Program-made: the position numbers and the translations under genes
The notes under the pieces: model-generated
Seen by the model: the letters and a program-made list of their open reading frames with translations, nothing else
Database searches by the model: none
Told to the model about the DNA's origin: nothing
Shown: in pieces, positions 1 to 39,014 of the stretch
How the letters are laid out: every line of letters begins with the position of its first letter
Position numbering within the stretch: position 1 is the stretch's first letter
Virus record (IMG/VR): IMGVR_UViG_3300035459_000058
Location: 1-39,014 of that record
Length of the DNA stretch: 39,014 nucleotides
Direction: 5' to 3' (one strand)
From: a virus

Positions 1-147
1 CTTCTCTTTCTGCGCCGCAACTGCTTTTGTAATTAGACCGGCTTTCTTTGCTTCTTTCTGCAATCCTTGCAATGCTTTCAATTCTGCCATCTTGGAATTG
101 AGTTCCTCAACGCTAATTTCCTTACCGTTAAACATGATTCCTGCCAT
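1..147 (-). CDS. Small hypothetical protein, runs off the left edge
   Basis: An open leftward frame of 49 codons starts at ATG 147-145 (MAGIMFNGKEISVEEL...) and is still open at base 1. It is preceded by an AAGGTAGG ribosome-binding site and by a near-perfect sigma70 promoter at 249-277, so it is very likely expressed. The visible protein is helical and rich in Lys, Ala and Glu; no family is recognised. If base 1 is joined to base 39014, the next codon is TAG, giving a complete 49-residue protein; this depends on the genome being circular. Confidence 0.7.
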   Translation of the reverse strand, partial: MAGIMFNGKEISVEELNSKMAELKALQGLQKEAKKAGLITKAVAAQKEK

Positions 148-248
148 GATAGCACCTACCTTTCATTTGTTTGTGTGTTTACTCTTCCCCTTGTCTACGA
201 TTTTTGTGTCCGGTAGCTAAAGGGAAAGAGCGGGTTAATTTAGAAGGA

Positions 249-277
249 ATTATACGCTAACCCCTTCCAAATGTCAA
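249..277 (-). promoter_or_regulatory. Strong sigma70-type promoter, leftward
   Basis: On the minus strand TTGACA (277-272) is followed after exactly 17 bases by TATAAT (254-249), a full consensus match in both hexamers. It lies 100 bases upstream of the ATG at 147 and downstream of the 318-458 gene, so it should drive the leftward gene at the window edge. Confidence 0.85.
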
Positions 278-294
278 GCGATTTTTTATCGCTT
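276..294. other. Hairpin overlapping the -35 box
   Basis: AAGCGAT (276-282) and ATCGCTT (288-294) form a perfect 7-bp stem with a 5-base T loop. It overlaps the outer edge of the TTGACA box and lies downstream of the 318-458 stop codon. No T-run follows on the minus strand, so a simple terminator is less likely than an operator or mRNA 3' hairpin; on the + strand a T-rich stretch follows but there is no gene to end. Confidence 0.4.
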
Positions 295-317
295 ATCGTT
301 TTTATTTTTAGGTTAGA

Positions 318-458
318 CTACTTTAATATTTCAGCGCATCTTAATTGTTCTATTAACTTTCTTGCCCAGTCAGCCGCTTCTTTATCCTTACCGCAATTCT
401 TATAGGCAATAGCTTTCGCCAAACTTCTTGATACTTCGCTTCTATCAATCGCTTCCAT
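318..458 (-). CDS. Small hypothetical early protein (46 aa)
   Basis: The frame starts at ATG 458 behind a strong GGAGGTAA site and ends at TAG 318-320. The product (MEAIDRSEVSRSLAKAI...) is a short amphipathic, charged helix with two cysteines. No family is recognised. It has its own promoter at 512-540 and reads leftward away from the structural operon, as host-takeover or regulatory early genes of phages commonly do. Confidence 0.7.
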   Translation of the reverse strand: MEAIDRSEVSRSLAKAIAYKNCGKDKEAADWARKLIEQLRCAEILK

Positions 459-511
459 AATCCCTTACCTCCAATTTAGTTTTTTATGATACGTTTCTTA
501 CTTTCGACTAA

Positions 512-540
512 AGTATATCGCACTTAGATTGAAAAGTCAA
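512..540 (-). promoter_or_regulatory. Sigma70-type promoter, leftward
   Basis: On the minus strand TTGACT (540-535) and TATACT (517-512) are separated by 17 bases, 54 bases upstream of the ATG at 458. Both hexamers are identical to those of the rightward promoter at 729-757, so the two divergent units should be read by the same host holoenzyme. Confidence 0.8.
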
Positions 541-728
541 TCCCTTTCTTTTGCAGTGGTGGCGCGACTTGCGTGAGAGAGTAGTACGCCCCCCCCATGC
601 GACCTCCCTACCCCCTCCGCAAACGGGGAAAGCCCCTTCTAACAATCTCCACAAATTTTCAATTCACATTTTTCCAATTGCAAAGATTTCTATTATAAAA
701 ATATTTATTCCCACTGTATTCTTTTATA
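541..728. other. Divergent control region with a GC-rich island
   Basis: The 343 bases between the genes at 458 and 802 contain two divergent promoters and no credible gene. Bases 556-640 are strikingly GC-rich for this genome, with a run of eight C (about 589-596) and a GGGG-AAAG-CCCC mini hairpin (625-636). They are followed by an AT-only-like stretch around 685-710. A packaging site or replication origin is possible but nothing in the sequence proves it. Confidence 0.4.
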
Positions 729-757
729 TTGACTTTTATATTCCTTTCCCCTATACT
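729..757 (+). promoter_or_regulatory. Sigma70-type promoter for the structural operon
   Basis: TTGACT (729-734), a 17-base spacer and TATACT (752-757) lie 44 bases upstream of the first rightward ATG at 802. No other promoter this good was seen upstream of the tightly packed rightward genes, so it probably starts the whole structural transcript. Confidence 0.85.
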
Positions 758-801
758 TCCGTCAGCCAAAATTTTAGTTTTGAATGAAAGGATGAAACAA
801 A

Positions 802-1101
802 ATGATAAAACCTACGATTGGAAGAATTGTTTTATTTACACCAGATAAAAACGATCACATTCTTGGAAAATCTGATCAAAAAATGGCTGCAATTGTTACA
901 TATGTATGGTCAGATACAATGGTAAACCTTTCTGTGTTTTCTCCAAACGGAGTAAGTCATGGAAGACAATCCGTTCCCTTAATTCAAGATGAAAATAAAC
1001 CAGATGCATTCTTCTGTGAATGGATGAAATACCAGAAAGGACAAGCATCAAAAACAGAACAACTTGAAAAGGAAATTAAAGATGCTAAAAAAGCTGGGTA
1101 A
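802..1101 (+). CDS. Conserved small phage protein
   Basis: This 99-residue protein is the first gene of the rightward operon, with an AAAGGATG ribosome-binding site seven bases before the ATG. The core with AAIVTYVWSDTMVNLSVF and the following NGV-HGRQSVPL and CEWMKYQKGQA segments resembles a small hypothetical protein seen repeatedly in tailed phages; its function is not known. The N-terminal half is predicted beta-rich and the C-terminal 25 residues are a charged helix. The next gene starts inside its 3' end. Confidence 0.75.
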   Translation: MIKPTIGRIVLFTPDKNDHILGKSDQKMAAIVTYVWSDTMVNLSVFSPNGVSHGRQSVPLIQDENKPDAFFCEWMKYQKGQASKTEQLEKEIKDAKKAG

Positions 1102-1264
1102 ACGATATGCGTTAGTTTCAGATAAAGACCACAAAAAAGTTTTAAAGTGGTTTGGTTCAAAGAAACCAGCATCAATTAACGTCAAGAGTAATGAGAAACG
1201 TGTTCAATATTTTAAGAACAAATCAAAATACAAGAAGGATCATGGACGTGAAGCACCGTTTTAG
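1082..1264 (+). CDS. Small very basic hypothetical protein
   Basis: ATG 1082 has an AAAAGGA site eight to nine bases upstream and overlaps the previous gene by 20 bases; an in-frame TTG at 1064 is the less likely start. The 60-residue product is lysine-rich throughout, which suggests nucleic-acid binding, but no motif is recognised. Overlap with genes on both sides supports translational coupling. Confidence 0.55.
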   Translation: MLKKLGKRYALVSDKDHKKVLKWFGSKKPASINVKSNEKRVQYFKNKSKYKKDHGREAPF

Positions 1265-1346
1265 AAATATTTGGGAAGATTTCATAGCCATTCTTTCTGT
1301 AATTACAACTGTATATTACTTTTTCATTATCTATATGAGGTATTAA
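1242..1346 (+). CDS. Very small single-pass membrane protein
   Basis: ATG 1242 follows AAGGATC and overlaps the end of the preceding gene. The 34-residue product has a short charged N-terminus (MDVKHRFRNIWED) and then one hydrophobic stretch of about 20 residues (FIAILSVITTVYYFFIIYM). It ends two bases before the next ATG. It could be a small lysis or membrane accessory protein, though it sits away from the holin. An alternative start at 1152 would give 64 residues but has no ribosome-binding site. Confidence 0.4.
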   Translation: MDVKHRFRNIWEDFIAILSVITTVYYFFIIYMRY

Positions 1347-1347
1347 T

Positions 1348-1521
1348 ATGACAATGCACATTATAATTTCAACGGACGATACTCAACATGAAGCAACTGT
1401 TTCAATGATTGATAAGAATAAACAAGGTGATAATGTCAGTCATACAAAAGTATTAAAAATTGGAGAAAAGATTGATGAATATATTTTCTCAGGTAGATAT
1501 ATAAAAATTGAGGAGAATTAA
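1348..1521 (+). CDS. Small hypothetical protein (57 aa)
   Basis: ATG 1348 is preceded by GAGG and the frame ends at TAA 1519-1521. The product (MTMHIIISTDDTQHEATV...) alternates short hydrophobic and polar stretches and looks like a small beta-rich domain. No family is recognised. It sits in a run of tightly spaced small genes at the head of the structural operon. Confidence 0.6.
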   Translation: MTMHIIISTDDTQHEATVSMIDKNKQGDNVSHTKVLKIGEKIDEYIFSGRYIKIEEN

Positions 1522-1522
1522 T

Positions 1523-1735
1523 ATGTCAATGAAAATAACTTGCACATGTGGAGATGAATTAACAATTAATAAGATGAGAGGAAAGAATAGTGACATTCCT
1601 ACAGTAAAGCAGTGTGAAAACTGTATGGTAGCTGCATATCATATGGGATATGTGGATGGTGGTTTATCTGCTACAGAGAAAACAACACTGGCATCTATTA
1701 TAACTGATGCTACGTGGCCAAGGACGACAGTTTAA
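1523..1735 (+). CDS. Small cysteine-rich, probably zinc-binding protein
   Basis: The start chosen is ATG 1523, eight bases after a GAGGAG site and one base after the previous stop; an upstream in-frame TTG would remove the spacing. The 70-residue product has CTCGDE near the N-terminus and C-ENC about 25 residues later, two CxC/CxxC pairs that could hold one zinc. Its TAA stop overlaps the next ATG (TAATG). Confidence 0.6.
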   Translation: MSMKITCTCGDELTINKMRGKNSDIPTVKQCENCMVAAYHMGYVDGGLSATEKTTLASIITDATWPRTTV

Positions 1736-2811
1736 TGAAAAGACATTATCAAGGAAAGATCACGAGAAAACAATATACATCTGATGGTGTATCTTTTAAT
1801 GATATATTTGATGAGAAAATACCAAGACAAAAAACAATAAAACCAGAGAAAGTTGAAATGAAAACTAATCTTGGTATGGAACTTACTGGAACAACGAAAG
1901 TATGGGTTCCTCCATTTGAACCATATGAAAAAGAATTAGTTGACTTTAATACAGCAAGAGGAAATGGCATTAATAATATGAGGAATCTTAATGATAACCT
2001 CATACATATGAAAACTGCTGGATATGAACTAGAGACATTAAACTATTTTTTAAAGAATTATGTAAATACTGAATATGTTGGTAAGGAATATATACTTACT
2101 ACACTAGCTAGTATTGACATAAATATAAAGAAAATAAAATATACAGCAGCTGGATATATTCTTTTAAATTTTACAGCTTATTTATCGCTTCTTGATGGAT
2201 ATGCATTAGTAACAAATCCATCTACTGATATTAGTCCTTATATTGGATTCAAACAATCATATAATGATGGAAGCAAAACTCTAGTTGGGTATGGAAAAAC
2301 TGCTGGAATAGTTGAGAATTTCAGTGATGAATTAATTAAATCTTGGACGAATTATGTTTCTTTTCCATACAATACGTTAACTGTTAATGCCAATGGTCAT
2401 GATATAACTACTGCAATAACTACCGGAGCTACATATGGATTAGCTTGGACTGATGTATTTTTACAAGGTGGTTTATATAAAGTTGTGTTTAATACCACTA
2501 CAAATTCAGGTGGTGTTCCTATAGTATTTGATGGTACTACAACTGGTGGGGCTGGTGGATTCTTCTCGAATCAAGAAGATGGAGCAAAGACCAAAATATT
2601 CACAGATATTCAATATTATCCATATCTTTGGATAAGTTCTAATGGACTTGCTCAAAATGTATCTGGAACTTTTTCAGCTAAACAATATTTAACTCCATCT
2701 AAAGATGGAATGACAATAGTTTCAGAAAAGAATGGTAATGTGTATAGTTGGAAATCTGACGGTGGCATAAACGCTAACTCAGCTTCATTTACATTAACAT
2801 TTAATAATTAA
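1735..2811 (+). CDS. Hypothetical protein upstream of terminase, possibly virion-associated
   Basis: Translation most likely begins at ATG 1735, overlapping the previous stop (TAATG) with AAGGAC upstream, giving 358 residues. A GTG at 1714 is the alternative. The first 110 residues are charged with low-complexity linkers. Residues from about 120 on are rich in Thr, Gly, Asn and aromatic residues (GGVPIVFDGTTTGGAGG is typical), the look of a beta-structured phage surface or tail protein. No family was recognised and the role is unknown. Confidence 0.6.
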   Translation: MKRHYQGKITRKQYTSDGVSFNDIFDEKIPRQKTIKPEKVEMKTNLGMELTGTTKVWVPPFEPYEKELVDFNTARGNGINNMRNLNDNLIHMKTAGYELETLNYFLKNYVNTEYVGKEYILTTLASIDINIKKIKYTAAGYILLNFTAYLSLLDGYALVTNPSTDISPYIGFKQSYNDGSKTLVGYGKTAGIVENFSDELIKSWTNYVSFPYNTLTVNANGHDITTAITTGATYGLAWTDVFLQGGLYKVVFNTTTNSGGVPIVFDGTTTGGAGGFFSNQEDGAKTKIFTDIQYYPYLWISSNGLAQNVSGTFSAKQYLTPSKDGMTIVSEKNGNVYSWKSDGGINANSASFTLTFNN

Positions 2812-2813
2812 CC

Positions 2814-3359
2814 ATGGAACTAGCATTAAGTTTATCATCACAGTATGAACAAAATAGAGCATTACTGGCCAAACCTGTTTCTTCCTTGGCGAAGATGCGT
2901 GGTCTTAATGTTGAACAAGTAATTGATAAGTTGATACCTGAACTTTCTAAGAAAAACTTACAAGAAACATTAAGATATGCAGAAGTTGGATTAAGATATA
3001 TTTCGATAATTGACAGAAATAGATTACGTGAAGAGATAGGGCCGAAGTTTATTGTTGCAATGGATATGATTATTAATACTGTCTTGTCTGGTTTGGAAAG
3101 TCACGAACCATGGATAAAAAGAAAAGCCATGGTTATGCATGGTGATCTTATAGATGAATATGCTGAGAAACAGAGATTTGTAGAATCGTTAATGACAGAG
3201 AAAAAGTTGGAAATGTTACAAGAATCCAAGAAAAATATTACGAAACTTGAACAGGAAATTGCACAATTTGAAGAGAGATCAAAAGGTATAGTCATTGATG
3301 CTGAAATAGAGGAAGTTATGTTTTATCCTCCGGTGGAATATGGAAAATACAGTAATTGA
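2814..3359 (+). CDS. Candidate small terminase subunit
   Basis: The 181-residue protein is almost entirely helical, with an N-terminal part containing short helices (about 25-60), a central helical core and a charged coiled-coil region (about 130-160), followed by a short acidic tail. It overlaps the start of the large terminase by 20 bases. Size, coiled-coil character and position fit a DNA-recognising small terminase, but no diagnostic motif is seen, so this rests mainly on context. The start has only a weak ribosome-binding site and lies two bases after the previous stop. Confidence 0.5.
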   Translation: MELALSLSSQYEQNRALLAKPVSSLAKMRGLNVEQVIDKLIPELSKKNLQETLRYAEVGLRYISIIDRNRLREEIGPKFIVAMDMIINTVLSGLESHEPWIKRKAMVMHGDLIDEYAEKQRFVESLMTEKKLEMLQESKKNITKLEQEIAQFEERSKGIVIDAEIEEVMFYPPVEYGKYSN

Positions 3360-4881
3360 TATAAAACAAGAAAGAAAAAAATATCAAGATAATTCATATC
3401 TTCTTGCAAAGGATTTGCTTGGATTTAAAGATTTGTCTGTTGAATTTCATTATAAAAATGTTTGTAAAAAATTAGATGAACCAAGAAAAAAAGCAATAAG
3501 ACTTTGGTTGCTTCCACGTGGATTTCTAAAGACTACTAATGTAACTATAGTTCAAGCAATTAAATTACAAATTAATAATCCATCCATAAGACTTGCTGTT
3601 ATATCTTCTGTATTAGGAAATGCAGAAGATATGGTTACTGCAATTGGATTTCCATATCTTACTAACGAAAGATTCAGAATGTATTTTTCTGAATGGTGTC
3701 CAAGAAAACCACAAGCACCTGAAACAAAGTGGACTTCAAAAGAAATACATGTTCCAAATCGTGGGGGAAGGCCAGTCCTTGAAGGAACATTTGAAGCATT
3801 TGGTGCTGATTCAACAACTACATCGAGACACTTTGATCATATAATTATTGATGACTTAGTTACAAGAGAAAACACAACTACTCGTGATCAAATGGATAAA
3901 GTTCGCGAAATGTGGAAATCTGTATTTCCACTAAGAAATGATCCAAAAACTCCGATTGATGTTGTGGGAACAAGATGGGATGACTATGATTTGTATGGTG
4001 ATTTAGAAAAAGATCCAGATATTGAAGTAATTAAATTTTCATCATATACAGTTAAAAATGATGTAAAAATTCCTCTTTGGCCTGAACGCTATTCAATAGA
4101 AGAATTGATGAAAATTAAATCTGGACCAAAAATGGGTTCATATTTATTTTCTTGTTTATATCAACAGGACCCAATACCACAAGAAGATGCAGTATTCAAG
4201 AAAAGTTATTTCAGATATTTTCAATACAATCCAGACAAGAAAATTTGTGAACGTGAAGATGGTGTAACTGTTCCTCTTGGTAGTATGTACATGGCCGCTG
4301 ATGGTGCAACAGAAGAAGGAAAAAATGATTACACAGCAATGGTTCCTGGATTCCAAGATTACAAAGAAAATGTTTATATATTGGACACATATAACAAACA
4401 AGTTGATCCAGCTTCCTTCCTTGATGATTTGAAGGAATGGTTTTTTGTTTGGAATTGTATAAAATATGGAGCACAAAAAGCATTAGTTGAAAAGATGTTA
4501 AAATCTTTTATAAAGAAAAAGCAACGTGATGAAAAGTTCTATATGTCTTGTGAGGAACTTGGAAAGAATACAAGACTAAATAAAGAATTTGCAATAAAAC
4601 AAATGCAACCTTGGTATGAAGGTGGATATGTTTGGCATAATATAAAGTTAAAAGATGGTGATCTTGAAGAACAACTTATAAGATTTCCAAAAGCACATAA
4701 TGATGACTTGATAGATGCAGAACAAATGTTATTTGAAATTTTGAAACCATCATCAAAAGTAGTTGATATACAAGCATTAGATAGAAATTCATTAACATTA
4801 TGGAAGAAAAGATTGCAACGTGCATTAGGCAAGTTTCCAAGCGAAGCTACTTACGGTGTTATTAATAGCAGGACATATTAA
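3340..4881 (+). CDS. terL: Terminase large subunit (ATPase and nuclease)
   Basis: This is the DNA-packaging motor protein: an N-terminal ATPase pumps DNA through the portal and a C-terminal RNase H-like nuclease cuts the concatemer. Visible motifs are a deviant Walker A (LLPRGFLKTT, residues 57-66), Walker B (HIIIDDLV, about 167-174), the coupling motif VVGTRWDD (208-215), nuclease acid D321 in AADGATEEGKND, a possible second acid E384, and the C-terminal nuclease motif HNDDLIDA (453-460). The 513-residue length is normal for the family. It overlaps the gene before by 20 bases and the portal start by one base, so the packaging genes are translationally coupled. Confidence 0.93.
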   Translation: MENTVIDIKQERKKYQDNSYLLAKDLLGFKDLSVEFHYKNVCKKLDEPRKKAIRLWLLPRGFLKTTNVTIVQAIKLQINNPSIRLAVISSVLGNAEDMVTAIGFPYLTNERFRMYFSEWCPRKPQAPETKWTSKEIHVPNRGGRPVLEGTFEAFGADSTTTSRHFDHIIIDDLVTRENTTTRDQMDKVREMWKSVFPLRNDPKTPIDVVGTRWDDYDLYGDLEKDPDIEVIKFSSYTVKNDVKIPLWPERYSIEELMKIKSGPKMGSYLFSCLYQQDPIPQEDAVFKKSYFRYFQYNPDKKICEREDGVTVPLGSMYMAADGATEEGKNDYTAMVPGFQDYKENVYILDTYNKQVDPASFLDDLKEWFFVWNCIKYGAQKALVEKMLKSFIKKKQRDEKFYMSCEELGKNTRLNKEFAIKQMQPWYEGGYVWHNIKLKDGDLEEQLIRFPKAHNDDLIDAEQMLFEILKPSSKVVDIQALDRNSLTLWKKRLQRALGKFPSEATYGVINSRTY

Positions 4882-6740
4882 TGGCAAAAGATAATAAAAA
4901 GAAAGTAAATCAAGCAGAAAAAGATTTACAAGAAATTAGAGTATGGCGTGATAGAATTGAACGTGGTAAAAAACTTCGTGGCCATAAGGTCAAAGAAGCA
5001 AAGAAATATATTGCATATTATAAGTCGAAACAGTGGGATTCTGATAGTTCCGGATGGAAAGAAAAACCTGTTACAAATTTGGTGTTTGCTACAATAAAAT
5101 CTCAATTGCCATTTTTATATTTTCAGAATCCAAAGTGGTACGTTACTCCGAAAACTGGTCATGATGATAGCGAAGAAGAAAAAAAGAAAATTATTGATAA
5201 TGCAAAAACTGCTGAGATTTATTTGAATTATTATGCAAACGAGAATCTTAGAATAACATTAAAGAAGCAATGTCGTCTTGCAATTCTTGATGCTTTCTTT
5301 TTATTCGGTTGTTTGAAAACTGGTTATGTCGCACACATGATTATAAATGAAAATTATGGTAAACCAAAGATTCTCGGTTATGAAAAAGAAAATCCTATCT
5401 ATGATATAGACGATGAAGGAAATGTTCAAACTGATGAAAATGAAGAAATAATGTTAAATGAACAATTTGTTACAAGAAGGATTTCTCCCGCATCTTTAAT
5501 ATTTGATACAGAATGTCCTAATTATTTTGAAGATGGAAGGTATATTATTGAGGAAATTTCGCTTCCTCTTCAAGATGTTAAGAATGATAAAAAATATAAA
5601 AATACAAAAAATCTTGAACCATCATATATGGTTAAGCGTGGAATAAGTTTGTCAGATCAAGAAATGGGAAAAAGTGAATATAATGAACTTCAAGAAGATT
5701 TAAAGAGAGTTACGATATATGAAATATGGGATATAGAACATGACAAATTAAAAGTAATTGCAGAAGGTCATGATGAATGGTTAAGAAATGATGAGACACC
5801 AGAAGGAGTTGAAGAGCATCCTTATACATTTTTACAATATAATGATATACCAGATGAAATATATCCATTATCTGATATTAAAGTTTTGAAATCACCTCAA
5901 GATGAATATAATAAATCTCGTGCAATGGTTATAACTCATGCTAAAAGATATGGTAGAAAATATGGTTATATTGAAAATCAAATTTCTGAAGAAGAAATGG
6001 ATAAAATAGAAGCTGGTGAAGATGGAACTTTTTTCAAAGTAAAAGAACTTCCATTAGATAAAACTATTGGAGTTCTTACAGATGCTCCATTAGATACTTC
6101 TGTTTATACAAATCTTGATCAAGCTCGTGGAGATTTCGATAGACTCGCAACTACTAATGAAGCAGATCGTGGAGTTATTGAAAGAAGAAAAACTGCATAT
6201 GAAGCAAGTAAAGTATATGGTTCAAGTGATTTAAGAAAAGAAGATAGACGTGCATTGATAGAAGATTTTATGGGAGAAACTGGTGATAAACTATTACAAT
6301 CAATGCAAGCTAATTTATCTCCTCAAGCAGCAGTTCCAATTGCAGGTAAGAAACGTGCTTTAACTTGGCTGCATATTGATAAAAGCAATATAGAAGGCCA
6401 ATTTAATGTTAAGGTAGAAATAGGAAGTATGAGTGCAAAACTTCCTGAGTCAGAAAGACAGGAATTTGTTGGATTTATGCAGGCATTATCTCAATTTCCT
6501 CCAGAATTGATACAGAAGAAAGTTAATCTTGATGGACTACTTGAAGTTGTTCCTTCTATGTTTCCTGCTCTTGAGGATATAAATTTGCTAAATTCTCCAG
6601 AAATTCAGAAACAGATTGAAGAACAACAAGCAAAAGAAAAACAAATTAATATGATGCTTGAAGTTGCGAAAATGCGTGGAGGAAAATTACATTTATCACC
6701 AGAAGAACAACAAGGAAACAAAAGAAAGGTTAAACAGTAA
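4881..6740 (+). CDS. Portal protein
   Basis: The 619-residue protein directly follows the large terminase (TAATG overlap), the standard place for the dodecameric portal through which DNA enters and leaves the capsid. It has a lysine-rich N-terminus, a wing-like region with WKEKPVTNLVFATIKS, the portal-like segment ILDAFFLFGCLKTGYVA (about 135-151), a long helical stretch around residues 400-470, and a charged glutamine-rich C-terminus. Length and order fit podovirus-type portals. The assignment combines context with family resemblance; no catalytic motif exists to check. Confidence 0.85.
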   Translation: MAKDNKKKVNQAEKDLQEIRVWRDRIERGKKLRGHKVKEAKKYIAYYKSKQWDSDSSGWKEKPVTNLVFATIKSQLPFLYFQNPKWYVTPKTGHDDSEEEKKKIIDNAKTAEIYLNYYANENLRITLKKQCRLAILDAFFLFGCLKTGYVAHMIINENYGKPKILGYEKENPIYDIDDEGNVQTDENEEIMLNEQFVTRRISPASLIFDTECPNYFEDGRYIIEEISLPLQDVKNDKKYKNTKNLEPSYMVKRGISLSDQEMGKSEYNELQEDLKRVTIYEIWDIEHDKLKVIAEGHDEWLRNDETPEGVEEHPYTFLQYNDIPDEIYPLSDIKVLKSPQDEYNKSRAMVITHAKRYGRKYGYIENQISEEEMDKIEAGEDGTFFKVKELPLDKTIGVLTDAPLDTSVYTNLDQARGDFDRLATTNEADRGVIERRKTAYEASKVYGSSDLRKEDRRALIEDFMGETGDKLLQSMQANLSPQAAVPIAGKKRALTWLHIDKSNIEGQFNVKVEIGSMSAKLPESERQEFVGFMQALSQFPPELIQKKVNLDGLLEVVPSMFPALEDINLLNSPEIQKQIEEQQAKEKQINMMLEVAKMRGGKLHLSPEEQQGNKRKVKQ

Positions 6741-7039
6741 TGCCTTTATACGAATATGAATGTCCTGAATGTGGTGCAACTTTAGAAAAGTATTTTAAAG
6801 TTGAAGAATATAAAACTCAAATTAAATGTTATTGTTGTAATGGATCAATGGAAAGAATTATTTCAAAAACTTCTGTTAAGATTTTCCGTTCTCAATTTGT
6901 TGGTGCCACCTTGACTGACAAAGATGGAAATGATGTTCAACAATATGTCAGAAATAAACAGGATCTTGGAGATGCAATCAAAAGATATAATGACACAGAA
7001 AGAGCAAGCAAGACAGGGAAAATCGCCATTCTTGAGTAA
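6740..7039 (+). CDS. FmdB-type zinc ribbon protein
   Basis: The 99-residue protein starts with MPLYEYECPECG and has a second CYCC pair at about residues 30-33, the arrangement of the FmdB (CxxC_CxxC_SSSS) family; the remaining 60 residues are charged and helical. Bacterial members are poorly understood, and phage copies commonly sit beside portal genes. It overlaps the portal stop by one base, so it belongs to the head-assembly part of the operon. Its role is unknown. Confidence 0.8.
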   Translation: MPLYEYECPECGATLEKYFKVEEYKTQIKCYCCNGSMERIISKTSVKIFRSQFVGATLTDKDGNDVQQYVRNKQDLGDAIKRYNDTERASKTGKIAILE

Positions 7040-7049
7040 GGATGATGAT

Positions 7050-7328
7050 GTGGAAATTTCAACTGAGACAAAAATAAGTTTAAAAGCAGGAATTATTGGA
7101 TCAATGATAACTGCTCTTATTGTTTCAATTTTTTCAGTGTTATGGGTACATCAGACAGATATAACACTATTAAAAACTAACCAAACTCATGTACTTTTGA
7201 CTCTTGAAAAAATGTCAAATATTCCAGAACAAATGGCAGTATTAAGTTCAAAATTAACTACGATAAGTGATGATGTAAAAGAGAATGGTAAGGTATTAAT
7301 AAAACATATGGAAGGAACACATAAATGA
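7050..7328 (+). CDS. Small membrane protein with coiled-coil tail, lysis-block candidate
   Basis: The preferred start is GTG 7050, about eight bases after AAGGA (7038-7042), giving 92 residues; ATG 6990 inside the previous gene is an alternative. A short polar N-terminus is followed by one hydrophobic segment (AGIIGSMITALIVSIFSVLW) and then a polar, likely coiled-coil domain. Its stop overlaps the start of the DUF5675 gene. One TM segment plus position beside the holin suggest a holin, antiholin or spanin-like part, without proof. Confidence 0.6.
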   Translation: MEISTETKISLKAGIIGSMITALIVSIFSVLWVHQTDITLLKTNQTHVLLTLEKMSNIPEQMAVLSSKLTTISDDVKENGKVLIKHMEGTHK

Positions 7329-7714
7329 GAGCAAGAATAGTTCGTCTTGAACAAACAAAAGATGGAGCAATTGGAATTCTTGTTCTGGATGGAGAAATAT
7401 TTTGTTTTACATTAGAACCTGATATTGATGAAGTTGGAAAATTATACATTCCTTCTGGTTCATATCAATGCGTAAGATTTCATGGTGCAAAATGGCCAAA
7501 TACTTTCGAGATATTAGTTCCTGGCCATTCAGCAGTTTTATTTCATGCTGGAAATGTTGAGGCAGATACACTTGGTTGTGTATTGCTGGGGTCAACAACT
7601 GGAAAATTGAAAGGAAATAGGGCTGTTCTAAATAGCGGTGATACATTTAAGGCATTTCTTGAAAAAACAAAAGATTTTAAAGATTTCTTATTATTTATTG
7701 AGGATAGGTATTAA
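7325..7714 (+). CDS. DUF5675 family protein
   Basis: The 129-residue protein carries the family core: early strands (ARIVRLEQTKDGAIGIL), the turn IPSGSYQC, and FHAGNVEADTLGCVLLG with H74, G76, N77, D81, T82, G84 and C85. The H...GN...DT.GC pattern recalls the active-site cysteine region of YkuD L,D-transpeptidases, so a peptidoglycan role is possible (inference). It overlaps the upstream TM gene by four bases and is followed two bases later by the 3TM holin, so it lies inside the lysis block. Confidence 0.75.
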   Translation: MRARIVRLEQTKDGAIGILVLDGEIFCFTLEPDIDEVGKLYIPSGSYQCVRFHGAKWPNTFEILVPGHSAVLFHAGNVEADTLGCVLLGSTTGKLKGNRAVLNSGDTFKAFLEKTKDFKDFLLFIEDRY

Positions 7715-7716
7715 AT

Positions 7717-8154
7717 ATGGGATTTGATATAACAGGTTTGGGAAGTTTGTTTGATTTTGGATCAAAGATTATAGACAAAATCTTTCCAGATAAAACTGCT
7801 GCTGAAGCTGCTAAGTTAGAAATGTTTAAACTTCAACAGCAAGGAGAAATGCAGCAAATTCAAAATGAATTTAACTTAATGCTTGAGCAAGTAAAAGTAA
7901 ATGCTGAGGAAGCTAAAAGTGGAAGTATATTTGTTTCAGGATGGAGGCCAGCAGTAGGTTGGGTATGTGCATCAGCACTAGCATATAATTATGTTCTTAT
8001 GCCTTTTATAGTTTGGTTTGCTAAACTATTTTATCCAGATGCTCCACCTATGCCAATATTGAATATTGGAGAATTAATGACTTTATTAATAGGAATGTTA
8101 GGGCTTAGTGGAATGAGAAGTTTTGAGAAATATAACCAAGTAGCATCAAAATAA
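7717..8154 (+). CDS. Holin, 3TM GTA-type
   Basis: The 145-residue protein has a charged, Gln-rich N-terminal half and then SGWRPAVGWVCASALAYNY (about 74-92), hydrophobic segments from about 78 to 103 and from about 117 to 133, and GMLGLSGMRSFEKY near the C-terminus. These are hallmarks of the 'holin of 3TMs, for gene-transfer release' family (GTA_holin_3TM). Holins make the membrane lesions that trigger lysis. It sits between the DUF5675 gene and the scaffold gene rather than at the end of the operon. Confidence 0.82.
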   Translation: MGFDITGLGSLFDFGSKIIDKIFPDKTAAEAAKLEMFKLQQQGEMQQIQNEFNLMLEQVKVNAEEAKSGSIFVSGWRPAVGWVCASALAYNYVLMPFIVWFAKLFYPDAPPMPILNIGELMTLLIGMLGLSGMRSFEKYNQVASK

Positions 8155-8166
8155 AGGAGAAATAAA

Positions 8167-8970
8167 ATGGCAGGAAAAGTAATAGATGGATTCCTATCAG
8201 AAGATGGTCAGACGTTTACTTCCTTGGTGGAAAGTAATGATGAAAATCGAGAGGAACATGATGAAAACTTAGATGATCTTCCAGGTGATGATATAGATCA
8301 ACTTGTTGGAAAGATTAAAGTTGATGCTTTTCCTGAGGAACAAAGAGAAGTTGTTTCAAAACTTGTTGAAACAATTAAAGGAATGAAATCAGAACTTTCT
8401 TCTGTAAAGAAGGATTCTGATACAACAACTGTTCTTCAAAAATTGATTGATAGATTGAATCAACCAAATATTCAGCAACAGCAACATAATGATGAACATC
8501 CAAAGAGAGAAAAACTTGTTGATCAATTGAAATTTGATGATCCCGAAAAGGATTATTATGCTCCCCACCTTAAAATGTTGGCTGAAGCAATAGACAAGGT
8601 TTTGGATAATGTTGATGGAATTGGAAAAAGATTTGATGATAATACGAAAAATACTTTCGTCGAGCGTGTGCAAACTTTCATTAAATCAAATAAACTTCCC
8701 GAACAAGTAATAAAGAGAATGGATGAAATTGCTAAATCTTTTGGACCTGGTGCGTATAATGATTTGGGTAGGTTGTGCAAATATGCTAAAGCGGAGCTTG
8801 GCATAAAAGATACACCTACAAATCAACGTCAGACCGAAAGCAATGGCAGAAAAAATATTTTTGAATTTAGTGGAAAAAGAAGGTCAGAACAAAATATAGA
8901 TGTTAAACCAGCGAAAACTATGCAAGAGGCATGGAATCAAGCAGAAAATGCTCTTGCGGAATCTGATTAA
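8167..8970 (+). CDS. Putative capsid scaffolding protein
   Basis: The 267-residue protein is acidic and highly charged, with Glu/Asp-rich low-complexity N-terminal 60 residues, a Gln-rich linker (QPNIQQQQHND), and a helical, basic-ending C-terminus. It lies immediately before the major capsid gene with a GGAG site at its start. Charge pattern, size and place are those of podovirus scaffolds that template procapsid assembly. No enzymatic motif is visible. Confidence 0.75.
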   Translation: MAGKVIDGFLSEDGQTFTSLVESNDENREEHDENLDDLPGDDIDQLVGKIKVDAFPEEQREVVSKLVETIKGMKSELSSVKKDSDTTTVLQKLIDRLNQPNIQQQQHNDEHPKREKLVDQLKFDDPEKDYYAPHLKMLAEAIDKVLDNVDGIGKRFDDNTKNTFVERVQTFIKSNKLPEQVIKRMDEIAKSFGPGAYNDLGRLCKYAKAELGIKDTPTNQRQTESNGRKNIFEFSGKRRSEQNIDVKPAKTMQEAWNQAENALAESD

Positions 8971-8984
8971 TTTGGAGGTATTAT

Positions 8985-10046
8985 ATGCCGGTAAATAGTG
9001 TAACTTATAACTTTGATGATCTATTGTCAACCACATGGATGAACTATAGGCATCAGTTATATGATAACATTTTCAGTGCGTGTCCTTTCTTCTATTGGAT
9101 TCATGCAAATGGAAGAAAGCGTGTTGAGGATGGTGGTGAAAGGATTGTTATTCCTCTTGAATATGGGAAGAATACTACAATTAAATCAATGACTAGTGGT
9201 TATGATGTTATTGATACCACCCCCCAAGAGTCGATGACGTCAGCATATTACAATTGGAAAGAACTTGCCGGGTCAACAAGTATTTCCAACAAAGAACTTG
9301 CGATGAATCAAGGTAAACAGAAAATCCTTGATTTGTTACAGAAAAAAGCAAATAACACTGAGATGTCATTTACGGAAGTTGTTGAACAGATGATTCTTGG
9401 TGCTATTACTGCCGGCAATGGAGGTTCAGATATAACTCCTATCAATGTTTTGATAAAGGAACTTCCTACTGCTTCAGCAACTATTGGTGGTATCAACCAA
9501 TCAACTTATGCATGGTGGCAGAATCGTTATAAAAGGTCAACGGCAACTACTTATGAAATGTTCATCAAAGAAATTGCACATTTGTACAATTTGTGTTCAC
9601 GTGGTGGAACAAAGAACGGTAAGAGAAAAGCACCAGATTTGATTTTATGTGATCAGTATTATTATGAAACATATCTTGGTGCTGGTCGTGCAAAAGGTCA
9701 AATCATGTTGACTAATGAACCTGTTGCCAATCTTGGATTCGGTGGAGCTAAGTATCTCGGTGCAACATTTATGTGGGATGAGTATATGCCTGATACATAT
9801 ACAGGGTCTGCTAATACTGATCCTCAGTCATATTCACCAACATACAGTTCTGCTTTATTCCTCAATTCTGAATTTCTTGAGTTTGTTGTTTGTAAGGGAC
9901 AAGATTTTACAGTTGGTCCTTTCATTCAACCTGAAAATCAGAAAGCAAAAACATCAATTCTGTATTTGATGGGAGAACTCGTTTGTTCAAACAGATCGAA
10001 GCAGGGTTCTCATAGTCAGGTGTTGTTAACCACAATTGTTTCATAA
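8985..10046 (+). CDS. Major capsid protein
   Basis: The 353-residue protein follows the scaffold and has the strongest ribosome-binding site of the operon (GGAGGT, six bases before the ATG). Segments such as YDNIFSACPFFYWI near the N-terminus, the flexible basic loop with GGERIVIPLEYGKN (E-loop-like), and the late LGATFMWDEYMPD and FTVGPFIQPENQKA stretches match the HK97-fold capsid family of podovirus-like phages. The gene uses GC-richer codons than its neighbours, as expected for very high expression. A hairpin follows the stop codon. Confidence 0.88.
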   Translation: MPVNSVTYNFDDLLSTTWMNYRHQLYDNIFSACPFFYWIHANGRKRVEDGGERIVIPLEYGKNTTIKSMTSGYDVIDTTPQESMTSAYYNWKELAGSTSISNKELAMNQGKQKILDLLQKKANNTEMSFTEVVEQMILGAITAGNGGSDITPINVLIKELPTASATIGGINQSTYAWWQNRYKRSTATTYEMFIKEIAHLYNLCSRGGTKNGKRKAPDLILCDQYYYETYLGAGRAKGQIMLTNEPVANLGFGGAKYLGATFMWDEYMPDTYTGSANTDPQSYSPTYSSALFLNSEFLEFVVCKGQDFTVGPFIQPENQKAKTSILYLMGELVCSNRSKQGSHSQVLLTTIVS

Positions 10047-10050
10047 TCCT

Positions 10051-10069
10051 ATTGCCTTTGAACGGCAAT
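10051..10069 (+). promoter_or_regulatory. Hairpin after the capsid gene
   Basis: ATTGCC (10051-10056) and GGCAAT (10064-10069) form a perfect 6-bp stem with a 7-base loop, five bases after the capsid stop. No T-run follows, so it is more likely an mRNA-stabilising or partial attenuation hairpin than a full terminator. Confidence 0.5.
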
Positions 10070-10091
10070 TCTGAAAGAAGGAGGAATTAAT

Positions 10092-10532
10092 ATGTTGTTT
10101 TCAAGGATCAATAAAACGGACCCGGAAAAAGTATGTGTAGTTGTTAAGGCTGGAGAGGCATTATTGGTTGGCCGGCCTGTTTGTTATCATTGGACAGGGA
10201 CTGATGATGGTAAAATTGCATGGTTGTGCGATGCCGCTACAGATCAGTCAATGTGCATCGGTCTTGCTGATGCCGCAATTGCAGCTAATGCATATGGTCT
10301 TGTACAGTGCTATGGTTATCGTTCAGATGCACAGATGATTTTTGGGACAAGCGCCCAGACAAACTGCGGAGCAATTATGGATGTTGGCTCTGGTTCAAGT
10401 GGTTATTTGTATATGTTGTCATCCGCTGGAGCTGCCGCTGCTGTATTTACTCCGTTCACTTTGGCATTGTCTGCATCTACAACTGCTACTGCTGGTTTGG
10501 TGACTGGTGGGGTATTCATTCGGTGCATGTAA
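10092..10532 (+). CDS. Putative capsid decoration / head protein
   Basis: The 146-residue protein is rich in Ala, Gly, Ser and Thr, with alternating short strands and repeated small-residue runs (SSAGAAAAVFTPFTLALSAS). It starts behind a GGAGGAATTA site directly after the capsid gene. N-terminal VKAGEALLVGRPVCY followed by a DGKI turn resembles capsid-stabilising proteins that follow major capsid genes in many phages. The role is inferred from location and composition. Confidence 0.6.
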   Translation: MLFSRINKTDPEKVCVVVKAGEALLVGRPVCYHWTGTDDGKIAWLCDAATDQSMCIGLADAAIAANAYGLVQCYGYRSDAQMIFGTSAQTNCGAIMDVGSGSSGYLYMLSSAGAAAAVFTPFTLALSASTTATAGLVTGGVFIRCM

Positions 10533-10687
10533 TAACGGTATATCGGTGTGATGATTGCAAAAAAATCATAACCGATATAGAACTCAAGAAGATTGGAGCA
10601 TGCCCCTTTTGCAATTGTAAAAGAGTGAGAGGGGCATGCCCAACAAAATTTGAAATTATAAAATTATTTTTCAGAAGGAGTAAATAA
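10523..10687 (+). CDS. Small zinc-ribbon protein
   Basis: GTG 10523 opens a 54-residue frame overlapping the end of the decoration gene; GGTGGGG lies upstream at a rather long spacing. The product has YRCDDCKK near the N-terminus and GACPFCNCKRVRGACP in the middle, giving two CxxC pairs and further cysteines that could form a zinc ribbon, then a basic tail. Its TAA overlaps the next ATG. Small zinc ribbons in this genomic place are common in phages but the function is unknown. Confidence 0.5.
   Translation: MHVITVYRCDDCKKIITDIELKKIGACPFCNCKRVRGACPTKFEIIKLFFRRSK
10598..10639 (+). repeat. Long hairpin inside a coding region
   Basis: GCATGCCCC (10598-10606) and GGGGCATGC (10631-10639) are a perfect 9-bp inverted repeat; the 24-base loop holds a second near-palindrome (TTTTGCAATTGTAAAA). 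It lies within the zinc-ribbon gene, 48 bases before the glycosyltransferase start. Because GCATGC is itself a palindrome, the arms are also a direct repeat encoding the two GACP motifs. Confidence 0.6.
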
Positions 10688-11496
10688 TGAATAAGAAACC
10701 AAAGATAATGATTGCTACAAATATTTTTCAAATTGATCCAATTGTTTATGCCAGTCATCTTGATATGTTTTATAAATTAGGTCAAGCTAAAGATGAATTT
10801 GACATCATTTTCTTTGGTCCGTGGAGAAGTGGAATTGATGCAGGTAGGAATAATGCAGCAAAATATGCTATGAAATGGGAATGTGATTATCTATTATTTT
10901 ATGACGATGATATGTATTTTGATACAGGAAATGATATTGTCAAGTTGATAAGAACAATTATAAATAATAGTAAAATTCATGTATTGCAAGCAAATGCATT
11001 TATAAGAGGATACCCTTTTCTTCCTATGTGCTTTAAAATAGAAAAAGTTGATGATTTAAAAAGAATGGCACCATATGATGATTATGCAGATAATGTTGAT
11101 GAGAATGGACTTGTGAAGTGTGATGCTGTAGGCTGTTGTGCAACAATAATAGATGTTAATTTATTCAAAATGATTCCAGAACCTTGGTTTGTAACAGGAA
11201 AAGAACACACTGAAGATGTATATTTCTGTGTTAAGGTAGCACAATTTATTGAAGGTGCTGGAATCTACATGGATTCAACAATCAAGATTGGTCATTTATG
11301 TGAAAAGATAATCCTAAATGAAGGAAATAAAAAGATGTTGAAGGAACTTTATGAAAAGTATAAAATAAATCAATTGTTTCTTCCTGATCCAGAATTTGCA
11401 TCAATGATGCAGAATATGCATCCATTTGAAAAAGAGGAAAGGGTTAACCCACTAGAAGTCAAAGACAGTTTTTTTTATAAGAAGGAGGAAAAGTAA
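10687..11496 (+). CDS. GT-A fold glycosyltransferase
   Basis: The 269-residue protein has features of GT2-like enzymes that transfer a sugar from a nucleotide-sugar donor: an N-terminal strand (KIMIATNIF), the segment RSGIDAGRNNAAKYAM (about 47-62), a metal-binding DxD site in LLFYDDDMYF (D73-D75), an acidic GKEHTEDVYFC motif and a late KIGHLC histidine. ATG 10687 follows AGAAGGAG. Lying among head and connector genes, it probably decorates a virion protein or host surface sugar (inference). The acceptor cannot be told. Confidence 0.78.
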   Translation: MNKKPKIMIATNIFQIDPIVYASHLDMFYKLGQAKDEFDIIFFGPWRSGIDAGRNNAAKYAMKWECDYLLFYDDDMYFDTGNDIVKLIRTIINNSKIHVLQANAFIRGYPFLPMCFKIEKVDDLKRMAPYDDYADNVDENGLVKCDAVGCCATIIDVNLFKMIPEPWFVTGKEHTEDVYFCVKVAQFIEGAGIYMDSTIKIGHLCEKIILNEGNKKMLKELYEKYKINQLFLPDPEFASMMQNMHPFEKEERVNPLEVKDSFFYKKEEK

Positions 11497-11497
11497 T

Positions 11498-11767
11498 ATG
11501 CAGGAATACATCAAAGAGGAAATGATTTTTGTGAAATTCGGAAGGGGTTTAAAGCAGTATCCGTTTTCATTTGTTGAGTTGAGAACTCCTGGTAATACAA
11601 ACCCAATTGGTTCAGGAATGGCACCTGCTGGTCCAATGGTTATTAATGAGACACAGCAGTTTCTAGCAAGCGATCGTGATATTCCTGAACTTTCACAAAA
11701 TTTTATTATTGACCCTCCATTTATTTATGATGGAAGCGTGCAGGTTGGGTTGAAGAATCCATGGTAG
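11498..11767 (+). CDS. Hypothetical protein (89 aa)
   Basis: The frame starts behind an AAGGAGG site and overlaps the methyltransferase start by seven bases. The protein is compact with Pro and Gly-rich turns (RTPGNTNPIGSGMAPAG) and looks beta-structured. No family is recognised. It lies between glycosyltransferase and methyltransferase genes, so it may be a small virion protein or their partner; both are guesses. Confidence 0.6.
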   Translation: MQEYIKEEMIFVKFGRGLKQYPFSFVELRTPGNTNPIGSGMAPAGPMVINETQQFLASDRDIPELSQNFIIDPPFIYDGSVQVGLKNPW

Positions 11768-12267
11768 GAAATGAACCGTATCTCAATATTGGTTGCGGAA
11801 AGGTAAGGTATCCAAACACTATCAATATGGATGTTGTGAAGAATAAATTCACTCAAACAGATATTGTTGGTAGTGCTTTGGATATACCTTTTGAAGATGA
11901 TAGATTTGAGGGAATTATTTTTTCTCATGTTCTTGAACATTTGAATAACAAACAACATCAAAAAGCAATATTGGAAATCAGAAGGGTTCTAAAATTTGGA
12001 GGAACTGTTTACATAGAAGTTCCTAATTTTGAAATGGCATGTAAATATTTTGTTGATAATTATCAGGGAAGGCGTGGATATTGGTATCAATGCATATATG
12101 GAAGGGATAATTATGGAACAGACACACATAGGTCAGGAATAACAGAAGATTATCTTACTGACCTTTTGTTTTCAAATGGGTTTGGACACTTGAAATGGCC
12201 TATTTGTGATCCATCAGTAGCTGCTTTAGCAGTATTTGCTGAAAAGGTAGAAATGGTGATAAAATGA
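11761..12267 (+). CDS. Class I SAM-dependent methyltransferase
   Basis: The 168-residue protein has motif I LNIGCGKVRYPNTINMDV (about 8-25), an acidic SALDIPFEDDRFEGI motif, the post-motif FSHVLEHL and RRVLKFGGTVYIEVPNF, all characteristic of type-11 methyltransferases. It would move a methyl group from S-adenosylmethionine to an unknown acceptor. At 168 residues it is a minimal domain. Its close spacing to the glycosyltransferase suggests a joint role in sugar modification of virion or surface glycans. Confidence 0.8.
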   Translation: MVGNEPYLNIGCGKVRYPNTINMDVVKNKFTQTDIVGSALDIPFEDDRFEGIIFSHVLEHLNNKQHQKAILEIRRVLKFGGTVYIEVPNFEMACKYFVDNYQGRRGYWYQCIYGRDNYGTDTHRSGITEDYLTDLLFSNGFGHLKWPICDPSVAALAVFAEKVEMVIK

Positions 12268-12974
12268 TTCTCAGCAGTTTTGCCACATGGGTTTTAAGTA
12301 AACTTGCAGAAGAAGCAGGAACAAGTGGTTTTTGGACTGCATCACAAATCGAAGGATATGCTAATGAATTATATCGTGATTTAGCATTGAATTTTGATTG
12401 TTGTTCTACAAGAAATGAGACATTAAGTACTGTTACAGGAACAAGAAGATATGTAATTCCCAAGGCAACGGGAGTTGATACAATAACAAGACTTAAAGGT
12501 TGTGATTATGATGTTACAATAGAAGGCCCACTTGATTTTTATACAATAGAACAATTAAATTCTATTGACATGTTATGGAGAAATCTTACAAATGGTACAC
12601 CATGGGGAGCATACTTTGAGCAAGGAGATGTTAATGTAGCTGTTTCGTTAGTTCCTCCTCCTGGTGATGTAAAAGTTCTTGGATTTGATTATAATTATGT
12701 TCCTTCCGAATTAACAGATTCTGATGCTCCAGTTGAACCATTTACTGATGGAATAATTCTAAAAGATGGTGTTATGTCAATGGCGTTAGCTGCACCTGGT
12801 GGTGGAAGGGATATGGATAGAAGTGATTATTATTTTGCAATGTTTACTTCAAGATTTCCTCAGTTCACTAAACATAAGTCTCCAGTTTGGAGAGGATTAA
12901 GAAGTGTTGAAGATGCTACTTCAATACGAAGCATAAGATTGCCTTCAAATTATCCAAGATATTCATTTGATTAA
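12264..12974 (+). CDS. Putative head-tail connector (adaptor) protein
   Basis: The 236-residue protein starts with an ATGA overlap. Its N-terminal helical part (FWTASQIEGYANELYRDLA) is followed by TLSTVTGTRRYVIPKATGVD, a pattern seen in podovirus adaptor proteins that ring the portal exit, then a beta-rich region and a helix near VMSMALAAPGGGRDMD. Position between capsid and tail hub genes fits an adaptor. It is supported by family resemblance and order rather than a catalytic motif. Confidence 0.68.
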   Translation: MILSSFATWVLSKLAEEAGTSGFWTASQIEGYANELYRDLALNFDCCSTRNETLSTVTGTRRYVIPKATGVDTITRLKGCDYDVTIEGPLDFYTIEQLNSIDMLWRNLTNGTPWGAYFEQGDVNVAVSLVPPPGDVKVLGFDYNYVPSELTDSDAPVEPFTDGIILKDGVMSMALAAPGGGRDMDRSDYYFAMFTSRFPQFTKHKSPVWRGLRSVEDATSIRSIRLPSNYPRYSFD

Positions 12975-12984
12975 GAGGTAAATT

Positions 12985-14049
12985 ATGGCATTCACAGATA
13001 AATGGGATTCAACATTTGAGTCATTACCAGATAATAATACATACGGTTATTTAATTGATGATTTTTTCAGAAGATTATATATTGCTATTCGTGAAAGAAT
13101 GCAAGTTGATCATATATGGGAAGATGATCAAAATGATGGTCAACATCAACAATTGACAATGGTTGCATTAGCATCAACCCCTTCTCCTGTTGCTGGATAT
13201 GGGTTCTTTTATACACAAGATGTTGGTGCTGGAGTTATAGAGTTATTTTATGAAGATGCTGCTGGAAATGTTCTACAAATTTCTGATGCTGGAAATTTTG
13301 TAAAAAATAGTCAAGTTCTACCTTATGCTGCAAGCGTATCAGGAACTGATACATATGCTATATCAACAGTTCCAACATTTGCTGCATACGTTGAAGGAAT
13401 GATTTTTACTTTCAAAGCTGATATTTTTAACATTGGAGCATGCTCTCTAAATGTAAACGGTAAGGGAGCAATAAATATAAAAAAATGTGGTAGTAAGGCA
13501 TTAGCTCTTGCTACTGGAGACATTCATACAGGGCAAATGGTAACTGTTATATATGACGGTGCTAATTTTCAATTAATGAATGATCCAGGTGAACCAGTTG
13601 GTAGTTCAAAAATATGGCATACAGAAACTCCTCCTGCTGGATATTTGCATAGAAATGGCGCTTCTGTTTTAAGAGCAGATTATCCAGAATTATTTTCTGT
13701 AATAGGGGTATTGTATGGAAATGTAGATGGAACACATTTTAATCTTCCAGGTTCTCCTGGAACATTTGATCGTGCTTGGGATAATAGTGCTGGAGTTGAT
13801 CCAGATGCGGCAACAAGGACAGATCGTGGTGATGGTACTATTGGGGACCATGTTGGAACAAAACAATCAGAAGATTTAAAAGCACATGTTCATGCACAAA
13901 CTATAGGACAGAATGTTGCTGGTGGTGCAGGAACGCATTATATAGGATCATACACTGGTGTTCCAGATGGTATAGATAATACTGCATCATTTGGTGGAAA
14001 TGAAACTAGACCAGTAAATATAAATGTTATGTATATCATAAAAGTATAA
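12985..14049 (+). CDS. Tail collar-domain fibre protein
   Basis: The 354-residue protein has an N-terminal part that probably attaches to the virion, a central beta-rich region and a clear phage tail collar domain at about 205-260 (KIWHTETPPAGYLHRNGAS, then ADYPELFSVIG and FNLPGSPGTFDRAWD). The C-terminus ends in NETRPVNINVMYIIKV, typical of collar fibres, preceded by a His-rich HVHAQT strand that in related fibres binds metal. It should be part of host recognition or the tail tip. Confidence 0.82.
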   Translation: MAFTDKWDSTFESLPDNNTYGYLIDDFFRRLYIAIRERMQVDHIWEDDQNDGQHQQLTMVALASTPSPVAGYGFFYTQDVGAGVIELFYEDAAGNVLQISDAGNFVKNSQVLPYAASVSGTDTYAISTVPTFAAYVEGMIFTFKADIFNIGACSLNVNGKGAINIKKCGSKALALATGDIHTGQMVTVIYDGANFQLMNDPGEPVGSSKIWHTETPPAGYLHRNGASVLRADYPELFSVIGVLYGNVDGTHFNLPGSPGTFDRAWDNSAGVDPDAATRTDRGDGTIGDHVGTKQSEDLKAHVHAQTIGQNVAGGAGTHYIGSYTGVPDGIDNTASFGGNETRPVNINVMYIIKV

Positions 14050-14052
14050 TTT

Positions 14053-15633
14053 ATGTTAAAACAATTTATACAAAAAAGAGTTGAAAAAGATAAAGAATAT
14101 ATAAATAAATCTCCTAAGTTTGTTTTTAATGGGATGAGAAAAGATGATTCACCAATTAAAATTGGTGATGATGTATTATATAATTCAGTTAATTCTTTTA
14201 AAAAAAATGGTAAATGGAAAAAAAGACCAGGATTAGAACTTTTCGGAAGTGGATTACCATTCAATGATCCAGTAGTTCAGATAGAACAATTTTTTAAATA
14301 TGATGGAACTGAATATTTAGTTGCATTTACAACAAGAAATGCATATTTATATTCATCTGCAATAGATACTTGGGTGAAAATGAATGTTTCTGATTGTTTC
14401 ACAGCATCATATAATGATAGATTTAGTTGTGAAACAATGTATGATAATGACACCGGAGAAGTCAAATTTATTGTAACGAATGGTGTTGATAATATAAAGT
14501 ATTGGAATGGTTCTGGAGAATGGCAAGATTTGCCAGGAACTCCAAGTAAATGCAAACTATTAAAAGTCTTTTATGTTTGGTTACTTCTATTAAATTGTAC
14601 AGTTTCTGGAAATGAAATTCCTCAAAGAATAGATTGGTGTGTTCCTGGGAATCCAAAAGATTGGTCTGGCCCAGGTTCTGGCACAAATACTCTCGCTGCT
14701 TCAACTGGACCAATTGTAGGATGTGAAATAATAAGAGGTCAAGTTGCAATATTATTGGAAAGATCAATAACAATGATGTATGCAACTGGAACTACTCCTC
14801 CTTTTGTTTTTGATGAGACTAAAATTTTAGACGTTGGTTGTATGTCTGGAGGGAGTATTCAATCACTTGGTGAAACTTTATTATTTTTGGGTTGGGACGA
14901 TTTTTATACCTTTGATGGATTTGCTACAACATCAATCGGAAACGATATAATATTATTTTTCTTTGATGATGTAAATTCTGAATATGTTGATTCTATGTTT
15001 TCTCATATGCTAGAACAATTTGGATTATATTTGTTATTTTATACATCTGCTTCATCATCTTCTCCTGATAAAATTCTTGTATATGATTATATAAATAGTA
15101 AATTTGTTTCTATATGGAATTTTGATGGTAAAAATATTACTGGTGATGGTTATTATCATGCTAAATCAGGGTTGACTATTGGCGAATTAACAATGACAAT
15201 AGGTCAGATGAATTGGAGAATAGGAACAAGTTACTTCACAAGTGTTGCGCCATTTGATCTTTTCGGTGATAGTAGTGGTAATATATATAATGTATTAGAA
15301 TCTTGTTTAAATGATGATGGAGTAGCAATAGATTCATATTTTGATACAAAAAGTTTTATATCTAAAATTGGAAAATATAGCAGATATGTCAGACAACAAT
15401 TATACGCTATAGGAACAAAAATAGAAAGTTTGATTAGTATAGATAATGGAGTTAATTTTTCTTCATTATTAACAACAGATTTAAATACAAATGAAAATAA
15501 ACCAACATTAACTGATCCTTTTGATGTAACAAATGAAAAAGCAATGTTTAGATTTAGGAATAATGAACTTAATGGTTGGTTTGAATTTGATGGATTCCAA
15601 TATTATTATATTGATAAAGAGGATATAATTTAA
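14053..15633 (+). CDS. Tail hub / nozzle protein of podovirus type
   Basis: The 526-residue protein begins with a helical, basic segment and then repeated beta-rich blades: KWKKRPGLELFGSG, VVQIEQFFKYDGTEYLVAFT, FIVTNGVDNIKYWNG, and WCVPGNPKDWSGPGSGTNTL. These motifs are typical of beta-propeller tail stabilisation or tubular proteins closing the short tail of podoviruses. It lies between the collar fibre and the tailspike and overlaps the next ATG by one base. The exact structural class is inferred. Confidence 0.72.
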   Translation: MLKQFIQKRVEKDKEYINKSPKFVFNGMRKDDSPIKIGDDVLYNSVNSFKKNGKWKKRPGLELFGSGLPFNDPVVQIEQFFKYDGTEYLVAFTTRNAYLYSSAIDTWVKMNVSDCFTASYNDRFSCETMYDNDTGEVKFIVTNGVDNIKYWNGSGEWQDLPGTPSKCKLLKVFYVWLLLLNCTVSGNEIPQRIDWCVPGNPKDWSGPGSGTNTLAASTGPIVGCEIIRGQVAILLERSITMMYATGTTPPFVFDETKILDVGCMSGGSIQSLGETLLFLGWDDFYTFDGFATTSIGNDIILFFFDDVNSEYVDSMFSHMLEQFGLYLLFYTSASSSSPDKILVYDYINSKFVSIWNFDGKNITGDGYYHAKSGLTIGELTMTIGQMNWRIGTSYFTSVAPFDLFGDSSGNIYNVLESCLNDDGVAIDSYFDTKSFISKIGKYSRYVRQQLYAIGTKIESLISIDNGVNFSSLLTTDLNTNENKPTLTDPFDVTNEKAMFRFRNNELNGWFEFDGFQYYYIDKEDII

Positions 15634-17453
15634 TGTCAGATACAATAACATTAAATAGAAAATCATTTTTGGTTCCAGTTGTTCCTGATAAATTTAGTAG
15701 TCTTGATGATGCTAATAAAACAGTTCGACAATTACAACAATCAATTAATGATATAATTCAGTCAATGCAAATATCTGGAAATAAATATGAAATATATCCA
15801 GAATCATTCGGTGCAAAATCAGATGGAACCGATGCTGTTGGAACTACAGCAGCAATTCGTGCTGCGCATTCTTATGCTACTACACTTCGTTCGTATCATT
15901 CAGGAGGAGAAATAGGTTATGGTCAGGCAGCTGTAGGTGGAGAACCTGTTGTAAAATATCAAGCAGGAACATATTTAATAAACGATGATATTCCAATAGG
16001 TGCATTTGCTAATATTGATGGTGTTGATGGTGGTACATTTATTAAACAAACCAATCCAACAAAAAAAATTTTTTATAATACAGCAGATTGGTATAGGGGA
16101 AGCATAAATAATATTTCTTTTGTTGGAGGAACTAATCAAATTAGACTTGAAAATTCAAACTTAAATATTGGGAAAACAGTAATTAAAAATTGTTATAATA
16201 TTAGCAATGATAATACCGAATGGGCAATTTACATTAAAACCCCAAGTGGACATGTCGAAATAGAAAGAAATACAAACCAGAATTCACCAAGGTGGTTATA
16301 TACGTATTCCGATCAAACACGTATAAAAGGTGGATGGTTAAATTGCTATGCAGATGCAACAGGATTGAAACCTGACAATACTGCAAGTATTGAAAATCAT
16401 AGTTTCTTGATGATGGATGACGTTCTCGGCGTTCCCGAAATCGACGGATCAGGAACCAGTGCAAACACTCGTTGGATTGACAATTACGGTAATCTTGAAA
16501 TTATTCATACTAGGTTTGGTTTAGAAAATGGAGGTTTAAATCCAATATGGGATTATACTAATTGTGCAGATAATACTTCTTATCCATATATTAACAACAC
16601 TGGAATTTCAATAATAGATAGTGCTATAGGTGCAAGCGGCAAGGCTCTTATCACATTGAAGGTTGGCGTGCCGCACACCATCCACATTTCGCGATCAACT
16701 TATTCAGCAGACAGCATTCTGATTAAAGATTCCATTCCTGGTGGTGTCGCTGCGTGGATTGCTGCGGCGATTGCGACGGGGCAGGCTCCAGTTTTTTCAA
16801 TAAATATCGATCAGGTTCCGTCTCGCAATGCGACCATAATTTCGGATGCTGCAGCATTGACCGCCCTTACGCCATACCTGAATTACGATATTTTGGGTTA
16901 CACGGGGAACACCCGCGTTTTCAGTGACATCGCCATCACCAAGGATCGTGGCTTACCCTGGCCGGCAACGTTTATCTGCTCTGGCAGTGGCACTATAACC
17001 CTAAATACTGGAACGGGAAGAATAGGACGTTACACTAGGTACGATAAAGTAATAATAGTGACTGGTACATTTTCGGTTGCATCCGTGTCATCTCCAGTGG
17101 GTGACCTATTTCTCCGAGGACTTCCATATGTTCCTACCTACGGAGGTGCTGCCAATGTGTCTATTTATGGGATTAATCCATCATCAGATATTAGTACACT
17201 TAATAATGCGTATAACGCCGCTTATGCTATTTGGGCTTTGGATCCATCTAATGTATCAAAAGTTTTTGATGCTGCCTCAACTTTTGCAGCATATCAAGCA
17301 GGGTTAGCTAATAATCCTTATTATCAGGCATTTGTTTCTCCTTCTATTCCACAAATAACTATTTCAAAACTTGTTAATGGAATTGATACAGGTATTGCTG
17401 GAGATATTAAAGCTGGGTCAGTAATAGTTATTACAGCAATTTATTTAATATAA
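15633..17453 (+). CDS. Tailspike with beta-helix (pectate-lyase-like) fold
   Basis: The 606-residue protein has a short N-terminal helix that likely trimerises on the tail, then SFGAKSDGTDAVGTTAAIRA (about 57-76), the usual entry into right-handed beta-helix tailspikes that bind or cut surface polysaccharide. Central repeats of short Asn/Ile/Gly strands follow. Bases 16413-16500 and about 16625-17000 are clearly GC-richer and use different codons from the rest, coding for about 30 and 125 residues including the region with PGGVAAWIAAAIATGQAP. This suggests the receptor-binding part was patched in by recombination. A catalytic triad cannot be named. Confidence 0.8.
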   Translation: MSDTITLNRKSFLVPVVPDKFSSLDDANKTVRQLQQSINDIIQSMQISGNKYEIYPESFGAKSDGTDAVGTTAAIRAAHSYATTLRSYHSGGEIGYGQAAVGGEPVVKYQAGTYLINDDIPIGAFANIDGVDGGTFIKQTNPTKKIFYNTADWYRGSINNISFVGGTNQIRLENSNLNIGKTVIKNCYNISNDNTEWAIYIKTPSGHVEIERNTNQNSPRWLYTYSDQTRIKGGWLNCYADATGLKPDNTASIENHSFLMMDDVLGVPEIDGSGTSANTRWIDNYGNLEIIHTRFGLENGGLNPIWDYTNCADNTSYPYINNTGISIIDSAIGASGKALITLKVGVPHTIHISRSTYSADSILIKDSIPGGVAAWIAAAIATGQAPVFSINIDQVPSRNATIISDAAALTALTPYLNYDILGYTGNTRVFSDIAITKDRGLPWPATFICSGSGTITLNTGTGRIGRYTRYDKVIIVTGTFSVASVSSPVGDLFLRGLPYVPTYGGAANVSIYGINPSSDISTLNNAYNAAYAIWALDPSNVSKVFDAASTFAAYQAGLANNPYYQAFVSPSIPQITISKLVNGIDTGIAGDIKAGSVIVITAIYLI

Positions 17454-17468
17454 AAAGAGGATTATAAA

Positions 17469-17897
17469 ATGAAAATACTGAAGGCTAAAGATGCAAATTC
17501 AATAAGGTTTCTCAATTTAAAAATACAAGAATACATCGGAAAAGAAGAAATAAAAGAATATGATAAAAAATCATTCATAAAATGGTTAAGGATGATGATT
17601 TCTTCTCCCTTGCTGGGAGTTTGGGTTTGTGTAGAAGAAAATGAAGAACCAGAAACAGAAGAAAAAGTTTCTGGATATATTATAGTTATGATACAGCAAT
17701 CATTAAATTCTGAACATGTTAATATAATTCAGTTATTTGGAGATACAGAAGAAATTGAAAATGAATTATTATCTCATGCAACAAATTGGACTAAAAATAA
17801 TGGTATAACGGAAATAAAAACTATTACATTACATCCCAAAAAATGGAAAGATATTGGATTTGAAGTAAAAGAACATTTAGTCACCAAGGAGGTATGA
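17469..17897 (+). CDS. GNAT-like acetyltransferase-fold protein
   Basis: The 142-residue protein shows the order of a GNAT fold: N-terminal helix, strand LGVWVCVEEN, strand VSGYIIVMIQQ, VNIIQLFGD, helix ELLSHATNWTKNNG, strand ITEIKTIT and a final KDIGFEVKEHLV. The pyrophosphate-binding loop expected after the fourth strand (Q/RxxGxG/A) is not evident, so it may be a degenerate, non-catalytic member. It sits between tailspike and ejection genes, where similar small proteins occur in podovirus-like genomes. The fold assignment is tentative. Confidence 0.5.
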   Translation: MKILKAKDANSIRFLNLKIQEYIGKEEIKEYDKKSFIKWLRMMISSPLLGVWVCVEENEEPETEEKVSGYIIVMIQQSLNSEHVNIIQLFGDTEEIENELLSHATNWTKNNGITEIKTITLHPKKWKDIGFEVKEHLVTKEV

Positions 17898-17898
17898 T

Positions 17899-18789
17899 AT
17901 GGCAACTTCTACCAGTGGGAGTTTTGGTGGTGATCTTAGTGGGTTTGGTGGTAGCGGTACTTTAGCCAATGTATTTGATCCATTTAATTTATGGCATTCA
18001 AATCCAGCTTCTTATACTACTTTGCCTGGTGCATCAAAATATACATCAGAACAACAGCAGTTAATGCAACAATTACTTCAATGGATAACACCATACGCTG
18101 CAAATCCTTCTTCAATACCATCATATTCAGGACAATTAGCAGCACCATTATCACCTACTCAAACTACAGCTATTGGAAATTTAACCAATTTATCAGACCC
18201 AGGTTCTTCTGGTGCAAATGATATATTATCACAAATAATGAAATTTTCTTCTGGACAAAATTATAATTCAGAATATATGCGTAATGCCTTCAAGGAGGGT
18301 ATCGAAAAACCTCTAGTTAAAAACTTTAAAGAAGATGTAATGCCTGAGTTAAATTCTTCATATGCAAAAAGCGGAAATTTTTATGGTTCTGATAGAGGAA
18401 AAGCAACTGAAGATAAAGCACAAACATTAATGGATGCTTTGTCAATGGGAAGATCAAGTCTTGAAAGTTCAATTTATTCAACTGGACAAAGCAACCAGTT
18501 GCAAGGTATTACAGATTTTGGAAATTTTATTAGTCAACAAGGTGGACTGAATAATACGTTAATGAGTGCTGGAAATACAGAACAAGCAACTACACAAAAT
18601 GCTTTAACGCAAGCATATCAACAGTGGGCTATGAGAAATGTACCAGGAATGCAACCAATGGATACATTATTAACTGCGATACTAAATATGTATCCTCAAT
18701 ATGATTCTACTACATTGACACAAGGTGCTGATAATAAAAGTGGTCAGGCAGGTGGAATTGCAGGAATCATATCTTCAATATTTGGATAA
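17899..18789 (+). CDS. Putative internal virion / ejection protein (small)
   Basis: The 296-residue protein starts with a Gly/Ser-rich stretch (GSFGGDLSGFGGSGT), then a Gln-rich helical region (about 50-65), a long helical central part and a C-terminus of small residues (GQAGGIAGIISSIFG) that could insert in membrane. It is the first of three consecutive long proteins between the tailspike and the end of the operon, the usual site of podovirus ejection proteins that form a channel across the cell envelope. No diagnostic motif is visible. Confidence 0.6.
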   Translation: MATSTSGSFGGDLSGFGGSGTLANVFDPFNLWHSNPASYTTLPGASKYTSEQQQLMQQLLQWITPYAANPSSIPSYSGQLAAPLSPTQTTAIGNLTNLSDPGSSGANDILSQIMKFSSGQNYNSEYMRNAFKEGIEKPLVKNFKEDVMPELNSSYAKSGNFYGSDRGKATEDKAQTLMDALSMGRSSLESSIYSTGQSNQLQGITDFGNFISQQGGLNNTLMSAGNTEQATTQNALTQAYQQWAMRNVPGMQPMDTLLTAILNMYPQYDSTTLTQGADNKSGQAGGIAGIISSIFG

Positions 18790-18799
18790 GGAGTAGTTT

Positions 18800-19942
18800 A
18801 TGCCAGTAATGAACGTACCAAATCAGCAACCAGATCAGACATTAATGCAACTTGCTCAATTTCTTGAACAACAGAAAATTAGGAAACAAAATGAAGGACG
18901 CTTCCAATTACAAACATTAATGGAATTAGGTGGTTCTCCTGATCCTGGTGCAATAGAGAGTATTTCTAAAAATCTTGGTATGGACCCATCAATATTAACT
19001 TCTGTAATGAAAACTAAAGGCAGTTTTACATCTGGTGATACAGATGAAAGTGCAATTCCGGTAACAAGTAAATACTTTCCAAGTAGAGCAGAAAGAGAAC
19101 TTGAAGTAATAAAACCAAGAGTAAAAGCAGAAGCTGAAGCTCAAGCTGAGGCTGAACCAGTAACAACTGGAGCGGAAATAAAAAAACGTGAGGCTTTGCG
19201 TCCAGTTCTTAAAGGTGAAAAACAGGATGCTCTTGATTTAGAGTTTGCTGCTAAACAAAAAGAACTTGATATGCAATATGAAAAAGCAATAAAAGTTTCA
19301 AAGAATATAACTATTCCTGAACATAAACAAATGTCTTTCGATACATTAGCAAATGAAAAAGAACTTGCTACTCAAAGACTTGCTAATGAAAAAGATTTAG
19401 CAAAATATCAAAGAGGGTTACAAGGGACGCCTACTCCAAAAGAAAAAGCTGAAATTGAAATGTATGGTGCTCACTCACAATATTATAAAGATATGGGCGA
19501 ATACAATAAAACAATTCGCGGACAACTTGGTACTCAAAATGCAGCAAATAAAGAATTTGTAAATACTTTAAAAACTCATACAGAGTTTATGAAAAATAAC
19601 TCAAGTAAATTTTATGATAAAGGTAAAAATGGTAAATTAACACCACATGAATATGATCCTGGTAGCCAAGAAGAAAAAGATTTTATTACATCTATGGATT
19701 CTGCTGGAATAAAATATCAGAAATCCACTGCACCACATTGGATTGGTAAAAATAAAGATGTGTTCATTCCAGTTGCTCCGGAAGTTCCAAAACAAGTTGC
19801 TGGAACTGGAGTAGAAGGTACAATGGATATTAAAAGTTTTACTGATAAGAATGTTACTCTTGGCAATGGAAAGGTTTTAATGAGAAATCCTGACGGAAGT
19901 GTAACAATTAATGGGAAAAACTATCAAGTTGAAGAGGACTAA
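18800..19942 (+). CDS. Putative internal virion / ejection protein (middle)
   Basis: The 380-residue protein is largely helical. It has an N-terminal Gln-rich part, a highly charged Ala/Glu/Lys coiled-coil zone around residues 95-150 (VKAEAEAQAEAE), another charged helical zone to about 220, and a small beta-rich C-terminal domain with RNPDGSVTINGKNYQV. This last pattern is common at the C-terminus of phage internal proteins. It ends immediately before the next ATG, so the ejection genes are co-translated. Confidence 0.6.
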   Translation: MPVMNVPNQQPDQTLMQLAQFLEQQKIRKQNEGRFQLQTLMELGGSPDPGAIESISKNLGMDPSILTSVMKTKGSFTSGDTDESAIPVTSKYFPSRAERELEVIKPRVKAEAEAQAEAEPVTTGAEIKKREALRPVLKGEKQDALDLEFAAKQKELDMQYEKAIKVSKNITIPEHKQMSFDTLANEKELATQRLANEKDLAKYQRGLQGTPTPKEKAEIEMYGAHSQYYKDMGEYNKTIRGQLGTQNAANKEFVNTLKTHTEFMKNNSSKFYDKGKNGKLTPHEYDPGSQEEKDFITSMDSAGIKYQKSTAPHWIGKNKDVFIPVAPEVPKQVAGTGVEGTMDIKSFTDKNVTLGNGKVLMRNPDGSVTINGKNYQVEED

Positions 19943-22900
19943 ATGGCCAGATTAGTTCCTATTGAAGTTGAGACTACTGACGATCAACCAAAAACTGCAA
20001 GACTTGTTCCTGTAGAAGAAAAACAAATAAAAGTAACTCCCGTTAAACAGGAACGAACAAAATTAGAACAACCTTTATTAAAAGAAGCAAATGCTACATC
20101 AGTTAAGGATGTTCCGGAAGCATTAGGTTTGGTAGCAAAAGGATTTGCTGATAGTGGTATTGGAATGGCTGCTTTTGCTGGAGGTTCTTTCGTTGATACA
20201 TACAATATATTAAGAGGAAAATCAACTACCGATGAAAATGCAAGAAAGGCATACGAATTTGTAAATAACGCATCTAATGGAATATACAATAAAATAAGAG
20301 GTATGGTTCCATTAGGAGATCAAAAAGGTGCAGAACAAATAGTAACAAATCTATATGCACCTTTGGAAAAATTTGCTACAAAGGGTGGAGAAGTTGTTAC
20401 TGATTTAACTGGTAGTGAAGTTGCTGGTGCTACGGCGTATGCTACGTTACAGATATTACCTTTTCTCCTTGGTGCAAAAGCAGTTGGAAAATTAAAAGGT
20501 GGTACAGTTGAAAAACCTTTTGTTTCTCAGTATGATAAAGAATTTCATGAATATTATGATAGTGTAGAAGTCAATCCAAAACAACCAATTATTGATTCAA
20601 AAGCTGCAATAATTGATAAAGTATCTGAAAAATTACAAGAAATAAAAGGAGTATCACCAGAGGAAGCAAAATCAATTATTCAAGAAGCTGACACTTTAAA
20701 GCAGACAAGCAATTCATTAGGTGTTGTTAATGCTGGTGAAATACCGGAAGGAAAAATAATTGAACTTAAAAGAAAGAAGGTTCCTGTCAATGGCCAAAAA
20801 GTCAAAGAAGGACAAAAAGAAACCCAAGTATTGAAAGAATCTGGTGGCGGTGAATCTAATCAATTCACCGCCACTAACAATATAAAGGAAAACCAAAAAT
20901 CTTTAACAGAAGCAAAAAATGAAGTAACAAAAATAGCAACTACAAAAGAAGAACGAAAAGCATTATTAAAAGAACGTGTTGAAGCTGCTAAAGCTGCACG
21001 TTTGAAAGAAATAGAGGAATTATCTCATTATGAAGAAACTCCTGATCCATTAACTGTTGATGCAAATAAAACAGTACAGGATACTTTATATAAAGAACCA
21101 GAAGGAACAACAAAACCAATAACTTTGCAGGATGTTAATAAAATTGGTAAAGATAAAGAACTTGGTGTTAATGCAAATGTAGGTGCAAATGGAGATATGA
21201 TTGTTTCAGTTACTGATAAATATGGCAATAAGGTAGATTTTCCATTAACCAAAAATGGTGTTACATTACAACATGTTCATGATTATGTTAAGGGCTGGTC
21301 AGATAATTTTGCAGAATCAATGAAAAAACAATATGATGCAAAAGCTGAAGTAGTTGAAAATGCACCAGAATTAGTTAAGCCTGTTGGTCCAACAAAGAAA
21401 CATGTTATTAAATCAACAGGAGAAACAATAGAATATCAAAAAATTTCTGAACTTCGTACTGCATATGAAGATAGGGGTATTTCTTGGGTTGTGAGTAAAA
21501 AAGAATACTACAAAGCAAAGAAATTAACAAAAGAACAAAAATCTGAAATTGATGATAAATTAACTCCACCTTCACAAAAATCATTACCAGAAATTCAGTT
21601 ATTAGATTCAGAAGGTAATGGTAAAAAACCTGGAATATTGTCATGGGCAGAACCATTTAGATTTGTAGCTCAAGATATAGAAAAACGAACTGGTTTTCCT
21701 ATGCAACAGTTTGAATCTAAAATTCGTGATGGAATGAGACAAGTAAATAATTCATTAGTTCCATATATGCAAAGATTACGTTATGCTAATAAAGGAATGA
21801 ATTATGAAAGTTCTGTAAGAATTTATAGAGCACTTGAAAATCCAATGTTTCGTGAATCTAACGGAGATTTTGGTATATTTAGACGTTCTATTATTAAAAA
21901 TGAAGAAGCAAAAGGAATGTTTGAAGGAATGACAAGACCTGAATATGAGTCTGCTGGTAAGATAAGAAAAATACTTAATGATGCTGCTGATGAATTTAAT
22001 GTACCTATTGATAAAATGGTAATGGATTATGCTCCACGAATGATGAAAGAAGGATTACAAGGTTGGACTGAAGCAATAAAAAAATGGCAATTACCAGAAG
22101 AATATAATTGGGCTGCATTAGAAGAACGTACTGGATATTTGCGTCCCCATGAAGAGCAAATATTTAAAGTAGTTGATTCATATTTACGTCGTGGTGCAAA
22201 GAAACGATATGTTGGAAATTATCTTGAAGAATTATCTAATCAATTAAATAAAACAAAATTTGAATCAAAAGCAGATATTGATCAACTTAACAAATATGTA
22301 GCTACTATGCGAGGATGGCAGACTGGATTTGATGAAAGTATAAAGAATACTGGAGAAGTTTTTGCAAGAGGTTTGAATAAAATTATTAATAAATCTCTTG
22401 ATATGGTCGGGTTAGAACCTTCTGCAAGATATAGAAACGAAACTTTTAGAAAATTAGATGTTCCGCGTAAAGTTATAGATGAGGAAACAGGAAAAGCTAC
22501 AATTGAAAAAATTCCAAGATTTTTAAAAACTGGTGAAGAACCTGGATTTTTTGATGTTCATAATGCTGCACAAGATTTTATAAATTTGCATTTGAAATTA
22601 TCATATGCTGGAGCATTGGCATTTAGACCTTTGGTATATGTTCGTTCAATGTATCAGTCTCTGTTATCAATGCCAATAATTAATCCTTATTGGTTTGCAA
22701 AAGGAATGGCTAAAGTTAAATCTCCAGAAGCATGGGCAGATGCTAAATCCGCTACTGCATTATTGCAAGAGGCACCAGTTGCCGCCGGAGAACTTAATAA
22801 AGGTTGGTCTATCGTTGATGATATTACACAGAAATCAACATATAATTTAACATCTGGTCACAATGTTGGTCGTTTTATAGCCTATCATGCAATGAAAGAA

Positions 22901-23569
22901 AAATCTGCATATTATGGTGGAAAATTTCTTGAAAATATTGAAGGTGGTATGTCTGAAAAAAAAGCAATAGATACATTTATTAAAGATACTGGAGCAGATT
23001 TTTTCCATCCAGTATTAATAAAGAATGAAATTGTACCATTACTTAAATCAAAAGATGTACAGTCATTATCTGAAAGAATGGGATTACATTTAACTGCTGA
23101 AACACAATGGTTGTATGAGAAGGGTCAGGCTCCTTATTGGGCTAGAAGCACCGCTGGCCGAGTGTTAGGTCAATTTGGAGTCTGGCCCTCATGGTATATC
23201 AAATATGCAAGAAACCTTTCCACAAGAGGTTCTGTTGGTACAATAGCAAAACGATTAGGAACTCTTGCTGCTGTTAATGGACTTATGTATGAAGTTGGAA
23301 AGGAAATTTTTGGAGTAGATATTTCATCTTGGATGATGACACATCCATTCATGTGGTCGCCTATGCCAATGCAAGCATGGGATTCAGCAAGGAAGATGAT
23401 TGGTGGTTCCGACTACGAAAAAGAAAAAGCTGGTAATGCACTATTAAATACAGGTGCAATTCATATTCCAGGATATTTAGCAATTAAAGATGTTGTTAAT
23501 GGTATTGAAGAAAACAGGGATGAAGATAAACTAAAACGATTTATGGGATTCAAGCCAAGCGAGGAATAA
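19943..23569 (+). CDS. Large internal virion / ejection protein
   Basis: At 1208 residues this is the longest protein in the window. The N-terminus repeats ARLVPIEVE and ARLVPVEEK motifs. Residues about 60-190 contain small-residue, hydrophobic segments (GFADSGIGMAAFAGGSF and YATLQILPFLLGAKAVGK). A charged low-complexity middle (about 260-370) leads into a long helical C-terminal half with the aromatic stretch FGVWPSWYIKYARNLS. Size and place match the large ejection proteins of podoviruses. No lytic transglycosylase motif was recognised, so how it crosses the cell wall is unclear. The stop overlaps the next ATG. Confidence 0.65.
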   Translation: MARLVPIEVETTDDQPKTARLVPVEEKQIKVTPVKQERTKLEQPLLKEANATSVKDVPEALGLVAKGFADSGIGMAAFAGGSFVDTYNILRGKSTTDENARKAYEFVNNASNGIYNKIRGMVPLGDQKGAEQIVTNLYAPLEKFATKGGEVVTDLTGSEVAGATAYATLQILPFLLGAKAVGKLKGGTVEKPFVSQYDKEFHEYYDSVEVNPKQPIIDSKAAIIDKVSEKLQEIKGVSPEEAKSIIQEADTLKQTSNSLGVVNAGEIPEGKIIELKRKKVPVNGQKVKEGQKETQVLKESGGGESNQFTATNNIKENQKSLTEAKNEVTKIATTKEERKALLKERVEAAKAARLKEIEELSHYEETPDPLTVDANKTVQDTLYKEPEGTTKPITLQDVNKIGKDKELGVNANVGANGDMIVSVTDKYGNKVDFPLTKNGVTLQHVHDYVKGWSDNFAESMKKQYDAKAEVVENAPELVKPVGPTKKHVIKSTGETIEYQKISELRTAYEDRGISWVVSKKEYYKAKKLTKEQKSEIDDKLTPPSQKSLPEIQLLDSEGNGKKPGILSWAEPFRFVAQDIEKRTGFPMQQFESKIRDGMRQVNNSLVPYMQRLRYANKGMNYESSVRIYRALENPMFRESNGDFGIFRRSIIKNEEAKGMFEGMTRPEYESAGKIRKILNDAADEFNVPIDKMVMDYAPRMMKEGLQGWTEAIKKWQLPEEYNWAALEERTGYLRPHEEQIFKVVDSYLRRGAKKRYVGNYLEELSNQLNKTKFESKADIDQLNKYVATMRGWQTGFDESIKNTGEVFARGLNKIINKSLDMVGLEPSARYRNETFRKLDVPRKVIDEETGKATIEKIPRFLKTGEEPGFFDVHNAAQDFINLHLKLSYAGALAFRPLVYVRSMYQSLLSMPIINPYWFAKGMAKVKSPEAWADAKSATALLQEAPVAAGELNKGWSIVDDITQKSTYNLTSGHNVGRFIAYHAMKEKSAYYGGKFLENIEGGMSEKKAIDTFIKDTGADFFHPVLIKNEIVPLLKSKDVQSLSERMGLHLTAETQWLYEKGQAPYWARSTAGRVLGQFGVWPSWYIKYARNLSTRGSVGTIAKRLGTLAAVNGLMYEVGKEIFGVDISSWMMTHPFMWSPMPMQAWDSARKMIGGSDYEKEKAGNALLNTGAIHIPGYLAIKDVVNGIEENRDEDKLKRFMGFKPSEE

Positions 23570-24843
23570 TGAAATTCTTATTTTTGTCATGTGAAGGTAA
23601 TACTTGTGAAATGGCCCGTAGGGTTCAACTTGAGGGAAATACAGTTCATATTTGGATTAAATCTGAAAATTGCAAAAAGACATTGGATGGTTTAATTCCA
23701 AAGGTTGATAATTGGGAACGATATGCAAATCGTAATACAATTATAATCGTAGATCATGTTAAAATGTCAGGTATTGCACAGTCATTAATTGACTCTGGAT
23801 ACCAAGTTATCAATGGTTCTAAATTTGCAGATAAATTAGAACTTGATAGAGAACTTGGTCATGAAACAATGAAACAAAATGGTATAAAAACACCAAATTT
23901 TAAAGAATTTACTGATTTTGGACAAGCTATTTCTTTCCTTAATGCAAATAAAAAGAAACGATATGTTTTCAAACCATCAGGAAATCTTGAACTTGATTGG
24001 TCGTATATTGGCACAGATGTTGAAGATTTAATTGAACGCATTGAACACAAATTTAAACCTGAGTGGCCATCAGGAAAGCCAATTAAATTTGTACTTGAGG
24101 AATTTATAAAAGGAATCGAGGTAAGCACGGAGATATGGTTTTCTCATGGGCAGATCATCAATCAGAATGGGACTATGGAGGAAAAGAAATTGCTCACCGG
24201 AAGTCTTGGCCCCAGTATTGGTTGTGCTGGTAATATTGTTTGGAACTATACTGAACCTCCAACTAAAAGTTGTATTGTTGGAAAGACTTTGGAAAAACTT
24301 AAAGAATTGCTCACCAAGGAGAACTATTGCGGGGTCATTGATATAAATTGTATAGTGTCGGAAGAAGATGATGAACCATATGGCATAGAGTTTACTACAA
24401 GGTTTGGCTACGATGCCTTGCAAGCTTGGCTTGAGACGATAAATGGGGACATTGGAGCTATGCTCTATGATGCGGTAAATGGAAGGATGATTCATACCAA
24501 TTCCTCATTTGCTTGTGCGGTTCGTGTTAATATACCACCATTTCCTTTTGATAAAGCTGATAAACGTGCCGGCGATTTAATTCGTTTTGATCAATCATTA
24601 CTTGATACCAATCACTACTGGTTCTTTGATTGCGAGAAAAAAGATGGCAATCTCCAAGTAGTTGGTGTAGATGGTATCATTTGTGTTGTCACAGACAAAG
24701 GCAACACCATAGAAAGATCAATTGAAAGATGTTACAAAAATATTGAAGCTATCAAATCGCCACGCGATATTATGTACAGAACTGATATTGGCAAACGTGT
24801 GCCAAAAGAGTACAAAATATTGGAAAGAGCAGGATTAGTATAA
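23569..24843 (+). CDS. ATP-grasp enzyme resembling PurD (GAR synthetase)
   Basis: The 424-residue protein has the layout of phosphoribosylamine-glycine ligase: an N-terminal Rossmann-like part (MKFLFLSCEGNTCEMARRV), the ATP-grasp lid with YVFKPSGN (K135), VLEEFIKGIEVSTEIWF (E177-E184), GSLGPSIGCAGNIVW, and the metal-site motif YGIEFTTRFGYDALQAW (about 271-287). Canonical PurD has EFNxRFGDPE; the Asn is replaced by Thr and the DPE is lost, so substrate or activity may have changed. ATP-grasp enzymes join a carboxylate to an amine using ATP. It closes the rightward operon and its stop touches the folded element at 24843. Confidence 0.8.
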   Translation: MKFLFLSCEGNTCEMARRVQLEGNTVHIWIKSENCKKTLDGLIPKVDNWERYANRNTIIIVDHVKMSGIAQSLIDSGYQVINGSKFADKLELDRELGHETMKQNGIKTPNFKEFTDFGQAISFLNANKKKRYVFKPSGNLELDWSYIGTDVEDLIERIEHKFKPEWPSGKPIKFVLEEFIKGIEVSTEIWFSHGQIINQNGTMEEKKLLTGSLGPSIGCAGNIVWNYTEPPTKSCIVGKTLEKLKELLTKENYCGVIDINCIVSEEDDEPYGIEFTTRFGYDALQAWLETINGDIGAMLYDAVNGRMIHTNSSFACAVRVNIPPFPFDKADKRAGDLIRFDQSLLDTNHYWFFDCEKKDGNLQVVGVDGIICVVTDKGNTIERSIERCYKNIEAIKSPRDIMYRTDIGKRVPKEYKILERAGLV

Positions 24844-24985
24844 AAATACAGAAAACTTTTGCCGGAAATGGACTGTTTAAAATATCCTCTAAAAATCGCT
24901 TTTAATAGGTCTGGCTTCGTCCAGGTTAAACGATCTACCCTTCCGAGGTATATCTACCCTACCTTAAAAAAGTCTCCTGTATTTT
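24843..24985. ncRNA. Structured element / bidirectional terminator between convergent operons
   Basis: The gap between the two operons folds as one unit. AAAATACAG (24843-24851) pairs with CTGTATTTT (24977-24985); after a 3x3 internal loop ACTTTT (24855-24860) pairs with AAAAGT (24968-24973). Inside, CGGAA/TTCCG (24863-67/24941-45), ATCG/CGAT (24895-98/24931-34), CTGG/CCAG (24911-14/24921-24) and GGTA/TACC (24947-50/24955-58) nest without conflict. The outer arms touch both stop codons. It can fold on either strand, and each end is T-rich. It may terminate both transcripts or be a small stable RNA. Confidence 0.5.
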
Positions 24986-25406
24986 AGCTACTTTCCGTAT
25001 TTCTTTTACAGCATGGTATTTTCAGTGCGCTATCCAATACATCTACAAGCCATTCAACAGCTTTTTCAATAGTATCAAATTTTCTTGATCCTATACCTAC
25101 ATCAGCATTATCTTCGTCATGCCATATGACAAGCGAAATTCCGTTAGCTTTTGTTATTAGCTCCTGAGTGTATTCCTGATATGGTGTTACTGCTATTTTC
25201 CCATGACGTTTAATTTTAAACTCCATACAGAAAAATAATCCATGGTAACACATTAATACATCAGGAATACCTCTGACTTGCATAGGTTCACCATGTGTCT
25301 TGAAATACCACATTTGTCTTGTAGATTGTATTTTCAATCTTTCAAGAAACTTAAGCATGAATGATTTCTCATTTGTTGGAAACTGTCTTTTCTTTACGTA
25401 TTGCAT
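24984..25406 (-). CDS. VRR-NUC type nuclease (PD-(D/E)XK)
   Basis: The 140-residue protein fits the VRR-NUC family of Holliday-junction or structure-specific nucleases. It has an N-terminal helix with acidic residue, VRGIPDVLMCYHGL, then the catalytic MEFKIKR (E-x-K) and a PYQEYTQELITKANG helix and a final ISLVIWHDED strand. An ATG at 25415 touches the GGAGG site with no spacer, so the ATG at 25406 (nine bases after GGAGG) is chosen. It is the last gene of the leftward unit and overlaps its neighbour by 38 bases. It may process replication or packaging intermediates. Confidence 0.8.
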   Translation of the reverse strand: MQYVKKRQFPTNEKSFMLKFLERLKIQSTRQMWYFKTHGEPMQVRGIPDVLMCYHGLFFCMEFKIKRHGKIAVTPYQEYTQELITKANGISLVIWHDEDNADVGIGSRKFDTIEKAVEWLVDVLDSALKIPCCKRNTESS

Positions 25407-25626
25407 TTTTTTCATCCTCCTTTGCTGGTTCAGTTACCATGGTTACCATTTCTTCCCAAATTACATCAATATCATGTATCTGAGTTTGTGCTTTCCAATC
25501 AAGGTGTAACTCATTTCCCATAAAACTATCTCTTTGGATTTCTACCAATCTTCTATTTGTTCCAACTCCTAATAAAACTTCTTCGTCCTCATGTTTTGCA
25601 ATTGCGATGTAAATTTGAATTTTCAT
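25369..25626 (-). CDS. Hypothetical protein (85 aa)
   Basis: The frame starts at ATG 25626 behind a GGAGAG site, one base after the stop of the preceding gene, and overlaps the nuclease start. The N-terminal half contains strands (KIQIYIAIAKHEDEEVLLG), the rest is acidic then basic (EPAKEDEKNAIRKEK). No family is recognised. Confidence 0.6.
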   Translation of the reverse strand: MKIQIYIAIAKHEDEEVLLGVGTNRRLVEIQRDSFMGNELHLDWKAQTQIHDIDVIWEEMVTMVTEPAKEDEKNAIRKEKTVSNK

Positions 25627-25627
25627 A

Positions 25628-25963
25628 TCACTCTCCTTTCGTGTTTACATATCTTATTATTTTCCCACGCATTTTTGCGTATTCAATTTCCCGTTCTGTA
25701 CTTTCACCAATATAGTTATTTATATTAAGTATTACTACTTCATCTGCCAAATCTATTTTGGCAAAATGAAGAACATCTAATTTTGCTTTAGTTAAACGTA
25801 ATTCAGATGGAGATAAATTACCAAAAATATCAGTATCGTCTTTCATGCTGCATCCAATAGAAAGAACAATTTTACCAGCAATTGTTTCTGATAATTGCCA
25901 ATATGTGAAATCATCTTTGAATTTAGTTGATCCACATAAACACACTATAGTTGGTCTGTTCAT
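25628..25963 (-). CDS. Nucleoside 2-deoxyribosyltransferase-like protein
   Basis: The 111-residue protein has IVCLCGSTKFKDDF at the N-terminus, LADEVVILNINNYIGEST and REIEYAKMRGKIIRY. This is the Rossmann-like deoxyribosyltransferase fold, where the Glu of GEST.REIEYA is the catalytic position. Such enzymes swap or remove bases on deoxynucleosides; phage relatives may act on nucleotides or NAD-like molecules. It overlaps the primase-helicase stop by four bases, suggesting a link to nucleotide supply during replication. Confidence 0.7.
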   Translation of the reverse strand: MNRPTIVCLCGSTKFKDDFTYWQLSETIAGKIVLSIGCSMKDDTDIFGNLSPSELRLTKAKLDVLHFAKIDLADEVVILNINNYIGESTEREIEYAKMRGKIIRYVNTKGE

Positions 25964-28728
25964 TCCTTTTCCTCTTTATTTTTAATTATCAGTTTCAACA
26001 TCTTGATAAACTCAGGCGTTTTAACAAAGAAATTCTTTCTCCTTTTTATACAGTTATTTGCAACAAGAAGTTGCTTAAATACTTTTGTTTTTTCTGTTGT
26101 TAATCCTGTGAAATCCACTAAATCATCAAACAAAATCATATTAGTATTTAGTATCTTAGTTAAAAAATTCTCTGGATTCATAAGTTCTTTTATGGCATCT
26201 TCAACTTTTTCTTCTCCTGTTATTTGTTGTTCATCTTGTTTTCCTTTACTGTAATCTTTATATCCAAAGTAAGTTGAGTCATAGAGTTCTTGGATAAAGT
26301 TGACAACAAACTCCACATGTTCTTCTCTAACAATAACATTAATGCCGTCCTCAGTAGAAAATAATCTACACGCCACCGCAACTGCCAATTTAGCAATTTT
26401 GATCCTCTGTACACTTCCCTGTACAAGTGGTATAGTGTCGGAGTATTTTGCTGACATTTCGATTGCATATTTGAGTATTGCACGTTCTGCCTCCTTTGTA
26501 AATTTTATATGTTTTTCTTTTCTGCTCCACGCCCACATGACGCATTTATTACACAGTTCGGATGTGTATATGTGATCTACTTTCTGATGTGATAGTGCGT
26601 TTATTTTGAGAACATCCACATCTTCTTTGGCGACAATGATAGCAAAATCAAGTCTTGATATATCTTCAGCACGTCCCATAAGTTCTCTGATTGCTTCAAT
26701 TCCTGAAGAATAGTGCGAGATTCTTGCACTACTTGATCTTGGATTTGAAATCCATATAAGTCGGACTCTTGAACTAGTTTTTCTAGTACTGCCAACGACT
26801 GTTCTCTCAGCAATTCCCGAATCTCTAATAGATGAGAGGTTCGATATATCATGAACGTCCAGCCCATTAACTTCATCTAATATCACCATCCTTCCATCAT
26901 TAATTGGCAAAACTCCCCAAGAGAACATCACGTCACGACCAAACTGTGACATTCCTCCAACTAAACCAGGAAGTGTTGCAGATTCAAGAGTTATATATTC
27001 TCCCACCTTGTAGTGTTTGCATAACTTTACTGCCGTTTTTGTTTTACCGGTTCTTGTATCTCCAAGGACGAGTAATTCAGCCCAACCTTTTTCGACCATT
27101 GAATCCAAAAACTTGAATTTCAATACACTATGGAATACAAGGTCACATGCAATAATTAAGTTACTTCTGTTTATTATTACCTCTGGAACATTGTATGTTA
27201 AGTCTCTTGCTATTTCATTTATTTTGAATAATACTCCTTTGAATCCATCTGCTTCAGGTTGAAATATTTTAAGTTTTTTTACATCTTCTTCTGATAGTTC
27301 AAATTTATCAAGGTCTGTTAATTCTGGAATATTCTTTTTGAAAAAATGACTCGCTTCTTGATTTCTTGCATCTGCTATTGTTTTGCCAAAAAAACTATAT
27401 GTTTTATTTAATTGTAAATCGTAACTTTGTATATAAGCCTTTCGTATCAAGAATTGCCTATCAATTCTTTCAGTATTTATTATTGGTGATATGAAAATTT
27501 CTTCTATTGCTTGCATATCAAATTCAACCTTAAACTGACCACATCCACTTATTCTTGCAAGTGATTTTATCTTTTCTTTTTGTTCTCCGCGTGAACATTT
27601 TATAAGGTCTAACATATCTTTGTCAGATACTTCGACAGTAGATGACCCACCAGTAAAAAACATTTTACAATTTTTGCATGAATCTCCTTTGGTAAAATTA
27701 CAAGACAATCTGATAGTTTTAGGAGCAAGAAAAGGAGAGAAATTTTTACCGACAGCAATTGCTTGAAAAGTAATATTTTCATCATATAATTCTTGTTTAA
27801 CACTTTCAAAAAAATCTACTGGTTGATATTCAATATCTGCTTCCAATATTTTTGTTACTTGTGTTGCATTTGCTACTAATGGATTCCATACTTCTGTAAA
27901 ATTCTTTTTTTGATCAATAGACCAAAGAAACAAATCAGTAAAATCACCCTTTTCTGGCAAAATATTTCCCGGTAAGTTTATAACATATGTTTCTTTTGCA
28001 TAATTCATTACCTTTTCTGATAATAAGCGAGCAGACATTTTTCCTTTTTGGTCTACGTCATAACATATATAAACTATCTTATCTTTGAAGTGAGTTAATA
28101 ATCCCTCCGTAAATGAGCCTTCCCCACCAGTAAAAGTTATTGCAGGAAAACCTAATTGTAATGCTAAGAGAGTATCAGGCTCGCCAGCAAAGATAATAAT
28201 ATTGTCGTATTGTAAATTGTTAATAGGAAATAAGCGTATTGTATTATATCCTTGTACTCCTTTGAATTTATCCTTACTTTTATGCAGAATATCATATTTA
28301 CGAATATTAACCAGAACACCACCCACATCGTAAATTGGTATTGATACTCTTTCATCATACCACCCCAATTTATATTGTTTTATTGTTTCGATAGTCAATG
28401 CTCTTTTAATGAATAATAATTTTTGAAGTGTATCAGACTTCAATAAATTACTATGAGCAATATCTACTTCTGTTTCAGTTAAAACAGGAGTTTTGTCATT
28501 TCCACATATTGCATTTTTAGCAACTGTAAAAGAACATGAATGTTGCTTCATGTAAAACTTAAATACATCCCCTCCATCCTGACACGAATGACAGAAGTAC
28601 AAACCTGTCTCCAAGTCCAAACTACAACTTGGACTCGTGTCAGCATGAAAGGGACATACAACATTCTGTTTTCTTACTGTTTCCTGTAAATTTGCAAAAT
28701 ATTTCCTATAAAAAGCGAACCACTGCAT
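25960..28728 (-). CDS. Primase fused to MCM-like AAA+ helicase
   Basis: The 922-residue protein joins two replication modules. Residues 1-270 are a DnaG-type primase: zinc finger C25/H28...C46/C49 and a TOPRIM domain with GEPD (E183), YDVDQKG (D224, D226) and GDFTDLF. A middle region has cysteines at 343, 351, 354 and 378 that may form an MCM-like zinc subdomain. Residues about 495-800 are an MCM-like ATPase with Walker A GDTRTGKT (556-563), Walker B RMVILDEVNGL (D618, E619) and sensor-1 WISNPR (N662). It should unwind DNA and lay primers. The start ATG has a weak SD and lies 22 bases after the tRNA gene. Confidence 0.85.
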   Translation of the reverse strand: MQWFAFYRKYFANLQETVRKQNVVCPFHADTSPSCSLDLETGLYFCHSCQDGGDVFKFYMKQHSCSFTVAKNAICGNDKTPVLTETEVDIAHSNLLKSDTLQKLLFIKRALTIETIKQYKLGWYDERVSIPIYDVGGVLVNIRKYDILHKSKDKFKGVQGYNTIRLFPINNLQYDNIIIFAGEPDTLLALQLGFPAITFTGGEGSFTEGLLTHFKDKIVYICYDVDQKGKMSARLLSEKVMNYAKETYVINLPGNILPEKGDFTDLFLWSIDQKKNFTEVWNPLVANATQVTKILEADIEYQPVDFFESVKQELYDENITFQAIAVGKNFSPFLAPKTIRLSCNFTKGDSCKNCKMFFTGGSSTVEVSDKDMLDLIKCSRGEQKEKIKSLARISGCGQFKVEFDMQAIEEIFISPIINTERIDRQFLIRKAYIQSYDLQLNKTYSFFGKTIADARNQEASHFFKKNIPELTDLDKFELSEEDVKKLKIFQPEADGFKGVLFKINEIARDLTYNVPEVIINRSNLIIACDLVFHSVLKFKFLDSMVEKGWAELLVLGDTRTGKTKTAVKLCKHYKVGEYITLESATLPGLVGGMSQFGRDVMFSWGVLPINDGRMVILDEVNGLDVHDISNLSSIRDSGIAERTVVGSTRKTSSRVRLIWISNPRSSSARISHYSSGIEAIRELMGRAEDISRLDFAIIVAKEDVDVLKINALSHQKVDHIYTSELCNKCVMWAWSRKEKHIKFTKEAERAILKYAIEMSAKYSDTIPLVQGSVQRIKIAKLAVAVACRLFSTEDGINVIVREEHVEFVVNFIQELYDSTYFGYKDYSKGKQDEQQITGEEKVEDAIKELMNPENFLTKILNTNMILFDDLVDFTGLTTEKTKVFKQLLVANNCIKRRKNFFVKTPEFIKMLKLIIKNKEEKE

Positions 28729-28750
28729 GAATCACCATAGTATAGCTGAG

Positions 28751-28821
28751 AACGAGAGAAAGGAATCGAACCTTTATTTGTTGGATCAAAGCCAACCGTC
28801 CTACCATTAGACGACTCTCGT
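28751..28821 (-). tRNA. tRNA-Gln (anticodon UUG)
   Basis: On the minus strand a full 71-nt cloverleaf is visible: acceptor ACGAGAG/CTCTCGT, D-arm GTCT...GGAC with loop AATGGTA, anticodon stem GTTGG/CCAAC with loop CTTTGAT (anticodon TTG), a 4-base variable loop and T-arm AAAGG-TTCGATT-CCTTT. The discriminator base is T and no CCA is encoded. It reads CAA, a very common Gln codon in this AT-rich phage. It lies inside the leftward operon between SSB and primase-helicase genes. Confidence 0.88.
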
Positions 28822-28827
28822 ATTGTT

Positions 28828-29313
28828 TTAGAACGGAACATCATTGTCATTCAGCGTATCGCTTTTCATTACTTCATTTTGATCAAGTTGTTTCAATATG
28901 TATATTGATTGAAAAGCTACTTCCTCACCTGTTTTGGTATTTTTCTTTATTTTTGTTTGTAGTTTCAATAAAAACAATTTATCAAGAGGTTTGTTGAATT
29001 GGCTTTCAACATTTGACCATTTGAAATTATCAATCCCTGCCATTCTTAGATCACGTGTTAAGAAGTCAAGACCTGCCGCATTGTCCATTCCTGAAAACTT
29101 CATTATCTTTCTGAAAGCATGTTTACCGGAAATAACTTCAAATTCCCATACACACTGCATTCTACCTTGACCATTTTTTGCTCTTGTTATATAAAGTTTG
29201 TCTAGTCTTGATTGTACTTCACCATCCGGAAGTTTTGAAAATCCATTATCTTCAACATTCTCTGGATTGTGAGTCTGATCTAATGATGCCAAATACGTTT
29301 CTTTCTCGTTCAT
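28828..29313 (-). CDS. Single-stranded DNA-binding protein (DUF669-like)
   Basis: The 161-residue protein has a beta-rich OB-like core (RLDKLYITRAKNGQGRMQC to KLQTKIKKNTKTGEEV) and ends in DTLNDNDVPF. This acidic tail closing with -VPF mimics the DDDIPF tail by which bacterial SSBs recruit partner proteins. DUF669-type phage proteins bind ssDNA and occur next to recombination ATPases, as here with the Sak4-like gene one base upstream. A GGAG site precedes ATG 29313. Confidence 0.8.
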   Translation of the reverse strand: MNEKETYLASLDQTHNPENVEDNGFSKLPDGEVQSRLDKLYITRAKNGQGRMQCVWEFEVISGKHAFRKIMKFSGMDNAAGLDFLTRDLRMAGIDNFKWSNVESQFNKPLDKLFLLKLQTKIKKNTKTGEEVAFQSIYILKQLDQNEVMKSDTLNDNDVPF

Positions 29314-29314
29314 T

Positions 29315-30043
29315 TCATTTCTCCTTTACCAAAGTTCCATCAAATATTTTTTGAATACGACCCCAGTTTGTACCAACTGGACCAATATCAATGTTACCAT
29401 AAGCTGCAAGTTTGCCAGTTCTATCACCAGAAATATAGTTTTCAGATGCCTTTACTTTCAACACTCTTTTTTCTACTCCTTGTGCATCTGTCTCCAAGGA
29501 ATAAAAAAGAATTATTCCTGATACCGACTCAATCATTTGCCATATATGATCTTGTAGTGTTGTTATAGATTTATTAAATTTTGCTGTTCTGGTTGTTATT
29601 TCCTTATCCTTGACGTGAGAAATCATAACAACACCAAGTCCAGACAATACTAATGCCATTGTCGGTCGCATAAATTCATCTTTAATCAAATCCCAACCTT
29701 TTCCAAAATCAAGGTCAGCAGGATGTGTTATTTCCAACTTTTTCATCATTTCAGTTACGCATAGTTTGTGTATCCTATCAACAGTGTCAAGAGTTACAAC
29801 TTTAAAACTATGCTTTGCATTTGGATCAATAAGTTCCGCTACCGCAAGTTTATAATCATTCCAATTTATCAGAGGTATTTGAAAACATTCAATTGCTTCA
29901 AGACCTCCACCTGCATTAAGGAAAATATTATTTGGTATTTCATTTGCTAATGATGATTTACCGATAAGTTTTTGACCATACAATAAAATTGTATAATCCC
30001 ATAAATTAGTTGAGGGTTTCTTTTTTTCGGTTGGTAGCGACAT
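29315..30043 (-). CDS. RecA-fold ATPase, Sak4-like annealing/recombination protein
   Basis: The 242-residue protein has Walker A GQKLIGKS (23-30), an NAGGGLEAI segment, Walker B FKVVTLDTVD (D86) and a late VVMISHVKDKE strand that fits sensor/L1 positions. This is the phage AAA_24 / Sak4 group of small RecA-like proteins that help homologous annealing. ATG 30043 is behind a strong GGAGG site and overlaps the previous gene by 38 bases. It should work with the adjacent SSB in recombination-dependent replication or repair. Confidence 0.82.
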   Translation of the reverse strand: MSLPTEKKKPSTNLWDYTILLYGQKLIGKSSLANEIPNNIFLNAGGGLEAIECFQIPLINWNDYKLAVAELIDPNAKHSFKVVTLDTVDRIHKLCVTEMMKKLEITHPADLDFGKGWDLIKDEFMRPTMALVLSGLGVVMISHVKDKEITTRTAKFNKSITTLQDHIWQMIESVSGIILFYSLETDAQGVEKRVLKVKASENYISGDRTGKLAAYGNIDIGPVGTNWGRIQKIFDGTLVKEK

Positions 30044-30278
30044 TTTTTGTTTCCTCCTTTAGTCTAATTGTTATTTCTATCTTTTCATTAGGAAATGATT
30101 CAATATTACATTCTCCGATTAATGGATAGGTACTTGTTATTTCCTTATCTGTCAAAATCAAATGTCCATTATGATGTTTCAGAACTATGACAGCTAACAT
30201 TTGTCTTAATGCAATTTCATTCATTTGTATCTTTTGAAGTTCTATTCTGTCAACCATTGATAATTTGCTTTCATCCAT
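30006..30278 (-). CDS. Hypothetical protein (90 aa)
   Basis: It begins at ATG 30278 after a GGAG site and overlaps the Sak4-like start by 38 bases. The N-terminal half is a predicted helix (VDRIELQKIQMNEIALRQ), the C-terminal half beta-like (KIEITIRLKEE) with a Lys-rich tail. No family is recognised. Its tight spacing suggests co-translation with the recombination genes. Confidence 0.6.
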   Translation of the reverse strand: MDESKLSMVDRIELQKIQMNEIALRQMLAVIVLKHHNGHLILTDKEITSTYPLIGECNIESFPNEKIEITIRLKEETKNVATNRKKETLN

Positions 30279-30279
30279 T

Positions 30280-30609
30280 TCAATTCTCCTTATTTAATTT
30301 ATTCAAAACTTTATCTAACAACATTCCGTGTATTATCCAGAACTGATTACTGTGTCCTTCATCCCAATGATTAACATGAACAACTTCATGAACTATTGTT
30401 TCAACAAATTGTTTATTTTTACAACTAAATTCTCCTAATGTATTTAAATTTAATGATATTGAACCCGTATTGTAAGCCAACCCATAAACCTTGGTGCCTG
30501 TTGGCATAAAATCAAACATATCCAATGGTGGAACATTCCAATCTGGAGCTACGGCAATTATAGCATCAAGAACTTTTTGAAGTTCTATTTCATGTGGAAG
30601 TGGTTTCAA
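30280..30609 (-). CDS. SprT-like zinc metallopeptidase
   Basis: The 109-residue protein contains HEVVHVNHWDEGHSNQFW (74-91): H74, E75 and H78 form the HExxH zinc site with H86 as likely third ligand, as in SprT-like proteins. Family members cleave proteins crosslinked to DNA, which would suit a replication cluster. The start is a TTG at 30609 with GAGGA seven bases upstream, overlapping the preceding stop by four bases. At 109 residues only the catalytic core is present and the usual C-terminal zinc ribbon is missing. Confidence 0.72.
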   Translation of the reverse strand: MKPLPHEIELQKVLDAIIAVAPDWNVPPLDMFDFMPTGTKVYGLAYNTGSISLNLNTLGEFSCKNKQFVETIVHEVVHVNHWDEGHSNQFWIIHGMLLDKVLNKLNKEN

Positions 30610-30806
30610 TGTTCATCCTCATCAAACCCAAATTTATCTCTATATTGGTTTTCAATTTGAATTTGTTCATATAAATTAGGCCAATCTTTAACAACCCAAT
30701 CTTGATCCAATAGCCAAAATATGTAACTATTTGGTAAATCACAAATTAACTTTCCTTTATATTTACCAAATGGCATTGGAGTATCTTGTTGTTTAACAGT
30801 GCTCAT
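30606..30806 (-). CDS. DUF3820-family small protein
   Basis: The 66-residue protein has MPFGKYKGKLICDLPNSY followed by FWLLDQDWV, the signature of DUF3820 (also found at the C-terminus of some exonuclease X proteins). It probably is a small nucleic-acid-related domain. ATG 30806 follows a GAGG site and overlaps the nuclease gene by 14 bases, so it may assist the nuclease upstream. The C-terminus is acidic (FDEDEH). Confidence 0.72.
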   Translation of the reverse strand: MSTVKQQDTPMPFGKYKGKLICDLPNSYIFWLLDQDWVVKDWPNLYEQIQIENQYRDKFGFDEDEH

Positions 30807-31758
30807 AAAAAGTCCTCAATGTTTCTTCTGTAGGATTGCTACAATATTTCAAGTATTCACATAATCCATAATTACTATCACAAGCAGTACCCCTTCTTTG
30901 CCATGTTCCTGTAACATAACATCTTGTCAAATCTTCAAAATACAATCTCAAATCTTTTATGAAATTTGTTATTGCATTTTGATTGAAGTACAAACTTTCC
31001 TCATAGAAATAAAACTCTGGTCTATCTTGATAATCTTTTGACAACCTTATTCTGAATTTTTGTGGTGTTTCTCCTTTGTTTAGTCTGATTGATGGTTTCC
31101 TTATATATCGGTATAGAACTCCATCAACTATGTGTTGATCTTTTGTTATCTTGGCAAACCAATATGAATTTATTTGAAAGTTAGTGTTAAGTTTTTGAAT
31201 CAAATCACTATCTATTTGACTTGTTGTTTTCAACTCAAGTATCCAAGGATTTACTGATGTGATAATATTCCCATCAAGACGATTAATGTAGTTATAATGA
31301 TAATTGCCAACAATGAAAGGAACTTCGATTTTATATTCTGGTATAATTTTTTCAATTTTAATTTCATCAAATCCTTCAATTCCTCCTTGTTGGTTATATT
31401 TTGTTACTTTTATATTATCTTTGTTTAAAAATCTTGTTTCATATCCAAACAACATAGACTGTACTATAGTAACAGATGTTTCAAGTTGATCAACTTGTGA
31501 TTGGTTTATTGCTTTATCAAGTAATGGCTTTTGTAAATCGTTCACATATGCCATACAAGTAGCTATTCCTTCTCCATTGTGCAAAAAGTAAACACATTTT
31601 GCAAAAAGATCACCTATATTTATTGCTTTGCGAACTCCACGTGGAATTATCTTATCAACATTTGCCATTTTATATTTAAATGGGCAATGAAGAAAATTTG
31701 AAAGATCATGTTGATGAAGATCGACATTTATTTTTGCAATTTCAGGTCGTTTTTTCAT
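30793..31758 (-). CDS. RecB/Cas4-type exonuclease with Fe-S cluster cysteines
   Basis: The 321-residue protein shows a PD-(D/E)XK nuclease core: D162 in YINRLDGN, E175-x-K177 in WILELKTT and a QxxxY helix (FQINSYWFA, about 194-202). One cysteine near the N-terminus (C25, in CPFKYK) and three near the C-terminus (C293, C300, C306) match the four ligands of the 4Fe-4S cluster in Cas4/AddB nucleases. Such enzymes resect DNA ends for recombination, consistent with the neighbouring SSB and Sak4-like genes. There is no CRISPR array. Confidence 0.82.
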   Translation of the reverse strand: MKKRPEIAKINVDLHQHDLSNFLHCPFKYKMANVDKIIPRGVRKAINIGDLFAKCVYFLHNGEGIATCMAYVNDLQKPLLDKAINQSQVDQLETSVTIVQSMLFGYETRFLNKDNIKVTKYNQQGGIEGFDEIKIEKIIPEYKIEVPFIVGNYHYNYINRLDGNIITSVNPWILELKTTSQIDSDLIQKLNTNFQINSYWFAKITKDQHIVDGVLYRYIRKPSIRLNKGETPQKFRIRLSKDYQDRPEFYFYEESLYFNQNAITNFIKDLRLYFEDLTRCYVTGTWQRRGTACDSNYGLCEYLKYCSNPTEETLRTFYEHC

Positions 31759-31934
31759 ATATCCCTTCTTTCTTCTGGAAATAATCCATTTTCGTCAAGG
31801 TCTTTGCTACAAAATTTACAACAAACCTTTCCAAATCCCATAGCAATAACTGGGCCACATGTTACATATTTATCATCTTGTCTTACATCATATTGAACAA
31901 TTTGTTTAGCACAACAACAACAGTATATCTTCAT
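31755..31934 (-). CDS. Small cysteine-rich protein (59 aa)
   Basis: This short frame starts at ATG 31934 and its stop overlaps the nuclease ATG (ATGA). The product begins MKIYCCCCAKQIVQ and has CG and VCCKFCSKDL further on, eight cysteines in total, so it probably binds one or two zinc ions or a metal cluster. It sits between a radical SAM enzyme and an Fe-S nuclease, so a metal-handling role is conceivable but unproven. Upstream there is only a weak GGGGAA site. Confidence 0.65.
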   Translation of the reverse strand: MKIYCCCCAKQIVQYDVRQDDKYVTCGPVIAMGFGKVCCKFCSKDLDENGLFPEERRDI

Positions 31935-31936
31935 AG

Positions 31937-32857
31937 TTATTCCCCAAATAAATCAGCATTTTGTGCTTTCTTTTGTTTTTCTTTTTTTGCTCCTTTGCTT
32001 TTTTCAGAAACCTGTCCATCCATCCATTTTAAGAATCCACCCTTAATATAGTCACGATAATGCCAATAATCTAACGAGTTGATGAAATTCTTAACTTGAC
32101 TAACCATTCCAATATCTTTAAAAGGCATAATATAAGGAACTTGGTTAAAATTGATGAGCTTTTGGCATCTATAGAGATCATCTTCCCATGTTGTGTCATA
32201 ACCTGCAAGCACGTAGACTCTTGCTTCGATTTTATACTTATGAATAAATTCGAGTCCTCTGAGAATGAGCTTTTCGTCTCGCATTCTGTCCCAAGCGAAG
32301 TGGATTCTTCCATCCCATTTTGTTTTTTTAATAGCATCTGCTTTCTCCTCATCCATTAGTCTTAAATCAAGACCATGTTCTTTAACAGTTAATTTTTCCT
32401 TCCATATTTCTTCAAATGTTTCTTTCCATTTTGGATCAAGCAACCAATTGTTATTCATTATGCAGATTTTGTTAAATCGTTTATCATAGAAATCATATAT
32501 GGAGTGATGTCGTGTGTCGGGATGTTTAAGAGTTTTGACCAAGCAAAAATCACATCTTCGGTAGCATGGTCTAAAGGTGTAACCAAGGCTATATTCAATA
32601 TTTGGGAAAAGCTCGTAATCAGGTTTAATGTATTCGATCTCTCTTGGCAATGTTTTATCAGGGAATTGTATTCCTCCATACTCATCTGCAATAAAGTTTC
32701 TTTTATTCCATTCAAATAAGATACTTGCATAGGTTCTATCTGCCTCCATCAGTGGTTGATTAAGGGTTACTATGTCACCAAGTTTTTTGTGATACGCACT
32801 CAATTTCATTAATGCTAAATTATGGTTTGGTGCATCAGTCAATAATGATATTTTCAT
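31937..32857 (-). CDS. Radical SAM enzyme
   Basis: The 306-residue protein carries the radical SAM motif CxxxCxxC as FRPCYRRCDFC (C98, C102, C105), which binds a 4Fe-4S cluster that splits S-adenosylmethionine to make a radical. The first 90 residues (TDAPNHNLALMKLSAYHKKLGD) resemble the N-terminal domain of B12-type radical SAM proteins, without an obvious cobalamin histidine motif. The C-terminus is basic (EKSKGAKKEKQKKAQ). The reaction is unknown. AAGGA lies nine bases before the ATG. Confidence 0.85.
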   Translation of the reverse strand: MKISLLTDAPNHNLALMKLSAYHKKLGDIVTLNQPLMEADRTYASILFEWNKRNFIADEYGGIQFPDKTLPREIEYIKPDYELFPNIEYSLGYTFRPCYRRCDFCLVKTLKHPDTRHHSIYDFYDKRFNKICIMNNNWLLDPKWKETFEEIWKEKLTVKEHGLDLRLMDEEKADAIKKTKWDGRIHFAWDRMRDEKLILRGLEFIHKYKIEARVYVLAGYDTTWEDDLYRCQKLINFNQVPYIMPFKDIGMVSQVKNFINSLDYWHYRDYIKGGFLKWMDGQVSEKSKGAKKEKQKKAQNADLFGE

Positions 32858-33078
32858 TTCTTTGTTTCCTTTGTTTCCTTTTTCAATAAAGAATCTACGG
32901 CAAACATTGGATGTTCATACTCATTTCCGTTGCCAATATCACTATTATATGCTCTGTAAAAAGTTTGTGTAGTACCAGCTAACTTCATATATGTTTTAGT
33001 TAATGTACAAGCGATCCCTTTTGTATTATCACAAAGTTTTTTAAATGCTTTTTGTTCATCAGATAGTTTAATGTTCAT
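32854..33078 (-). CDS. Hypothetical protein (74 aa)
   Basis: The frame overlaps the radical SAM start by four bases and the previous gene by four. The product (MNIKLSDEQKAFKKLC...) is helical at the N-terminus, has two cysteines and ends in a Lys/Glu/Thr-rich tail. No family is recognised. It belongs to the chain of coupled genes running from the helicase to the radical SAM enzyme. Confidence 0.55.
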   Translation of the reverse strand: MNIKLSDEQKAFKKLCDNTKGIACTLTKTYMKLAGTTQTFYRAYNSDIGNGNEYEHPMFAVDSLLKKETKETKK

Positions 33079-33248
33079 TTTATCTCATATTTCTTCAATA
33101 TCTGCTTAATTGCAGTTCTGTGATTATTGATTTCATCAATATCTTTTTTGTCATATATTTTTGCTCTTATTTGCTCTAACTCAAATTCAGTCATAAGTAT
33201 TGTTTCAGGTTTTTCTTTATACCAAATTCCACTATGAGAAGTTTTCAT
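33075..33248 (-). CDS. Hypothetical protein (57 aa)
   Basis: ATG 33248 overlaps the helicase stop and the frame ends at TGA 33075-33077, overlapping the next ATG. The product (MKTSHSGIWYKEKPETIL...) is strongly charged and helical in its C-terminal half (MTEFELEQIRAKIYDKKDI). No family is recognised. ATGA overlaps on both sides fill an otherwise unexplained gap of about 165 bases and support it as a real gene. Confidence 0.6.
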   Translation of the reverse strand: MKTSHSGIWYKEKPETILMTEFELEQIRAKIYDKKDIDEINNHRTAIKQILKKYEIK

Positions 33249-34918
33249 AATAACCCCCTTATGTTATCTCTTGTTACAATATCCGCAATATTCTTTTTAG
33301 AACGCAATATTTTATATATTGCCAAATCAATTGTATCCTTACATAAAAGGTCAATGTACTGTACTTGATTGACCTGTCCAGCTCTATGCGCCCTATCTTC
33401 ACTTTGTAATCTTTGTTCAAGAGAATATGAATTACTGAAATATATGACGGTATTTGCTGCAGTAAGGTCAATTCCATGACCACCAGTTCCTGCTGTGCCT
33501 GCAATAACTTTGCAAGAATCAACCGTTTGAAATCTTTTGATATTTTCCCATCTACTTGCTTCATTATCTTTTCCATATATAGTCACTGCATCAATTTCCA
33601 TCTTTTTACACAAAGTCATTATTTGTTCAATATCATACTGGAATCTTGCCCATATAACTATTTTATTTCCATTACTTGATTCCAATATATCCTCAAGCGC
33701 GTCTATTTTTGGATTCTCTTCAAATGGAACTTCTTTATTTGTAACATCTTTAATGAACCCGCTTGTTATTTGACTTAACCTTAACAATTGAACCAATATT
33801 ATTGGTGCTGTTACTTTTTCACTCCCTTCTATTTGAGTTATACACCATTTAACCATTTCATCATATCTCAACTTATTATATAATGGCATTTCAAGTATTC
33901 GTTGATCGTACAATTTATCTGGAATATCTATACATTCCTTTTTTACAAATCTTGTTGATTTACCAAACATTTTATCACTTATCTCTTTCGGTGCTCCATT
34001 TTTGGCAAGAAGTTTATATCCTTGACGCCAGAAGTATTTGTCTATAAAACTATCGTATTGAACACCAAATGTTTCACCTGCATCAAGGAAAAGAAATTGG
34101 CTAAATACATCATATGCATGTTGAGTAACAGGAGTTCCTGTCAATATCAATTTATGAATTGTCTTTAATCCTAGTTCATGGCATGCTTTTGATCTTTTAG
34201 CATGAGGATTTTTTATCTTTGTTGTCTCATCCAGAACAGCAAACCATTTATTATTTACTATTGAAAGTATATCTTCTTTCATCCTACAAAATGTTTCATA
34301 TGTAGTTACCAACCATTCCCAATCTTCACCTAATGTTTCAGCTTTTTCTTCTTTCGTTCCCCTTATCGGATACGCCATACCAGTTGACCACTTTCCAATT
34401 TCTTCAACCCATTTATTTACCATCGAAAGTGGACATATAACAATTCCATGGTCAACATTTCCTAATTGTTTCTTTATTTCGTATATTTCAATAGCACTTC
34501 TTGTTTTGCCAGTACCCATTTCCCATAACATTGCATGACTATCTATCTGCCGGCCCCAATATTGAGCAATATGTTGATTCTTGAAAGGCTTTAACTCATT
34601 ATGTGAGTACAATATAGGTAACTTACTCACAGTGTCAATTTTAAGACTATTTAAAAATTGTACAGATACTATATCTTTTTGTCTTTTCTTTAAGTACTCT
34701 GTTAATTGTTCCGTTAATGCTAATTTCCATGCGCTTTTATCTTTTTTATGCCAAGCGAACAATCGTTCGATATTTTCCATATTTAGTGGATAGTAAGATG
34801 TTTTCTCTTTTTGTCTCCATACACCAGAAACTAATCTCGGTTGTGTATAATAATCATTTTTATCTGAATTAGTGCAAGTTATCATTTTTTCAGATGAATC
34901 GTATGAGAATATTAACAT
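33245..34918 (-). CDS. SNF2-family helicase/ATPase
   Basis: The 557-residue protein has the SF2 motifs in order: motif I WEMGTGKTRSA (132-142), Ia HGIVICPLSMVNKW, motif II VLDETTKI (D230, E231), III LTGTP (259-263), a second RecA lobe with KIVIWARFQYD, GTAGTGGHGIDLTAAN and the final QRLQSEDRAHRAGQ with its arginine finger. SNF2-type phage proteins remodel DNA-protein complexes or branched DNA in early replication. ATG 34918 is preceded by AAAGGAT and by a long hairpin at 34934-35001. Confidence 0.9.
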   Translation of the reverse strand: MLIFSYDSSEKMITCTNSDKNDYYTQPRLVSGVWRQKEKTSYYPLNMENIERLFAWHKKDKSAWKLALTEQLTEYLKKRQKDIVSVQFLNSLKIDTVSKLPILYSHNELKPFKNQHIAQYWGRQIDSHAMLWEMGTGKTRSAIEIYEIKKQLGNVDHGIVICPLSMVNKWVEEIGKWSTGMAYPIRGTKEEKAETLGEDWEWLVTTYETFCRMKEDILSIVNNKWFAVLDETTKIKNPHAKRSKACHELGLKTIHKLILTGTPVTQHAYDVFSQFLFLDAGETFGVQYDSFIDKYFWRQGYKLLAKNGAPKEISDKMFGKSTRFVKKECIDIPDKLYDQRILEMPLYNKLRYDEMVKWCITQIEGSEKVTAPIILVQLLRLSQITSGFIKDVTNKEVPFEENPKIDALEDILESSNGNKIVIWARFQYDIEQIMTLCKKMEIDAVTIYGKDNEASRWENIKRFQTVDSCKVIAGTAGTGGHGIDLTAANTVIYFSNSYSLEQRLQSEDRAHRAGQVNQVQYIDLLCKDTIDLAIYKILRSKKNIADIVTRDNIRGLL

Positions 34919-34933
34919 TGCATTATCCTTTAT

Positions 34934-35001
34934 GTGGACGAGTGTGATTACTTAGTAGGTTTGCTTTAATGCCTCTCTATTGTTCACCACACTCAGTCCA
35001 C
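34934..35001 (-). promoter_or_regulatory. Long hairpin in the leader of the SNF2 gene
   Basis: In the 89-base gap upstream of the helicase ATG, GTGGACGAGTGTG (34934-34946) pairs with CACACTCAGTCCAC (34988-35001), 13 bp with one bulged base, around a 41-base loop. No T-run follows on the minus strand. It may be an mRNA processing site, a translational control element or a partial terminator after the small-gene block. Confidence 0.55.
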
Positions 35002-35007
35002 TGGTTT

Positions 35008-35250
35008 TTATCCAACCTTCTTCAATTTGAAAACCACTTCATACGCTTGACCGTCCCATTCTACATTTGTTTTGAAAATTGGCTTTCCTTCAAAATCCAT
35101 CAAGAACTTTATATCATCCTTCACATCAAGAACTTGAACTTTCTTCTGGATAGCCTCATACTTCGGTTTTAACTGCTCACGAATTGCATTGACCTCTTTC
35201 TGCAATTCTTGCAACTTTTGAAGATCGCTTACTGTTAGTGTATCAGCCAT
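35008..35250 (-). CDS. Hypothetical coiled-coil protein (80 aa)
   Basis: The first 45 residues form a predicted coiled coil (SDLQKLQELQKEVNAIREQL), followed by a short beta-like domain (FKTNVEWDGQAYEVVFKL). ATG 35250 lies behind AAGGTGG and overlaps the preceding gene by eight bases. It is the last gene before the hairpin at 34934-35001. No family is recognised. Confidence 0.6.
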   Translation of the reverse strand: MADTLTVSDLQKLQELQKEVNAIREQLKPKYEAIQKKVQVLDVKDDIKFLMDFEGKPIFKTNVEWDGQAYEVVFKLKKVG

Positions 35251-35560
35251 TGAAAGCCACCTTGTCTTTAATTTCCTGATATTTTGCTTCGATTTTGAGG
35301 ATCAGGTCAATGAAATCCTCCCGGCTAATTTCATCATCATTATTTTCAATGAAGTAGAAATACCAACCAAAACTGTTATGTCCTTCTTTCGCTGCTCTGA
35401 AATCACCCAATACAGACAACAGTTCCCATTCGATGGCATATTCGCTAATGAGAATATCCGTTACTGTTTCGACATCTTCACCGACAAACATATCTTTGTC
35501 GCCACCAAATTCTTCTTCGATACAATCATTGATTCTCTCTGTCAACTGTTCTGTATTCAT
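35243..35560 (-). CDS. Hypothetical acidic protein (105 aa)
   Basis: The ATG at 35566 touches the GGAGG site, so the ATG at 35560 with six bases of spacing is chosen. The protein is strongly acidic and helical (TEQLTERINDCIEEEFGGDK, later FIENNDDEISREDF). Acidic small early proteins can mimic DNA or bind host factors, but no family is recognised here. Confidence 0.6.
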   Translation of the reverse strand: MNTEQLTERINDCIEEEFGGDKDMFVGEDVETVTDILISEYAIEWELLSVLGDFRAAKEGHNSFGWYFYFIENNDDEISREDFIDLILKIEAKYQEIKDKVAFNG

Positions 35561-35972
35561 TTTCATCCTCCCTTAATCTAAATGTAGTTTCACCTTCCGT
35601 TAATAACTCCTCAAATCCTTCGCTTTTTCTGTATCTACACGCTGTTGTTATTTTAAACATTCCAACTTTTACCATTCTCTTGAAAATTTGTTCTTCTCCA
35701 AGATGTTCAATAGCCTCCTTTGCAAAAAAGTTATTGTTACATGTAAACCACCTACGTTGGTGCTCGTCCAAAACGATAAAAGTTGGGACGAATGCTAAAT
35801 CAAGCAACTTATCTGTTGGAGCAAAATATCTCAAATGCTTTTTGATATATCCTTCTTCTATCAGCGTTTTATATGTAAAGTCTTTTGCTGATCCTTTGAA
35901 AACAAAAGTATAGGATATATCCCTTAATGACATTTGAGAAGTTATAAAGTTTGAATTGCGGATTTTTACCAT
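35526..35972 (-). CDS. Hypothetical protein (148 aa)
   Basis: ATG 35972 follows a GGTAGGAT site and overlaps the previous stop (TAATG). The product is mixed alpha/beta, basic in the middle (DEHQRRWFTCNNNFF, KRMVKVGMFKITTACRYRK) and acidic at the end. No family is recognised. Its 3' end overlaps the next gene by 35 bases. Confidence 0.6.
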   Translation of the reverse strand: MVKIRNSNFITSQMSLRDISYTFVFKGSAKDFTYKTLIEEGYIKKHLRYFAPTDKLLDLAFVPTFIVLDEHQRRWFTCNNNFFAKEAIEHLGEEQIFKRMVKVGMFKITTACRYRKSEGFEELLTEGETTFRLREDENEYRTVDRENQ

Positions 35973-36439
35973 TATCCTACCAATTCCCTTTTAAGTTGAT
36001 TATAAATTTCCCATTTGATTGCCAAGTAACCACGACCAAACTGATTTGCTTTTTTGTGAACAAGTGCCAAAAGTGCATCTGCAACATTTTCATGTTCAAA
36101 TTTACTCCAAGACTCTCCTGATCTTTCTGCTCTTTCTGCTGTACGATCCATATACGGTAGCTTATGTTTGTGTGATATAGCAATATGTTGTTGAGCGTAC
36201 TTATCAATTTCTTCATTTGCTATATTGCGAACTTCTTTTATATTTCCATCAAGATTTCGTTCTACGTAATTTTTAATTTCACTTCTTGCTATACGGCGAA
36301 CTGTTTCAATATCAAAACTTTCTGTTTCTTTTTTCTTGTTACTTGTATTACCTGGTGCAAGATAAATCTTTCCATCCATTGATTGATAAACAAGATCCCC
36401 TTTTTCTATTTTTTCTCCTGCAACAAATGTTGTTGACAT
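35972..36439 (-). CDS. Hypothetical protein (155 aa)
   Basis: The start used is ATG 36439, with AAGGAGG upstream, rather than a longer open frame to 36526 that would overlap the membrane-protein gene. The N-terminus VAGEKIEKGDLVYQSMDGKI resembles the start of capsid-decoration type proteins, while the rest is helical and charged (ETVRRIARSEIKNYVERN). It lies in the early block, so this resemblance may be only a shared small beta motif. No firm function. Confidence 0.6.
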   Translation of the reverse strand: MSTTFVAGEKIEKGDLVYQSMDGKIYLAPGNTSNKKKETESFDIETVRRIARSEIKNYVERNLDGNIKEVRNIANEEIDKYAQQHIAISHKHKLPYMDRTAERAERSGESWSKFEHENVADALLALVHKKANQFGRGYLAIKWEIYNQLKRELVG

Positions 36440-36441
36440 AC

Positions 36442-36603
36442 TCAATCCTCCTTCTTTTTGAAGATTAGTGAAATTATCCCGAATAACGTGGCAATCAATA
36501 GAAACCCCTCCAAAACAATAAAACAAATTACTAAATTCTCTTGAAAGTTAAGTGGAGCAATTTCTATATGACCCAACCAATCGTACCATCCAAATTGATT
36601 CAT
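36442..36603 (-). CDS. Small single-pass membrane protein (53 aa)
   Basis: ATG 36603 overlaps the pentapeptide-repeat stop (ATGA) and the frame ends two bases before the next ATG. After a polar N-terminus ([18 protein letters not shown]) there is one clear membrane segment ([20 protein letters not shown]) and a basic tail KKKED. The TM pattern and coupled overlaps support a real gene. An early phage membrane protein could exclude other phages or alter the envelope, but this is a guess. Confidence 0.6.
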
Positions 36604-37052
36604 TTTATTTCTCCACATTCATCTACTCTGTGAAATTTATTTGCCAAAGATTTCAATGATTTCTGTGCTTCTTTTGCTTCCTCACAATCACCAAAATCCA
36701 TTCTACAAAAATGGTATGCCATTTGAGCAGCTAACCTTAAATCAAGTTTTATGTTAAATGATGAACATTCGAATGAAAATCCAGAGGAAGAATCAAGATT
36801 GGCCTCACGAAGATTGGCCTCACGAAGATTGGCCCCATGAAGATTGGCACCACTAAGATCGGCCCCACTAAGATTGGCCTCACGAAGATTGGCCTCACGA
36901 AGATTGGCCCCATGAAGATTGGCACCACTAAGATCGGCCCCACCACGAAGATTGGCCCAATGAAGATCGGCCTCACGAAGATCGGCCCCACTAAGATTGG
37001 CCTCACTCACTTCAAATAAAACTCTCCCTGTCGTTTTATGTAATATCTTCAT
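36600..37052 (-). CDS. Pentapeptide-repeat protein
   Basis: The 150-residue protein has about fourteen A(N/D)LxX repeats from residue about 19 to 87 ([18 protein letters not shown] and so on), with one extra Gly (RGGADL) breaking register. The family folds as a right-handed four-sided beta-helix that can mimic DNA, as in Qnr and MfpA, which bind gyrase. The C-terminal 55 residues are helical with cysteines. ATG 37052 follows GGAGG by nine bases. A 75-bp tandem duplication lies within the repeats. Gyrase inhibition is possible but not shown. Confidence 0.82.
36795..36944 (-). repeat. 75-bp tandem duplication within pentapeptide gene
   Basis: Bases 36795-36869 and 36870-36944 are two adjacent copies of a 75-bp unit (five 15-bp pentapeptide codon blocks) differing only at the final position (T 36869, C 36944). 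The near identity at synonymous sites indicates a recent slippage or recombination event. Neighbouring single 15-bp units extend the array to about 37010. Confidence 0.85.
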
Positions 37053-37569
37053 TATCTTTATCCTCCGTTTCTTCAATTTCCTCTTTCGGTTTTCTTAAGC
37101 ATATTTTAGATTTACATTCATCACAATCTTTCATTTTTATGTCAATACCATTGACAAGGTAACACGCTGATTTTTCCGTTCTCGTTAATTTGTCTAAATC
37201 CTTACTCATTTCTTGAGTGAAATTGCCATCTTTTATATTCTTGTCCCATTTTTCCATAAACTTAAGTTTCGCATATGTTTTGAATAGCTCCAGTTCACGG
37301 TTTATTAATGTGGTTCTCATCTTGTTCCACATTATACTGGCAATCTGAGCACGTTTTACCTGTTTTAATTCTTCTGCTTCAAGGAAAGTAACAGCGTCAA
37401 AGAAATGACGTTTGTCGAACTGGGTAGGATTATCCAGTATTTGATAATACTGAACAAATTCACGCATTTTTTCTACTTCTTCTTTTTTATCTTCACCTTT
37501 CAGATTGTTCGGATCACGAAAAGGTGTATAGTGTACGGGTGGTAATTCAAATAAAAGTAACGCTTCCAT
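37036..37569 (-). CDS. Hypothetical protein (177 aa)
   Basis: ATG 37569 lies behind the shared GATGGAGG leader. The protein is helical and charged, with a CDECKSKIC cysteine pair near residues 149-157 and a very acidic C-terminus ([15 protein letters not shown]). No family is recognised. It overlaps the pentapeptide gene by 17 bases. Confidence 0.62.
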
Positions 37570-37585
37570 TTTAAACCTCCATCAA

Positions 37586-37798
37586 TTAATTGATTTCATT
37601 GGTTTTGTTTAATTGTTTTAACCGTCGCTTTCGTTCTTTCTCTCCTTGATGCGGTGTATTTGTACTTATCCAACCATTTGAAAATATTGATTTTTTGAGG
37701 TATCCCCTCTTGAATCTGTTTGCTCTTCTGAGGGTATTCGGTTCACCTGGCATGAAAAGGTCGTCTAAATCTTTTTTGTCATATACTGTGTTACTCAT
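37586..37798 (-). CDS. Small basic hypothetical protein (70 aa)
   Basis: The start follows an ATGGAGG site. The product is Lys/Arg-rich towards the C-terminus (HQGEKERKRRLKQLNK), suggesting nucleic-acid or acidic-protein binding. No family is recognised. It belongs to the run of small early genes sharing the same leader motif. Confidence 0.6.
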   Translation of the reverse strand: MSNTVYDKKDLDDLFMPGEPNTLRRANRFKRGYLKKSIFSNGWISTNTPHQGEKERKRRLKQLNKTNEIN

Positions 37799-37832
37799 TG
37801 TCAGTTACCTCCATTCGTTTGAATTTCGTAGG

Positions 37833-38003
37833 TTAATACACCTTATTGTCTGGATTCTCAATTGCTTTTGATAACTTCGCCCGTTCCTTATAGCAATGAC
37901 CTGGACGACGGTTCAAGCGATTTACTTTTTCGATCAGCGTTAAACTATCATATTCCTCTTGACGCTCCTGTGCTTCAATTCTTTTCTGTTGTTTTGACTT
38001 CAT
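37833..38003 (-). CDS. Small basic helical protein (56 aa)
   Basis: ATG 38003 follows GATGGAGG; the in-frame codons upstream overlap the ribosome-binding site itself and are rejected as a start. The product (MKSKQQKRIEAQERQEEY...) is a charged helix then a basic segment with RRPGHCYKERAK. No family is recognised. Confidence 0.6.
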   Translation of the reverse strand: MKSKQQKRIEAQERQEEYDSLTLIEKVNRLNRRPGHCYKERAKLSKAIENPDNKVY

Positions 38004-38017
38004 AGGTTTATCCTCCA

Positions 38018-38224
38018 TCAAGTAAGTGGTGATATTAAGGTGGGTAGATACCGATTAAACATCGCTTCAACCCTACGCTTTAACATGGTTACTTCAACGA
38101 AAACTTCAAGAACTAATGATTTAAAAAGTAGCAGTGTTGGTTCTTCATACTTAACCCATAAACGAACATCCATTGTTTCATCGAACTGTCTTACTTCTCC
38201 AGTTACTACGTTCCTGAACTTCAT
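38018..38224 (-). CDS. Small hypothetical protein (68 aa)
   Basis: ATG 38224 is chosen, nine bases after ATGGAGG, instead of the ATG embedded in that site. The product starts KFRNVVTGEVRQFDETMDV, and its middle is hydrophobic (TLLLFKSLVLEVFVEVTML), but with charged residues so a membrane segment is uncertain. No family is recognised. Confidence 0.58.
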   Translation of the reverse strand: MKFRNVVTGEVRQFDETMDVRLWVKYEEPTLLLFKSLVLEVFVEVTMLKRRVEAMFNRYLPTLISPLT

Positions 38225-38253
38225 TGGCAAGACCTCCATTCAGTTTAAAGGGT

Positions 38254-38445
38254 TTATTCAGAAACTTGTTTCCACGTTTCGTCTGTCAGAACACAGTTTT
38301 CCCTGCCATAGTCAAGTGATATGCTATGGCATTTACGGCATTTTGTATTTCTCCAGTTTTCGTTTTTATCGTTTTGATTCGGCTGTGAATACAATCCTTT
38401 GTATCCACACTCTTGACAAGTTCTTATCCAGTTTTTTGATTTCAT
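38254..38445 (-). CDS. Small zinc-ribbon protein (63 aa)
   Basis: The protein has CQECGYKG at residues 10-17 and CRKCHS about 25 residues later, two CxxC pairs spaced as in a zinc ribbon. ATG 38445 follows GATGGAGG. Such proteins may bind nucleic acid or a host polymerase, but the target is unknown. Confidence 0.68.
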   Translation of the reverse strand: MKSKNWIRTCQECGYKGLYSQPNQNDKNENWRNTKCRKCHSISLDYGRENCVLTDETWKQVSE

Positions 38446-38471
38446 AGGAAAACCTCCATCAAGTAAATGGT

Positions 38472-38702
38472 TTATATATCCGTTCTTATATTCTCACCGT
38501 CTGCTAAAATTTCATCTAATTTATCTGTCTTGCGCCAACGACAGTCAGATGACTGATATAGATACCCATTGAGTTTCAACCATGTTACTATTGACTTTTC
38601 ACCAAAGAGGTAAACTAATTCTTCTTTGGTGAAGACTGTGTTGTTAGTTAATACGTTACGAGAATTTTTATCGAACTTTATTATAGATGGTAGGGTGCTC
38701 AT
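38472..38702 (-). CDS. Hypothetical protein, first gene of the leftward operon (76 aa)
   Basis: It is the first gene after the promoter at 38739-38767, with an AAGGAT site before ATG 38702. The middle segment TKEELVYLFGEKSIVTWLKL could form a helix-turn-helix-like pair, followed by a beta turn (YLYQSSDCRWRKTDKL). A regulatory DNA-binding role is possible given its position; no family is firmly recognised. Confidence 0.6.
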   Translation of the reverse strand: MSTLPSIIKFDKNSRNVLTNNTVFTKEELVYLFGEKSIVTWLKLNGYLYQSSDCRWRKTDKLDEILADGENIRTDI

Positions 38703-38738
38703 TTTAAATCCTTAATATTAAAAGTATTATAAAGAAGT

Positions 38739-38767
38739 ACTATACTATAGTATTTTAAAAAAGTCAA
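38739..38767 (-). promoter_or_regulatory. Sigma70-type promoter with palindrome, start of leftward operon
   Basis: On the minus strand TTGACT (38767-38762), 17 bases and TATAGT (38744-38739) precede the ATG at 38702. A perfect 12-bp palindrome ATACTATAGTAT (38742-38753) overlaps the -10 box and may be an operator. It shares the TTGACT box with the promoters at 512-540 and 729-757. Confidence 0.72.
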
Positions 38768-38780
38768 GATATATTTTTAG

Positions 38781-38854
38781 TAATAATATTAGATACTTAG
38801 GTAGATAATTAGAACGGACGTACTAAAAAAGCGTATAAGTACCTAATATTATTA
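38781..38854. repeat. Long imperfect inverted repeat in the control region
   Basis: TAATAATATTAGATACTTA (38781-38799) and TAAGTACCTAATATTATTA (38836-38854) are inverted copies with one mismatch in 19, separated by 36 bases. It lies just upstream of the leftward promoter, fitting an origin or a regulator binding site. The 312 bases from 38703 to 39014 contain no credible gene; besides the promoter and repeats they hold AT-rich sequence and a run of 13 T (38988-39000). Confidence 0.6.
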
Positions 38855-38865
38855 AGAAAACTTAT

Positions 38866-38884
38866 TTACGTGTGTGTTACGTAA
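38866..38884. repeat. Short inverted repeat (TTACGT/ACGTAA)
   Basis: TTACGT (38866-38871) and ACGTAA (38879-38884) are perfect inverted copies around a GTGTGTT spacer, a size and symmetry typical of a dimeric regulator site. It lies about 100 bases upstream of the leftward promoter. No regulator could be assigned. Confidence 0.35.
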
Positions 38885-39014
38885 TTTTTTTACCTCTTCC
38901 CCTTTTCTGTAAAAACTTTTCTACCTGTTTGTTAATTGTAAATATTTATTCTACTTTTATTGTATATTCTATTTACATTTCTTTATCTTTTTTTTTTTTT
39001 CTTCTTCTCTTCTA

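Follow-up and report, generated by a model that had tools for sequence, protein, structure and literature searches.

The stretch of DNA analysed here (the window) comprises the 39,014 nt of IMG/VR virus record IMGVR_UViG_3300035459_000058. It belongs to a tailed phage, with matches to terminase, portal and major head protein genes, and the record is classed as viral; a megablast search of window positions 14101-39014 against phages gave no match. On the minus strand, at 25960-28728, lies a gene for a protein of 922 aa (P0001), an uninterrupted single chain that is homologous over its full length to other phage and IMG/VR proteins. From the N-terminus, the domain order is a CHC2 zinc ribbon, a TOPRIM primase, an MCM N-terminal domain, an AAA+ motor and a C-terminal winged-helix-like segment. 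When P0001 alone is compared with the PDB, its matches are DnaG primases and MCMs. A sequence-only reading of the window had proposed that this reading frame holds a DnaG-type primase and an MCM helicase in one chain, and profile, hhalign and fold comparisons now bear out that proposal.

The fusion gene follows genes on the same (minus) strand that encode, in order, an SNF2/UvsW-like helicase (33245-34918), a radical-SAM protein of PHROG 9298 (31937-32857), a PD-(D/E)XK exonuclease of the Cas4/RecB-like type (30793-31758), a Sak4-like RecA-family ATPase (29315-30043) and an SSB-like protein (phrog_7778; 28828-29313). Neighbours were counted in 88 DnaG-MCM loci whose upstream sequence exceeds 6.5 kb, some of them from the same contig. 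The SNF2 helicase is present in 83 of the 88, the Sak4-like ATPase in 57, the nuclease in 54 and the SSB-like protein in 35, while PolA and DnaE are each found in 26; a gene similar to that of the radical-SAM protein is in the module of three related loci. The conserved module can be summarized as SNF2-nuclease-Sak4-SSB-primase/MCM-polymerase. There are also local peculiarities. A tRNA-Gln (TTG) gene at 28750-28821 (minus strand) lies between the SSB-like and primase-MCM genes, and the ATG of the latter follows it by about 20 bases, with only a weak Shine-Dalgarno-like sequence, GGTGA; in one relative (L002) the SSB-like and primase-MCM genes abut. Elsewhere in the window, a pentapeptide-repeat protein is encoded at 36600-37076 on the minus strand (Pfam E 2.6e-27).

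The N-terminal half consists of the CHC2 zinc ribbon (residues 13-75; 28504-28692, minus strand), recognized by Pfam PF01807 at E 4e-12 and in 41 of 49 homologues scanned, and a DnaG-type catalytic core that includes the TOPRIM domain (residues ~80-290; 27859-28491, minus strand), delimited by matches to 2au3, 5guj and 1eqn and by an AlphaFold2 model. The Toprim_2 match of P0001 itself is weak (E 0.015), and this family is matched by 37 of the 49 members. When a profile built from 63 members is run against every PDB chain, it finds the DnaG structure 2au3 at E 5e-27, and also the primase domain of T7 gp4 (1nui, 6n7i). Across the same 63 homologues, E183, D224 and D226, which correspond to the Glu and DxD metal ligands of TOPRIM, are invariant, as are G182 and G229, and D262 is present in 62. 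The earlier assignment of a CHC2-like zinc finger and TOPRIM motifs to residues 1-270 is upheld by these data, and the DnaG-type identity of the N-terminal half is confirmed at the level of sequence. It might be argued that the DnaG-like part has lost its primase activity and only loads or regulates the ring, because TOPRIM folds are also found in enzymes that do not prime, and zinc ligands are lost in some homologues (C49, for example, is present in 40 of 63 by alignment column, a figure that partly reflects alignment shifts). The unbroken conservation of the catalytic residues and the nature of the best matches, which are bona fide DnaG and T7 gp4 primases, speak against such a loss, and we regard it as improbable.

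The remainder of the chain looks like a full MCM rather than merely an MCM-like motor. The AAA+ motor (residues 496-790; 26359-27243, minus strand, as are all features of this half) was delimited by Pfam, the family profile, fold search and hhalign. It contains Walker A, GDTRTGKT (residues 556-563; 27040-27063), with G556, D557 and K562 invariant; Walker B (residues 614-619; 26872-26889), with E619 invariant; sensor 1, WISNP (residues 659-663; 26740-26754), with N662 invariant; and an arginine-finger motif, EDISRLDF (residues 688-695; 26644-26667), with R692 invariant, which is the counterpart of the SRFD motif of MCM. The residues K562, E619, N662 and R692 are unchanged in all 63 homologues. 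Three of these motifs had been named beforehand, and they were found as described: GDTRTGKT at 556-563, VILDEVNGL from 615 and WISNPR at 659-664. Two further elements are seen in the AlphaFold2 model, namely a helix-2 insert hairpin (residues 586-605; 26914-26973), with strands 591-596 and 599-604 and an invariant W604-G605, and a pre-sensor-1 beta-hairpin (residues 639-652; 26773-26814), with strands 639-644 and 647-652.

Upstream of the motor is the MCM N-terminal domain (residues 300-488; 27265-27831), identified by AlphaFold2, PDB folds and hhalign. The four-cysteine patch noticed in the sequence-only reading is present here and is conserved, with C343, C351 and C354 in 62 of 63 homologues and C396 in 58. 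The sequence of this domain has no significant match among PDB sequences; folded alone, the part between primase and motor gives a pLDDT of 93.2, and its best 50 PDB folds are all MCM. A domain of MCM type, with predicted zinc-binding and OB-like parts, is thus indicated by the model. Downstream of the motor, residues 839-922 (25963-26214) are modelled as helical apart from one pair of strands, and we designate this segment winged-helix-like from its modelled secondary structure and its alignment to the archaeal MCM C-terminus; single homologues have a MarR/HTH Pfam match at this end.

The assignment of the motor to MCM requires some care, because P0001 by itself matches Pfam MCM weakly, at E 0.0024, short of the curated cut-off. 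The test was therefore made with the whole family, and 42 of 49 members match Pfam MCM (best E 1e-14). Against a profile of eight archaeal MCMs, P0001 reaches 28.7 bits (E 4e-8), compared with 9.6 bits for the best of 2000 shuffles of P0001, and hhalign of the family against these eight proteins returns a probability of 99.3% (E 2.6e-20, 13% identity) across 575 columns, running from the N-domain to the C-terminus. The AlphaFold2 model of the P0001 monomer has a mean pLDDT of 90.9 and a pTM of 0.67, so that the placement of the domains is less sure; when this whole model is used in a fold search, the 50 best PDB matches are all MCM. A competing explanation is that the motor belongs to another helix-2-insert AAA+ group (Mg-chelatase/YifB, MoxR or dynein-like), or is a mobile-element helicase of the SF3, DUF927 or VirE type, and that its likeness to MCM is superficial. 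In addition to the subthreshold Pfam score, it could be pointed out that single members match AAA_5 or AAA, and that such helicases are frequent on mobile elements (PMC5862659). Nevertheless, AAA_5 is matched by 1 of 49 members, the 60 matches listed for the 63-member profile in the PDB are solely DnaG-type primases and MCM2-7 or archaeal MCM, and the pairing with archaeal MCMs extends across the N-domain, the motor and the C-terminal segment. Neither the family profile, the Pfam tally nor the fold search lends support to another AAA+ clade, and we consider this explanation extremely improbable. The sequence-only reading had asked for the profile-profile comparison, and had named as its refutation a placement of the ATPase in another AAA+ clade lacking the MCM insertions. 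No such refutation was obtained: the comparison aligned the motor half with archaeal MCM, MCMs alone were matched on this half among the profile matches listed and the 50 best folds, and both hairpins are in the model.

The fusion is not peculiar to the window. A tblastn search of P0001 against 50,697 phage records gave matches in 287, of which 47 extend over at least 80% of its length. Most of these 47 are Krampusvirus-type Microbacterium phages (31% identity, E ~1e-119), and the others include Bacillus BSTP phages and Weizmannia Youna2. An alignment query of IMG/VR found 287 stretches that encode a relative (that this equals the number of phage records is a coincidence), and the best 79 loci mostly encode one uninterrupted chain of 920-990 aa, which rules out a sequence artefact or a fusion arising by chance in a single contig. 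Within the collection of species genomes, a full-length member was found in one metagenome-assembled genome, and Paenibacillus and Brevibacillus chromosomes carry a version with an archaeo-eukaryotic primase (AEP) fused to MCM. The fusion is not unique to the window, since the 47 phage records and most of the 79 IMG/VR loci share it. Nor can MCM be confined to archaea and eukaryotes, as had been assumed, because MCMs on bacterial mobile elements and AEP-MCM fusions have been published, and those of Bacillus prophages are partly characterized (PMC4538821, PMC5862659).

Some matches and annotations were set aside. The Streptomyces and Propionibacterium matches that were sampled cover only the first ~80 residues (the zinc ribbon), so that the idea that these many matches are fusions too is not supported. 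The annotation "DNA primase small subunit" is wrong for Youna2 and BSTP5, because Youna2 has a DnaG-type N-terminus and the BSTP5 protein matches P0001 from residue 6. Two divergent arrangements were also observed. At L026 (7995-11075), a complete gene of the KhpA-type KH-domain family (Pfam E 2.4e-17), which has a Shine-Dalgarno-like sequence of its own, interrupts the TOPRIM-coding part of the fusion gene, leaving a primase part of 264 aa and an MCM part of 680 aa; this may be a real split gene or an assembly chimera. A 46 kb Paenibacillus larvae plasmid (L006) encodes a DnaG-MCM that has diverged strongly, sits on a long branch and has an altered Walker A, GEPRSMKS.

The DnaB-type helicase domain DnaB_C (PF03796) was found in none of the 32 fusion-bearing records (the window and 31 related), which include whole genomes of AnnaSerena, BSTP12, Youna2 and ctokW459 as well as IMG/VR records that may be fragments, so that absences among them are weak. 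PolA is present in 17 of the 32 and DnaE in 11 others. In the window and its close relatives G001, G002 and G004, no PolA, DnaE or PolB was found; these records may be fragments, or the phages may use a host polymerase. An alternative role would be that of an origin-binding, initiation or restart factor, with host DnaB doing the bulk of the unwinding. The winged-helix-like segment at the C-terminus could serve in origin binding, primases of the DnaG type are able to cooperate with DnaB, and the window's clade, in whose records none of the three polymerases was found, may lean on its host. Distant relatives, however, encode a polymerase of their own next to the fusion and lack DnaB, and the nearest characterized relative, BcMCM, is an active helicase (PMC4538821), which leaves this alternative rather unlikely.

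The relationship to the AEP-MCM fusions is informative with regard to the evolution of the primase. The profile phrog_18685 spans a BcMCM-type protein (L114) end to end, whereas it matches P0001 at residues 311-907 only (E 4.5e-70). With separate profiles, the N-terminal halves of DnaG-MCM and AEP-MCM do not cross-match but the MCM halves do; the AEP profile has no match in the DnaG-MCM proteins listed, nor the DnaG profile in the AEP-MCM proteins. Sorting by profile assigned 119 locus entries, counting repeats, to the DnaG type and 40 to the AEP type, with 2 more truncated, and PolA is present in 35 of 37 AEP-MCM loci, some loci again sharing a contig. In a tree of MCM halves, the AEP group adjoins or falls within the DnaG-type lineages, and when archaeal MCMs are added, DnaG-MCM and AEP-MCM together make up a single clade, with full support, at the end of a very long branch. 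From these sequence comparisons AEP-MCM is shown to be the sister of DnaG-MCM in its MCM half, and the presence of an unrelated primase on the same MCM chassis implies one or more exchanges of the primase, and shows that primases without kinship can replace each other on one helicase. Rooting with the archaeal sequences, which lie too far away, does not orient the exchange. The AU test does not reject a single AEP clade (p 0.318), and one exchange therefore suffices. In two loci, L134 and L139, an AEP primase is joined to an MCM half that by BLAST score is nearer to the DnaG-type fusions than to the BcMCM type. These may represent an intermediate or a second exchange; two independent exchanges are not proven by them, given that the data allow one AEP clade.

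Taken together, we think it highly probable that the fusion is a self-contained replicative helicase-primase of the phage, operating as follows. Six copies of P0001 would form a ring through the MCM part. Driven by ATP, the ring would move 3'-5' along the leading-strand template, N-tier first, as predicted from MCM homology and BcMCM. The N-terminal DnaG-type primase would occupy the leading face, at the exit of the excluded lagging strand from the ring, and would make RNA primers there. Extension of the primers would fall to a PolA or DnaE of the phage; in the clade of the window, whose records yielded no polymerase, a host polymerase would probably take this part. The fusion would in this way stand in for a helicase of the DnaB or T7 gp4 type, and its MCM chassis is common to the AEP-primase fusion of Bacillus phages (BcMCM), with the primase part having been exchanged during evolution. 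The architecture, the conservation and the absence of DnaB from the whole genomes are observed directly; the polarity, priming and hexamerization are inferred. In yeast and human replisomes, Pol alpha-primase is located on the MCM N-tier above the exit channel of the lagging strand (PMC10501992), and an N-terminal fusion would place a primase at the same spot. An archaeal MCM is reported to unwind N-first (PMC6831031); given the 13% identity and the very long branch to archaeal MCMs, the polarity and step mechanism of the fusion could differ.

A broader proposal, to which we give an even chance, is that a widespread group of phages uses a hybrid fork, in which an MCM ring of archaeo-eukaryotic type, moving 3'-5' and N-first on the leading strand, carries a bacterial RNA primase on its N-face and operates with bacterial-type polymerases (DnaE or PolA of the phage, or those of the host), and in which the N-face serves as a socket for exchanged DnaG and AEP primases. 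If so, a gene fusion would put the primase where Pol alpha-primase is found on the eukaryotic CMG. The fusion is a natural enzyme that joins a bacterial primase to a helicase of archaeo-eukaryotic type, and it is found in growable phages of Microbacterium, Bacillus and Weizmannia. It opens two questions to testing: the dependence of priming on the polarity of the helicase and on the face that bears the primase, and the way in which primases without homology take each other's place in a replisome. In addition, many phage annotations would be corrected, because the helicase half is now usually covered only by "DNA primase" or "helicase".

Among known systems, full-length homologues (~30-31% identical) are the "DNA primase/helicase" proteins of Microbacterium Krampusvirus (AnnaSerena, Krampus), Bacillus BSTP12 and Weizmannia Youna2. 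They have the same domain order and a similar neighbourhood, and differ from P0001 in sequence divergence only. Their records do not name the helicase half as MCM, and in three papers on these phages the word MCM is absent and at most a DNA primase is named. We found no description of a DnaG-type primase-MCM fusion in the accessible literature, although an earlier survey may mention such fusions, and no biochemistry of any DnaG-type member. T7 gp4 resembles P0001 in having a DnaG-type primase N-terminal to a ring helicase. Its motor, however, is of the RecA-fold DnaB type and moves 5'-3', whereas that of P0001 is an AAA+ MCM with an expected 3'-5' polarity. The archaeal and eukaryotic MCMs share with P0001 the Cys4 N-domain, the helix-2 insert, the pre-sensor-1 hairpin and the SRFD-like arginine finger; P0001 differs from archaeal MCM in its low identity, its long branch and its possession of a primase in the same chain. 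The nearest characterized relative is BcMCM, from a Bacillus cereus prophage (PHROG 18685 type), which is likewise a single chain with an N-terminal primase and a C-terminal MCM. It is reported to act as a 3'-5' helicase, a primase and a polymerase (PMC4538821); primase activity was not seen in an early report (PMC4538821). The MCM halves of BcMCM and P0001 are sister groups with ~30% identity, but the BcMCM primase has the AEP fold, which is unrelated to the DnaG-type CHC2 and TOPRIM domains of P0001. The primase-MCM fusion is thus already known with an AEP primase, and the DnaG-type version, unless described before, is new.
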